A stretch of DNA of 64,000 bases from Bacteroidota bacterium (GTDB lineage: Bacteria > Bacteroidota > Bacteroidia > Chitinophagales > Saprospiraceae): contig JAKQLF010000277.1 in NCBI GenBank assembly GCA_029567325.1, positions 91,917 to 155,916 of the forward strand, in the 5' to 3' direction. Position numbers and translations under genes: made by a program. Positions 1 through 64,000 of the stretch are shown one piece after another. The stretch's first letter is position 1. Every line of letters starts with the position of its first letter. The notes beneath the pieces are model-generated. The model made no database searches, was not told the origin of the DNA, and was given only the letters and a program-made list of their open reading frames with translations.

Positions 1-154
1 GATTTGGAGAAGAAATAATTTTGACATCACCTGGCAAAGCTATGTCATTCGCAATCTTTTCTATTTTCCCCTTACTGATAAAGATATCAACAATTTCACC
101 GTTGTGCGGAGCATTTTTGTCAACAATTTTGGCTTTTTGTATCAGCAATTTCAT
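1..154 (-). CDS. pyrC: dihydroorotase / amidohydrolase N-terminus (partial, runs off window start)
   Basis: Reverse complement from ATG at 154 reads MKLLIQKAKIVDKNAPHNGEIVDIFISKGKIEKIANDIALPGDVKIISSPN, typical of a dihydroorotase N-terminus; it sits next to a BatA-domain gene. Confidence 0.6.
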   Translation of the reverse strand, partial: MKLLIQKAKIVDKNAPHNGEIVDIFISKGKIEKIANDIALPGDVKIISSPN

Positions 155-194
155 ATTCCAGTTGTTTATATCCTAATTGGCAATTTTGGTTTTT

Positions 195-2222
195 CTAAGT
201 TTTCAAAAAACGAATAAGCAAAGCCTCTATGAGCAAAAATGCAATTGCAGCCCACAAAAACCATCGCCATAAAACTACACCTTGGTCCTTTTCCGAAATG
301 GCTACATTTATTCCAGCTTGTTGTTCTTGGCTGATCACTGACATTGCAGGGTTTGTTTTGATTTGATCTGCCAGTTCAGAATTGCTATAAAAGCTAAGGT
401 CAGATTCTGCACGATCAAAGTTGAAGGCTAGCGTCTTTGCTTTTTGCTCGTTGAGTACAGCGTCATATAATCCGCCCTCAACAATTTGATTACTCACATC
501 CAAGATCATTTTTTTTCCTAAGTTGCGTTGGCCTGGGATAAATTCTTTTTTACCTGTTATTTTGTAAGTGACATCTCCTCCTGCACCTGCTTTATTTTCC
601 ATTTCAACAAACTTATCACTTCCGATCTTGTAAGAAATTTGCTCTGGATTTGTCCGAGAAATGGCCATTCTGTACGTCATTGGCACAAAAATCTCCGCTT
701 GTCTTACCAAATCACTTTTTGTTTCGTCCAGTGGACTTGCACACAAATATAGGATGCCTTCTTCAATGCGATATTTGTTGATAAAAGCATTCCCATCTCT
801 GAAAGACATGATACTCTCAAAAGGTTGTACACTAGAAACCGCACTGATCAAATAGGATAGATTGACGGTAGGTAATTTTAAATTGCGGTTATTGTTTTCA
901 AACACATCAGAAAACACAAATTCCCCAGTATTGATATTGGCAACTTCTTTGTTGTCATTGAGTGCTGAAACCAAGGTATTTGCTCCACTCATAGACAAAA
1001 ATTGATTGTAAGAATTTAAGTCGGCATTTGCTCCAGGAAAAACCAAAACTTTGCCTCCTGCTTTGATGTATTGCAAAAGTTCTGATGCCAAACCTGAAGA
1101 AATACTGCGTAGATCATGCAAAATAATCAATTGATTATTATCAAATTCTTGATATTGGATTTGAGAAAGATTTTGGTGATTTATTTGAAAGTAAGAAATA
1201 CCTTTAAACAATGCATCCAAATATCGGTTGGCTCCACCCTCATCTATAGAAAGGATATTTATTTTCTCCGCGACTTCAAATGATATAAAATAACTATCAT
1301 CAAATTGAATAGGATAATCCAATATTTTGATCTCGGCTTGATGTGTTCCTGTAGTTGTAATACTGAGATTGATTGTGTCCGTAGCAGAGGATCCAGCAGC
1401 GACGTCCATGAGTCCAATGGGTCGTTCCTGATCATCTTTCAAAATAGAAAGTTTGACGCTTTCTATATCGTCGTCTCCATAATTGTGCAATCTCACAACC
1501 AAGGCATTGTTTTGATTGATCATCGGCACAGGTGAAACAAACCAAACACTATCAATCGCTACATTTCTGGTATTGACACCTTGCACAGGAATGAGATTTA
1601 CCTCCATGGTCGTGTCTTGCCAACCTTCTACATTGGTTATACTTTTTTGAAAATCAGAAATGAGATAAGAAATCTGGTTATCTCCTTTCAGTACTTGTTT
1701 TTGCCTATTGATGATCTGAGATAATTGATGAACCGCCGGACTCGGTGTTATTTGATCAATGGTAGTCAAGGCATCATCCTTAGTAAGTGTTCGTTGATAT
1801 TTTCCATCAAAGTCCTGAGTTAAAATCTGGAATTTATCACTTTCTGTATAAGCGTTGACAATATCGCGAGCCCTATCTTTGGCGATGTCTAGGAGAGGAA
1901 TATTTTGACGCTCACCATTCATAGAAAATGAATTATCGACAAAAATACTGACTGCCTTTTCACCAACTCGCACCTTATCATCCTTCTTTAAAAAGGGTTG
2001 TGCGAATGCAAATACCAATGCAGCCAAAGCCAAACATCTCATCAATAAAACAAGCAAATTTTTCAACCTGCTTCTAGAAGAAGTTTCCTCCTTGATCTCT
2101 TGTAAAAACTTAGTATTGGAAAAGTAAACCTTCTTGAACCTTCTGAAATAGAACAAGTGTATGATGATTGGTATCGAAAGACCAGCAATAGCCCATAAAA
2201 AACTCGGATATAAAAAACTCAT
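195..2222 (-). CDS. BatA-domain / VWA-like membrane protein
   Basis: 675 aa; N-term MSFLYPSFLWAIAGLSIPIIIHLFYFRRFKKVYFSNTKFL is the BatA N-terminal TM motif; VWA-like VSIFVDNSFSM; C-terminal TM helix. Confidence 0.85.
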   Translation of the reverse strand: MSFLYPSFLWAIAGLSIPIIIHLFYFRRFKKVYFSNTKFLQEIKEETSSRSRLKNLLVLLMRCLALAALVFAFAQPFLKKDDKVRVGEKAVSIFVDNSFSMNGERQNIPLLDIAKDRARDIVNAYTESDKFQILTQDFDGKYQRTLTKDDALTTIDQITPSPAVHQLSQIINRQKQVLKGDNQISYLISDFQKSITNVEGWQDTTMEVNLIPVQGVNTRNVAIDSVWFVSPVPMINQNNALVVRLHNYGDDDIESVKLSILKDDQERPIGLMDVAAGSSATDTINLSITTTGTHQAEIKILDYPIQFDDSYFISFEVAEKINILSIDEGGANRYLDALFKGISYFQINHQNLSQIQYQEFDNNQLIILHDLRSISSGLASELLQYIKAGGKVLVFPGANADLNSYNQFLSMSGANTLVSALNDNKEVANINTGEFVFSDVFENNNRNLKLPTVNLSYLISAVSSVQPFESIMSFRDGNAFINKYRIEEGILYLCASPLDETKSDLVRQAEIFVPMTYRMAISRTNPEQISYKIGSDKFVEMENKAGAGGDVTYKITGKKEFIPGQRNLGKKMILDVSNQIVEGGLYDAVLNEQKAKTLAFNFDRAESDLSFYSNSELADQIKTNPAMSVISQEQQAGINVAISEKDQGVVLWRWFLWAAIAFLLIEALLIRFLKT

Positions 2223-2425
2223 AGCTGCGCAAAAATAACGGATTCAATGAAAAGAACGCTATTTATAGATAAAATGATTTGTTGTGTTATAGATATTGAT
2301 TAAAGATACTTAAAACCGTATTTATTAATAAGCAACAACCGGCCTTTTTGTAAGGGTTGAAGTCTTTGAAATAAACGATGTATTTTATCACCTTGAATAA
2401 AAAAGTGCAAAAATAAATTACTTAT

Positions 2426-4747
2426 TTAATTGACAATCAATATTTTAGTGACATAACTATCGACTGATTCAAAATCAACTCTAGAAGCACTAAACACCAA
2501 ATAGACACCTGGAGCAGCTTTTCTCCCTGTATAGTCTCTGCCGTCCCAATTTGCCTGTCCTCCCAATGCTGTAGTTTCATAAACCAGTTTCCCATTGATA
2601 TCTGTGATTTTCACATTGGCATCTCTGCCCAAACCTCTCACAGAAATAGTTCCTTCGTAGCCAGGTCTTACCGGGTTTGGAAATGCATAGACTTCCTCAC
2701 TGTGTCTCGCCTTTGCACCAACCGTCTCCGTTTGATATGCCTGAATTCCCTGAGCTGTGCCAATATACATGACACCAGATTTTTGGTCAAATTTTAGAGA
2801 GACAACTGTATTATCCAGCAATGGGGAATTTGTAGTTGTAAATCGCAAAACCTGATTTATAGCATCCGCACTTTGTACAAAAATACCATTTCTAGTGCCA
2901 AACCATTTCCGATTACCACCATCAAATTCAATAGATAAAATATCTTCAGTTTTCAATAATATTGCTGCAATACTATCTTGCAATACTTTGATGACATTAC
3001 CCTTACAATTTTCATCAAAGGGGTCACAATCAAAAACTACAGGACCCTCATTGGTACCAACCCATATTTCACCATCTTGATCTGCCTGGATGCTATAAAT
3101 ACTGCCGCCTTCAAGTACAGAATTGGATTGATCAAAATAACGATATCGATCATCAGATGGGTCATTGATGCGTTCTCCATCGTCCAAAACCAAGACCCCA
3201 CCAGGATTACCAATCACGGTAAACCATTTGTAGTTTCGATCATCAAAAGCGATTTTGGCGATGGCTTTGTTGGCAATGGGAGGTACAAAGCTATACCAGT
3301 TGCCATCTGGTGTACCTGCAAATATTGGTTTGGGCGACAAATAAGCGGTAGCCCATAAATTGCCGTTTTTATCAAACTTTACAAATGCGACCCTGTTTGT
3401 GATCGGTAACTTAGTATTGTTGAGGAATTCAAAACTTTCTTTTTCAAAATCATAAATCATAATGCCACTATAAAAACTGGCGGCATAAATTTTGTCCTCA
3501 GTAGGATGGGGAGCAACAGAAAGAAAATTGAGGAAATCATTTTGGTCAATGGTATTGAAAAAAGGCCCTGCTAAATTCAACCATTCATCATTTTGTAAAA
3601 CATAAACTCCATTCCTATTGGAAAGTAATGCGTAATTATCAATGGAAGCACCGCCACTTGCAAAAAATACTCTATCATTTTTTACTTCAATCTGACTCGT
3701 CTCAAATGACAAAGGCGAATCAAATTCTACCATCTGGCAGCCTTCATTGAGACCAGCAGTCGTAAATCTGAACAACCTCCACATGTCTGCAAACCATACC
3801 CTGCTTTTTTCATCTTCAATTCCATAAAGTACGCGGTTGGCACAATTTCCTCCAGCAGGTAAAACATTTCCATTTTTATCGATGGCCTTGATCAAAGATG
3901 AAACATTGTTATCTCTATATCCAATCAATAAATGAGCGCCTTCGGTTGTCATAAATATAGGTTCAAATGAAAAACCTACCTCCACTGACAGTGGTGCAAA
4001 AATATTTCCATTATCACTGACAAAAACTCTTTTATTAACGGTGGTGTAAACTTTGCCATTGAAAAAAGCTACCATGCGTGAATCATAACTTGCTGGCAAG
4101 TTTGCTCTTCCACTCAAAAATTCCCATCTTGAAAAATTAATTTTAGAAATGTCGTCTTTTCTGATTTTGAAAAGCCCGTCATCAGTAGCAGCAAATAAGT
4201 GTGTATTGCTAGCACTGACTGCGTAAACTGGGAAAGAAGTGAAGGTAGTAAACCTGAATTCTAGCGCTTTTAAATCCCACTCCACAATTCCAAAATCTGT
4301 GGATAAATAAGCAGTATTTTCGTCCAGGATGAAAATATCATTGATGTTTTTACGACCTATGATGTTTTTGTTGTCTTTTATGTCAGAAATGGTGTATACT
4401 CCCTCGTCAGATACAATATCAATGCCACCAGATTCATAAATAACAATGAGTTGCTTGTTGAATTTATCAAATTTGATCTTTGAAATGACTGTTTCTGATA
4501 ATCCATCCATTTTGGAAAGTTCTACAAAAGAAAGATCATTTTTATCAAATATCAATATGGACCTTTTTGTAGAATAGTATATTTTTTGGTCACTCTGAGT
4601 TACCCAAGCACCTTCTCGTTTGGGTAGATAGGTGGCCCAATCGCCGATTTTCATCGGTTGTTGACCATAAATAACTGCTGTAGAAAAACCTAAAAAAACC
4701 AATAAATAAGATAAAATTCTCTTCAAAATCAAAATTTCTAAGTTCAT
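2426..4747 (-). CDS. porZ: PorZ-like beta-propeller protein (type IX secretion associated)
   Basis: 773 aa; signal peptide, 'IGDWATYLPKREGAWVTQSDQKIYYSTKRSILIFDKND' propeller repeats, C-terminal T9SS-type domain (YAFPNPVRPGYEGTISVRGLGRDANVKITDINGKLVYE). Confidence 0.8.
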   Translation of the reverse strand: MNLEILILKRILSYLLVFLGFSTAVIYGQQPMKIGDWATYLPKREGAWVTQSDQKIYYSTKRSILIFDKNDLSFVELSKMDGLSETVISKIKFDKFNKQLIVIYESGGIDIVSDEGVYTISDIKDNKNIIGRKNINDIFILDENTAYLSTDFGIVEWDLKALEFRFTTFTSFPVYAVSASNTHLFAATDDGLFKIRKDDISKINFSRWEFLSGRANLPASYDSRMVAFFNGKVYTTVNKRVFVSDNGNIFAPLSVEVGFSFEPIFMTTEGAHLLIGYRDNNVSSLIKAIDKNGNVLPAGGNCANRVLYGIEDEKSRVWFADMWRLFRFTTAGLNEGCQMVEFDSPLSFETSQIEVKNDRVFFASGGASIDNYALLSNRNGVYVLQNDEWLNLAGPFFNTIDQNDFLNFLSVAPHPTEDKIYAASFYSGIMIYDFEKESFEFLNNTKLPITNRVAFVKFDKNGNLWATAYLSPKPIFAGTPDGNWYSFVPPIANKAIAKIAFDDRNYKWFTVIGNPGGVLVLDDGERINDPSDDRYRYFDQSNSVLEGGSIYSIQADQDGEIWVGTNEGPVVFDCDPFDENCKGNVIKVLQDSIAAILLKTEDILSIEFDGGNRKWFGTRNGIFVQSADAINQVLRFTTTNSPLLDNTVVSLKFDQKSGVMYIGTAQGIQAYQTETVGAKARHSEEVYAFPNPVRPGYEGTISVRGLGRDANVKITDINGKLVYETTALGGQANWDGRDYTGRKAAPGVYLVFSASRVDFESVDSYVTKILIVN

Positions 4748-4897
4748 ATAAAAGTGCGAAGTAAAAGTAAGTCATTTGATCAAAGTTAAAGAGATACTCA
4801 TTCAATATTGATCAATTTCACTTAGCTAACGTTTATAATGTTGATATTTGTATTGTTTTTAGATCAATTTTAGCTTCAAAGCTTAATACTTATTTAA

Positions 4898-5725
4898 ATG
4901 GAAGTAATCACACTTGGATTTTCGCCTTGCCCAAATGACACTTTTATTTTCGGAGCCTTGGTCAACGATCAGTTGATACACAAGGATTTGTCTTTTCAAT
5001 ACATGATGGAGGATGTAGAATACCTCAATAAAGCTGCACTGGCAGGTGATTTGGACGTGGTGAAAGTTAGTTATTTTGCCTTTACAAAACTATCAGATAA
5101 ATACCAGTTGTTGACTTCGGGCGGAGCTCTTGGTACCAACTGTGGCCCATTGATCATCTCAAAAACATCGGGTAGAATTCCTTCAGAAAAAGATGTAATA
5201 GCCATTCCAGGAGAAAATACCACCGCAAATCTGTTACTTACATTGGCTTATCCACAATGCACCAATAAAGAAGTGGTCTTGTTTTCTGATATTGAAAAAG
5301 GTGTTTTAGAAGGAAAATATGATTTTGGTCTCATCATTCACGAATCTAGATTTACTTATCAGCAAAATGGATTGTTTAAAGTTCGTGATTTAGGCGAATT
5401 CTGGGAAGAATATACTGGAACGCCAATACCGCTTGGTGCTATTGCCATCAAAAAATCTTTGCCTGAAAATACAAAAAAGCGGATCAATGAGCTCATTTCT
5501 GAGAGTTTGCAATACGCCTATGACCATAGAGATAGCGCTATGGATTTTGTAAAGCAACATGCACAGGGAATGGATCCAGTCGTCATGCAAGCGCACATTG
5601 ACCTGTATGTGACACCTTATTCGATGGATCTGGGTGATCATGGTAAAATGGCTGCTTCACGATTATTTCATGAGATTGAACTAAAGTTGGGCATCAAGGA
5701 GCCAGAATGGCCAATATACATTTGA
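4898..5725 (+). CDS. mqnD: 1,4-dihydroxy-6-naphthoate synthase (futalosine menaquinone pathway)
   Basis: 275 aa; 'LGFSPCPNDTFIFGALV' and 'GGALGTNCGPLIISK' are MqnD hallmarks. Confidence 0.9.
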   Translation: MEVITLGFSPCPNDTFIFGALVNDQLIHKDLSFQYMMEDVEYLNKAALAGDLDVVKVSYFAFTKLSDKYQLLTSGGALGTNCGPLIISKTSGRIPSEKDVIAIPGENTTANLLLTLAYPQCTNKEVVLFSDIEKGVLEGKYDFGLIIHESRFTYQQNGLFKVRDLGEFWEEYTGTPIPLGAIAIKKSLPENTKKRINELISESLQYAYDHRDSAMDFVKQHAQGMDPVVMQAHIDLYVTPYSMDLGDHGKMAASRLFHEIELKLGIKEPEWPIYI

Positions 5726-5792
5726 GGGATAAATAATTTATTTGAGATCATTGTTGATATTCATTATTATTGTCTATCAATTCCAATAAATC

Positions 5793-7541
5793 TTGACCAA
5801 CTCCAAAAAAAATATTCTTAATAACATAAGCTATTTAGTTTTTGTATCTATTCTTATTTACGAAATATTCCAAATTTATACGGCTAAACGAGACCTTCTT
5901 CAACTTAGTCAAAATCTGAATTTCAACCTTGCCTATTTTCTCATTTGTTGTTGTGTTTTCACTGCCATCATTTTGTTGAATAAGGATAAGGAACAAGTTG
6001 CACCGGAAACGATAGCTTTACCCAAAGAAAAACGGTCTACTTCGTATTTTGATGGAATATTTACGTTTTGGAAACAGTTGCCTTGGTATATCAATGGAGG
6101 AGTCCTACTATTGAGTATATTAATGGGTTTGTTGTGTTTTTTTGATTTGGGTTATTTTGATATTTTACCAGATGAATCGCTACACATAGAATCTGCCCAG
6201 GGTTTTAATGAGACGGGAAACTTCAAAAGGTGGGACTTTCTTTTAAACAAAACTGGAGAGCCATATGATCGAGCATGGTCTTATACTTTTCTCATCGCAA
6301 TTGTTTATAAATTTTTTGGTGTTTCTGTTGAAAATGCACGTTTAGTTTCTGCCTTATTGGGAATACTTTTCGTCCCAGTGATGTTCAGAATTTCCATGTA
6401 TTTTACCAAAAGTTACACGGCGTCTTTGTTGACTACCTTGGCTGTAATATTTTGTCCCTATTTCTTAGTTTACTTTCGTAGAATTAGGATGTACTCCATG
6501 CTTTTACCCGTATTTGCACTCTTTTATTATTTTGCTATTCGGGTTATAAATGAGCCTAGTGGAAGAGGTAAATTATTTGGGTCTGTTTTATTGGGAAAGC
6601 TACTAGATTTCAAAATGCCATTATTGGGAATGACCTTGTTTTTTCTCTTTCTATCATTCAATGTGCATCAATTATCATTACTGAGCCTTGTAGCCTTGTT
6701 TATCTATTTTATCTATCTAGTGATCTTACAAAAGAGTCTCAGGTTAATGACCATTTTTGGCCTTGGAGTTGTCATACTTATTTTAATAATGATAAAACCA
6801 GAGGTTTCTGGTGGACTCGAAAATAAATTCAGTTTTTTCAAAGAAAACAACCAAATCTACCTTACCTTTTTATTGCAGCCTTTATTTAGCATCAACTTCA
6901 CTTTAGCAGTTTTTACATCGGGCATTTTATTCATTTTTAAAAGTGAAAATAAAAAGATGTTGGTTGCACTGTATGCAATGGTCTTATCTACCATATGTTT
7001 ATTTGTTTATTGCATTCAATATGATATCCATTTCAGGTATATCTCCTACACAATGCCTTTTTTCTTTATTTTAATGTTTTATCTCTTAAATATTTACAAT
7101 GAAAAGGTGGCACCAAAATATTTTTCTTTTGTGCTTCCTTTAGCATGTGTTTCAGTGATGCTCTTAAATTTTGTAAATAGCAAGGAATCCATCTATTACA
7201 AAAATCCAGAAGCTCAGTTTACTGAGAAGGTCTACAGGACGATGAAAAGGCAATTTGACCCTAAAACACAACAAATCTTGGCTTTATTCCCAGAAGAATT
7301 TTATCTAGATGAAATGGCTCCTAATACTCCGCTGATCGCAATGCCAAAAGATAAGGAATTGGGCCTCGGACAATTGAATTTCCTCCTGTCCAAAAAACAA
7401 AGTTCTTGGGTTACCTGGCCAACACACAAATCAAGACACATGCGTCAAGAGGTGATAGAAAAGATTAACAACACTTGTCAAAAGTATCATGGGTATGCGA
7501 TTGACAATACTTTTGTAAAGTTGTATTTGTGTAGAAGGTAA
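5793..7541 (+). CDS. glycosyltransferase family 39-like integral membrane protein
   Basis: 582 aa, multi-TM, 'DILPDESLHIESAQGF' early acidic motif; apparent TTG start. Confidence 0.65.
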   Translation: MTNSKKNILNNISYLVFVSILIYEIFQIYTAKRDLLQLSQNLNFNLAYFLICCCVFTAIILLNKDKEQVAPETIALPKEKRSTSYFDGIFTFWKQLPWYINGGVLLLSILMGLLCFFDLGYFDILPDESLHIESAQGFNETGNFKRWDFLLNKTGEPYDRAWSYTFLIAIVYKFFGVSVENARLVSALLGILFVPVMFRISMYFTKSYTASLLTTLAVIFCPYFLVYFRRIRMYSMLLPVFALFYYFAIRVINEPSGRGKLFGSVLLGKLLDFKMPLLGMTLFFLFLSFNVHQLSLLSLVALFIYFIYLVILQKSLRLMTIFGLGVVILILIMIKPEVSGGLENKFSFFKENNQIYLTFLLQPLFSINFTLAVFTSGILFIFKSENKKMLVALYAMVLSTICLFVYCIQYDIHFRYISYTMPFFFILMFYLLNIYNEKVAPKYFSFVLPLACVSVMLLNFVNSKESIYYKNPEAQFTEKVYRTMKRQFDPKTQQILALFPEEFYLDEMAPNTPLIAMPKDKELGLGQLNFLLSKKQSSWVTWPTHKSRHMRQEVIEKINNTCQKYHGYAIDNTFVKLYLCRR

Positions 7542-7578
7542 TGGAAACTAGGTTGCTCTGGTTTGCTTTAAATAGTAA

Positions 7579-7598
7579 AGACGCAAGGCCTTGCGTCT
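7579..7598. terminator. 20-bp perfect palindrome between convergent genes, probable bidirectional terminator
   Basis: AGACGCAAGGCCTTGCGTCT equals its own reverse complement; lies between the GT39-like gene (+) and thrS (-). Confidence 0.5.
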
Positions 7599-7645
7599 CA
7601 ACTTTATGTCTTATGGGCGGAAAGCATTCCACCCCTTCTATTCCA

Positions 7646-9592
7646 TTACTTTTCTATCTGTGCTTCCGTAGCGTCAATTTCATTTTGAACATAAGCGGCC
7701 AATTCTGCTACCGTCATGGTACCAATGTCTCCTAGACCTTGCCTTCTTACTGAAACTGTTCCTGTTTCTGCTTCTTTATCGCCAATGATCAACATCAAAG
7801 GGACGCGTTTCAATTCGGTATCGCGAATTTTTCTGCCCAAAGACTCATTTCGATCATCAATAAATCCTCTGATGTCATATTTTTTGAGTGCTGTTTCCAC
7901 TGTTTTGCAATAATCAATTAATCTCTCTGATACAGGGAGCATGCCATATTGATCGGGCGTAAGCCAAAGTGGAAATTTACCTGCAGTGTGCTCAATGAGG
8001 ATAGATATAAACCTTTCCATACTGCCGAAAGGAGCTCTGTGAATCATCACTGGCCGGTGAGGTTTGTTGTCAGAACCAACATACTCCAATTGGAATCTTT
8101 CTGGCAAATTGTAATCTACCTGTATGGTTCCCAATTGCCAAGAACGGCCCAAAGCGTCCTTGATCATGAAATCTAGTTTTGGACCATAAAATGCAGCCTC
8201 CCCGAGTGCAGTTGTTGTAATCAAATCAACTTCACTTGTTGCCTCAATGATGGCTTTTTCGGCAGCATCCCAATTCTCATCACTGCCAATATATTTTTCT
8301 GGAGTTGCTGGGTCTCTCAAAGAAATCTGAGCCGTAAAATTATCAAATCCCATTTTTTTGATGACCTTGGTTGTCAATTCCAGGACGTTGAGGAATTCAC
8401 CTTTAACCTGATCAACGGTGCAAAAAATATGGGCATCGTCTTGTGTAAAACCTCTTACCCTAGACAGACCATGTAATTCTCCTGCTTGCTCATAACGATA
8501 AACTGTTCCAAATTCACCAATTCTCAAAGGCAATTCTTTGTATGACCTTGGTTTATGTGCAAAGATTTCACAATGGTGAGGGCAATTCATGGGTTTGAGC
8601 AAAAACTCTTCCCCTTCTCTAGGAGTTTTAATTGGTTGGAAACTATCAGCACCATATTTGGCATAGTGTCCTGAAGTTTCATACAATGCTTTGCCGCCAA
8701 TATGCGGAGTGACCACCATTTGATAACCACTTTTTTCTTGTTCTTCCCGAAGGTAATTTTGCAAACGCTCTCTGAGTTGTGTTCCTTTAGGTAACCATAG
8801 TGGCAATCCACTTCCCACTTTTTCAGAAAACATAAAGAGTTCCAATTCCGCACCTAATTTTCTATGGTCACGTTTTTTGGCTTCTTCTATCATTTCGAGG
8901 TATTCGGTCAATTCCTTTTGTTTCGGAAAGGTGATGCCATATACCCTAGTCATCATTTTACGCTTTTCATCACCACGCCAATAGGCACCTGCGATGTTTG
9001 TCAACTTTACTGCCTTGATTGGTGAAGTGTCAGGAATGTGTGGACCTCTACACAGATCGGTAAAATTTCCTTGTGTATAAAAAGTGATTTTACCATCTTC
9101 CAATCCTTCTAGCAATTCCAATTTATATTCATCGCCTTTTTCTTCGAAATACGCAATTGCTTCTGCTTTTCCTACATCTTTCCTTACGAACGTATTTTTC
9201 TCCCTCGCCAAGTCCAACATTTTTTGCTCCAATTTATCCAAATCAGCTGGAGCAAGTGCTCTGTCACCTAAATCGACATCGTAATAAAAACCAGCTTCGA
9301 TTGCTGGCCCTATACCAAACTTAGCTCCAGGGAAAGCAGATTCCAAGGCTTCGGCAAACAAATGGGCGGAAGAGTGCCAAAAAGTATTCTTTCCAGCTTT
9401 GTCATTCCAGGTATTGAGTTTTACATTACTGTCCGTGGTTATGGCTCTGCTCGCATCCCAAGTTTCTCCATTTACATCAGCACTCAGCACATTTCTTGCC
9501 AAGCCCTCACTGATCGATAGGGCAATGTCCATAGCTGACACACCGCTTTCGTACTGCCGTACACTTCCATCGGGCAAAGTAATGTTTATCAT
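7646..9592 (-). CDS. thrS: threonine--tRNA ligase
   Basis: 648 aa; TGS domain start [24 protein letters not shown], '[12 protein letters not shown]', '[10 protein letters not shown]', '[28 protein letters not shown]'. Confidence 0.97.
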
Positions 9593-9868
9593 ATTCTATT
9601 TATTTATTATATATCTAAGCTCTTCGAGGCACAAAAGTAAAAAATGGTAGCTGGTATATCATTAAAATTGAAAAGATATTTCTGAGTATGGTATAGACTC
9701 TACAAAATTCGGTATTTTATCCTAAATTAGGCGATAATTCCTGAATAAAGAGACTGAAAACAAAAGCTCTAATTTACGATCTGTCTATAAAAATTTTAAA
9801 ACAAGAACGAAAAAATGAGAAATTACGTTATTTTTACTTCAGGGTTTTGATAAAAATAAAGCAATAAT

Positions 9869-10330
9869 ATGATTGGAGAAAGTAAGGTTCAAAATAAAAA
9901 GACGCTTGTAAATTTATCTTTATATAAAAAAATTATAATGTCATTAGGTCCGTCTGTCTTTATAGACTTAGATAAACCTAAATCATTAAAGATTGAGGAA
10001 GAACTACAAAATATTAAGCAAAAATTTTTAATTGATCAGCTTGGACTTGAAGACTCCCCTGCTCTGGATAAAAAATTGGATAAAATAACAAAGATATTTT
10101 TAGAATCTAATAATTTTGAAGATTACGGACTCCCCTACTTTTATTATTTACTAGTTATTCATTTTGACTCTATTGATTTCTTTCTCAAAGAGAAAATTTC
10201 AAATGAAAAAGAAAATGATCTTTCGGAGCCACTGTTAGATTTTGCTAAAAGCTTAGCTTCCAGACAAAAAGATATTGACCAAGATATCCGTAGAGTAACA
10301 GATGAAAACTTTTTTTCTCTCTTATTATGA
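9869..10330 (+). CDS. hypothetical protein, first gene of an overlapping pair
   Basis: 153 aa; overlaps the next ORF by 4 bp (ATGA), suggesting translational coupling. Confidence 0.6.
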   Translation: MIGESKVQNKKTLVNLSLYKKIIMSLGPSVFIDLDKPKSLKIEEELQNIKQKFLIDQLGLEDSPALDKKLDKITKIFLESNNFEDYGLPYFYYLLVIHFDSIDFFLKEKISNEKENDLSEPLLDFAKSLASRQKDIDQDIRRVTDENFFSLLL

Positions 10331-10935
10331 ATATCGAAGAAGCGATCTTTCTTTATTTACCGAAATATTTGTCTGCAGAAAGTCAAAAAAGAATATTTGA
10401 AGAAATAAGAGGCTTTCCTGAAAATTTAAATTCTAGATTTTACACCACAGTTTTAAAAAACGAAACTAACGTTTTTCAAGGTGACGGCATAATTGATCTT
10501 ATGGTAACAGACTTGCCTAATTCAAAAATTGAAAATGCAAAATGCATAATAATTTCAAACACTTGCGACATAGACCCAGCAAATACTAGGTATTTTGAAT
10601 CTCGTCTAACATATGCTCCTATTTTCAGTTTGGAAATGTACAAGGCAAACCTTGAAAAGAATAACATAGATAAACAAAAAATAAAAGCTCATATAAATGC
10701 AATTAGGTCGCAGGAGATTACACAAATATTTTATTTGCCTGCAAATACCGAAATTCCAGAAGCAATAGTTTTTCTAGATCGCCTCAATAATTGCAAAATA
10801 GATGTTATTACAAAAAATAATATTTACAGTAAAAGATTATTCACTTTAAGCAACTATGGCTTCTACATGTTTTTATTGAAATTATCAATGTCATTCACTA
10901 GAATTGGAGAATCAGTAGATCGCGACAATCCTTAA
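10327..10935 (+). CDS. hypothetical protein with 'IISNTCDI' motif, second gene of the pair
   Basis: 202 aa; start overlaps the upstream stop; conserved-looking CIIISNTCDIDP and C-terminal LSNYGFYMFLLKLSMSFTRIGE. Confidence 0.65.
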   Translation: MNIEEAIFLYLPKYLSAESQKRIFEEIRGFPENLNSRFYTTVLKNETNVFQGDGIIDLMVTDLPNSKIENAKCIIISNTCDIDPANTRYFESRLTYAPIFSLEMYKANLEKNNIDKQKIKAHINAIRSQEITQIFYLPANTEIPEAIVFLDRLNNCKIDVITKNNIYSKRLFTLSNYGFYMFLLKLSMSFTRIGESVDRDNP

Positions 10936-10954
10936 CACAAATTAAAAATTGAAT

Positions 10955-12343
10955 ATGACCACTCATTTCCCATTTTCAGCAGAAACTTATCGTGCGCGAA
11001 GAACCCAATTCATCAACTTTGTAAAATCGGGAAAATACTTATTTCTGAGCAATGACGAGGTAGCCTATAATTATACAGACAATGTTTTCCCTTATCGGCA
11101 AGACAGTTGTTTTTTGTATTATTTTGGCCTGGACTTTCCTGGAATATATGGCATAATCGATGCCGACGCTGGAACCACAACCCTGTTTGCCGATGATATC
11201 GACATCAATATGGTCATCTGGACAGGCCCAATGCCTTCCATGAAATCCTTAGCTGAAAAAGTGGGCATTGACTTAGTTTTGAAGGTTGATGTTTTGGAAA
11301 AATCGGTTTCATCAGATATTCATTTTTTACCTCCTTACAGAGCTGTCCACTCTATTCTTTTGTCTAAAATACTTGGAAAAGACGTTCACAGCATTGCAGA
11401 AAGTGCTTCTAGAACCATGATCAAAGCGATCATCGCGCAACGATCCATCAAATCTGATGAGGAATTGGTTTTGATGAATGAAGCTACAACCATCAGTGAA
11501 ACTATGCATTTAGCTGTCATGAAAGCCACCAAAGCTGGTTTGAAAGAATATGAATTGGTCGCATTGGCTTCCAAAATAGCAAGAGAACACGGCACGGTTT
11601 GGTCTTTTCCACCTATTATGACCATCAATGGGCAAACTTTACACAACCATGGTCATCATAATGAGTTGATGAAGGATCGAATTTTACTTTTTGATGGCGG
11701 TTGCGAATTAACTTCTGGATACGCAGGAGATCTAACCAGAGCTTATCCTGTTTCAGGTAAATTTACCCATAAGCAGAAAGAGGTCTATGAAATTGTCCTG
11801 GGTGCTCAAAAAACCGCGATCGACCTCATCAAACCCGGTGAAGCTTATTTAAATTGCCATTTAGCTTCAGCGCGCTACATATTTGACGGCTTAAAACAAC
11901 TGGGCATCACCAAAGGAGACCGCAACGAAGCAGTCCAAGCTGGGGCTCATGCTCTATTTTTCCCACACGGACTCGGTCATATGATTGGACTAGATGTCCA
12001 TGATTTGGAAAACTTGGGAGAAGACAATGTGGGTTATGATGAAACCATCAGCCGCAGCAAACAATTTGGTTTGAGATCTCTTCGCATGGCCAAAAAATTG
12101 GAAATAGGACACGTTGTGACCGTAGAGCCTGGCATTTATTTTATTCCCGAATTAATTGCCTTGTGGAAAAATGAGCAAAAATTTTCTGAGTTTATCAACT
12201 ATCAAACATTGGAATCGTACCTCGATTTTGGTGGTATCAGAATTGAGGATGATTATGTAGTAGTAGCTGGCGGGTCAAAAAAATTGGGTGATGTCAATTT
12301 ACCCAAGGAGATTGGCGATGTAGAGTCAGTATTGTCAATGTAG
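10955..12343 (+). CDS. pepP: Xaa-Pro aminopeptidase (M24B, aminopeptidase P family)
   Basis: Metal-ligand blocks LLFDGGCELTSGYAGDLTRAYPVSG, PHGLGHMIGLDVHD, VVTVEPGIYF; ATG at 10955 preferred over TTG at 10949. Confidence 0.88.
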   Translation: MTTHFPFSAETYRARRTQFINFVKSGKYLFLSNDEVAYNYTDNVFPYRQDSCFLYYFGLDFPGIYGIIDADAGTTTLFADDIDINMVIWTGPMPSMKSLAEKVGIDLVLKVDVLEKSVSSDIHFLPPYRAVHSILLSKILGKDVHSIAESASRTMIKAIIAQRSIKSDEELVLMNEATTISETMHLAVMKATKAGLKEYELVALASKIAREHGTVWSFPPIMTINGQTLHNHGHHNELMKDRILLFDGGCELTSGYAGDLTRAYPVSGKFTHKQKEVYEIVLGAQKTAIDLIKPGEAYLNCHLASARYIFDGLKQLGITKGDRNEAVQAGAHALFFPHGLGHMIGLDVHDLENLGEDNVGYDETISRSKQFGLRSLRMAKKLEIGHVVTVEPGIYFIPELIALWKNEQKFSEFINYQTLESYLDFGGIRIEDDYVVVAGGSKKLGDVNLPKEIGDVESVLSM

Positions 12344-12393
12344 GTCGATCCCCTTTCAGAAACAGAGACTAGTGAGCAAAGGAGGTAAATTAA

Positions 12394-12435
12394 GTGGCTC
12401 GAAGCTCGTGGCTCGAAACTCGTGGCTCGCAGCTG
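12394..12435. repeat. 3 x 14-bp tandem repeat
   Basis: GTGGCTCGAAGCTC / GTGGCTCGAAACTC / GTGGCTCGCAGCTG in direct succession. Confidence 0.85.
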
Positions 12436-12468
12436 ACCGCCAAAAACTGATCGCTGAAAGCTGCCTCC

Positions 12469-13659
12469 TCAATAAACTTCCACAGCCACCTCTTCTTCAA
12501 ACGCATTGATAAAAAGAGGATACTCATCAGTCAAACCATTATAAGCAGCAGTTTTAGCGTCCATTCGGTGTTTGGTCACCAACGATTTAATGACGTATTT
12601 CCCCTTGGTTTTAGGCTTATAATTTAGTTGAAATGTTCTTCTTTCTCCAGGGTTCATATTGTTGTCAGCTATTTTTTTAGCAGAGGGGTACCATTCCCAA
12701 GTTTCTCCAATCCTATCCGTTTTTGTAAATACCGTTTTGCCAGAAGATTGATCCATAATTTCCAATTTGATGAGATAAAATCGCTCAGGATCACCTGTTG
12801 GTAATCGGTGGCCAGCGAATTCATTTTGCAAAGTCAATTGATATTGAATGCTGTCGGTTACTTCAATTTTTTCTTTGACTTTTGAAGGATAAAAAGCCAT
12901 GCCATTGAGACTTTTTACGACCAAACCTTTCACTTTCGGAATGCCTGATCCAGAAAAACTATGTAGATGGGATGTCCTAACTGGCATACCAAAAACCAAT
13001 GGTCTTTGCAGTGTATCCATGTGACAAGAAATGCAATTCTTTTGCCCATGAAATGAACTGGCAGCCCACTCATCGCCTGTTTGGAAAGTACAAACCAACT
13101 CTGGAGTCACCACAGCATTGGCGTTATGACAATTTAAACACAAAGTTTCATTGAGAAATTTAGGATCTTTTTTCACCTTATGAGGTGCTTTGTCAGACCC
13201 AATCGTCCCGATAATGGCTCCATCACGCACATGGCAAGAAGCACACCCAATGCCCTCAGCTTGCATTGAAGCGTCAAAACGGGGATTCTTTTTGCGCACA
13301 GGTTGATAGATATCTCCGTCATAAAGCCCTTCCACCAAATATTCTTGTTGATTCTCCAAAGGTATGTGGCAATTTATACACAAAAAAGGGCTAGATTCTT
13401 TTTTGAGTTCGGCTTGAAACTGCATGTCTGTCCAAGCATGAGCATGAGTAGAAGTCTTCCACTCCGCATAATGAGCCTGATGACAAACCCCACAATCTTC
13501 AGACTTTATTGACACCAAACCTTGTGGTACTTCCTGAAATGGAACTGCCTTTTCCCAATTGTCTTGAAGTGGTACGATGTCTTTTTTCAAACCAAAATAG
13601 GCAGCAACCAGTGCTACAGCGAAAAAAAGGCCTATGATTACCTGCTTTTTTACAATCAA
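12469..13659 (-). CDS. multiheme c-type cytochrome (five CxxCH motifs)
   Basis: 396 aa; CGVCH, CINCH, CASCH, CLNCH, CISCH; N-terminal TM anchor; cytochrome c554-like layout. Confidence 0.85.
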   Translation of the reverse strand: MIVKKQVIIGLFFAVALVAAYFGLKKDIVPLQDNWEKAVPFQEVPQGLVSIKSEDCGVCHQAHYAEWKTSTHAHAWTDMQFQAELKKESSPFLCINCHIPLENQQEYLVEGLYDGDIYQPVRKKNPRFDASMQAEGIGCASCHVRDGAIIGTIGSDKAPHKVKKDPKFLNETLCLNCHNANAVVTPELVCTFQTGDEWAASSFHGQKNCISCHMDTLQRPLVFGMPVRTSHLHSFSGSGIPKVKGLVVKSLNGMAFYPSKVKEKIEVTDSIQYQLTLQNEFAGHRLPTGDPERFYLIKLEIMDQSSGKTVFTKTDRIGETWEWYPSAKKIADNNMNPGERRTFQLNYKPKTKGKYVIKSLVTKHRMDAKTAAYNGLTDEYPLFINAFEEEVAVEVY

Positions 13660-13741
13660 ACTAACTTATTTTATTACAAAAATGAACGAAATCTTTCAAA
13701 GCAATGGTAACAAAAGATACTTATCCTCAAACAAGTGTCCG

Positions 13742-15877
13742 CTAAGGCAATGCAAAAGCCACATATTGATCTCCTGACTTGGTTTTTAATTTTCCACCAC
13801 CACAAGCAATCACAACATATTGTTTGCCGTCAATCATATAAACACTTGGTGATGCATAACCCGCAGCGGGCAGATCACTTTGCCACAAAATCTTTCCTGT
13901 CTCAGTATCAAACGCCCTGATTTTTTGATCCTTAGTTGCAGCTATGAATAAAATACCACGCACTGTGACAGCTGGTCCACCATAATTATCAGTTCCAGTT
14001 GCAGGCAAACCCTTGGCCATCAATTCAGGATATTCTCCCAATGGAACCTGCCAAATCCTTTTCCCTGTATTCATATCAGTAGCAGTTAGTGTGCCCCAAG
14101 GCGGTTGACTTACTGGATAACCTGCTGAGTCATACCAGCGATTATAACCCGTGGCACTAAATGGTGAGGATGAAAGTTCACTTTCTGAGGTTTGGAACAC
14201 CTCACCGCCTTTACCAATCAAATAATCATAGATGGCTTTGATTTCTTCCGCTTTGAGGTTTGTAAAAGCAGGCATTCTACCCCTCCCTCTTTTCAAAAGA
14301 GTTGCCACTTCGTAATCTACATACTTTAAATCCAATTTTTGAAGAGAAGGATAAGTACCATCTTCATTGCCTTCTGCATTGGCACCATGGCAGGACATAC
14401 ACCAATTTTCATACAATTTTTTACCTGTGGTGTTGCCCAAATTGTCAGCTCTTTGATCGAATACTTTTAGCGAACTAAAAACCGGATTTTCTTTTGCCGG
14501 CAAAAAAAGAACTCCTTTTTTATCAACAGCTGCGCCACCCCATTGCGCACCGCCATCCGTTCCAGGATAAAAAACTGTGCGATTGAAGCCAAGTGGTATG
14601 AATGGTGATCCCGTATTTGTTTGTTTCATTTGGCCGATGATTTCTTCCTTATTGGATACAAAATCATTGATATCCTCTTGAGTGAAAGATTGGCGGGTAA
14701 AATGCTCGGGCAATATGGGAACAGGTTGTGTTGCAGATGTTTGTTCGCCAGGTATTGTTGAGGCAGGAAACGATTTCTCCTCTATTGGGTAAATCGGCTG
14801 TCCTGTCACTCTATCAAATACAAAAATATAACCTTGTTTAGTGACTACGGAAACCACGTCCAGTTTTTTCCCATTTTGTTGAATGGAATACAAATTAGGT
14901 GGAGCTGGAATATCCCGGTCCCATATATCATGGTGCACCGTCTGGAAATGCCAAAGTCTTTTTCCAGTGCGGACATCCAGGGCTAATAGGCTATTTGCAA
15001 ATAGATTGTCTCCTTTTCTGTTTCCTCCATAAAAGTCAAAAGCAGCAGATCCCGTTGGAACATAGGCAATGCCCCTTTCCCTATCCAAGGCCATTCCCAT
15101 CCAATTGTTGGCTCCTCCGGTATTTTTATAATTGTCTTTTTCCCAAGTCTCATATCCAAATTCCCCTGGGTGAGGTATGGTATGAAAAGTCCACAAAGAT
15201 TTGCCTGTGATCACATCGAAGGCTCTGATATCGCCTTTCAAAGCTGCTGCACTTTCAGAAACTCGACCACCCACAATCAATATATTTTCAAATACAATGG
15301 GTGGCGTATTGGCTACAACATATGCATCCGCTCCAGCTCGCTCAATGCCTTCGATCAAGTGGATTTTACCTTCTTTTCCAAAACTTTTGATGATCGTACC
15401 AGTTTTAGAATCTAGCGCATATAAATAAGCACCGTAGCCAAAAAAGATTCTGGATTCGGCTCCATTTGACCAGTAGGTAATTCCCCTACTCGTCATGGTA
15501 AAGGTAGGTTCCGTTATAGCTGTTTTCCAAATTTCTACACCTGTCTGGGCTGAAATTGCAAAAGCTTGAGATCCAGCTGAAACTCCATATAAAATACCAT
15601 CGATGATGATGGGATTACATTGCATTTGTGTTGAATGATGAACAGTGTCCGCACCTTCGGATTCATATATCCAGGCTACTTTCAATTGATCAACATTTTC
15701 TTTATTGATTTCGTCAGCTTCAGAATAATGATTGCAATCGTCACCACCATTGTAAGCCAACCAATCGACATTTTTATGTTTGCTTTCTATACAGCTATTA
15801 AAAAAAATACAAATGAATAATATGAATTGTAAAGGCGTTCTGCAAATACTCGTTACATTCATTTCCATTTTTAACAT
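13742..15877 (-). CDS. PQQ-dependent dehydrogenase with embedded cytochrome c domain
   Basis: 711 aa; quinoprotein repeats (FDTETGKILWQSDLP), heme motif CMSCHGANAEG, N-term 'WLAYNGGDDCNHYSEADEIN'. Confidence 0.88.
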   Translation of the reverse strand: MLKMEMNVTSICRTPLQFILFICIFFNSCIESKHKNVDWLAYNGGDDCNHYSEADEINKENVDQLKVAWIYESEGADTVHHSTQMQCNPIIIDGILYGVSAGSQAFAISAQTGVEIWKTAITEPTFTMTSRGITYWSNGAESRIFFGYGAYLYALDSKTGTIIKSFGKEGKIHLIEGIERAGADAYVVANTPPIVFENILIVGGRVSESAAALKGDIRAFDVITGKSLWTFHTIPHPGEFGYETWEKDNYKNTGGANNWMGMALDRERGIAYVPTGSAAFDFYGGNRKGDNLFANSLLALDVRTGKRLWHFQTVHHDIWDRDIPAPPNLYSIQQNGKKLDVVSVVTKQGYIFVFDRVTGQPIYPIEEKSFPASTIPGEQTSATQPVPILPEHFTRQSFTQEDINDFVSNKEEIIGQMKQTNTGSPFIPLGFNRTVFYPGTDGGAQWGGAAVDKKGVLFLPAKENPVFSSLKVFDQRADNLGNTTGKKLYENWCMSCHGANAEGNEDGTYPSLQKLDLKYVDYEVATLLKRGRGRMPAFTNLKAEEIKAIYDYLIGKGGEVFQTSESELSSSPFSATGYNRWYDSAGYPVSQPPWGTLTATDMNTGKRIWQVPLGEYPELMAKGLPATGTDNYGGPAVTVRGILFIAATKDQKIRAFDTETGKILWQSDLPAAGYASPSVYMIDGKQYVVIACGGGKLKTKSGDQYVAFALP

Positions 15878-15899
15878 TTATCCAAAAATTCAATTTTGT

Positions 15900-18800
15900 T
15901 TATTTCATCCAAATTGCCCCAACTCCAGCCTTCCATAACTTAGTATTTAAAGCCGGTATTTCTTGTTTTATGATTTGATTGGCTTGAGCCAAATAAGCCG
16001 TCCACCTTGTATTGTATTCCAAAAGTAAATCCTTCGAAGGCTGATTTACTTTTGGCAATTCGCTTTCCGTTTGATTGATCAAATAAAGATAATCTGCTGT
16101 AAATTTATTTGGAAAATTTTCAACGTCGTCATAGGCCTTGGACTTGCGTTGTACCATGTCTTCGTCCCACTTGAGCATTCTCTGGATCAAAGAATCACCC
16201 TCTGTTTTTAAAGATTGGTATTCGGACTCCTTCGGTAAGTGTTTAACCAAATCCTCGAGCTGTTTTCTTTTTGAATCCAATGAATTGACCAATATAATCA
16301 TCTCATTGTAATTGTCTTCCATGCCTTTCATAACAGTATGATATTCCTGGTAATCGGCTGGAGTTACCTCATATGTTGGGTTTGCTAATATTTCTGCTTT
16401 TGCAATTGCTGTATCTGACCCATTGGTGAGGACAATTTCATACATTCCTGGCGAGGCTTTGTGCCCTTGATAACTTCCTTCGATGTAGGCATCTTTCACT
16501 CCCAACATTGTTCCATGCCGCATATTCCACACAAATCTATTCAATCCTTTTTCTGTGCTTAAGACAGGTTCTGCATCTGGGCCTCCATCATATCTGGCGT
16601 ACAAACTATCTGATTTTGAACTAAAACTGTGTACAATAGCTCCTGACTGATCCTTGATGACCATTTGTATTTCCTCCCCTTCTTTCACCTCAGGCAAGTG
16701 ATAATAAATGACTAAACCTGAGGCTGCATTGACACCATTTGTGCCAACTATGCCCGTAAAGCTTGCGTCCATATCGTCCATACTGCTGGAACTATTGGTC
16801 AAGTAATTTGAAGAGGGCGGTAAAATGGATAATTGCTTTTCACCTTTTTGATAATTTTGCACCACATGCAAATCATCTAAAATCCAGAAAGACCTTCCCG
16901 ATGTGGCTGCTATCAAATTACCTTGATGTACCCTTAAATCTGTAATAGGCGTGACTGGCAAATTGAGTTGAAAAGGCAACCAATTCAATCCTCCATCTCT
17001 GGAAATAAACAATCCTGATTCTGTGCCCGCGTACAGTAAATCCTTAACTTTGTCATCCGCTCTCACCACTCTGGTGAATGCACCGTCTGGAATGCCTTTG
17101 TTGATGGCAGTCCACGTCTTTCCATAATCTGTTGTTTTGTATAAACCCGGCCGATGATCATTGAATTTATATCTGGTCGTAGCAATATATGCAGTTGCTT
17201 TATCGAAAGGTGAAACCTCAATAGCATTGATGAGGCATTCTTGTAATCCTTTGGGAGTAACATTTACCCAAGTCTTACAAGCATCTTTCGTGAGGTAAAC
17301 CAGACCATCATCACTTCCTGTATAAATGACTCCAGACTCCAATGGAGACTCTATGATATAAGCCAAAGTTCCATAATTTTCAGCCCCAACAGCTTCATTG
17401 GTGTAAGGAACTCCAGGCCGACCTTGTTTTTCTTTTTCATTTCTGGTGAGGTCGGGCGAAACTTCTTCCCAAGTGACACCTAAGTCCTTTGTCCTCAATA
17501 AAAGTTGTGATCCGTGATAATAAGTATTGCCTTCATGTTTACTGAAAATGATGGGCGCATTCCAATTAAATCGGTATTTCATGTCCTTTGCATCTTTTCC
17601 CAAATATTGGATGGGAGCGGCCATGACGTTTCTGCTGGCTTTGTTTTTGGTGTCCAATACTTCAATCGTTCCTTGGTAACTGCCCCCTAAAACAAATCTT
17701 GGATCATCTGGATCAAAAGCTAAAAATGCGCTTTCTCCACCCGCTGATCTTGTCCAATCATTGGTGGTGATGCTACGTCCACTGATGTTTCTGCTGGCTA
17801 TTTTTACAGAAGTATTGTCTTGTTGACCCGCGTAGATATTGTATGGAAATTGATTATCCACATTGATGCGGTAAAATTGTGCCGTTGGATAAATCATCTG
17901 ACTTGACCAAGACTTTCCATCATTAAATGTCACTGCTGCTCCCCCATCGTCGGCCACGATCCTGTTGTCTGAATCATTTGGATTGATCCACAAATCGTGG
18001 TAGTCACCGTGGGTATTGGAAATGTCTTCCCAGGTGACTCCGCCATCAATGGACTTGAGGGCAGGAGCACTCAATACATAAAGGATATTTTCATTGTTTG
18101 GATCTGGGAATAATTCAATGTAGTACCAAGCTCTTTGAATCAGTCTGTGGTCGCCAGAAACTTTAGACCATGACTTTCCTGCATCGAGCGATTGATACAA
18201 ACCACCAGCTTCTTTTTCCCAATCACTTTCTATCAAAGCATATACTTTTTCACTATTTGAAGGGCAAACGGCAATGGACATTTTACCCATTTCTTTGGGC
18301 AAACCCTCCGTCATTTTTTCCCAATGATCCCCGCCATCGGTTGACTTATACAATCCACTTCCTGGACCACCACTGATGACTTGCCATGGTTTACGACCGT
18401 GTTCCCACATGGCAGCGTACAAAATTCGCGGATTGTTGGCATCCATCGACAATTCAACTGCACCCGTGTTTTCATCTACGAATAGGATTTTTTTCCAAGT
18501 AAGGCCACCATCCATTGTTTTAAATACCCCTCGATCTGGATTCTTGCCATACAAAGCACCTTGTGCAGCCACATAAGTTACGTCCGGATTTTGCGGATGA
18601 ATGATGATCCTGGAAATGTGTCTGGTATTTTCCAAACCCATGTGTTTCCACGTTTTCCCAGCGTCCGTACTCTTGTAAACACCATCACCTGAGTGCGTCA
18701 TAACTCCTCTGATTGCATGTTCTCCCATGCCTACGTAAACTACATTGGCATCTGAAGCTGCAACACTCACTGCTATCACCGTCCCGTACTTAAAAAAACC

Positions 18801-19064
18801 GTCGGATACATTATCCCAAGACAAAGCCATATCGGTTGATTTCCAAAGTCCACCACCGGTCGTACCCATGTAGTAAACTTTGGGATCACCAATGACGCCA
18901 CAAGCAGCCACAGATCGGCCACCCCTAAACGGCCCTATACATCGCCATTTTACAGGTTTTAAATAATTTTGAAATTCGTTTTGTATGGAATCTAATTTTG
19001 CTTGAGCGCTCAAAAGCGGTGCTAACAATAGAAATGCAAGCACAACAATCAATGGTTTGGACAT
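15900..19064 (-). CDS. secreted VPS10/BNR-repeat (sortilin-like propeller) protein
   Basis: 1054 aa; signal peptide; many 'S.DGG..W' BNR repeats; [35 protein letters not shown]. Confidence 0.88.
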
Positions 19065-19204
19065 ATCAAAAAGCTTTGGTTATGCCAAAAATAAGTAAAA
19101 GGAGAGATTTGTTTAGTTCAGATCGAAGAATATCCTAATTATTAATTCAGAGTCAAGCTGGGCACTGCAAAAATTTAAACAGAATTGAGTAATTTGAATG
19201 CTGC

Positions 19205-19781
19205 CACCAAATAAATTTGATCATCCTTTGGTTTTTAACATCCAAGAGAAAGTTCGGTGGACTGCGAAATTTATTTCGCTGTTGCATAAGCACAATAGTT
19301 GAAAGAGACTAAAATATTGATTATGTGAGATTGCCTGCGACCAAATTAATTTGGTCATCCACTGGATTGAGAAAGTTCGGTGGCCTGCGAAATTTATTTC
19401 GCTGTTGCATAAGCATAAAGATTGAAAGAGACTAAGATATCGGAGCTGTGAGATTGCTTGCGACCAAATAAATTTGGTCATCCACTGGTTGAGAAAATTC
19501 GGTGGAGTGCGAAATTTATTTCGCTGTTGCATAAGCATAACGGTTGAAAGAGACTAATATTGATTATGTGAGATTGCCTGCGACCAAATAAATTTGGTCA
19601 TCCACTGGGTTGAGGAAATTCGGTGGACTGCGAAATTTATTTCGCTGTTACATAACCATAAAGATTGAAAGAGACTAAGATATCGGAGCTGTGAGATTGC
19701 TTGCGACCAAATAAATTTGGTCATCCACTGGGTTGAGGAAGTTCGGGGGACTGCGAAATTTATTTCGCTGTTGTTGCAAGC
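19205..19781. repeat. tandem array of ~120-123 bp units, each with two palindromes
   Basis: GCGAAATTTATTTCGC at 19264, 19387, 19509, 19630 and 19753; GACCAAAT(A/T)AATTTGGTC at 19339, 19462, 19582 and 19705, with a degenerate copy at 19205. Confidence 0.95.
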
Positions 19782-20251
19782 TTTATACTTTCAATAATTT
19801 AATCCAAAAGCCTAGAGAGGTATAGTGCAAAATGACTTTAAAAAAAGAAAAACACCAGACATTTAAGGTACTTTAATGCATATTCTATTTGACAATATAA
19901 AGGTGATGATCAAACTTTACGGCCATGCATTGAATCATATTTCTTATGCATCTTTTCTTTGAATTGCTCATTATCAAATTCCACTGATTCTCCACTTTGC
20001 TCCCCTATCACTAATACTTCATTTATTAATAGTAGTTCATCAAAAAGCTTTCCCGATATGATTGATTTAATTCTATCCATTTGATATTGTTTGAATAAAT
20101 TTATCATTTATTTAGTTAAACTTAAAATGCTTATTGATTTTATTCACTTTTGAGCACCATATATCTTAAATATGTAATGGTGAGTTATCATCACATCCAA
20201 CCCAAAACTTCCCCATTAAATATCTACCTTCGCCCCCCACAAACAAACACC

Positions 20252-20905
20252 ATGTCATCCGATTCAGACTCTCCAATTGCAAAAATAAGCACCTCATTGC
20301 CGGAATCGCCCATTATACCTAAAGAAGAGAAAATTCACCGCCATTTCATCACCCACAAGCCTTTTGGATTCATCACCCAGTTTGTCAATACCAATAAGCG
20401 CAAAAAAGGGGTGTTGGGCGAACTGTATGATTTTCCTGAAGGTACCATGGCTATTGGGCGATTGGATGTAGACTCAGAAGGACTGCTTTTGTTGACTACC
20501 GATGGTATGGTAAGTTTCACTATTTGTAGTCGGAAAATCGAAAAGGAATATTATGTCCAACTCGACGGTATTATCGATGAAGAGGCCATTCAGAAAATGC
20601 AAGCGGGCGTTGAAATAGGTATTGACGGCATCAAATATTTGACCAAACCATGTATTGCCAGGCGACTGGAGGAACCCCCTTGTTTTCCCCCTCGCATAAA
20701 AGCCATCAGAGGCGAACATCATGGACCAACAAGTTGGGCTTCAATTACTATTCGTGAAGGCAAGTACAAACAGGTACGCAAAATGACGGCTGCAGTTGGT
20801 TTCCCCACATTAAGGCTCATGCGGGTAAGGATTGGCAATATCCATCTAGGCGCACTCAAAGCCGGGGAAGTAATTGAAGTAGCTAAGTTCGACGTAGATC
20901 TTTAA
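20252..20905 (+). CDS. rluE: RsuA/RluE-family pseudouridine synthase
   Basis: 'GRLDVDSEGLLLLTTDG', 'KEYYVQLDG', 'EGKYKQVRKMTAAVGFPTLRLMRVRIG'. The ORF track starts at 20150; ATG at 20252 seems likelier. Confidence 0.8.
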   Translation: MSSDSDSPIAKISTSLPESPIIPKEEKIHRHFITHKPFGFITQFVNTNKRKKGVLGELYDFPEGTMAIGRLDVDSEGLLLLTTDGMVSFTICSRKIEKEYYVQLDGIIDEEAIQKMQAGVEIGIDGIKYLTKPCIARRLEEPPCFPPRIKAIRGEHHGPTSWASITIREGKYKQVRKMTAAVGFPTLRLMRVRIGNIHLGALKAGEVIEVAKFDVDL

Positions 20906-20918
20906 AACCACTAACATA

Positions 20919-22520
20919 TTAGTCAGCAACTAGGAATTTTGGAACCTTGCGATGTTTGGTTCCATTTTCATAAGCAAATGCCATTTCCAACAATACAGGC
21001 TCACTCCAAGCTCTTCCAAAAAACGAAATACCTATCGGTAATTCACCAACAAATCCCATGGGCACCGTAATGCTGGGATATCCAGCCTGAGCAGCAGGAG
21101 AAGAAGTTCCCAAAGTATAATGATCTCCATTCAACAAATCTGTGTGCCATGCGGGACTGCCTGTCGGTGCAATGATGGCATCCAAGTTATTACTGTCCAT
21201 CACTTTGTCCATTCCATTTTTGCGACTTCCAAGCATCAGGGCTTCTAAGGCTTTTTTATATTTTGGATCCGTGAGATCACCCTTCGCCAAAGCCATTTCG
21301 AGGTATTTTTGGTCAAAATGTTCCAATTCGATGGAATCACTTTTGTTGAATGCTATCAACTCCTCCAAATTTTTGATTTTAGCATCGGGTCCCAATGATT
21401 TAAAGTATTTATTCAGCCCATCTTTATACTCAAACAACATGATTTCAAAAGAATGTTCACCGACAGCATCATCTCCAATGTTATCTACTTCTACGATTTC
21501 TGCACCTTGACTTTTCATAAAAGCTACTGCTCTATTCATCAAAGTATCCACTTTATTGATTCGTCCAAAAGGCTTTTTAAATAATCCAATCCTTTTACCT
21601 TTTAAACCATCTTTTTTCAAAAACTGCGTATAATCCAAATGGAATTTACCCTCACTTGCCCAAGTTTTATCATCCAATGAATCGACCCCGACCAATGCAC
21701 CCAAACAAATAGCTGCATCCGTCAATGTGCGAGCCATGGGACCAGGTGTATCTTGCGTGTACGAAATAGGAATAACACCACTGCGACTTACCAAACCCAC
21801 GGTTGGTTTGATGCCAACAATGCCATTGGCGTGAGATGGACAAACGATAGAACCATTGGTCTCTGTGCCAATGGCCAACATAGTCAAGTTTGCAGAAACT
21901 GACGCCCCAGAACCCGAACTCGAACCACAAGGATTGCGACTCAAAACATATGGATTTTTGACCTGTCCACCTAAACCACTCCATCCACTTGTTGACATTT
22001 CACCCCTGAAATTCGCCCACTCACTCATATTGGCTTTGCCAATGATGACCGCTCCAGCCTTGCGCAATTTACTCGCAACATCACTGTCTTGAAGGGGATG
22101 CGAACCAGCCAAAGCCCTTGATCCAGCTGTGGTAGACATTTGATCATGGGTATCGATGTTGTCTTTCAATAAAATAGGAATGCCATGTAATGGACCTCTC
22201 TTTTTACCAGCTTTCAACTCCACATCCAAAGCTGCCGCAATTGCCAAAGCTTCAGGATTTACCTCTATGACAGAATGAAGTGCTGGGCCTTGTTGATCGA
22301 TGGCCGCTATTCTTTTCAAATATGCATCAACAACTTGCTCAATGGTAAAATCTCCATTTGCATACCCAGCTTGCATCTGATTGATATCGTATTCCAAAAA
22401 TTTAAAGTCAGCAGTATCGGTACTTACTTGTTCGACGGTTGCATTTTTGCAGCTACCATTCAAAAGCACCAAACCACAGATTCCAAAAACCAATAGAAAA
22501 GCATTTCGCATCATTATCAT
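20919..22520 (-). CDS. amidase signature family enzyme, putative lipoprotein
   Basis: 533 aa; amidase signature GSSSGSGASVSANLTMLAIGTETNGSIVCPSHANGIVGIKPT; lipobox-like LLNGSCKN. Confidence 0.9.
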   Translation of the reverse strand: MIMMRNAFLLVFGICGLVLLNGSCKNATVEQVSTDTADFKFLEYDINQMQAGYANGDFTIEQVVDAYLKRIAAIDQQGPALHSVIEVNPEALAIAAALDVELKAGKKRGPLHGIPILLKDNIDTHDQMSTTAGSRALAGSHPLQDSDVASKLRKAGAVIIGKANMSEWANFRGEMSTSGWSGLGGQVKNPYVLSRNPCGSSSGSGASVSANLTMLAIGTETNGSIVCPSHANGIVGIKPTVGLVSRSGVIPISYTQDTPGPMARTLTDAAICLGALVGVDSLDDKTWASEGKFHLDYTQFLKKDGLKGKRIGLFKKPFGRINKVDTLMNRAVAFMKSQGAEIVEVDNIGDDAVGEHSFEIMLFEYKDGLNKYFKSLGPDAKIKNLEELIAFNKSDSIELEHFDQKYLEMALAKGDLTDPKYKKALEALMLGSRKNGMDKVMDSNNLDAIIAPTGSPAWHTDLLNGDHYTLGTSSPAAQAGYPSITVPMGFVGELPIGISFFGRAWSEPVLLEMAFAYENGTKHRKVPKFLVAD

Positions 22521-22739
22521 CGTTTTATCATGTTATTAATCTAGGATACCACTCCCGGGAACTGAAAAGATATTCAGCAATCGCAATTTAAACACCAAAA
22601 TCTATTTCGTTTGAACGATTTCCAAGGTATTTTTTATTTTTCAATAATCTGGACTGCTATTCGAATGCTTCCTCCTTAATTAGCAGTTGATCCAAGTGTC
22701 ATTGCCAAAAATATCGTGTATTTTTCATTCAAAAAAAAA

Positions 22740-24008
22740 TCACTTTACCACCAGTTTTCCACCCAACATCACCATTTCAATTTTTCGTAGGACACTGATA
22801 TTTTCCAACGGATTGCCCTTTACAACCACTAAATCAGCCAGTTTACCCGGCTTGATTTCGCCTAAATGATCCAAACCAAAAACTTTAGCATTCACAGCAG
22901 TTACCGATCTTAAAATATCCAATGGAGCCATTCCGTAATCCACCATTATTTCCAATTCGCGGACATTATCACCATGACTAAAAACACCGACATCACCACC
23001 AGCAACGATGGTTACACCTGCTTCCAAAGCCAATTTAAATGATTTCCTTTTTTCTTTAATTCTTTCTGGCTCTGGATCAACCCCTTTTTTCCAACCTTTA
23101 TATTGTGACACTGCATCACCTGCAGCAAGTGTTGGGCACAGAGCAACTCCACGCGTTTGCATCAATTCAAATATCTCTTTAGTTCCTGCATCGCCGTGTT
23201 CAATGGTATGCACCCCCGCCATAATGGCTCTGCGCATACCTTCTTCACTGGCCGCATGAGCTACCACCACCCTCCCACTGCTCTTCGTGACTTCAACAAC
23301 AGTTTCCAACTCTTTTTGCGTAAAAGTAGGCATGGCTGTCAAAAGCATTCCCCATCTATAATCTGCATAAACCTTAATCACATCAGCACCATGTCCTATT
23401 TGATCACGCACGACCTTGATAAGATTGTCGTATCCATCGGCTTCTTCAGCTCCAAGCGGCACCTGCACATGGGCAGCGAAACCTTTAGGACCATAACTTC
23501 CAGTAGTAACAATGGCCTTACCAGCCACTAAAAGTCTAGGACCTTGGACTATACCCTTAATTATACTTTCCTTTAAGCCAACATCTGCATATTCAGCGCC
23601 CTCCGAACCCAGGTCTCGTACAGTAGTGAATCCCGCAAATAAGGTTTTTTGAGCATGAACAGCGCCTCTAATCGACCTTTCAGCTTGAGATTCCAACAAA
23701 ATTTGATCATTCCAAGATGTTTCATTGTAAGGATGGAGCAACATATGTGCGTGACCTTCAATCATACCAGGCATCAACGTGCCTTCAGGAAAATTCAACC
23801 TTTTACAATTTGGTGGAATGGTTAATTTACCTTCTTCATCAAATGCCACAATGGTGTCACCTTTGATCAAAACCACCTTATTGTTCTGAAAATCCTGACC
23901 GTCAAAAACCCACTTGGCTTTGATCAATGTGTATTCTTGCCCATGCAGCAAAGGAAATATCAACATCAAACACAGGATTTTCAGAAAGTATTTCAGCTCA
24001 AAAGTCAT
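22740..24008 (-). CDS. secreted amidohydrolase (imidazolonepropionase/prolidase-like)
   Basis: 422 aa; 'LMPGMIEGHAHML', 'VVAHAASEEGMRRAI', 'TIEHGDAGT', 'GGDVGVFSHGDN', 'GEIKPGKLADLVVVKGNPLENI'. Confidence 0.9.
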   Translation of the reverse strand: MTFELKYFLKILCLMLIFPLLHGQEYTLIKAKWVFDGQDFQNNKVVLIKGDTIVAFDEEGKLTIPPNCKRLNFPEGTLMPGMIEGHAHMLLHPYNETSWNDQILLESQAERSIRGAVHAQKTLFAGFTTVRDLGSEGAEYADVGLKESIIKGIVQGPRLLVAGKAIVTTGSYGPKGFAAHVQVPLGAEEADGYDNLIKVVRDQIGHGADVIKVYADYRWGMLLTAMPTFTQKELETVVEVTKSSGRVVVAHAASEEGMRRAIMAGVHTIEHGDAGTKEIFELMQTRGVALCPTLAAGDAVSQYKGWKKGVDPEPERIKEKRKSFKLALEAGVTIVAGGDVGVFSHGDNVRELEIMVDYGMAPLDILRSVTAVNAKVFGLDHLGEIKPGKLADLVVVKGNPLENISVLRKIEMVMLGGKLVVK

Positions 24009-24314
24009 TTTTTGAAAGTTAACTTGGTGTAAGGTAATGGTTGAAAATTGACTAAATGGCTACAGTTCCATGCAATTTAGCCTAAACGAATATAACCAGA
24101 TTTGAAACGATCCTATGAAAAAATTCCAGAAGCCATTGAAATTTTCACTTTCTTATTATCTTGACATCGATTCTCTTTCCAACCGAGCACAACAAACTTT
24201 CTTTCTTTTATTTGTTGTTTGAATAAAGAGCGTCAACTTATGTTTTACATTTCAAAATTCTAAGACATAAGACCTTAATCATATGCCAAACCAAACAAGC
24301 TTAAAATTGCCAAC

Positions 24315-27300
24315 ATGAGACAACATTTATCTTTTGCATCTATCCTATTATTACTCTGCTATTTTTTACCCGCTTCCGCTCAGGTTTCGAATAAAACGCT
24401 GCAAGATTCCACTTTAGACTTAATCAGTTATCGAAACATTGGACCTTTCAGAGGAGGTCGTTCTTGCGCGGTGGCTGGTGTTCCTGGTAAGCCCAATCTT
24501 TTTTACTTTGGAGCGACTGGTGGTGGCGTCTGGCAAACTGAAAACGGAGGTCGTTCATGGCAAAACATCAGTGATGGTTATTTTGGTGGTTCGATTGGCG
24601 CCATTGCGGTGGCTCCTTCAGACGACAATGTGATTTACGTCGGGGGCGGTGAAAAAACCGTACGAGGTAATGTTTCTTTTGGATACGGCGTCTGGAAAAC
24701 TGAAGACAAAGGCAAAACCTGGAAGTCTTGTGGTCTGGATAAAAGCCGTCATATTGGGAGAATCAAAGTGCATCCCCAAAATGCTGACATTGTATTTGCA
24801 GCGGTCATGGGAGATTTATTTAAGGCTTCCGCCGAAAGGGGTATTTATAAATCCATCGACGGTGGCAAGACTTGGAACAAAGTTTTATTTGTCAATGACC
24901 GAGCTGGTTTTGTTGACTTGGTCATTGATCCAAATAATCACCGTATTCTTTATGCAACCTCCTGGCGAGTAACCAGATCTCCCTACGATCTTTCTTCAGG
25001 TGGAGAAGGTTCTGCCTTGTGGAAAAGTACAGATGGTGGCAATACTTGGCAAAATATTTCGAGCAATGAAGGCCTACCTTCTGGTGTTTGGGGCATCAGT
25101 GCTGTTGCAGTTTCTTACCAGTCTAGCGACAAGCTTTGGGCTTTGATAGAAAATGAAAACGGTGGTGTTTATCAATCACTCGACGCTGGAAAAACTTGGA
25201 AAAAAGTCAATGAAGATCGGTCTTTGCGACAAAGGGCTTGGTATTATACCCGCATTTATGCCGATACCAAAGACAATGAAGTGGTTTATGTTTTGAATGT
25301 TTCTTACCATAAATCCGACGACGGTGGCAAAACTTTTAAATCAGCCTATGCTGAACACAGCGATCATCACGATTTGTGGATAGCTCCAGAAGACCCAAAC
25401 CGCATGATCATTGCCGATGACGGGGGAGCTCAAGTGACCTATGATGGGGGTGAAACCTGGTCTACTTACCACAATCAACCCACTGGTCAGTTTTATAGAC
25501 TCACTACCGACAACCACTTTCCTTACCGAATTTATGCCGCCCAACAAGACAATTCAACCATCCGAATTCAACACAGAAGTTTGCAATCTGGAATTTCAGA
25601 AACTGATTGGCAAGAAACAGCTGGTGGCGAATCAGCACACATTGCAGTCGATCCACTGAATGATGAAATTGTTTATGGTGGCAGTTACGATGGATTTCTC
25701 ACTAGGGAAAACCACCAAACCAAAAGTGTCAGAGCAATCAATGTTTGGCCAGACAATCCCATGGGTTATGGCGCGGAAGGTATGAAATATCGTTTCCAAT
25801 GGAATTTCCCCATCTTTTTCTCTAAGCACAATCCAAAGAAGTTATACGCTGGCTCTCAACATCTACATGTTACGGTCGATGAAGGCCAAAACTGGGAATT
25901 AGTAAGTCCAGATTTAACACGCAATGAAGCTGAAAAATTGGTTTCTTCTGGTGGTCCTATCACAAAAGATAACACCAGTGTGGAGTATTATGCAACCATT
26001 TTTGCTGCAGATGAATCGCCACTCAAAGAAGGTTTGATTTGGGTAGGTTCTGATGATGGTCGTTTGCACATCACTCAGGATGGCGGCAAGGTTTGGACAG
26101 AGGTCAATGACTCAAAGATAATGCCTAAGTACCTGATGATCAACAGTGTAGAACCATCTTCTTTTGACCCAGCTGTTTGTTATGTTGCTGGTACTTCTTA
26201 TAAAGAGGGCGATTATAGTCCTTATCTTTTCAAAACAAAAGACTATGGCAAAACATGGAAAAAAATTGTTTCAGGAATTCCTGGGGAACACTTTACCAGA
26301 GTTGTCAGGGAGGATCCTTACAAAAAAGGAGTGCTTTATGCTGGCACAGAAACAGGCATGTATTTTTCAACTGATGATGGGGAAAGTTGGAAGTCTTTAC
26401 AGCTCAATTTGCCTATTGTTCCTATCACTGATCTCAAAATAAAAGAGGGCGGTCTCATTGTTGCCACCCAAGGCCGAGGTATTTGGATTTTAGATGATTT
26501 AAAAGTTTTACATCAGATAGTAGATATGCCAAAAGAAAAGGCTGTTCGACTATTTACGCCTAAAGATGTTTACAGAATGCCTGGTTCTAGTTCGCCTAAT
26601 GCAGCAAAAAATGGACAAGGTACCAACCATGCGGCTGGTTTGGTTTTACATTATATATTACCCACTTATGATGATAAAAAAGATACAATTTCCATTACGA
26701 TTATGGGAAATGCGGGCGATACAATTATTTCCTATAGTAATAAAAGCAAGGAAAAATCTACTACCCTTAAGCCTAAAAAAGGAGCCAATACTTTTAATTG
26801 GAACATGCGCTATCCCGATGCCAAATCATTTGATGGTATGATCCTTTGGTGGTCCGACCTTTCTGGTCCGCTTGCCGTCCCTGGTGAGTACAAAGCTTCA
26901 TTAAAGGTCAATAACAACACCTTATCCACTCCATTCAAAATTTTAAAAAGTCCAGCGAGTGAAGGTGATGAAGCCAGCATGGGCGCCCAATTCAAGTTTG
27001 TAAAAAGTATTGACGACAAAATCAATGAAGCACATCAAGCCATCATTGACATCAGAAGTTTACAAAAAAGTATCAAGCTATATGAAAAGGAACTCAAGGT
27101 CGATTCTCTCAAAATTTGGTCCGACTCTATAGGAAACATGGCTTCTATCATCGAGAAAGAACTTTACCAAACCCAAAATAAGTCCAATCAAGATCCATTG
27201 AATTATCCAATAAAACTGACAAATAAACTGGCTCACCTCAATGCGCTAAGTCAAATGGGCACTCAAGATTTTGGACCAACTACTTCCATGGTTGCTGTAC

Positions 27301-27431
27301 GGGATCAACTTGTTGCGGCTATCGATAAGCAGTTGACTGATTGGCGTGCCATCCACTCTTCTTTGATTCCAATGTTGAATGATTTGATGCGGAAATCGAA
27401 GATTGATTATATTCAAATTGGAAAAAATTGA
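24315..27431 (+). CDS. secreted VPS10/BNR-repeat protein, paralogue of 15900-19064
   Basis: 1038 aa; same architecture ([41 protein letters not shown]); signal peptide. Confidence 0.9.
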   Translation: MRQHLSFASILLLLCYFLPASAQVSNKTLQDSTLDLISYRNIGPFRGGRSCAVAGVPGKPNLFYFGATGGGVWQTENGGRSWQNISDGYFGGSIGAIAVAPSDDNVIYVGGGEKTVRGNVSFGYGVWKTEDKGKTWKSCGLDKSRHIGRIKVHPQNADIVFAAVMGDLFKASAERGIYKSIDGGKTWNKVLFVNDRAGFVDLVIDPNNHRILYATSWRVTRSPYDLSSGGEGSALWKSTDGGNTWQNISSNEGLPSGVWGISAVAVSYQSSDKLWALIENENGGVYQSLDAGKTWKKVNEDRSLRQRAWYYTRIYADTKDNEVVYVLNVSYHKSDDGGKTFKSAYAEHSDHHDLWIAPEDPNRMIIADDGGAQVTYDGGETWSTYHNQPTGQFYRLTTDNHFPYRIYAAQQDNSTIRIQHRSLQSGISETDWQETAGGESAHIAVDPLNDEIVYGGSYDGFLTRENHQTKSVRAINVWPDNPMGYGAEGMKYRFQWNFPIFFSKHNPKKLYAGSQHLHVTVDEGQNWELVSPDLTRNEAEKLVSSGGPITKDNTSVEYYATIFAADESPLKEGLIWVGSDDGRLHITQDGGKVWTEVNDSKIMPKYLMINSVEPSSFDPAVCYVAGTSYKEGDYSPYLFKTKDYGKTWKKIVSGIPGEHFTRVVREDPYKKGVLYAGTETGMYFSTDDGESWKSLQLNLPIVPITDLKIKEGGLIVATQGRGIWILDDLKVLHQIVDMPKEKAVRLFTPKDVYRMPGSSSPNAAKNGQGTNHAAGLVLHYILPTYDDKKDTISITIMGNAGDTIISYSNKSKEKSTTLKPKKGANTFNWNMRYPDAKSFDGMILWWSDLSGPLAVPGEYKASLKVNNNTLSTPFKILKSPASEGDEASMGAQFKFVKSIDDKINEAHQAIIDIRSLQKSIKLYEKELKVDSLKIWSDSIGNMASIIEKELYQTQNKSNQDPLNYPIKLTNKLAHLNALSQMGTQDFGPTTSMVAVRDQLVAAIDKQLTDWRAIHSSLIPMLNDLMRKSKIDYIQIGKN

Positions 27432-27444
27432 TTTTGTGTTATGT

Positions 27445-27554
27445 GAAATGTGAAGTGTTTTTTGTAAATAGTTAATGGTGAATGGTGAATGGTGAATGGT
27501 GAATGGTGAATGGTGTGAAATGTAAAATGTTTTTTGTAAATAGTAAATAGTTAA
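27445..27554. repeat. low-complexity 7-bp tandem repeats with flanking direct repeats
   Basis: (GGTGAAT)5 at 27477-27511, flanked by GAAATGTGAAGTGTTTTTTGTAAATAG and GAAATGTAAAATGTTTTTTGTAAATAG. Confidence 0.9.
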
Positions 27555-27611
27555 GGGTTAATGATTAATGGTTACTGCAAGGGATTGCTTTATTGTTTAA
27601 GGGTTAATTAA

Positions 27612-27727
27612 TATTGCATTTTTGCCTAGTGCATTTTTGCCCTAGTGCATTTTTGCTTTATTGCATTTTTGCCTATTGCCTTTTTGCTTTATTGCATTTT
27701 TGCTTTATTGCATTTTTGCCCTATTGG
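27612..27727. repeat. 7 x 15-16 bp tandem repeat (TGCATTTTTGCYYTAT)
   Basis: TGC(A/C)TTTTTGC cores start at 27615, 27630, 27646, 27662, 27677, 27693 and 27709. Confidence 0.9.
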
Positions 27728-27819
27728 TTAATAGTCGCCTTAGCTTCACAACTAGAATATGATTTGAAATGACGATCATTGCCAAATCTCCATTAAATTT
27801 GCCATTACAAATAATAATT

Positions 27820-28170
27820 ATGAAAACAAAAGTAGCCATCAAAGGTGCTGCATTTTTTGCCTTCCACGGATTTTATGCTGAAGAACGAAAGGCCGGAACC
27901 CATTTTCTCATTGATGCTGAAGTGGAGTTGAAATCATTTGACAGCAATGAGGACAACATAACTGATACGGTAAATTATGAACACTTGTACAACATCTGCA
28001 AAAGTGAGATGGAAGTCACCCAAAAACTATTGGAAACGGTGGTTTTCAACATCATCAATCGATTCAAACACGATTTGCACAACGTGACAGCAGGCAAAGT
28101 ACGTATGGAAAAGTTGGGGCCACAATTGGGTGGTAAGGTGGAGAAGGCCATCGTGGAGATGGAATTTTAA
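27820..28170 (+). CDS. folB: dihydroneopterin aldolase
   Basis: MKTKVAIKGAAFFAFHGFYAEERKAGTHFLIDAEVEL; ATG at 27820 preferred over the ORF-track start 27769. Confidence 0.85.
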   Translation: MKTKVAIKGAAFFAFHGFYAEERKAGTHFLIDAEVELKSFDSNEDNITDTVNYEHLYNICKSEMEVTQKLLETVVFNIINRFKHDLHNVTAGKVRMEKLGPQLGGKVEKAIVEMEF

Positions 28171-28306
28171 AAGGATTCATACACCACAAAGGTTTGTAAA
28201 TTCATCTTATCCATGTATTTTAGTGTGAAATGAAGCAACTTTAGTTTCATTACAATAACTACTAATATATTTTATATTGATATTCAAACATATAGAAAAT
28301 AAATTC

Positions 28307-29383
28307 ATGCGTCAATTAATCGTAGTCTTACTGCTTACCGCAATGTTTTCATGCAGTGAAGAAGTAAGAACCAATTTAACTCCCAAACCAAATGCCTTTG
28401 GCACGCTCAATGATGTAGTGATAATTGCGGATAAAAACCTTTCAGAAAGCATTGTAGGTGACTCTATTTCCTACTTTTTTGAATCTGCTTATCCCATCAT
28501 GCCGGCACCTGAGCCATATTTTGATATCCGTTTTTTTACACCAGAGGATTTAGAAGCTAAAAAAACAAGAAAAGAATTACGCACTTTTGTCATCGTAGCA
28601 GATGTCAATAATGAATCCAGCCCAACCACTCAAATGTTGAGAAAAGACATAGGTGAAGAAAAATTTCTAAGGGCAAAATCCATTGACGAATACAACAGCA
28701 GCGTTGGTCTTGACAAATGGGCTAATGGCCAGTTGATTGTCTATATTTTTGGAAGAGGTGTCAATGGTGTTTGTAATAGTCTCAGAGAAAATTATCCCGC
28801 GATTGCCGCCAGAATCAACAAACACGACGATACGCAATTGTATGCTAATATTTATCCCTTGAAAAAGTTAAATTATGAAGCAAACGATGAAGTCAAGCAA
28901 CTATTTGGCATAGATCTAAGTATTCCACCAGAGTTTAAAAAGGCTAATACTGTTGACAATGACAACATCATTTGGCTAAAAAGGGATATCAAAACAGTAG
29001 AGCAAGACATTGTAATACGTAAATTCCCTTACCGTAGCCAAAGTCAAATGAGTAAAGATAGCATCATTGCCATGCGCAATGAATATGGCCGTAAATACAT
29101 ACAAAGTACACAAGAAGGTTCATACATGCGCACTCACCAAGAATTTTTGCCAGTTTATGAATACAGTGCTAAAGTTGATGGGGCATATGCGATTGAATTA
29201 CGCGGAACTTGGGAAATGGAAAACGACTTTATGGGTGGACCATTTGTCACTTTTGCTATCCTCAACACACCTAAAAACGAAATCATTTTCGTGGATGCAT
29301 TTGTTTATGGCCCAGGCAAAAACAAAAGGGATTTCATGCAACAATTGGTTTACATCCTCAAGAATGCAAAATTGGTGAATTAA
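28307..29383 (+). CDS. DUF4837-family lipoprotein
   Basis: MRQLIVVLLLTAMFSCSEE lipobox; conserved-looking body with WANGQLIVYIFGRG. Confidence 0.7.
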   Translation: MRQLIVVLLLTAMFSCSEEVRTNLTPKPNAFGTLNDVVIIADKNLSESIVGDSISYFFESAYPIMPAPEPYFDIRFFTPEDLEAKKTRKELRTFVIVADVNNESSPTTQMLRKDIGEEKFLRAKSIDEYNSSVGLDKWANGQLIVYIFGRGVNGVCNSLRENYPAIAARINKHDDTQLYANIYPLKKLNYEANDEVKQLFGIDLSIPPEFKKANTVDNDNIIWLKRDIKTVEQDIVIRKFPYRSQSQMSKDSIIAMRNEYGRKYIQSTQEGSYMRTHQEFLPVYEYSAKVDGAYAIELRGTWEMENDFMGGPFVTFAILNTPKNEIIFVDAFVYGPGKNKRDFMQQLVYILKNAKLVN

Positions 29384-29421
29384 AAAGCTATTTTATTAAA
29401 CATTATACTTAGCGCTACAAA

Positions 29422-29835
29422 ATGGCAACAGTCAATCCATACCTTTATTTTAATGGTAACTGCGAAGAAGCTTTTAATTTTTATAGCGCAATGTTTCGTA
29501 AAGAAATCACCCATTTAGGCCGGTACAGAGATGTTCCAACATCTGATCGGCCAATTTTTGAAGAGGTTGATGATAAAATTATGCATGTCACTTTACCCAT
29601 AAGCTCAGAAACATTTTTAATGGGTTCAGACAATACACAAGCCTACAATCAATCAAAAGATCAGCACACCTTCTCATTGATTATACATACAGACAGCAAA
29701 GAAGAAGCTGATCACCTATTTAGTGGGCTTTCTGAAGGAGGTACCGTAAAAGTTGCTATGAATTTGACATTTTGGGGTTCTTATTATGGAATCTGTGTGG
29801 ACAAATTTGGCATTATGTGGAAAATCACGACATAG
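29422..29835 (+). CDS. VOC-family protein (PhnB/3-demethylubiquinone-like)
   Basis: MATVNPYLYFNGNCEEAFNFYSAMFRKEI... 'TFWGSYYGICVDKFGIMWKI'. Confidence 0.85.
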   Translation: MATVNPYLYFNGNCEEAFNFYSAMFRKEITHLGRYRDVPTSDRPIFEEVDDKIMHVTLPISSETFLMGSDNTQAYNQSKDQHTFSLIIHTDSKEEADHLFSGLSEGGTVKVAMNLTFWGSYYGICVDKFGIMWKITT

Positions 29836-30079
29836 GCACATATTATTATTCAAAAAAATCATCACTTACAAATTTCTTAACTGTCATTTGTCAATTTCCT
29901 TTTGATAAGACAATAGTCTTCTTCGAACCCTAGAAACGAATTAGTATTTTGGCGTGCCTTTATTAAAAATAAGGTAAACCTGCAGAACCATCTTGTGGCA
30001 AATTTGTTATTTTCACAATAAATAAACAACATAATAATCCTAAACCAATATTTATTTAATTGCTATTTAATCTTGAAAA

Positions 30080-30991
30080 ATGAATTTTAGATTTACTCGG
30101 CTATTTTTGGTTTTTACGTTTTATTTTACAAGTATATTTATTGATCCTCAGAATTTAATTGCTCAAGTATACAGCTGCGGATCTTGTGGATCGGCTACCA
30201 TTACCAATATTTCCAAAAGTCCCGCAACCGGCTGTAATGTAACCGTAAACCTCACGATCAATACCAATGATTTGTCATGTGTCAACAACAATTGGCTTTG
30301 GTCGACTAGTCCTTCGGGAAGCTCAGGGTCGTTTTATGTTGGTTTTACAACCGTTGTCCCCTATTCACAAAATGTCTCTGCTTCGTTTTATATACCTTTG
30401 GCGTGCAGTTCTTTGGGTTCATCTTTTTTTATTGTAGATTCCCCAGGAAGTAGCACTTGCGAAAACATACCGCTTCCTGTTGTCTATAACCATATTTCAT
30501 CTGAAGGTAACATCATTTATTGGACGACCAGTTCAGAAGTGAACAATGCAAAGTATATCATCGAAATATCAAGTGATGGCATAGTTTGGTTCACTGATGG
30601 AATCGTTACACCACACTTGGATTTGACTCAAAACAATGACTATCAATATCAATTAAAAGCTTTCGCAAAATACGCTAGAATTGTACAAGTTGATTTAGAT
30701 GGAAGCAGAAACTACAGCAAAATTATCCCGATAGATTATTTTGAACATTCATCAAAACAAGCGGAAAAAAGTCTGCTTGCCTACTCAAGCAATCTGACTA
30801 TTCAATTGCCCTCAAAAATACATACTGAATTCAGATTGATTAATATTTACGGGCAACTCCTGGAAAAAGGTTCCGTGACAAGTTCAGAACTTAACTTTAC
30901 CAAACACAATTTACCTACCGGGCAATACTTTTTATGGTTGCAAAGTCCACAGAACACCAATGAGGTCATTAAAATAATGGCAATCAATTAG
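30080..30991 (+). CDS. secreted protein with T9SS C-terminal sorting-like domain
   Basis: 303 aa; signal peptide ending LIAQ; C-term 'FRLINIYGQLLEKGSVTSSELNFTKHNLPTGQYFLWLQ'. Confidence 0.75.
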   Translation: MNFRFTRLFLVFTFYFTSIFIDPQNLIAQVYSCGSCGSATITNISKSPATGCNVTVNLTINTNDLSCVNNNWLWSTSPSGSSGSFYVGFTTVVPYSQNVSASFYIPLACSSLGSSFFIVDSPGSSTCENIPLPVVYNHISSEGNIIYWTTSSEVNNAKYIIEISSDGIVWFTDGIVTPHLDLTQNNDYQYQLKAFAKYARIVQVDLDGSRNYSKIIPIDYFEHSSKQAEKSLLAYSSNLTIQLPSKIHTEFRLINIYGQLLEKGSVTSSELNFTKHNLPTGQYFLWLQSPQNTNEVIKIMAIN

Positions 30992-31085
30992 CGAACCAAG
31001 TTTAATACCCAAAATCCACTGAGAATTGGCTTTTAGCTAATAATCAAGCAACCCCTAAAATGGCAAAATAACCTTTGAGAAAACA

Positions 31086-31122
31086 CCAAATCAGATAAAT
31101 CTCGGCTTGGCTGATTTGGTTT
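31086..31122 (+). terminator. putative intrinsic terminator
   Basis: CCAAATCAG(31086-31094) / CTGATTTGG(31111-31119) followed by TTT. Confidence 0.4.
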
Positions 31123-31363
31123 GCAGGCAAATTATTGACAACTTACCCATAATTTTATGTAAGCATTACAGCTATCAAAAATTATACTTTCAAAATGTAT
31201 CAAAATTCTTAGTTTTAGGCTTTTAATCATCAGGCAGAATAAATTTAAAATAAGTAATTAAAATACAAAGTACATTGGTAAAATGAGGTTGACTCAGGAG
31301 ATCATGGATGGTGTATTATAATTTTAAAAAAGAATTGCTCAATACTCACAAATATTAACTAGC

Positions 31364-32146
31364 ATGCTGAAAGTATTATTGAAAATATTATCCATCATCA
31401 AAAGTCAAAAATTATGGGAAAAAATCTATCAACTTTCCCTAAAACAAATGAATTATGGCACTGCTGGCGATTTCAATCAAAGTGGTGAATTATTTGTAGC
31501 GAATTATATCCACAATAACTTCAAAAAGGAACCCTCGGTGACCATTTTTGATGTGGGAGCAAATGTGGGCCATTACTCAGAGGCCATAGCCAAAGTGTTT
31601 GGGGCACAAGCGAAAATATATGCTTTTGAACCGTCACAAAAAACCTATGAAATACTCCTAGAGACGACCAAAAAATTGCCAGGCGTCATACTAAATCAAA
31701 TTGGATTTAGTGACAAGGAATACAACCAAACTTTATATTCGAATATGGAAGGCTCAGGTTTGGCATCAGTTTATCAAAGAAAACTTGACCACTTTGGAAT
31801 TAAAATGGATGTGACCGAAGAAATTCAATTGACAACCATCGACCAATATTGTTTACAAAATGGCATAGATCGCATTCACTTTTTAAAGTTAGATATTGAA
31901 GGGCACGAAATAAGCGCTTTAAATGGTGCAAAAAATATGCTCGAAAAAGGAAATATTGATTTTATTCAATTTGAATTTGGTGGCTCAAACATAGATTCCC
32001 GTACTTACTTTCAAGACTTCTTTTATATTTTGAAAGATCGATACAAAATCTATAGAATTCTGACAAATGGAATTTATGAATTGCCAGCGTATAAAGAAAT
32101 ATATGAAATTTTTCAAAACGTCAATTATTTAGCAATTAAAAAATAA
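31364..32146 (+). CDS. FkbM-family SAM-dependent methyltransferase
   Basis: 260 aa; 'VTIFDVGANVGHYSEAIAK', 'IHFLKLDIEGHEISALNGAKNML'. Confidence 0.9.
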   Translation: MLKVLLKILSIIKSQKLWEKIYQLSLKQMNYGTAGDFNQSGELFVANYIHNNFKKEPSVTIFDVGANVGHYSEAIAKVFGAQAKIYAFEPSQKTYEILLETTKKLPGVILNQIGFSDKEYNQTLYSNMEGSGLASVYQRKLDHFGIKMDVTEEIQLTTIDQYCLQNGIDRIHFLKLDIEGHEISALNGAKNMLEKGNIDFIQFEFGGSNIDSRTYFQDFFYILKDRYKIYRILTNGIYELPAYKEIYEIFQNVNYLAIKK

Positions 32147-32247
32147 ATTTTAAAAGCTTATGTCTGAGGCATTTTTAGCAATGTATCAATAAATTTATAT
32201 TAAGAACCATTTTATTAAAACTCAGCCAAATCAACTAATAAAATTCT

Positions 32248-33015
32248 ATGACATCCATTTCCAATAGTACCAAATATGGCTTTGAATTCTTATCCATTTT
32301 TATTGCTGTTATTTCTGCATTTGCATTAAACAATTGGAATGAAAATAGAAAAAATGCACTCTCTGAGAACAAAATACTCACAGAAATAGCAAATGGGCTG
32401 AAAAAGGATTTAGTGGATATTAAGGACAATATTCGCGGCCACCAAATGGGTATTGCTTCTTGCGACTATTTTAGGGATGCCATTATGGGTAAAAATGTCA
32501 ACTCTGACTCTTTCATGTATTATTATGTTACCATCACTCGTGATTTCATCAATATTCAAAACATTGCAGGCTATGAAACTTTAAAATCCAGAGGTTTGGA
32601 GTTGATCAAAAATGATTCTTTGAGACTTAAAATCATTACCATCTATGAATATGAATACAATACATTACGTAAATTGGAGGAAGAATATTCAGAAATGCAA
32701 TTTCATGAAAACTATTTTAAGGAATTAAATGAAGAATTGGCACCAAATTTTAAATTTAGCAGCGATGGTAGAATGAACGGAATTCGTATTCCTTTACAAA
32801 TTCAACAAAAAAATAGAAATAAACTATTGGTATATTTCTGGAAAATTAAAACCAATAGGTCATTTATCCTTGAGTTCTACTCCCAAATTGAGGCAGAAAT
32901 TAAAGAGGTCATTCAAGATATTGATAATGAAATAAAAGTCAAATCAAAAAGGTATACACCTTCACCTTCAGTTTTAGAGGATAGTACCAATATTAATAGC
33001 CAAACTGAGCAATAA
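32248..33015 (+). CDS. membrane-anchored hypothetical protein (DUF6090-like)
   Basis: 255 aa; N-terminal TM followed by FALNNWNENRK; helical body. Confidence 0.6.
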   Translation: MTSISNSTKYGFEFLSIFIAVISAFALNNWNENRKNALSENKILTEIANGLKKDLVDIKDNIRGHQMGIASCDYFRDAIMGKNVNSDSFMYYYVTITRDFINIQNIAGYETLKSRGLELIKNDSLRLKIITIYEYEYNTLRKLEEEYSEMQFHENYFKELNEELAPNFKFSSDGRMNGIRIPLQIQQKNRNKLLVYFWKIKTNRSFILEFYSQIEAEIKEVIQDIDNEIKVKSKRYTPSPSVLEDSTNINSQTEQ

Positions 33016-33256
33016 TTATGTTTAAAGCATCTACGTCTTTCAAAAACTAAATAAACTTACATTATTCAATATTCCCAAATTTATTATTTTTATGGCACTA
33101 TCAATCAATGAGCTTTAAAATCAAAAATTTATAAAATTTAGAGTTTGAGGTTAGTTTATTTTTTGATCAGAAATTACACATTTCTAACATAAAACAGGAT
33201 ATAATGGGGTTGCCGAAAACCATTTTAGAGTAGGCCAAATCAATAATCAACTTCAA

Positions 33257-33856
33257 ATGAAAAAAACTTTTTTATTTAAATTAGGGCTCGGCCTTTTTGT
33301 GCTTGCTCCAACATTTTATGCTTGTTCTGGTGGCGGTGCAGAACAGAAAATAGTAAGCCCCGTCATTGCTGAGCCAACAAAAGAAGAAGTCATCAAACAA
33401 GGAGAACATTTGGTAACCATCATGGGGTGTAATGATTGCCATTCTCCAAAACAAATGGGTGCAAAAGGTCCTGAAATTATTGCTGACCTGATGTTGTCCG
33501 GATATCCGAGCGATAGGCCGGTAATCAAGTTTGATAGTCCGCTCCTTAAAGAAGGTTTTTCTATGTTTTATCCAGATCTATCAGCAGCAGCTGGACCATG
33601 GGGAGTTTCATTTGCAGGAAACTTGACCTCAGATGAATCAGGAATTGGTAACTGGACGGAAGAACAATTCAAAAAAGCATTGACCGAAGGAAAACTCAAA
33701 GGACTTGATACTGGTCGTACTTTGTTGCCTCCGATGCCATGGGAAAATTATAAGTCTTTGAAAAGCGATGACGTTCATGCTATTTATACTTATTTAAAAA
33801 GCATAAAGCCTGTTAAGAACATCGTGCCAAATCCAATTACTCCTGATAAAATGTAG
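33257..33856 (+). CDS. single-heme c-type cytochrome lipoprotein
   Basis: 199 aa; FYACSGGG lipobox; heme motif CNDCH; C-term DDVHAIYTYLKSIKPVKN. Confidence 0.88.
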   Translation: MKKTFLFKLGLGLFVLAPTFYACSGGGAEQKIVSPVIAEPTKEEVIKQGEHLVTIMGCNDCHSPKQMGAKGPEIIADLMLSGYPSDRPVIKFDSPLLKEGFSMFYPDLSAAAGPWGVSFAGNLTSDESGIGNWTEEQFKKALTEGKLKGLDTGRTLLPPMPWENYKSLKSDDVHAIYTYLKSIKPVKNIVPNPITPDKM

Positions 33857-33891
33857 TGGGAGAACTTTCATAAAATATATTTCACTACAAA

Positions 33892-33923
33892 AATGAAGAG
33901 GCGTAAAATTGCGCCTCTTCATT
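33892..33923 (+). terminator. intrinsic terminator after cytochrome gene
   Basis: AATGAAGAGGCG (33892-33903) / CGCCTCTTCATT (33912-33923), 12-bp perfect stem followed by TT. Confidence 0.8.
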
Positions 33924-33946
33924 TTCCCCTCCAAAGATTAGTTGAT

Positions 33947-34117
33947 CCCTTGCAGAAGCAGGGACAGGTCTCTTGCAGAAGCAGGGAAATGTTATTTCAA
34001 TTATGTCAATAAATTTTATAGAAACAATGGTAGAAACGCAAAATTTTGCGTATTCACAAATTTTAGTCCAATCCCTTGCAGAAGCAGGGACAGGTCACTT
34101 GCAAAAGCATGGACACG
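33947..34117. repeat. duplicated hairpin-forming motif (CCCTTGCAGAAGCAGGGACAGGTC + variant)
   Basis: Identical 24-mers at 33947-33970 and 34073-34096, each followed by a diverged half copy (TCTTGCAGAAGCAGGGA / ACTTGCAAAAGCATGGA). Confidence 0.85.
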
Positions 34118-34325
34118 TGTGGTTGGATAGGCGGATTTCAATGATTTAATAAAGTGAAAATTTTTGTTTTCATCTTTCGAACTTAAGGCCAATTTCCAAA
34201 AAACCAAATAATGCAACAATTATACTTTTTTGTGTAAGAATTTGAGTACTGCTGAAAGTTATCTTTCCTGTTTAATGTTCCTATATTGAAAGCAAATCAA
34301 TGGAACGAAAATAATAAACGTCAAA

Positions 34326-34928
34326 ATGAAAATTTTCCTTTTAATTCTCCTCATCATATTTGTACTATTTCTTGCATTTCAGATATACACCTTTATGGCA
34401 ACAAAGAAGTCGGAAACTCAACCCTATACCGTCATTAAAAATGAAGATCAATTCGAAATAAGACATTATCCCACCGCAATTATGGCTAAAATATCTACAA
34501 CTTCAAAATCATACCGAGATTTGGGAAGTTCTGGATTTGGCAAGTTGGCAAATTATATATTTGGCGGAAATAGCGATAAAAAACAAATATCCATGACATC
34601 ACCTGTACACATGGATATTGGAGATACAGTATCAACAATGGCCTTTGTCATGCCCTCCAATTTCACAAAAGAGGATTTACCAACTCCTAACAATTCAGAA
34701 GTTAAAATTCAAATTTCAGAGCCAGAAAATGTTGCTGTTTTAAAATTTGACGGCTTTGCATCCACATCCAAAATCAATGAACAAAAAGCCAAACTAGAAC
34801 AATTATTAAAAGAGAAAGGCATTAGCTATTATGGAAATTTTCGATACTTAGGATATAATCCTCCTTATCAAGTTTTGGGCAGGAGGAACGAAGTAATTGT
34901 ATCCATAAATACAAATCAGGATAATTAA
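34326..34928 (+). CDS. SOUL-family heme-binding protein
   Basis: 200 aa; 'YEIRHYP'-like QFEIRHYPTAIMAK, 'ISMTSPVHMDI', 'YNPPYQVLGRRNEVIV'. Confidence 0.88.
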   Translation: MKIFLLILLIIFVLFLAFQIYTFMATKKSETQPYTVIKNEDQFEIRHYPTAIMAKISTTSKSYRDLGSSGFGKLANYIFGGNSDKKQISMTSPVHMDIGDTVSTMAFVMPSNFTKEDLPTPNNSEVKIQISEPENVAVLKFDGFASTSKINEQKAKLEQLLKEKGISYYGNFRYLGYNPPYQVLGRRNEVIVSINTNQDN

Positions 34929-34975
34929 AGCAGGAAATAGAACTGCGCAGAAGCACTACCTTAGAAGAAATATCA

Positions 34976-37663
34976 ATGAAAATTAATTATCCAATTGTAG
35001 AACCATATGTCTACTCCATAAATAAAATTATAATAGAACTTCAATCACACGCTGATGTTGGTTTAAGCCAGAGTGAGGCAGGAAATCGAAATAAAACATT
35101 TGGCGATAATGTTTATAAAACACAGAAACAGAAGAGTATTTTTCTGATGATGCTTCTCCAATTCAAAAGTCCAATCGTCTATTTATAATTTCTTGCCGTT
35201 GCTGTTACAGCCTATTTTCAGGATTATATTGAATCGATAGCAATATTAGCCGTAATTTTCATTAATGCCCTCATTGGCTTTTTCATGGAATTGCAAGCGC
35301 GAAATACAATGTCCGAGCTCAAGAAAATGGACGTTATCCGATCAAGAGTCATTCGTGATGGAAAGACTCAAGTGATCCCATCAGAAAAGATTGTGCCTGG
35401 TGACATTATATTACTACATCCAGGTGATGTCATACCTGGAGATGCTCATTTAATAAAATGCAATCAGTTGCAATGTGATGAGTCCTCACTCACAGGAGAG
35501 TCGATCCCATCTGTAAAACATACAGAAAAACTTCCAAAACAAACCATACTTGGAGATCAATTCAATATGGTTTTTAAGGGTACATCTGTTACGAATGGCA
35601 ATGGAAAAGCCATCATAACTGGTATTGCTCAAAATACGCAATTGGGTACAATTACAGAACTGGTAGCAACCTCGGAAATAAATGAAACACCACTCGACAA
35701 AAAAATAAATGACTTAAGCAAAAAATTGATTTGGATTACATTAGGCATGATTTTAATATTTGCTTTCACAGGTTATTTGCAAGGAAAAGAATGGGTTCTA
35801 ATCATTGAAACCTCTATTGCTTTGGCTGTGGCGGCTTTTCCAGAAGGCCTGCCTATTGTAGTTACCGTTGCTTTGGCTTATGGAATGATATTAATGGCAA
35901 AACGAAATGCCATCGTTAAAAAATTATCTGCTGTAGAGACATTGGGAAGTGCAAATGTGATAATGACCGACAAAACGGGCACCCTTACTGAAAACAAAAT
36001 TTATGTTGATACATTATCTTTTCCAGAAGAAAAGGTAAAGGTTTATTTTGAAAATAAAAGACTTGTTTTTGATCAGGGTAAAATTGAAAAAAGTGAAGAG
36101 GCATTCCACAAATTATTGTTGATCGGAGGTTTATGTAATAACGTTATTCCAAAAAATGGCGATGAAAAAAATAAAAATTTAGGTGATCCAATAGAAATAG
36201 CGCTTGCTTATTTGGTAAACTCCACAGATTCATCAGTGACAACATTGAGATCTCAATATGAAAGAATAGGTGAGATGCCTTTCAGTTCTGAAAGCAAAAT
36301 CATGGGTACTTTACATAAAAGTAATGGTGGAAATTTTGTTGCGGCAAAAGGCTCGGTAGAACATTTATTGAAAAAATGCAGCAAAATTCAAATAGGGGAA
36401 ACCATCAACGAGTTGTCAGAAAATGAAAGGAAAAAAATCATCCATGAATCTGAAGAAATGGCTTCTAATGGATTGCGAGTATTGGCTTTTGCGTATAAAG
36501 ATGAGGTAGAACATCACAAAGAAGACTATTTAAATTCTTTGGTTTATGTGGCCATGATTGGATTTCTAGATCCACCTCGATTGGATATCAAAGAAGCCAT
36601 CACATCATGCAGAAAGGCAGGAATTCGGATTGTAATGATTACAGGCGACCACCCTTTGACGGCCCTCAACATTGCAAAACAAGTAGGTTTGGTGGATGAA
36701 GTGGAACAAAATACAATAACCGGAATTGATATTCCACCTATGGAAACACTATCAGCTGAATGGAGAGAAAAAATACTGTCAACATCAGTATTTGCCCGTA
36801 CAACCCCCAAACAAAAATTAGAATTAGTCAATATTTTTCAAAAAGCAGGGAACATAGTTGTGATGACAGGCGATGGCGTTAATGATGCACCAGCACTCAA
36901 AAAAGCTCATATTGGTATTGCAATGGGCTTGAGAGGTACGCAGGTTGCAAAAGAGACTGCCAGTATTATATTAAAAGACGATTCCTTTATATCCATCGCA
37001 CAAGCAGTGTCTCATGGCAGAGAGATATTTCAGAATATCCAGAAATTCGTAATTTATTTGGTGTCTTGCAATTTGAGTGAAATATTTGTTGTCACCACAC
37101 TAGGCATCTTTGCTCCAGCTGCTACCCTACTCCCTCTTCAAATTTTGTTTTTAAACATGGTTACGGATGTATTTCCTGCATTGGCATTGGGCTTGGGAAG
37201 TGGAGATGAAACCGTTATGGACAGACCTCCAAGAGACCCAAAAAATCTGATAGTTTCTAATAAAAACTGGTTAAAGATTCTTTTGTATGCCGTTGCGATG
37301 ACAGCTTCAATCATCATAGCTGTCATTTATTGTAAACAATATATTTCTCATGACAGTAAAATGCTCAACAATGTGGCATTCATTACGCTTGTTTTTGCTC
37401 AGCTTTTTCATGTTTTCAATATGGCATCAACCCATTCAAAAATAATTGTGAATGAGATTACAAAAAATAAATTTATCTGGTTTGCTCTCATAATATGTAT
37501 TGCAATTATGGTATTGGTATATGTCATACCACAAACACGTTTGGTATTGGGTTTGGTTATACCACCAATGAAAATTTGGTTGGTTTCCATCTTGTTCTCA
37601 CTCATTCCAGTGGTATTGACTCAAACTTATAAAATTATTTTTGCCAGAAAGGATCATAATTAA
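34976..37663 (+). pseudogene. P2-type cation-transporting ATPase interrupted by one in-frame TAA (35186-35188)
   Basis: ORFs 34976-35188 and 35285-37663 are in the same frame; the intervening codons continue the family pattern (SPIVYL*FLAVAVTAYFQDYIESIAILAVIFINALIGFFMELQAR). Catalytic DKTGTLTENK and TGDGVNDAPAL are present. Confidence 0.85.
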
Positions 37664-37805
37664 AAAACACCTAATTCTCCCTTTATTATTTATAAAGTAA
37701 AAAAGTTTGTTTTTTAACAACGTGGTAAATGATGAAACTTATTAAACGAATTTCATAACATCTTAAAAAAGTCAAGTTTTAACTTTATGGACTAATTAAA
37801 ATAGT

Positions 37806-38474
37806 ATGAAAATGAAAAAAATAACCCTAATTTATTCATTACTCACTGTAGGTTTTGGATTTATTTTAATGTCTTCTTGCGAAAAGAAAATGGAACTCGT
37901 GAAGGCAACTACCAAAGAACATATGGATGCAGGTACCAAAACAATTGAAAATATGCAATCGGCATACAAGGGTGAAAAGACGGCAACAGCAAAATATGAA
38001 GCTTTTTCAAAGATCGCCGAAGAAGAAGGTTACCACAACATTGCTTTACTCTACAATGCAGTTTCAGCTGCTGAAAATATTCATGCAAGAAATCACAAAG
38101 CTGTAATTGAAGATGCAGGAGCAACCACACCCATAATAACCCCAGAATTCAATGTAAAAACAACCAAGGAGAATTTGAATGATGACATCAATGGTGAAGC
38201 ATATGAAGCAAAAACTATGTACCCCAATTTTTTAAAAACTGCCGAAATCGCTGATAATCAAATTGCACATTTGAGCCTCACGTATGCGATGAAAACAGAA
38301 TTAAAACATAAATTCTTTTTTGAGCAAGCTTTGGGCGACATAAACAGCAACACTCTAAACAGCTTACTATCAAAATATTTTGTATGCCCTGCGTGTGGAA
38401 ATACATACACAAATGCACCAAAGCATTGCGACTTTTCATTAACAGATAGAGATAAATTTATTGTATTTCAATAA
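37806..38474 (+). CDS. rubrerythrin-family lipoprotein with rubredoxin-like C-terminus
   Basis: 222 aa; MSSCEKK lipobox; AYKGEKTATAKYEAFSKIAEEEG; C-term CPACGNTYTNAPKHCDFS. Confidence 0.8.
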   Translation: MKMKKITLIYSLLTVGFGFILMSSCEKKMELVKATTKEHMDAGTKTIENMQSAYKGEKTATAKYEAFSKIAEEEGYHNIALLYNAVSAAENIHARNHKAVIEDAGATTPIITPEFNVKTTKENLNDDINGEAYEAKTMYPNFLKTAEIADNQIAHLSLTYAMKTELKHKFFFEQALGDINSNTLNSLLSKYFVCPACGNTYTNAPKHCDFSLTDRDKFIVFQ

Positions 38475-38483
38475 CTCTTAGTC

Positions 38484-38966
38484 ATGGACCAAACACATAT
38501 CCATTTACTCATAACACACCTTCCCATTTTTGGCTCAATTTTGGGTGGAATTGTACTTGCTCACGCCATTTGGACAAAAAGCATCGATACAATGATCGCT
38601 GCCTATTATCTTTTCCTAATTTCTGCGGCCGGTGCTGGAATAGCATACCTCACAGGGGAAGCAGCGGAAGAATCAGTTGAAAACCTCCAAGGTGTTTTGG
38701 ACTCAAACATTGAAGCACATGAAGAATTTGCTCTTTTTGCTTTAATTTCCCTGATCATACTTGGTCTTGCTTCTGTTGTAGGTCTATTCTTGACTTTCAA
38801 AAAATCACCACTGACGAGAACAACGGCAATAATTATCCTATTTCTCTCATTACTTAGTTTTGGCTTAGTCGCAAGAACAGGATACTTGGGTGGTCAAATC
38901 AGACATACAGAGATAACAAATGCAACAACTGTTCAATTAAATTTGGATAATGATGTAGATGATTAA
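38484..38966 (+). CDS. small integral membrane protein (DUF2231-like)
   Basis: 160 aa; 'IHLLITHLPIFGSILGGIVLA' and further TM helices. Confidence 0.6.
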   Translation: MDQTHIHLLITHLPIFGSILGGIVLAHAIWTKSIDTMIAAYYLFLISAAGAGIAYLTGEAAEESVENLQGVLDSNIEAHEEFALFALISLIILGLASVVGLFLTFKKSPLTRTTAIIILFLSLLSFGLVARTGYLGGQIRHTEITNATTVQLNLDNDVDD

Positions 38967-39239
38967 CAAGACAGAAGAATAAAAGATATTTCTTTATAAA
39001 CTGAAATTCAAAGTCAAATAAAGGGAAAAGGATGGTATACATTATGGCAATGTAGCCAAGAACAAATCAAAAAATAAATCCTCTTCTAATATAAAAGTTA
39101 GCTAGTCCTAACGAAATCAAACATTCTTATTTTTACTTTGCCAAATTATCTAATTTTGGTGCGATATAGACGACCTTGATTTTTTAACGAATCAAACAAT
39201 ATATTTACCAAGCTTTACATTAAACAAATAAAAATAACG

Positions 39240-39848
39240 ATGATTGACAACTTGAAGAAGTTTTTGAATGAGGAACAAGACCCCAATGCAGTTGAAAAAA
39301 TTGCTGGAAAGCTAAATGAACTTTTGATGAGCGGTGAAGTCGTTGAATACATCGCCGTACAAAAAAAGCCAGCAGTTAACATTGCCCCTGATTCTATAGC
39401 TCTTACAAATAAAAGAATAATCTTCTGTAGGCCAAGAAACTTAGGGATTTCTATGGATTTTACGGACTACCTTTGGAAAGACATCACAGACTGTCATGTA
39501 AAGGAAGGCATGTTGGGTTCAGATTTTACAATGCGAACAGTGAAGGGCGGTGAAGATAAAATTGATTACTTACCAAAAACTCAGGCTAGAAAACTCTATG
39601 CTATTGTCCAAGAACAAGAAGAAAAACAAAGAGAATACCGCCGCCAATTGGACCTTGAAGACAAAAGGGCTGCAGCAGGAAACATCAGTCTGAGTGCAAG
39701 CACTCCAGCGCCGGCAGCTCCAACGCCACCAGTTGCTGAAGACGAAATCATGGCATTATTGAAAAAACTCAAATCATTATTTGAAAATGACTTGATCAGC
39801 CAACAAGAATATGAGGCAAAAAAGGCTGAAATATTAGCTCGCTTATAA
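39240..39848 (+). CDS. PH-domain-like protein with C-terminal SHOCT motif
   Basis: 202 aa; IALTNKRIIFCRPRNLG; C-term IMALLKKLKSLFENDLISQQEYEAKKAEILARL. Confidence 0.75.
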   Translation: MIDNLKKFLNEEQDPNAVEKIAGKLNELLMSGEVVEYIAVQKKPAVNIAPDSIALTNKRIIFCRPRNLGISMDFTDYLWKDITDCHVKEGMLGSDFTMRTVKGGEDKIDYLPKTQARKLYAIVQEQEEKQREYRRQLDLEDKRAAAGNISLSASTPAPAAPTPPVAEDEIMALLKKLKSLFENDLISQQEYEAKKAEILARL

Positions 39849-39901
39849 GAACATTCTTTCCATTACTTGGTATGTAACCATGAGTCTAACTAACAGATAA
39901 T

Positions 39902-40717
39902 TTGGAAATATCAACGGGCATACGGAAACTTTTCATACCGATACAACCGACAATAAAAAAATCGGATGATCATGTATCCTACTCTGAAGTTCTACCAGAC
40001 ATTAGACTTCAAAATGTAATTTATTGCTATTGGCAACTCAGAACGAACAAAACACTTACCGAGCCATTCTTTTACCGCGTTGTGGCCGATGGTTGCATAG
40101 ACATTTTTTTTGAGCGCGCTAAGCCTGAGGAAAATTATGTCATGGGATTTTGCAAAAAATTCACTGAATTCCCGCTTTCCAATTCCTTTAATTACGTAGG
40201 TGTGCGTTTTTTACCCACCATGTTTACTCAACTTTTTAAAATAGACGCATCTGACCTGAGCAATCGTTTCGAGGACTTGGATTTGGTTGCACCGACAACT
40301 TCCCAATTTATAAGAGATCACATTGCTCCCGCCCAAAGCTTTGAAGAGGTAACAGATCTTTTTGACAGTCACTTTTTAGAATTAGTGAATAAGTCTACTT
40401 TTGATTACGACATCCGCCTTTATAGTGCACTTGAAATTATCCTCCAGAGGTCTGGTGTTTTGGATATAGAAAAAGATTTAAATACCGGTATCAGCCAAAG
40501 ACAACTGCGCAGACTTTTTGAATACTATATTGGGGATACGGCCAAAACATTCAGCAAAGTTGTAAGATTCCAAAATATACTCAGGGCAAAACCCTCAAAA
40601 CAAAGTTTGAGGCAAAACAAACTTTTCTTCGATGTGGGGTATTACGATCAAGCTCACTTCATCAAAGAATTCAAGAACTTTTATGGTGTGAGTCCTAGTA
40701 AGGCATTTGGTAGATGA
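39902..40717 (+). CDS. AraC-family transcriptional regulator (DUF6597-type sensor)
   Basis: 271 aa; C-term GYYDQAHFIKEFKNFYGVSPSKAF; N-term LQNVIYCYWQLR; apparent TTG start. Confidence 0.85.
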   Translation: MEISTGIRKLFIPIQPTIKKSDDHVSYSEVLPDIRLQNVIYCYWQLRTNKTLTEPFFYRVVADGCIDIFFERAKPEENYVMGFCKKFTEFPLSNSFNYVGVRFLPTMFTQLFKIDASDLSNRFEDLDLVAPTTSQFIRDHIAPAQSFEEVTDLFDSHFLELVNKSTFDYDIRLYSALEIILQRSGVLDIEKDLNTGISQRQLRRLFEYYIGDTAKTFSKVVRFQNILRAKPSKQSLRQNKLFFDVGYYDQAHFIKEFKNFYGVSPSKAFGR

Positions 40718-40799
40718 AAATGACCGATTTTTACAATGATTGAACAAAAGTTTAATGGAGCTTTGTATTATAAATTAAGAAATTTAAAAAATATAAAGA

Positions 40800-41194
40800 T
40801 GAAATTAAACGCAGGTATTGTGACAACAAGATTAGCAGAAAGTAAAGATTTCTATGTGAATACACTAGGATTTGGTGTGACTTTTGAAAATGAATTTTAT
40901 CTACTAATGCATACTCCAAACCATGAAGCAGAGATTAGCTTTTTATTACCCAATCACCCAAGTCAACAACCCCTTTTTCATAACCCATTTCAAGGACAAG
41001 GTATGTATTTGACCATTGAAGTAGAGGATGTAGATACCATTTATTCCAATCTTAAGAAAAAGGGCGTAGACATCAAAATCGACCTACGAGATGAACCTTG
41101 GGGCGACAGACATTTTGCCATTGAAGATCCAAATGGCATTGGCATTGATCTTGTGAAATACGCTCCACCTCAGGAAGAAGCACTATCTGTGTAA
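40800..41194 (+). CDS. VOC-family glyoxalase-like protein
   Basis: MKLNAGIVTTRLAESKDFYVNTLGFGVTFE...DRHFAIEDPNGIGIDLVKY; ATG at 40800 preferred over 40736. Confidence 0.85.
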
Positions 41195-41320
41195 ATTAAA
41201 AAACAAAGAAATCTCCACTGCCCTTTCTCAGAATGATATATAAAAAGTATCATTTTTTTATCTACTATAAAATCTTGTAAATCTTCGTTTTAAATATGTA
41301 ACAATTGGCAAAATAATTGG

Positions 41321-42484
41321 ATGAACTTTGTGATGCGACAACATTGTTGCAATCATAAGCTCACCATGAAAAGAAGAAATTTCGTCGCATTGGAAGGAAC
41401 TACAATAGTAGCCACAAGCGGTATTTATTATTTGTCATGTAACACAGGTTTATTCAAAAGAGCAGATACAAGAAATGAAGTTCATCAAAACATTCCTGTT
41501 GAAAATGCTGATGAAAGAGAAATTTTATTCCTTGCATCTCGTGCACCAAGTGGACACAACACTCAACCTTGGTTTGTAATTTATGTAAAACCATATCACT
41601 GGATCATAGGAAATGATAAAAGTAAATGGCTTCCTACTGTTGATCCCACTCAACGAGAAACCGTAATGTCTATTGGAGCTTTTTTGCAAAATTTAGAATA
41701 CGCAGCCCAGAATGCAGGTTATGTTTGCCAATTTACATTACTAGCCACCTGCAACCAAGACGAAAAAATGATGGAAGTTCATTTGAAAAAATCAAGTGAT
41801 TTCGTAACGTATGATATTCAAAAAATCAAACAAAGAAGAACACTAAGGTCAAACTATTTAAATTCTACATTAAAAGAAGAGGATCTAATATTCCTGACTG
41901 AAAACGAGACAGATTTCATTCACTACATTCCAAATACCTCCATAGTTAACCAATGGTTGAATGAGCAAACTATAGTAGCCAATAATCTGCAAATTAATCG
42001 GCAGGATGCACAAGAAGAATTATCAGAATGGATTCGTTTTTCAAGTAAAAAAGCACAATCACGAGCCGATGGACTTAGCGTAGCAAGCATGGAGATAGAT
42101 GGCATAACTGCTTGGTATCTTCGAAATTTTTATGAAAAGTCCGATGTGATGAAAGCAGGCTTTAAAGAGAAAAGTATCAATCGAGTCAGAGAACAAGTGG
42201 CTCATTCTGCAGGTTGGTTGCTCATCACGAGCAAAGACGATACGGTAAAATCCTTATTGGATACCGGTAAACGTTTGCAAAGGTTATTGCTAAAGATCAA
42301 GGATAGAAATATTGCCATTCATCCTATGACTCAAATTATGGAAGAACCCTCAACCAGGCAATTATTGAAAACTTCTATTGTATTGAATGACCACATACAG
42401 TTGGTCTTACGCATTGGTTATGTAGCAAAATATCCCCAACCAGTATCTCTTAGAAGGCCATTGGAGTGGTTTGTCAGGACTTAA
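41321..42484 (+). CDS. nitroreductase-like (Acg-type) protein with N-terminal signal/anchor
   Basis: 387 aa; 'REILFLASRAPSGHNTQPWFV', 'LRIGYVAKYPQPVSLRRPLEWFV'. Confidence 0.8.
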   Translation: MNFVMRQHCCNHKLTMKRRNFVALEGTTIVATSGIYYLSCNTGLFKRADTRNEVHQNIPVENADEREILFLASRAPSGHNTQPWFVIYVKPYHWIIGNDKSKWLPTVDPTQRETVMSIGAFLQNLEYAAQNAGYVCQFTLLATCNQDEKMMEVHLKKSSDFVTYDIQKIKQRRTLRSNYLNSTLKEEDLIFLTENETDFIHYIPNTSIVNQWLNEQTIVANNLQINRQDAQEELSEWIRFSSKKAQSRADGLSVASMEIDGITAWYLRNFYEKSDVMKAGFKEKSINRVREQVAHSAGWLLITSKDDTVKSLLDTGKRLQRLLLKIKDRNIAIHPMTQIMEEPSTRQLLKTSIVLNDHIQLVLRIGYVAKYPQPVSLRRPLEWFVRT

Positions 42485-42729
42485 TGAAAGTAAACCTACA
42501 ACTCCGTGACATCCAAATCACCCTTATCAAAAATATGTTCATTGAGGGTTCATTGATTACATTTAGAAAATTGAATCAAAATTATTCTTTGGTTATATTT
42601 GAATATCAGTAACTTATCTCTATTTTTTAAAAAATCTTTTTATTACCTTGAGTTCGTTTTAGAGGATCATTATTTGAATTTATAAATTAATAAGATTTGG
42701 ATTAATACAACCAGATAAATTAAATAAAA

Positions 42730-43137
42730 ATGAAATACAATATCGGAACTAAGGACAAACCCATGCTGCTTAAAACTCCACCCTTGACGAGTGAGTATAC
42801 CATGCACGTTGACCAAAAAGACGGCAAAGATGTTTTAGTTTGTACTGTTGGCAAAACAGTTTTACATTATAACATGGATTGTCTGAATGACTTGCACAAA
42901 ATGCTTGTTGCGCACGGAGATTGGATGGAACTTGGGAGTGCAGACGAACAAAAACCAGCAAAAGATGGTACAGTAGAAGCTTGGGGTAGGTCTGAAAATA
43001 ATCCAGTTGGAGGTTGGTATGGTTTGAAAAAAGGTCTTCGTGGAAGGTTTGGCATGTACATCCCACCTTTAATGGAAGCACTTGGACTCGCAGAAGTTAC
43101 ACACGATGCAAAAGGAAATAAAATGCGTGCAAAATAA
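42730..43137 (+). CDS. conserved hypothetical protein (DUF6855-like)
   Basis: 135 aa; compact ORF with good start context; possible WYGLKKGLRGRFGMYIPPLMEALGLAEV signature. Confidence 0.55.
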   Translation: MKYNIGTKDKPMLLKTPPLTSEYTMHVDQKDGKDVLVCTVGKTVLHYNMDCLNDLHKMLVAHGDWMELGSADEQKPAKDGTVEAWGRSENNPVGGWYGLKKGLRGRFGMYIPPLMEALGLAEVTHDAKGNKMRAK

Positions 43138-43170
43138 TTCAGTTATTCTTTAGCGAGTTTAACTTTTGAA

Positions 43171-43797
43171 ATGGACAATTACAGAAAATATTTTGCTCAC
43201 TTTGTCAAAGAAAATTATCCCAATTCCTATGTAAATGTGCTTTCTGCAACAGAAAATCATTTTACCATAATTTCAAAAGATACTGCATTTGCCAAAACTT
43301 CAAAAAATCCTATTGATAAACGCTTGGACTTTTGTTCCTATTTTTTGGCCCTCATAAAAACCCTTGACGAGCGAGGAGAATCATTTGAAAACATACGCAA
43401 AATATGTTTAGAAATTACAATTGAATATGTTCAACCTAAAAACAAACTTCAATCAATCTTTAAGCGATTATTACCGAAATTAATTCCAACCTGGCTAGGC
43501 CAAATTTTAATCAAATCATTTAATAAACGAGTAAGTATTAATAAAAACTCAGAAGGTTTTATAGCTAATATCATAACCAATAAACACGAAACTTTTGGAT
43601 TGGGCTATGGGGTTGACATCATTGAATGTGGCATTTGTAAACTATTCAGCAAACATCATTATTCAAAATTTGCATCTATCCTTTGTGAAGTGGATGAGAT
43701 TACTTCTGGACTAGCGGGACTTCAACTCATTCGTACTGGCACCATTGCAAATGGGGCAAAGAAATGTGACTTTAGGTTTAAAATGGTTGAACCATAG
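43171..43797 (+). CDS. L-2-amino-thiazoline-4-carboxylate hydrolase-like protein
   Basis: 208 aa; C-term 'LCEVDEITSGLAGLQLIRTGTIANGAKKCDFRF' fits the ATC-hydrolase family pattern. Confidence 0.6.
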   Translation: MDNYRKYFAHFVKENYPNSYVNVLSATENHFTIISKDTAFAKTSKNPIDKRLDFCSYFLALIKTLDERGESFENIRKICLEITIEYVQPKNKLQSIFKRLLPKLIPTWLGQILIKSFNKRVSINKNSEGFIANIITNKHETFGLGYGVDIIECGICKLFSKHHYSKFASILCEVDEITSGLAGLQLIRTGTIANGAKKCDFRFKMVEP

Positions 43798-43913
43798 TAT
43801 TGCTTGGTTAGTGACAATATCAATTCCTATACTATTTTCAAAAAAATGATATTTTTAGTTCAACCTTTTTCCAATTGAGTTGTCATTATTGGGCAATTGC
43901 ACAATCCAAAATT

Positions 43914-44177
43914 ATGAAAGAAATTGTCCTTTTTTTAATGTTGTTTACATTAACTCCTGTTTTCAGTCAGAGCGAATCTGTTAAAAATAAAATTAATGAG
44001 ATTGAAAATAATTTAATTCCGTTTGTACCAATAAAAGGTTTTAAAAGTTGGAATATTTTTGATAGAATGAAATATTATAATGTTTCAGGAGTAAGTGTTG
44101 CAGTCATAAAAGATTATAAAATAGTTTGGGCAAAAGATGATGGGTTGAATGAGTGTTTTAATTTAAGACTAATTTAA
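43914..44177 (+). pseudogene. N-terminal remnant of a beta-lactamase-family serine hydrolase
   Basis: Signal peptide plus 'YYNVSGVSVAVIKDYKIVWAKDDGLNECFNLRLI*'; typical family start but no SxxK or later motifs. Confidence 0.65.
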
Positions 44178-44323
44178 AACTCAACTGATGTATTAATATT
44201 CAAATGTCTTAAAATTGATCCAAATGATTTGTAATTTAAATATATTATGTATTACTTGTAAAATTGATCTTATCTTTCTCTAATAACATTTCTTCTTTTA
44301 GCATCACTCAAATCTGAAATATC

Positions 44324-45733
44324 ATGAATAAAATTATACTAATTACACTACTATTAACGACTCAAATAGTATATAGCCAAACAAGTAAATACAAAGAAGT
44401 ACTCACTTATTACAATGTTCATCAGAATTTTAATGGAGTAGTTTTAGCGGCAACTGATGGGCAAATAGATTATTTGGATGCCATCGGAATATCAAATAGA
44501 CAATCTGGCACCACCATTAATACCAAAACCAAATTTAAAATTGCTTCAATTACAAAAACATTTACTGCCGTCCTTATTCTCCAACTCTATGAACAAGGAC
44601 TATTAGATTTAAATACACCTTTTGGGAAATATTTCCCAACATACAAAGGTGAAGCCAAGAACAAAGTGACTTTGGAACAATTACTGACTTACAGTTCAGG
44701 AATACCAAATGAGGCCGAAAAACTTGAAATGAAATCGTATCAACTACCCGTCACCATTGATGAATACATTGATAAATACTGTAGCAGCAAATTGGAAGCA
44801 ATACCTGGCACACAAAGCAATTACAGCAATACAGATTACATTATTTTGCATAAAATTATAGAACTTGTAACTGGTAAAACTTACGGTAGTGTACTCCAGG
44901 AAAAAATATTAACTCCCTTACAAATGGAAAATACAAATCTTTTAAATTCAAAAGACATCATACCAGGTTTGACCAATTCCTATACAATGATCGATAGTAA
45001 TCAAGTCATGCAAAGTGATGAGCCTTACTTTATTGAGAATTTTTTTGGTGCGGGAGCAATGTATTCTACTGTTGAAGATCTTCTAAAATTCAATAATGGT
45101 ATATTTAATTACCAATTACTTAATAAGTCAAATACAGCACTGATGATACAACCAAATAAATCATTAAATGATGTTGCTTTTGGAGTATGGTATGCAGGCG
45201 GATATGGTATATTTAGTAAACCCTTCATATACCGAACTGGAGGAATTTTAGGATCAACTGGCAATTGGATACATTCTATTGAAGACAAAAAAACTTTTAT
45301 AATATTAAGCAATACCAATGCTTCCAATCTTTATGAATTATCCGAACAATTATATTTAGTAAGTACAAACCAAAATTCAACAGTACCGAAAGTAGAAAAT
45401 TTTGCCAAAACACCTAATTATGATTTAAATAAAATCAAAGGCACTTGGATCATAGATTTAAAACCAGATCCTACAAGCGAACCATACCTGAAAGACTTTA
45501 TAATAAGTCCCATTAAAGATAATAGTTTTGGAGGTGAATTTTATGATACTCCTTTTGAAAATGGTGTATTTAATAAAGATTGGGAATATCTATACTTTGC
45601 TTTCAAAACAGGTGACATGGATAATGAATATTTTCATGCAGGATTTATAGATGGTGAAAAAATAACTGGAATATCTTATTCTTCCCAAAGGAAATTTACT
45701 TCATATTGGACAGGGGCCAAAAAGATAAATTGA
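44324..45733 (+). CDS. serine hydrolase (class C beta-lactamase-like)
   Basis: 469 aa; signal peptide; catalytic SITK (SxxK) and YSN (YxN) motifs. Confidence 0.9.
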   Translation: MNKIILITLLLTTQIVYSQTSKYKEVLTYYNVHQNFNGVVLAATDGQIDYLDAIGISNRQSGTTINTKTKFKIASITKTFTAVLILQLYEQGLLDLNTPFGKYFPTYKGEAKNKVTLEQLLTYSSGIPNEAEKLEMKSYQLPVTIDEYIDKYCSSKLEAIPGTQSNYSNTDYIILHKIIELVTGKTYGSVLQEKILTPLQMENTNLLNSKDIIPGLTNSYTMIDSNQVMQSDEPYFIENFFGAGAMYSTVEDLLKFNNGIFNYQLLNKSNTALMIQPNKSLNDVAFGVWYAGGYGIFSKPFIYRTGGILGSTGNWIHSIEDKKTFIILSNTNASNLYELSEQLYLVSTNQNSTVPKVENFAKTPNYDLNKIKGTWIIDLKPDPTSEPYLKDFIISPIKDNSFGGEFYDTPFENGVFNKDWEYLYFAFKTGDMDNEYFHAGFIDGEKITGISYSSQRKFTSYWTGAKKIN

Positions 45734-45930
45734 AACCATATTTAATACAATAAAACCAGCTATTATGGAGAATTACTACACATATGAAGTTGTTAAAAAA
45801 AATGAGTACTCTATAAAGCATTTGATAATAATCTTTTCATGAAATGACCCCTTGAAAACCAAAATTCTGAATGATTTATTTAGTTTTGATGCGCAAATAG
45901 TTAATATAAATAAACACCTAGAGCTACTGC

Positions 45931-46515
45931 ATGTCAAGTAAAATATTGGATTATATAGCAAAATTTGTAAAATTGGATGAAGAGGAAGCTCATCTTTTTT
46001 GCAATTGTTTTAAAGAAGTAAAGGTTAAAAAAAGGCAATTAATCGTTCAACCCAATTTTATTGCAAAACACCGAAATTATATTTTAAAAGGTGCTTTTAG
46101 GGCCTATGTCATTGGGGACGAAGGTCAAGATCATACCATCAATATTGCCATCGATGATTGGTGGATAACTGACTATAATAGTTACATTTACCAACAACCA
46201 GCTACCTTATTTGTGGTTGCGCTTGAAGACAGTACCGTTCTGCAAATTGATTACGAAAAAGAACTATCACTCAAAAAGCAAAATCACAAATTTGAAACCT
46301 TCTTCAGAATCATTGCAGAACGTGGATTAGCATTCCAACAAAGAAGATTATTATCAAACCTTACCCAATCAGCAGAAGAGCGATATGAACATTTTGTTTC
46401 AAACTATCCTCAAATAGTGCAAAGAGTACCACAATATGCTCTAGCTTCCTACCTTGGAATGACAACAGAGTTTTTATCTAGAATTAGGAATAAAAGGATA
46501 TCAAAAAAAAGTTGA
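45931..46515 (+). CDS. Crp/Fnr-family transcriptional regulator
   Basis: 194 aa; cNMP-binding-like fold and C-term HTH 'VPQYALASYLGMTTEFLSRIRNKRI'. Confidence 0.85.
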   Translation: MSSKILDYIAKFVKLDEEEAHLFCNCFKEVKVKKRQLIVQPNFIAKHRNYILKGAFRAYVIGDEGQDHTINIAIDDWWITDYNSYIYQQPATLFVVALEDSTVLQIDYEKELSLKKQNHKFETFFRIIAERGLAFQQRRLLSNLTQSAEERYEHFVSNYPQIVQRVPQYALASYLGMTTEFLSRIRNKRISKKS

Positions 46516-46608
46516 ACTAGATCAACAAAATTTCTTAAACTACTTCATTTTTAAACTTTGCACTTCACTGCAACTTTGCCATGTCAATGATGACAAACAA
46601 ATTTAAAA

Positions 46609-47166
46609 GTGAAGAAAATGACACAAGTGCAAAAAAGAACATTCACAGTTCCAACCAGAGAAGAAGTTTCTGGAAACAATCAAACATTATTTGACCATCT
46701 CAAAAAGGGATTGGGGTTTGTACCCAATTTGTATGCTTATTATACAAAAAATGAAACTGCATTGGGCGATTACCTCACCTTACAAAATCGCAAAAGTACA
46801 CTCAAAGCCAAAGAAAGAGAAGTAATTAATTTGGTAACTAGTCAAATCAACGGTTGTCGATATTGCCAATCGGCACACACGGTTATAGGCAAGATGAATG
46901 GGTTTACCGACGAACAAATATTGGAAATAAGAGGAGGCTCGGCTTCATTCGACAACAAATTAGATGCATTGGCAAAATTTACAGCCTCAGTAGTAGAAAA
47001 TAGAGGCCAAGCAACTGAAGAAAGCAAAGAAGGCTTTTTTGCAGCAGGTTACAATGAAGCAAATATGATCGATGTGATCATAGTGGTAGGCGATAAAATC
47101 ATAAGCAATTATATTCACAATTTGGCAGGATTTGAAATTGATTTTCCGCTAGCAGAAAATATCTGA
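46609..47166 (+). CDS. carboxymuconolactone decarboxylase / AhpD-like peroxidase
   Basis: 185 aa; 'SQINGCRYCQSAHTVIGK' CxxCxxxH motif. Confidence 0.9.
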   Translation: MKKMTQVQKRTFTVPTREEVSGNNQTLFDHLKKGLGFVPNLYAYYTKNETALGDYLTLQNRKSTLKAKEREVINLVTSQINGCRYCQSAHTVIGKMNGFTDEQILEIRGGSASFDNKLDALAKFTASVVENRGQATEESKEGFFAAGYNEANMIDVIIVVGDKIISNYIHNLAGFEIDFPLAENI

Positions 47167-47291
47167 TTCCAAATACTTTTCCAACTAGGTCAAAGATATA
47201 TTGCCCAACCAATAGCAAAGTGATATTATGCTATAATCTAGGTTTAAAAATCAAAGTGGAAACTAAGTTTTCATTTTCAAAAATTTCACTT

Positions 47292-47325
47292 CCGTTTATA
47301 AACGTTTATAAGCGTTTATAAACGG
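47292..47325. promoter_or_regulatory. 34-bp near-perfect palindrome built from three 10-bp iterons, upstream of rpn-like gene
   Basis: CCGTTTATAAA CGTTTATAAG CGTTTATAAACGG; CGTTTATA at 47293, 47303 and 47313. Confidence 0.7.
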
Positions 47326-47384
47326 ATAATTTTATAAAAACTTTAATTTTCCAATTTATATTTGCATTAGTAAAACTATGAAAA

Positions 47385-48263
47385 ATGAGATATTTAGATC
47401 CAAAAAATGACCTGATCTTCAAACGCGTTTTTGGAGAGCACCCAAACATTACCATTTCTTTCCTTAATGCCTTGCTGCCACTCGAAGACGGCAATGAAAT
47501 TATTTCTATTGAATACATGCAAACTGAATTGGTGCCTGAAAAACCGCATCTCATCAAAAATTCAATTGTAGATGTCCGATGTAAAGATTCATTTGAGCGA
47601 CAATTTATTGTAGAAATGCAGATGATATGGGCGGAAACTTTTAAATATCGTGTTTTATTCAATGCATCTAAAACATTTGTACGACAACTACAAAAGACAG
47701 AAGATTACATAAAACTTAAAACTGTTTATGCCCTGTCCTTAATTGATGATATCTTCGATAAAGAAAGCGAGGAGTCCTACCATCATTATAAATTGACCAA
47801 TCAAAATGATTTAACCAAAACCATTGATGGCATGGAACTGATCTTTGTAGAATTGCCAAAATACAAATTGAAAAACCTAAATGACAAGAAACTTAATATC
47901 TTGTGGCTACGTTACTTAACTGAAATGGAAAAATTGATGGACATGCAAAAAGCAAATATTTCACTTCCTGAAGAAATACTCCAAGCAATAGAGTTAACTC
48001 ACGAAAGCAACTATACTCCTGAGCAATTGGCTGCCTATGACAAATACATTGATGCCATTCGCACTGAGAAAACTTTGATAGCTGATGCTGAAGCTAGAGG
48101 CGAGGCAAAAGGGGAAGCTAGAGGTGAAGCTAGAGGTGAAGTAAAAGGGAAAGTTGAAGGTGCAATAGCTACCGCTAAAAACCTCAAAAATTTGGATTTG
48201 CTTACAAATCAACAAATTGCAGACGCAACAGGACTTACTCTTTCTGAGGTTGAAGCACTTTAA
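47385..48263 (+). CDS. Rpn-family PD-(D/E)XK nuclease / putative transposase
   Basis: 292 aa; 'DPKNDLIFKRVFGEHPNITISFLNALL', 'VDVRCKDSFERQFIVEMQM'; C-terminal GEARGEARGE repeats. Confidence 0.9.
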   Translation: MRYLDPKNDLIFKRVFGEHPNITISFLNALLPLEDGNEIISIEYMQTELVPEKPHLIKNSIVDVRCKDSFERQFIVEMQMIWAETFKYRVLFNASKTFVRQLQKTEDYIKLKTVYALSLIDDIFDKESEESYHHYKLTNQNDLTKTIDGMELIFVELPKYKLKNLNDKKLNILWLRYLTEMEKLMDMQKANISLPEEILQAIELTHESNYTPEQLAAYDKYIDAIRTEKTLIADAEARGEAKGEARGEARGEVKGKVEGAIATAKNLKNLDLLTNQQIADATGLTLSEVEAL

Positions 48264-48688
48264 GATTCTGGCAAACATAAACGGTTAAACGATTAAACAA
48301 ATAAACATTGCCATTACAGAAAAGATATGTTTTTCCGTCTCTGAAGTTGACATATTGAAATCTGGTTGCGTTACTTATTCAATTAATATTTGAAATTTTG
48401 GCTAATAAAACATGAACGCAAAATTGCATGATGCGTTAATTTTAAAAGCATTATCGTTATTCACATTTGTCGTAATTCATAAAAACACAAGCTTCTGATT
48501 GAACAAAATCGATGTCGAGAATGATAAATATGCATCTTCTCAAAAATCCATGCTTGAAAAAAGAATTAGAATTGTTATTAATGATATGCCAAGGCAAATC
48601 AGCAATTATTATCTTAAAGGCTTGAACCACAAGTAATAATTCACTTACAACTATTAACAAACTCGATTACCAATAAAATATTTTAGAG

Positions 48689-49750
48689 ATGCCGACGCAA
48701 AAAAATGCAACACCAAATGCAACCGAAGATCTTGCTTTCCAAAAAAAAGTTTGGATTACCGCGGCAATTTTCTCATTCGTTGTCATCTTATTTTTGCTCA
48801 TCCATTCAACCTTCAATGTATTTTTATTGATCCTTGCAGGTAGTCTGATTGCTATTTTCTTTCGGGCACTCAGTTCCAAAATCCAGAGAAAAACTGGTTG
48901 GAAAGAAGGTATTTGTGTGGCCATTTCTGTGAGCGGTACATTGCTGATTTTGGCAGCTTTATTTTGGCTTATAGGTGCAAAAGTTCAGTCTCAGTTGGTA
49001 CAATTAATTGAAATACTGCCTGAAACCGTAGATAAAGCAAAAGCTTGGCTCAATGAAACCACAACTGGTGCAAAACTTTTGGAGGATGCTCTATCAAGTC
49101 AATCTCTAGGCAAAGCTCAAGGTTTTTTACAGCAATTTTTTCAGTCTACGTTTGGCGTTTTGGGTGATTTATACGTAGTCTTATTTATGGGCATATTTTT
49201 TACCATCTCACCTGAAATTTACATCAAAGGCATCGTAAATCTCATACCACAAAAAGGGCAAACAAAAGGTCAAGAAGTTTTAGACACACTTGGTGCAGAA
49301 CTTCGAAAGTGGTTGAAAGGAACATTACTGTCGATGTTTGTTGTATTTGCATTTACAGCAATTGGTTTGGCCATCATTGGAATGCCTTTGTGGTTGGTTC
49401 TGGCCCTACTGGCTGGACTCATCAGCTTTATTCCAAATTTTGGACCCTTACTTGCTTTGATTCCTGCTGTTTTATTGGCACTTGCTCAAAGCCCTCAAAC
49501 TGCGCTTTTAGTACTAGGTCTTTACATCCTCATTCAATTTATTGAAAGCAATTTCATTACAACCACCATCCAGAAAAAACTCATCAATATGCCTCCTGCG
49601 CTCATAATGATCGGCCAACTATTTATGGGGGCTTTAACAGGTGCCTGGGGTTTGGTTTTAGCTACCCCTATTGTATTAATCATCATGGTAATGGTGCAAG
49701 AATTGTATATCAAAAGCAGAGATACCAATTCAGATCAGGCTGACAAATAA
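48689..49750 (+). CDS. AI-2E family transporter (TqsA/PerM-like)
   Basis: 353 aa, multi-TM; 'GLISFIPNFGPLLALIPAVLLAL', 'FIESNFITTTIQKKLINMPPALIMIGQLFMGAL'. Confidence 0.9.
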   Translation: MPTQKNATPNATEDLAFQKKVWITAAIFSFVVILFLLIHSTFNVFLLILAGSLIAIFFRALSSKIQRKTGWKEGICVAISVSGTLLILAALFWLIGAKVQSQLVQLIEILPETVDKAKAWLNETTTGAKLLEDALSSQSLGKAQGFLQQFFQSTFGVLGDLYVVLFMGIFFTISPEIYIKGIVNLIPQKGQTKGQEVLDTLGAELRKWLKGTLLSMFVVFAFTAIGLAIIGMPLWLVLALLAGLISFIPNFGPLLALIPAVLLALAQSPQTALLVLGLYILIQFIESNFITTTIQKKLINMPPALIMIGQLFMGALTGAWGLVLATPIVLIIMVMVQELYIKSRDTNSDQADK

Positions 49751-49820
49751 TTTCAAAAAAAACCGCACTTACACTTTAAATATCATAGCTGACGTTTGAT
49801 TAAAAAATGGCTATTAAACT

Positions 49821-50345
49821 ATGTCCCCTCACCTTTGGGAATTATCAAAATCAATTGTTAGAAAAACTTCACTGGTCATTCTATTGATTTTTGTTTCCAA
49901 TTTGAATTATGGCCAGATTTCAACAAGCTTTAGAAAGTCAATTTTTGTTGAAATTGCAGGAAGCGGAGGTCTGGGATCTATAAATTTTGAAAAACACTGT
50001 TTCAATCAAAATAGGTTAAAAATGACATGGCGGGCTGGTCTAAGTTGCGCTCCTATCGATAAAAATAATGGCACTGGAATTGTTTTTCCGTTGATGGTCA
50101 ATGCACTTATGGGTAAAAATGCACATCAATTAGAATTGGGTTTGGGACAAGGTTTTACTGTCACTACAAAAGGGTCGTTTTTCGCATTAACTACGGCGGC
50201 TATTGGTTATCGCTTTCAACCAAAGTCCAAAAATTGGTTTTATCGCATTACCTACACACCCCTTATTTCCTATCTTATTGATTTTCAAATTCAACAATGG
50301 GCTGGACTGAGTATTGGTTATACTTTAAACAAGAATGGCAAATGA
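49821..50345 (+). CDS. hypothetical secreted/outer-membrane protein
   Basis: 174 aa; N-terminal hydrophobic segment, beta-rich C-term; 4-bp ATGA overlap with next gene. Confidence 0.6.
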   Translation: MSPHLWELSKSIVRKTSLVILLIFVSNLNYGQISTSFRKSIFVEIAGSGGLGSINFEKHCFNQNRLKMTWRAGLSCAPIDKNNGTGIVFPLMVNALMGKNAHQLELGLGQGFTVTTKGSFFALTTAAIGYRFQPKSKNWFYRITYTPLISYLIDFQIQQWAGLSIGYTLNKNGK

Positions 50346-51106
50346 AAAAATACTTTTATTTTCTTTTTTGTATGTTCATTTTCCACAGTTGTGACAAAGA
50401 AAAATTATTTGATGGGCCAAACTATTTCGAAGATAATTTTGAATCTTATACTTCATTGAATGATGCCTTAAAACCAGATGAATCATTATGGTCATTCACG
50501 CAACTGACAAATGAATTCAATAGTAATTCAGTCGACACAAACCATGCCCACTCTGGAAAAAAGTCATTAAAATTTGATGCCAAACAATCGAATAATGAAT
50601 TACTATCCAAATGCAGTATCGCCAAACAGAACATGGCTTTTTGGGAGGGTGAAACCATCAGGATCAGTGCTTGGTATTTTATCCAGGGAAATCAGTCTCT
50701 CGATTGGCTTTTTTTAATGGACGTTGAAGAGCGTACACCCATTGGAGCTGGCCCTGGAATGAGATTGGCCCTAGTAGATAATAAACTGCGAATTGAATAT
50801 AAGTTTAATGAAAAAGACATTACACAACCGATTGGTCAGGAAGTTGATTTCCCCAGAGATCAATGGGTAGAATTGATTTTAGAACTAAAACTTTCCCAAC
50901 AAAATAAGGGCTCTGTGATGCTTTGGCAAAATGGACAACGCATCATCGATAGTCAAAACAACCGCACATTACCCAAAGATTTACTTTATTTCCAACAAGG
51001 TACAAAAGGCATGTACAGCAGTTGCGAAATCGGTATTACTGCAAACACCAAAGACAATGATTTGATTCTTTGGGTTGATGACATAAAGTTTGAAAAAGTA
51101 AACTAG
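50342..51106 (+). CDS. lipoprotein with polysaccharide-lyase/lectin-like fold
   Basis: MKKYFYFLFCMFIFHSCDKEK lipobox; 'DNFESYTSLNDALKPDESLWSF', 'QWVELILELKLS', 'LWVDDIKFE'; ATG at 50342 preferred. Confidence 0.7.
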   Translation: MKKYFYFLFCMFIFHSCDKEKLFDGPNYFEDNFESYTSLNDALKPDESLWSFTQLTNEFNSNSVDTNHAHSGKKSLKFDAKQSNNELLSKCSIAKQNMAFWEGETIRISAWYFIQGNQSLDWLFLMDVEERTPIGAGPGMRLALVDNKLRIEYKFNEKDITQPIGQEVDFPRDQWVELILELKLSQQNKGSVMLWQNGQRIIDSQNNRTLPKDLLYFQQGTKGMYSSCEIGITANTKDNDLILWVDDIKFEKVN

Positions 51107-51420
51107 TGACAAGATTTAATGTCAAAAACTACCTCACGAAAACTCAAAACTAACACAAGACAACCTAACTTATGAAAGCTAAAAATAAAAGCCAAACACC
51201 ACCATTTCATATTATATTAGAGCTGAGGCGTGTCTTGGGTCAACAACAGCCCCTTTCATTAATTACAATTAAATTCTTCCTCGATTAAAGAAGGGGGACA
51301 ACCCTTTTTCTACATCGTTCCAAATCAACTTTCACATCACAAATCTCACATTTCTCATTTCACAAAACACAAATCGTGCAGGAAGGCACGTAGGCCTTCC
51401 CCTTCATATCGTTCCATCTT

Positions 51421-51566
51421 ACTTCACATTTCACATTTCACATTTCACATTTCACATCTTACATTTCACATCTTACATTTCACATTTCACATTCACATTC
51501 ACATTCACCATTTACTATTCACTATTTACTATTCACTATTTACTATTCACTATTCACTATTTACAA
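51421..51566. repeat. 7-bp low-complexity repeats (TTTCACA / ATTCACT / TTTACT families)
   Basis: Runs of CATTTCA then TATTCAC/TATTTAC; reverse complement shares TTTTTGTAAATAGT with the 27.5 kb array. Confidence 0.9.
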
Positions 51567-51616
51567 AAATTTTCATCCCAACCAATTACCTTTGTACAGT
51601 ATAATATTGCTACCAA

Positions 51617-52435
51617 ATGGATTATCAAACATATCAACCACATCCAGATCTTGCAGCACTCGTGCAATGCTATTGGACACTGGAAGTTCCAGCTGACATA
51701 AATCCACCAAAACAAAGAATTATACCTGATGGATGTATTGAAATGGCCTTCATCCTTGGAGATGATATCAAAAGATACACCTCTGAGACAGATTTCATTT
51801 TACAACCTAGGGCAATGGTATTGGGACAAACAATTGAACCCTTTTATATTGAACCTACTGGTCACGTCAATACATTCGCCATCCGTTTTTATCCATATGG
51901 ATTTGCCAATTTCATAACCAATTCAATTAAAAACCTAGCAAATAAGGAAACACCTTTAAATCTTCTTTTTGGAAAGGAAGTTTCGGAGATATTAGAAGAT
52001 AATATTATTCAAGCCACAAAGACATCCGATAGAATAGCAATCATTGAAACCTTCTTATTAAGTGCACTAAAGGATAAAAATACCATTGATAAAATAGTGG
52101 AAACCACCGTTGATGCTATGATTTCTACAAGTGGAAATACTTCTATCAATAGTTTGGTAAAAGATGACCTGTCAAAAAGAAGACAACTCGAGCGAAAATT
52201 CAAAAAACAGATAGGCCTCAGTCCCAAACAATTGGGAAAAGTCATCAGATTACAAGCGGCTCTAAAAATGTTGTTGAATAAAAAGGGCGAAAATTTGACA
52301 GATATAGCCTATGAAAATGAATATTATGACCAAGCCCATTTCATCAGAGACTTCAAAGAATTTACAGGAATTACTCCTTCAGAATTTGGAAATGATGAAA
52401 CAATGCAACTCTCTTCCAAGATATACAAAGATTAA
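51617..52435 (+). CDS. AraC-family transcriptional regulator (DUF6597-type sensor), second copy
   Basis: 272 aa; LVQCYWTLEVPADINPPKQRIIPDGCIEMAF; C-term EYYDQAHFIRDFKEFTGITPSEF. Confidence 0.88.
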   Translation: MDYQTYQPHPDLAALVQCYWTLEVPADINPPKQRIIPDGCIEMAFILGDDIKRYTSETDFILQPRAMVLGQTIEPFYIEPTGHVNTFAIRFYPYGFANFITNSIKNLANKETPLNLLFGKEVSEILEDNIIQATKTSDRIAIIETFLLSALKDKNTIDKIVETTVDAMISTSGNTSINSLVKDDLSKRRQLERKFKKQIGLSPKQLGKVIRLQAALKMLLNKKGENLTDIAYENEYYDQAHFIRDFKEFTGITPSEFGNDETMQLSSKIYKD

Positions 52436-52506
52436 TATTTGTGTCGTATTTGTACAATTTTAGATTGAGAATCGGCTTTACATTTGCTATTCAAAATAAA
52501 ATATAA

Positions 52507-53007
52507 ATGACAAAGTTATTCGCAAAAATCGCCATTCTATCTTGTATTGGTTTCTGTGCATGTTCAAATCCTAAAGAATCGAAAAGTGATGTTCAAGAAA
52601 CAGCAGTAACAGGAATCGCAAATCAAAAATCAGAAAATATGACGAATATAATTTCAATTGTAGAAATACCCGTTTCAGACTTTAATCGAGCCGTCACATT
52701 TTATCAATCAATTATGGGCTTGACCATTGAAGAAGTAGAAATGGCAGGTACACAAATGGGCATTATTCCAAGTGATATGGGTACTGTCAGTGTTGTTTTA
52801 GCAAAAGGCAGTGATTATAAACCAACTACAGATGGGGCAGTTTTATACTTAAATGCTGGGGAGGACCTACAACCAATGCTCGATAAAGTTGCTCAAAACG
52901 GAGGAGAAGTGTTTTTACCAAAAACAGAAATCAGTCCAGAAATGGGTTATTTCGCTTTGTTTATGGATACAGAAGGTAATAAATTAGGGCTTCATTCCAT
53001 CAAATAG
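52507..53007 (+). CDS. VOC-family lipoprotein
   Basis: 166 aa; CIGFCACSNPKE lipobox; VEIPVSDFNRAVTFYQSIMGLTIEEVEMAGTQMG. Confidence 0.85.
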   Translation: MTKLFAKIAILSCIGFCACSNPKESKSDVQETAVTGIANQKSENMTNIISIVEIPVSDFNRAVTFYQSIMGLTIEEVEMAGTQMGIIPSDMGTVSVVLAKGSDYKPTTDGAVLYLNAGEDLQPMLDKVAQNGGEVFLPKTEISPEMGYFALFMDTEGNKLGLHSIK

Positions 53008-53118
53008 ACAAGGTTTTATAGCTTGTAACTCAGAAAAAAATAAAAATTTGGATTTGCTGCTGACATACCATTGTCATTGTCAATCCTAATTTTGTTGTCC
53101 TAATCAAAATCTAAAACT

Positions 53119-53649
53119 ATGGACAACAAAGCAATAACTAAAGTTTTGACATCCCAGTACAAGGCATGTTTGGGTACCCTCGCTCAAACCATTGAAAAAG
53201 TACCCGAAGATGTCTGGGCAAATGACAAGTATCCAAATCCGGTTTGGCAAATTGTCTATCACAGTTTATGGGCAATTAAATTCTATCTTGGACCAAATGT
53301 AGAAAGTTATGTTCCATTTGAAAATGCCATTGAAGGTTCTGAAAGTCTTGGTGGAGCTCAAGATTGGGAAAATCCAACAGAAGGCATTAAAGTTGAAGGA
53401 TTTCATACAAAAGCAGAAACACTTTCTTTCATTGAAAACATTGAAAGCGAACTTCACAACAGTATTGAATCTATTCCACTAGATAGTCCTTCAGGTTTTG
53501 AATGGTATCCCTATACTCGTTTAGAGTTGCATATCAATAACATACGGCATATTCAACATCACACTGCCCAAATCATTGAGCGACTCAAAGCTTTAGAAAT
53601 TTCGGGATTTCCATGGTGGGCAGATCAAAATCAACCGCAAGAATGGTAA
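53119..53649 (+). CDS. DinB-family protein
   Basis: 176 aa; 'VWQIVYHSLWAIKFYLG', 'HINNIRHIQHHTAQIIERL'. Confidence 0.85.
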   Translation: MDNKAITKVLTSQYKACLGTLAQTIEKVPEDVWANDKYPNPVWQIVYHSLWAIKFYLGPNVESYVPFENAIEGSESLGGAQDWENPTEGIKVEGFHTKAETLSFIENIESELHNSIESIPLDSPSGFEWYPYTRLELHINNIRHIQHHTAQIIERLKALEISGFPWWADQNQPQEW

Positions 53650-53772
53650 CACACACATGATTGGGTTATCCGAAATAATCATTTATTACCGTATATCAAA
53701 TAAATCAATCTCTATATTCTGCAAATTATGGTTTAGATTTGGCATCCAAAATATTTCATATTCAATTCAATA

Positions 53773-54255
53773 ATGAGCGATTTCAATTTTACTTTAACCA
53801 AGACGGTAATTGATGATCTGCATACCTTTTTCATTTTTCAACTCGACCCAAAGGCAAATCATATGGCCGCTTTTACTGCTAAGGATCCAAATGATAAATC
53901 AGCCTACATTGAAAAATACTCGAAATTTGTAAATGATCCCACCATAAATATGAAGACAATAAAGATCGGTGATGAAATCATCGGCAGTATTGCAAAATTT
54001 GTCATGGCTAACGAGGCTGGCATAACTTATTGGATTGACAGAAAATACTGGGGAAAAGGAATTGGCACCCAAGTACTACGTACTTTTTTAAAAACTGAAC
54101 CAGCAAGGCCATTATTTGCTTATGTAGCTTTCGACAATTTTGGCTCTCAGAAAGTTTTGGAAAATTGTGGCTTTGTAAAAATTGGTCAAGACTCTGGATT
54201 TGCAAACGCAAGAAACGAGGTAATTGATGAGTATATCTATAAACTGACGGATTAG
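53773..54255 (+). CDS. GNAT-family N-acetyltransferase
   Basis: 160 aa; 'YWIDRKYWGKGIGTQVLRTFL', 'NFGSQKVLENCGFVKIG'. Confidence 0.9.
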   Translation: MSDFNFTLTKTVIDDLHTFFIFQLDPKANHMAAFTAKDPNDKSAYIEKYSKFVNDPTINMKTIKIGDEIIGSIAKFVMANEAGITYWIDRKYWGKGIGTQVLRTFLKTEPARPLFAYVAFDNFGSQKVLENCGFVKIGQDSGFANARNEVIDEYIYKLTD

Positions 54256-54400
54256 AAAAAAATCTCCGCTTGATTTGATGAATTGATGCTTTCAAAACTG
54301 GAATAGTATATTCAGCAACGAAAGTTTTTTCTAATACTTTGGAAAAAGTATTTAATATTGCGAAACCTGTTTTTAAAACAATTTCAAAATTCCTTCCTTC

Positions 54401-55504
54401 ATGAAGCATCCGTTTTGTCGTGTCCTCTTGGTGGTCTTCCTTGGTCTCTATTTGGCAACCATTTTACAAGCACAAAGTATCCAAACTCCAATAGATTCCA
54501 CAGGCATTAAAATCGTGTCAAAACTTCAAAAACCAAAAGGCAAAGCAAAGTTTAATGAAAAAGACCTGGCTGGTTATTTACTGGTATATTTTAAAGATCA
54601 AAATCAATCTGCTTACATGGCCATCAGCAGTGATGGGTATACCTTTACTGACATCAATGACGGCAAACCAATATTCATCGGTTCTTTATTAGCTGAACAA
54701 AAAGGAGTGCGTGACCCACACATTACCCGTGGGCCTGACGGTGCTTTTTACTTAGCCATGACAGACTTACATATTTTTGGCAAAAGAGCAGGTTTTCGAG
54801 ATACAGATTGGGAGCGACCACTTGAAAAATATGGTTGGGGCAACAATCGAGCCCTTGTCTTGATGAAATCCTATGATTTAATCCACTGGACCCATGCTGA
54901 TTTCAGAGTAGATAAAGCATATCCGGAGCTTGGAGATATTGATTGCTCTTGGGCACCACAAACGATTTACGATCCGGTGAAGAAAAAAATGATGGTTTAC
55001 TTCACCATTCGATACAACAATAAGGACGCTCACATTTACTATTCGTATACAAACGATGATTTCACCAAGCTCGAAACCAAACCCGAACGCATCACAAACA
55101 TCGGGGGAATCGATGCCGACATCACAAAAGTTGGCGACAAATACCAAATGTTTTATGTGGGTGGTGCAAAAATCAAACACGCAGTTTCAGATAAAATCAA
55201 CCAAAACTTCAGTGGTGACACCACCCGAATTGATCCAGAAAAAGTAAACACAGAAGCACCAAATGTCTTCCAACGACTAGGAACCGACACATACGTTTTG
55301 ATGTACGACATTTATGGATTAAGACCCAGTAACATGGGCTTCAGCGAAACAAAAGACTTTGTGTCTTTCAAAGACATTGGACATTTCAATGAAGGCATTA
55401 TGAAAACTACCAATTTCAAAAGCCCGAAACATGGAGCTGTTACCTACCTCACCAAAAAAGAACTAAAGGCCATCGCCGACCACTGGAAGATTGAATTAAA
55501 ATAG
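54401..55504 (+). CDS. secreted glycoside hydrolase family 43-like protein
   Basis: 367 aa; signal peptide; 'VRDPHITRGPDGAFYLAMTDL', 'DIDCSWAPQTIYDPVKKKMMVYFT'. Confidence 0.8.
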   Translation: MKHPFCRVLLVVFLGLYLATILQAQSIQTPIDSTGIKIVSKLQKPKGKAKFNEKDLAGYLLVYFKDQNQSAYMAISSDGYTFTDINDGKPIFIGSLLAEQKGVRDPHITRGPDGAFYLAMTDLHIFGKRAGFRDTDWERPLEKYGWGNNRALVLMKSYDLIHWTHADFRVDKAYPELGDIDCSWAPQTIYDPVKKKMMVYFTIRYNNKDAHIYYSYTNDDFTKLETKPERITNIGGIDADITKVGDKYQMFYVGGAKIKHAVSDKINQNFSGDTTRIDPEKVNTEAPNVFQRLGTDTYVLMYDIYGLRPSNMGFSETKDFVSFKDIGHFNEGIMKTTNFKSPKHGAVTYLTKKELKAIADHWKIELK

Positions 55505-55524
55505 ATCTTTCCTTGAAATAATTC

Positions 55525-55900
55525 TGCGAAATTTCTGTACCAATCCTGGTAATCCTTGAGCAACAAAAAGTCAGAGAAATTTCTGTGCCCATCTGTGTAA
55601 TCTGTGAGCACCAAAATCTATGGATTTTTTGTGCAAATCCGTGTAATCTGTAAGCACTAAAATCTGGGGAATTTCTGTGCAAATCTGGGGAAATCTGTGA
55701 GCGATCAAATGTGCACAAATCCGTGGATTCCACCAACTTTATTGATTGATGATTTAACATATTCAATCAGTCGTAGAATCGAACTAAAATTTAAAGATCG
55801 AATATGCAACACATTCGATCTTTGCACATGTCAACCTATAAATAGCCCTCAAATCTGTGAAATTTCTGTGCCAATCTGTGTAATCAGTGAGCACCAAAAC
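55525..55900. repeat. ~45-50 bp degenerate repeats (AAATTTCTGTGCCAATCTGTGTAATCTGTGAGCACCAAAATCT)
   Basis: About six diverged copies, beginning near 55529, 55577, 55624, 55670, 55709 and 55858. Confidence 0.85.
55793..55823. other. 11-bp perfect inverted repeat with 9-nt loop inside the repeat region
   Basis: AAAGATCGAAT (55793-55803) / ATTCGATCTTT (55813-55823). Confidence 0.8.
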
Positions 55901-56070
55901 AATAGCCTAAGCAGCCCGTTTCACCCTCGATACATCTTTCCAATAAATTCCAAGTAACTTTTTAATCTAAATAATCTAATTTTTTGATCAAGGTCATCTC
56001 CATCACTGATGGACAACAAGGCAAACCTTCCCAAAAACACATTAAATTAGTTAAAACAAAATTCTAAAAA

Positions 56071-56811
56071 ATGAAAAATAAAGTAGTCATCATAACAGGA
56101 GCCGCATCAGGTATAGGAAAAGCAAATGCAGATTTATTTGCTAAACACGGCGCCAGTGTGATAATCTCTGACATCCAAGAAGTAGAAGGAAAAGCAACCA
56201 CAGACAACATTATTGCCAATGGCGGCAAAGCTTCCTTTATCAAAACAGACGTTTCGAGACCAGAAGAAATGGAAGCCTTGGTCAATTTCGCAATAAAAAC
56301 ATATGGCAAGTTGGACATTGCAATTAACAATGCAGGCATAGGTGGCGAACTCAATCCAATCGCCGTTATGAGCATTGAGGGCTGGAATAAGGTCATCGAA
56401 GTGAATTTAAACAGCATCTTCTATGGTATGAAATACCAAATACAAGCCATGCTCAAAAATGGAAGTGGAAGTATTGTCAATATAGCCTCTATTTTAGGCG
56501 CCGTTGGCTTTGCTGGTTCCTCAGCATACACAGCAGCCAAACATGGAGTTTTAGGAATTACAAAAGCTGCTGCATTGGAATATTCCGCCCAAGGAATTCG
56601 CATAAATGCAGTAGGCCCAGGTTTTATTGAGACGCCTCTTTTAAATGCATTAGACGCTGAAATGAAAAGTCAGCTTGCATCACTTCACCCTATTGGTCGT
56701 CTAGGAACAAGTGAAGAAGTTGCTGAATTAATTCTTTGGCTAGCAAGTGATAAAGCGTCTTTTGTAACTGGAAGTTACTATCCTGTTGATGGAGGTTATT
56801 TAGCTAGATAA
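56071..56811 (+). CDS. short-chain dehydrogenase/reductase (SDR)
   Basis: 246 aa; TGAASGIGKA, NNAGIG, SSAYTAAKHG (YxxxK), VTGSYYPVDGGY. Confidence 0.95.
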   Translation: MKNKVVIITGAASGIGKANADLFAKHGASVIISDIQEVEGKATTDNIIANGGKASFIKTDVSRPEEMEALVNFAIKTYGKLDIAINNAGIGGELNPIAVMSIEGWNKVIEVNLNSIFYGMKYQIQAMLKNGSGSIVNIASILGAVGFAGSSAYTAAKHGVLGITKAAALEYSAQGIRINAVGPGFIETPLLNALDAEMKSQLASLHPIGRLGTSEEVAELILWLASDKASFVTGSYYPVDGGYLAR

Positions 56812-56904
56812 ATTCAAGCTGTAATAAACGAAAAAATGGAATGGTCATGTATTTTTGATAATAATTCAGCTATTCATTACAGACTTAGAACTTAATAATT
56901 ATTG

Positions 56905-56943
56905 AAAAAAGGGAGAAACAATCGTCATTGTTCTCCCCTTTTT
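56905..56943. terminator. bidirectional intrinsic terminator between convergent genes
   Basis: AAAAAAGGGAGAAACAATCGTCATTGTTCTCCCCTTTTT; long stem with A-tract and T-tract. Confidence 0.85.
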
Positions 56944-56953
56944 ATGATCATTT

Positions 56954-57502
56954 TCATTGCCTCTTCAATGGGCAATTAATTTCTGAAATATTGCTGATTT
57001 TCAATTCACTGGCACCAGGTACAAGTGTGCCTGTATGATCTGTGTCAGATTCTTTTATAAAATGGACATCAATATTAAATTTTAGAGTACTCCTCTTCGT
57101 GTCCGTAAATTTCAGTTTATTAATTGACAAAGTATCCATAAAATACAATGCCCCTGTTGGCTCAAAAAAATCATTATCCATGATATAAAACCTAGTCTGA
57201 ACATCTTTTTTTATATCAAGTAAGTTATCATTTGGCATTATAATATGTACGGCTCCATCATAAACCAGATCTTGATGTAGATCAAAACTTAGAAAATTTT
57301 GCCACTCCATGCTTTCTGTTTGAAAACTGATATTAATATTTATAAATTCTGACCCTTTAACCTTTATGGCCCATACTTTCCCCTCAACTTTAGTATCATT
57401 TACTATTAATGATATAGGTTCAGCCCACTCATCAACCGGTTGAAGCTCACAGCCCATTGATAATATCAATAAGCAACTAGCAAAAATGAATACACGGTTC
57501 AT
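56954..57502 (-). CDS. hypothetical lipoprotein co-transcribed with the metalloprotease
   Basis: 182 aa; LLILSMGCELQ lipobox; start overlaps the protease stop by 4 bp. Confidence 0.75.
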   Translation of the reverse strand: MNRVFIFASCLLILSMGCELQPVDEWAEPISLIVNDTKVEGKVWAIKVKGSEFININISFQTESMEWQNFLSFDLHQDLVYDGAVHIIMPNDNLLDIKKDVQTRFYIMDNDFFEPTGALYFMDTLSINKLKFTDTKRSTLKFNIDVHFIKESDTDHTGTLVPGASELKISNISEINCPLKRQ

Positions 57503-59332
57503 AGTTTTATAAGTTTTTGGTTCATTTTTGTTGTTTTTTCATACACCAGATACGTTCCATTTTTTAACATATCTCCATCAATTTGAGCAAATCTGTTTTC
57601 ATATTTTATATCCATAACTAATGACCCATTTAATGAGTAAATTTGTAAATTTCCTCTTTCTGGTGCAGATTGCGGTACTCTAATATAAATTTGTTCTTGA
57701 TCATTTATTGGGTTAGGCATTAGTACCAATTCATCATCTAAGTTTGACTGAATTCCTTCTATAATAATTTTATAACTGCTACTATTATAGATTGAAATAC
57801 TTTTTGTAAGACTATTAAATCCTGGTGGAGGAATAAGTGTTGCAAAAATGTAATAATATGAATTTGGAGGTATTGAAGGGAAAGTAAATCCATAGCTACC
57901 TCCAGATGAAGTATTGGTGATGCTTTCAGTTTTAACTAGCGTATTTGGATACGGATATGTACTTGTGTACCAATTTAAAGTACAAGGATATTGGTCTACA
58001 TAAACATATCCAATAACATTTATAAAGGAACCAGGGAAGCTTGATGAAGGTGCTTCCAAAACAACATCATATGAATTTATCCATGCTGACAAAGGGCAAA
58101 AACTTGTATTTATGTTGAAACTATTATCTCTATCTGCTGTTCCAGTTGGTAATCCATTAAAATTTATATCAGGATTTGAAAATTGAAGAACACGTTGCCC
58201 AAACGGTATGGTGTTTGTAAGAAGTGTGCCCTGATTATTTCCTGCAAAAGCAAATTGATGACCTCTACCTGGAGGAGATGCATTATCAGTGAAATGTCGA
58301 GCATTAAAAAGATGGCCCACTTCATGAGCAAATGTAAAACCGGCATTTGTTGCAAAAGTAGTTTTGACTACAGCAACCGGTCTGGTTGGATTTGCAAATC
58401 CTGTTAGCCCAACAGAGCCAACAATCTCACCACCATTTACATTAAAAGTGTATTGATGGAGGAGAACCACAATGTCAGCCCGATTATTTACCCTTAAGTT
58501 TTGAATCCATGGATCTGTACTTAAATTATCGGCTGCCGTTGTAGGGTTATTGTTTATTGGTTGTTGAAGATTCGCTTGATTGAGAAATACTGGAGCCCCT
58601 CCTGTCACTCGTCCATTGATACCACTATTTACTAGAGAAGTATTTGTTTGAGATAAAGCAGTATATCCAAGCGCAGTAATGTTCGAAACGCTATTTTGCG
58701 CTGCATTTAAAGCTTGCTGGGTATATAAAATTAATATTTTGACACGACAATTTGCTGAATTTGGTCCTGTCCTATATGTTCCTTTTTCGCTATCTTTTCT
58801 TGGCAAAAGACCGTTTTCAGAGCTACATGTAGCAGCAGTTAATTTGGATGCATCATTTTTGTAAATTATACTACGATTCTTTGCAATAGCTTGAATAATA
58901 AACTGTTCACCATCTACCAAAGCGTAGCCGAAAATTCCAAATCCTTCATCCATGAGCTCTAGAATAGTCCCATCACCATGTCCATTTATTTTACCTTTAA
59001 AGTGCTTCTCCAAAAGAGGGCTATCATTCTCAATTTTTATTATCTTTTCCGCCTTTTTCCTTGTTGGCAATGGTATTTCAAAATCTTCTCCAAATTCATC
59101 AAATCCTTTGTTGAACTTTATCACAGCATATTCAGCTACCCACGGATCCTTTTTCATTTTAGAGATTTCCTCCTTGTCCTTCACGCCAAGTTCAGTTTCA
59201 GGAATAACCTCAATCTGAGCAACTAAAAATTGGCTCAACAACAAAAAGACAATTAATAATAATGTGTGTTGTGTTGTGTTGTGTTGTGTTGTGTTGTGTT
59301 GTGTTGTGTTGTGTTAAAAATTTCTTGCTCAT
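57499..59332 (-). CDS. secreted metzincin-type metalloprotease with T9SS C-terminal domain; 5' end contains a frame-breaking pentanucleotide repeat
   Basis: Zinc motif HEVGHLFNARH; C-term MPNPINDQEQIYIRV...LQIYSLNGSLVMDI...GTYLVYEKTTKMNQKLIKL. Track ORF begins at a TTG (59244); the ATG at 59332 would give MSKKFLTQHNTT...LLLIVFLLLSQFLVAQ if the repeat were 8 or 11 units. Confidence 0.85.
59266..59315. repeat. (GTGTT)10 pentanucleotide simple sequence repeat
   Basis: Ten perfect GTGTT units; AACAC on the coding strand. Confidence 0.98.
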
Positions 59333-59946
59333 TTTCTTTTGTTTTAAATTTGTTTTAAAATTTAGAGCAATAGTAGAATACCTTTCATACGTGTTTTCAA
59401 TATTTCACCACAGGGCCCTGATTTTTTGGGTAAAATTTTAAGTTAACTATGCCAGATATTATTCTTTTGCTTAAGTCATACCAAATATACATACATACCA
59501 GTTAAGTTGTCAATAGGCCTATGAAACTTTAACATTTGGCACGGATGCTTCATTATTTATTTTTTCCACTGTTCATAACTCTTTAATACAACAACCGAGT
59601 TAAAATCTCCAAAACCTGTCCTCGTGAATGTTTTACTAACATATGGGTTGGGTTTAGGTGGATTTGGTCTGATTCAAAATCAAATAAAATTTTTAAAATC
59701 TAATTTTTTAAAATCTTTATTTTTGAGTTATGCGGGCTAACGATTACATTGTTCATGTACATCATACAAATTTGATAACCGACTTTTTCGAAGTAGAAAA
59801 AAGTAATAAATTGAGGCTCCAACATTTAGAATTCAATTTTATTCAAGCCGTTATTTATCCCCAAAGAAGTAAGAATTATAAATCAATGTTGTAAGGCAAA
59901 TTTATTTAAGTTTGTTTTTTATAATTTTGTTATATATAACAGACAA

Positions 59947-60516
59947 ATGAAAAAGGCGGACATATTTAGACGAGATAAAGCTGGTGAAACCATAAAACTT
60001 GATGACCCAGAATACCCCGAACTTTTTAAAGTGATCAAGAAAGCTATTTACACTACTTCAAAACTCAACAACTTAATCACAAATGATGCTCAGGAAATCA
60101 ATGCCATTTTCAGTGAACTGATTGGTCAAAAAGTAGACGAGACTTTTTTCCTGATTCCTCCTTTTTACTGTGATTTTGGCGAAAATATCCAAATAGGCAA
60201 AAATGTATTTGTTAACCACGCTTGCACTTTTATGGATAGAGGCGGCATAACGATTGAAGATAATGTCTTGATCGGTCCCAAAGTAAATCTGATTACAACC
60301 AATCACCCTTCAAAACCGACGGATAGAAGAGCTACCTTATCCAATCCAATTTTAATTAAAAAAGGAGCATGGATAGGGGTTGGAGCTACTATTTTGCCGG
60401 GAGTAACCATAGGTGAAAATGCCATTGTTGCTGCGGGTGCAGTGGTTTCAAAAGATGTTCCTGATGACGTAATTGTAGGTGGAATTCCTGCCAAAGTCAT
60501 CAAAAAAATTCAATAA
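59947..60516 (+). CDS. LacA/Maa-like hexapeptide-repeat acetyltransferase
   Basis: 189 aa; 'PPFYCDFGENIQIGKNVFVNHACTFMDRGGITIEDNVLIGPKVNLITTNHP', left-handed beta-helix hexapeptides. Confidence 0.93.
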   Translation: MKKADIFRRDKAGETIKLDDPEYPELFKVIKKAIYTTSKLNNLITNDAQEINAIFSELIGQKVDETFFLIPPFYCDFGENIQIGKNVFVNHACTFMDRGGITIEDNVLIGPKVNLITTNHPSKPTDRRATLSNPILIKKGAWIGVGATILPGVTIGENAIVAAGAVVSKDVPDDVIVGGIPAKVIKKIQ

Positions 60517-60594
60517 TCCTTGAGAAATTTGCTTCCAAAAGGATAATTAATCAACGAGATTTTTTAAGCCACCTTCAAAATAAAAAATAACAAT

Positions 60595-61071
60595 ATGAGA
60601 TACCTCTTCATAATATTGGCCATATTTGTTTCACTATCCATTTCCTTTGCCTCATGCAGTAAAAAAGATAAACAAATTCAAAATACTGTAAACACGCTCA
60701 GTGACCCACAGAACAAAAAAGATAAAAATTTGAAGATAACCATCGTCACATCTGTCTTTACAGCAACACTTGTTGACAATCAAACAACCTCTGCTTTTGA
60801 AGCACTGTTACCAATTACCATTCAAATGAGTGAGTTAAACGGTAATGAAAAATTCTTTTATTTAAAAAAGTCCCTTCCGACAAATGCTTCCATAGGTGGA
60901 CAGATTCAATCTGGAGATTTAATGCTTTATGGAGATAACTGTTTAGTTCTTTTCTATGAAAATTTTAATACTTCTTATAGTTATACTCGGCTAGGAAAAA
61001 TAGAAAATGTCACAGGCCTTGTTGCTGCTTTAGGTTCCGGAAATGTGATTGTCAAGTTTGAATTGGAATAG
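60595..61071 (+). CDS. lipoprotein with cyclophilin-like fold (putative)
   Basis: 158 aa; FASCSKKD lipobox; 'FTATLVDNQTTSAFEALLPITIQM...GDLMLYGDNCLVLFYENFNTSYSYTRLGKI'. Confidence 0.7.
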   Translation: MRYLFIILAIFVSLSISFASCSKKDKQIQNTVNTLSDPQNKKDKNLKITIVTSVFTATLVDNQTTSAFEALLPITIQMSELNGNEKFFYLKKSLPTNASIGGQIQSGDLMLYGDNCLVLFYENFNTSYSYTRLGKIENVTGLVAALGSGNVIVKFELE

Positions 61072-61249
61072 TCTTCAAACTACATAACAATCGTTATATT
61101 ACAATTTTATAAAATAATTGAGCAAATGCAATTCTTTTCGCAATCTTTGCCTTCTAATAATATCCCTTTTTTGAAAAGGAAGACAACGATTTTTCCAGAC
61201 AATGAGCATTATTGATCCCCAAGCCCCAATTTTATGAGTTTCTGAATAA

Positions 61250-61873
61250 TTGGTTTTTGCCAAAGGATTTATAATTATGACAATAAAAAAACAACCATTT
61301 GCCGACGCTGCTAGCTTAATCCGGATTTTTCGCAAAATTCATAGGCAAATAGCCATCGTATTGTTTGTTTTCTTTCTGATCATTTCCATCACAGGTTTAC
61401 TTTTGGGATGGAAAAAAAATTCTTTTGGCCTCATTTTGCCACCTACAGCCAAAGGCGTTTCAGCAGATCTAAAGACTTGGTTGCAATTCGATAGTTTGCA
61501 AACCATTGCAATAAAAGTATTGCACGACTCCATTTCACCCACACTTTCACCCGACTTGGAGCGTATTGATGCCCGACCATCCAAAGGAATTGTAAAATTT
61601 GTATTTGAAGATGACTACTGGGAAATTCAACTAGATGGCACAACGGGTGAGACCTTACAAATCAATAAAAGAACATCAGACATCATCGAAAATATTCATG
61701 ACGGCACCATTCTGGACGTTTTGTTCAACACGAAAAATGATCAATTCAAGTTGTCATACACGAGTATCATGGGAATTGCATTGCTACTTTTGACAGCCTC
61801 CGGATTTTGGCTTTGGTATGGCCCTCGGAGAATGAGGAAACTCAAACACCAGCCTCAAAACAAGGACATTTAA
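61250..61873 (+). CDS. PepSY-associated TM-domain protein
   Basis: 207 aa; 'FRKIHRQIAIVLFVFFLIISITGLLLGWKKNS', C-terminal TM 'GIALLLLTASGFWLWYGPRRMRKLK'. Confidence 0.85.
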   Translation: MVFAKGFIIMTIKKQPFADAASLIRIFRKIHRQIAIVLFVFFLIISITGLLLGWKKNSFGLILPPTAKGVSADLKTWLQFDSLQTIAIKVLHDSISPTLSPDLERIDARPSKGIVKFVFEDDYWEIQLDGTTGETLQINKRTSDIIENIHDGTILDVLFNTKNDQFKLSYTSIMGIALLLLTASGFWLWYGPRRMRKLKHQPQNKDI

Positions 61874-61921
61874 ATCTGGTCAGCGCATTGACGGAATTAT
61901 AAACTTAGATTGACTAGGTAT

Positions 61922-62143
61922 TTAAAGAATTAATGTTGGTAAGTTCCGGAATTCTTTATATTTGGCGCTTGAATATTGAAATCGAGCATTTAAAACAAAA
62001 ATTAATAGAGCTAACATGTCCAACCATTGACCGGTTACATCCACATGGACAAACAAGATACCGGAAAGAAATGTTGTCGCAGCTATCCAATTAAAAATGG
62101 TGGCTATTTTGAAGTTGAAATCAACCAGCTCATCTTTTATCCT
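61922..62143 (-). pseudogene. coding-like membrane-protein remnant without a start codon
   Basis: Stop-to-stop minus frame RIKDELVDFNFKIATIFNWIAATTFLSGILFVHVDVTGQWLDMLALLIFVLNARFQYSSAKYKEFRNLPTLIL*; two plausible TM helices. Confidence 0.4.
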
Positions 62144-62181
62144 TTACTTATCTGCTAATTAAACCACATTAAAAAGAGGAA

Positions 62182-63297
62182 ATGAAATCAATCAAATTCA
62201 TTGGCAACGATGATCATCAAAAAGCCTTTGCATCGGCAGTTAGGAAAAATGTCCATGATTATTTCAACGACAATGATTTGTCTACAAAAGGAAATTTGCG
62301 TCTTGCTATACAAACGATGGTCATGTTATTGCTTTACATCATTCCATTTGTTGCCATTTTGACAATACCAATGAACGGCTGGATGGGAATGCTGATGGCC
62401 ATTTTGAAGGGAACGGGAGTGGCAGGAATTGGCATGTGTGTCATGCACGATGCAGCACATGATTCCTATTCACATAAAAAATGGATCAACCAATTGTTTG
62501 GTGGCACTTTATACTTGTTGGGCAGCAACGTATTGAATTGGAAAATCCAACACAATTTGTTACATCATACTTACACCAATATCGAGGGATATGATCAGGA
62601 CATAGAATCAAAAGGTCCACTTCGTTTATCTGAATATGCTCCGCTCAAAAAAATACACTACTACCAACACATTCATGCTTTCTTTTTTTACGGCTTGATG
62701 ACGATTTCCAGATTATTTCGGGAGTTTAGCCAACTTCTGGAATTCAATAAGGCGGGGATAACCAAACACTTGCACTTAAATGGAACCTATGAATACATTA
62801 AAATGGTAGTAATTAAAATCCTGTATGCTTTCATCGTAATTGGTTTGCCAATTTTATATACTCCTTTCACTTGGTGGGAGGTCCTCATCGGATTTATGAT
62901 CATGCATTTTGTTGGAGGATGTATCTTAGGCACTATTTTTCAAATGGCTCACGTAGTTGAAGGTTCTGAGCAAATGTTTGCCAATGAAGATGGAATTATT
63001 GATTGTGATTGGGCTGTACATGAATTGAGAACATCTGCAAACTTTGCGCCCAATAATAAATTTCTGGAATATTATGCTGGTGGGTTAAATTTTCAGATTG
63101 AACATCATTTATTCCCAAACATCAGTCATATTCATTACAGAAATATTGCACCAATTGTAGAAAGAACCGCCAAAGAATTTGGATATCCTTACAATCAAAA
63201 ACCCAATTTCCGTACTGCGCTACAATCACACGTTGTAAGGTTGAAAGAACTTGGCCAGACCGACAAAAGAATCGCTGAAACAGCTTCCGGATTTTGA
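62182..63297 (+). CDS. membrane fatty acid desaturase (front-end/acyl-CoA type)
   Basis: 371 aa; histidine boxes HDAAHD, HNLLHH, QIEHHLFP. Confidence 0.93.
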   Translation: MKSIKFIGNDDHQKAFASAVRKNVHDYFNDNDLSTKGNLRLAIQTMVMLLLYIIPFVAILTIPMNGWMGMLMAILKGTGVAGIGMCVMHDAAHDSYSHKKWINQLFGGTLYLLGSNVLNWKIQHNLLHHTYTNIEGYDQDIESKGPLRLSEYAPLKKIHYYQHIHAFFFYGLMTISRLFREFSQLLEFNKAGITKHLHLNGTYEYIKMVVIKILYAFIVIGLPILYTPFTWWEVLIGFMIMHFVGGCILGTIFQMAHVVEGSEQMFANEDGIIDCDWAVHELRTSANFAPNNKFLEYYAGGLNFQIEHHLFPNISHIHYRNIAPIVERTAKEFGYPYNQKPNFRTALQSHVVRLKELGQTDKRIAETASGF

Positions 63298-63436
63298 CTT
63301 TGTTGGGTTAAAGAAATTAAGGAAACTCAAACGCCAGCCTCTATTCAATGACCAATAAAGGTCGTCAATGTAACCTACATCACCTACCATGTTTGAAAAT
63401 ATCCTGAACTTTATTTTTCAGAATAAATCAAACTAA

Positions 63437-64000
63437 GTGATCATATCCATAAGACACATTGCCACCATATTAGGTCTCCTTTTTATCTATACCGCTTACT
63501 CTCAAAAAGATCCGTTCAACTTAAGTCTCGAACCCCTAGAAATTCCAGGACTTGGAGGACTCCAATCATATGCTTATGGTCAATATGCAGGAAAGTGGCT
63601 CATCATTGGTGGCAGGCTCGATGGACTTCACCGCAGGCAACCCTTCGCTTCATTTGATCAAGCTGGTCACAACAACCAACTTATTGTAGTTGATCCGATT
63701 TCTAAACAAAAATGGACAGCATCCATCGCTTCATTGTCCCTTCCATTGCAGGAGCAGTTGAAATCCACCAACATGGAGTTTTACCAGCAAGGTAAATATT
63801 TGTACCTACTGGGCGGATATGGATACAGTGCAACCTTGGGTGATCATACGACTTTCAGCAATTTGACAGCAATTGACGTCCCGGGAACCATAGATGCAGT
63901 AATCAAGAACTCCAACCTTTTATCCTATTTTCGCCAAATTACGGATCCACAATTTCAAGTGACCGGCGGAAGACTTGAAAAAATAAATAACACCTTTTAC
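63437..64000 (+). CDS. secreted kelch-like protein, truncated at window end
   Basis: Open frame from GTG: VIISIRHIATILGLLFIYTAYSQKDPFNLSLEPLEIPGLGGLQSYAYGQYAGKWLIIGGRLDGLHRRQPFASFD...YLYLLGGYGYSATLGDHTTFSNLTAIDV; signal peptide and GGR/GGYG kelch motifs. Confidence 0.75.
   Translation, partial: MIISIRHIATILGLLFIYTAYSQKDPFNLSLEPLEIPGLGGLQSYAYGQYAGKWLIIGGRLDGLHRRQPFASFDQAGHNNQLIVVDPISKQKWTASIASLSLPLQEQLKSTNMEFYQQGKYLYLLGGYGYSATLGDHTTFSNLTAIDVPGTIDAVIKNSNLLSYFRQITDPQFQVTGGRLEKINNTFY

Follow-up and report, generated by a model that had tools for sequence, protein, structure and literature searches.

The tandem palindrome array found in a 64,000-nucleotide stretch of DNA (the window; C363:91917-155916) from a 5.8-Mb draft genome of 402 contigs is a REP/BIME element, a classification that we consider secure. 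At a probability of roughly 0.9, it represents a tandem cluster of REPINs (BIME units) belonging to a species-restricted REP family, which would have been mobilised by a RAYT and then amplified locally. The kind of element is a known one and the low-copy family is new, its notable features being two covarying stem types and the lack of a linked RAYT. An initial annotation, made from the letters of the window, had advanced a REP/BIME-like element as one of several candidates, and this proposal is now strongly supported by a common guide head, the inverted pairing of two REP types (Y and Z), about 75 dispersed copies, covariation of the stems and the existence of tandem clusters elsewhere in the genome.

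Both palindromes of the array start with the same 5' GTGGA head, each read on its own strand, followed by a short AT-rich hairpin. The type Y REP corresponds to GTGGACT-GCGAAATTTATTTCGC on the plus strand, and the type Z REP to GTGGAT-GACCAAATTTATTTGGTC on the minus strand. The two palindromes had already been described, and they are indeed present at the positions originally given, but their common GTGGA head had been missed, as had the fact that they are inverted copies of one element type: we are dealing with inverted variants of a single head-plus-hairpin element and not with independent motifs. In the window, the array contains five GCGAAAT-TT-ATTTCGC palindromes and four of the form GACCAAAT-NN-ATTTGGTC, one of them with a TA centre, plus a degenerate fifth. 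Published REPs carry GTAG or GTGG guides close to short hairpins (PMC6006769, PMC2817692). The GTGGA head is nearly invariant among our copies (at least 90% per column), which places a guide next to the palindrome as expected of a REP. Its GTGG sits 2-3 nt from the foot of the hairpin, at or one beyond the published rule of 0-2 nt (PMC6006769). An inverted Y-Z pair that has GTGGA at its outer ends constitutes a REPIN or BIME unit, and the array is composed of four such pairs of 104-106 bp, separated by 16-17 bp, with a half unit at each end (Table 1).

Table 1. Features of the REP/BIME array and its neighbouring genes (window positions)
Feature	Position	Strand or component REPs	Remarks
Whole REP/BIME tandem array	19205..19781	.	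Ten palindromes, orientation -+-+-+-+-+
Degenerate type-Z REP, left half unit	19205..19228	-	REP model match G000:C363:111119-111149(-), E 0.022
REPIN 1	19257..19362	Y REP 19257-19279(+), Z REP 19339-19362(-)	Linker form A, 106 bp
REPIN 2	19380..19485	Y REP 19380-19402(+), Z REP 19462-19485(-)	Linker form B, 106 bp
REPIN 3	19502..19605	Y REP 19502-19524(+), Z REP 19582-19605(-)	Linker form A, 104 bp
REPIN 4	19623..19728	Y REP 19623-19645(+), Z REP 19705-19728(-)	Linker form B, 106 bp
Fifth type-Y REP, right half unit	19746..19768	+	Head GGGGA
1054-aa sortilin/VPS10-BNR repeat protein gene	15900..19064	-	Pfam PF15902, E 7.5e-30; neighbour, outside the element
RNA pseudouridine synthase gene	20150..20905	+	Pfam PF00849, E 1.2e-13; neighbour, outside the element

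The repeat unit, estimated before at about 122 bp, measures 123, 122, 121 and 123 bp in its successive copies. Tandem Repeats Finder reported for positions 19246-19773 a period of 123 (88% match, score 830) and a higher-scoring period of 243 (93% match, score 935). The proposed 1-2-1-2 dimer is therefore real, since alternate units are the most alike (92% identity between the first and the third, 95% between the second and the fourth) in comparison with the other unit pairs (87-89%). The 105-aa ORF at 19221-19538(-) is, as suspected, a mere translation of the repeats, lacks any Pfam match and should not be annotated as a gene. The array does lie in a gene desert, the extent of which needs correction to 19065 to ~19910, where a 65-aa ORF of uncertain reality starts. 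As to the surroundings, two nearby paralogous sortilin/VPS10-BNR repeat proteins of ~1040 aa are encoded at 15900-19064 (-) and 24315-27431 (+), and in the synteny comparison the pseudouridine synthase was only ~40% identical to its best matches in the genus. Other short tandem repeats of the window map at 27467-27515, 27612-27726, 51423-51565, 55530-55702 and 59265-59315, and include heptamer runs of AATGGTG and TTCACAT/TTCACTA.

The same REPs occur at many other places of the genome. A pattern search allowing up to three mismatches gave 24 + 23 matches, where the reversed control had 2 + 1. We derived a covariance model from 58 copies, which match it by construction. Its E-values are rough; at E <= 0.05 it detected 75 sites, distributed over 14 contigs. 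Clustered at 250 bp, these sites form 23 clusters, of which nine are singlets, five are doublets and nine contain three or more REPs. Adjacent REPs face opposite directions in 47 of 52 pairs, with the alternating spacing of inverted pairs: REPIN spans are mostly 59-75 and 104-106 bp, the Y-Z pairs outside the array measuring 59-75 bp and one 150 bp. Further tandem arrays with periods of 98-100 bp were found on C326, on C190 (two) and on C57 (three Tandem Repeats Finder rows, two of them short), showing that tandem amplification is not confined to the locus described here. The C190 array also has, between its REPINs, repeated copies of a third type of hairpin, CGAAATCTATTTCG, which lacks the head (L063 3646-4166). 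Of the 24 sites checked, 23 are intergenic, that is, outside ORFs of at least 110 aa, and the remaining one falls within an ORF that does nothing but translate an array. The family is thus dispersed, mostly extragenic and multi-copy, with a copy number (75) on the low side. A single occurrence and palindromes mutating as fast as their linkers had been named beforehand as observations that would speak against the element, and this check, run in part in its own genome, revealed instead multiple copies with conserved stems.

Beyond this genome, the covariance model (E <= 0.001) gave no match in any of 119 other genomes of the family sample, and a pattern with two mismatches yielded, outside the source genome, only isolated matches at control level in a set of 61 genomes of relatives. 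An exact pattern scan of 84,980 species returned two single matches in unrelated bacterial phyla, about the chance expectation, although very near genomes may be missing from these scans. No match to the REP was found in viral contigs, phage records or plasmid records. Altogether, these comparisons point to a species-specific sequence, and the REP family appears so far restricted to one species.

A detailed view of the four full units shows that none of the 30 columns in the hairpin arms is variable, in comparison with 21 of the 93 columns elsewhere (Fisher p = 0.002), as anticipated by the suggestion that palindromes are more conserved than linkers within the array. Among 15 type-Y copies from different places, the information content was 1.56 bits per position in the head plus hairpin and 0.16-0.19 in the flanks, the conserved block comprising the head, the hairpin and a few bases at each side. 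Moreover, over 55 distinct copies 94.8% of the cells are paired, against 21-45% in slid controls, and the number of cells changed on both sides was 49, in comparison with 19.4 +/- 2.7 in shuffles, none of the 500 shuffles reaching 49. The covariation score was 0.377 in comparison with 0.130 in shuffles (0/500), indicating that the hairpins are maintained at the nucleic acid level. Most of these substitutions exchange GC<->CG in the third pair or AU<->CG in the innermost one. Since for the most part they set Y apart from Z, and subtypes of Y apart from each other, they correspond to few independent events. The covariation is less strong for that reason, although the conclusion that Y and Z are both hairpins still holds.

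The perfect conservation of the palindromes within the array, together with its position upstream of the sortilin-like gene (start at 19064), could also be expected from a dispersed operator, with sites for a dimeric regulator or a nucleoid or partition protein and the array as a high-affinity cluster. We regard this as improbable, since the compensating changes in two stem types keep the pairing and not the sequence, and a reader of double-stranded DNA would not require pairing. Moreover, the head is present on one side only, the REP places adjoin unrelated genes, and no trace of them appears in 119 other genomes of the family. The partition cluster originally listed among the candidate roles is a particular misfit, given the copies at many places and the two covarying stem types.

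Even less probable is an array of processed hairpin RNAs or terminators that stabilise or end the transcripts of neighbouring genes. Effects of REPs on mRNA stability and on termination are known (PMC6006769), as single-stranded DNA the array units give better folds than shuffles do (z -2.0 to -3.7), and one terminator-like site occurs at 19753. Terminator-like and promoter-like sites are, however, at the shuffled expectation, no Rfam family matches in the window, and the hairpins are short and AT-rich, so that this earlier candidate lacks direct support; such activity could be a secondary effect, and it would leave the dispersal and the alternation unexplained. Finally, a MITE or a tandem repeat unrelated to REP/RAYT, derived for instance from DDE transposon ends, would fit the GTGGA...TCCAC ends as short terminal inverted repeats and the lack of a linked RAYT, but is hardly credible when lone head-plus-hairpin copies (C107, C221, C303:46574) indicate that the unit can be one REP and when the combination of a GTGG guide and a covarying hairpin is that of the REP/IS200 design.

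The enzymes expected to move REPs are RAYTs (PMC2817692, PMC3116915). The search for such a transposase, recommended by the initial annotation, had a mixed outcome: the genome does carry RAYT-type genes, yet not one of them is linked to the REP family of the array. No linked cognate RAYT was obtained with Pfam Y1_Tnp, NCBIfam NF047646 or translated searches with 2.4-like and 2.6-like proteins, and no REPtron, a cognate RAYT flanked by the same REP, was seen in the 402-contig draft. Genes of the Y1 transposase type were found on C123, C7, C212, C214, C370, C368, C5 and C317, and are of the YIRNNP type where read. These YIRNNP-type genes resemble, by motifs compared by eye and with no tree, subclass 2.4 of PMC6006769, for which in-gene REP insertion has been described in the same work, and several have hairpins inside or beside them. 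One example is GTAGGGGCGAATGATCATTCGCCCCTAC, in or beside a RAYT-type gene on C212. Short Y1-type genes on C339, C115 and C130, of the YIKNQxxHH type in the two that were read, resemble by eye subclass 1.2. The GTGGA REP model gave no match on any contig listed with Y1-type RAYT genes. Another palindrome family (CCATGGATTNNAATCCATGG, CCCAGGATT...AATCCTGGG) lies near split Y1 transposase fragments at the contig ends of C67 and C224 (L028 483-828, L029 479-1017).

The nearest RAYT trace to any copy of the family is on C269, which carries a REP cluster ~24 kb from a deletion remnant of a 2.6-like RAYT (IHYNP, assigned by eye). Three such remnants were found (C269:4068-4307, C132:9395-9508 and C372:14568-14678; L165, L201, L202), with the hairpin TTTTAAGTTTGCAACTTAAAA, unrelated to the REP of the array, on both sides, and they are possibly MITE-like derivatives. 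A relative of the same genus (G003) keeps an intact 2.6-like RAYT-like gene of 198 aa as a tandem duplicate (L199 2503-4754), beside which there are hairpin arrays of 91-bp period with a sequence different from the GTGGA REPs. A RAYT-linked tandem hairpin array thus occurs within the same genus.

For the REPIN cluster, the biochemistry of TnpA_REP offers a model of how a RAYT acts on a REP hairpin (PMC8266576). A Y1 (HUH) RAYT acting in trans would bind the single-stranded hairpin, reading GTGG as the guide, and would copy single REPINs into other intergenic sites in the form of single-stranded hairpin DNA. One REPIN at the locus of the array would then have been amplified head-to-tail through slippage in host replication or recombination, and an A-B dimer duplicated as a block to give A-B-A-B. 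Local amplification of REPINs has been attributed to host replication and not to the RAYT (PMC8049555), which would explain the locus-specific linkers and periods as well as the block duplication. Against the REPIN interpretation, no RAYT gene adjoins any copy, and ~75 copies are fewer than the >100 typical of REP families (PMC2817692). A linked RAYT is usual but not strictly required, as E. coli genomes without a RAYT still hold REPINs (PMC8049555). The RAYT behind the family, which presumably mobilised it, was probably lost, is unassembled or is one of the unlinked RAYTs of the genome; given the draft state of the genome, the missing gene may be an assembly gap.

Should the RAYT be truly gone, the genome would offer a natural experiment on whether the persistence of REPINs serves themselves or their host. 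REP/BIME populations have been best studied in Proteobacteria, and here we find a clear covarying Y-Z family, without a linked transposase, in a lineage that its gene content marks as probably Bacteroidota. It is conceivable, though rather doubtful, that these REPINs form an orphan population in which two divergent, covarying stem types coexist and the RAYT has been lost while hairpins and tandem arrays were kept. Such a population would imply either that the DNA itself brings some advantage to the host or that a different RAYT, 2.6-like or 2.4-like, mobilises it in trans.

Among known systems, Pseudomonas fluorescens SBW25 has REPINs made, like ours, of two inverted REPs, which occur as singlets, doublets and ordered tandem clusters including the flanks, the largest with four REPINs and one REP (PMC3116915), and GTGG heads are also present in its REP sequences (PMC2817692). 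Unlike the SBW25 REPINs, which number from hundreds to >1000 copies, the family of the array has ~75 copies, AT-rich stems, two distinct stem types per REPIN and no RAYT adjoining any cluster. The Y-Z mosaics of E. coli BIMEs, with their y and z REPs (PMC2817692, PMC8266576), similarly alternate REP types in orientation, often in tandem, although E. coli REPs are longer, bulged and GTAG-headed, whereas those of the array are short, unbulged and GTGG-headed. The REP_Mb of Marinomonas (TnpA_REP group 3, PMC8266576) carries GTAG instead of GTGG and, unlike our family, is concentrated beside its own tnpA_REP gene, but shares with the REPs of the array, as a likeness of design only, a short perfect stem closed by a TTTA loop of 4 nt, with a tetranucleotide at ~2 nt from its foot.
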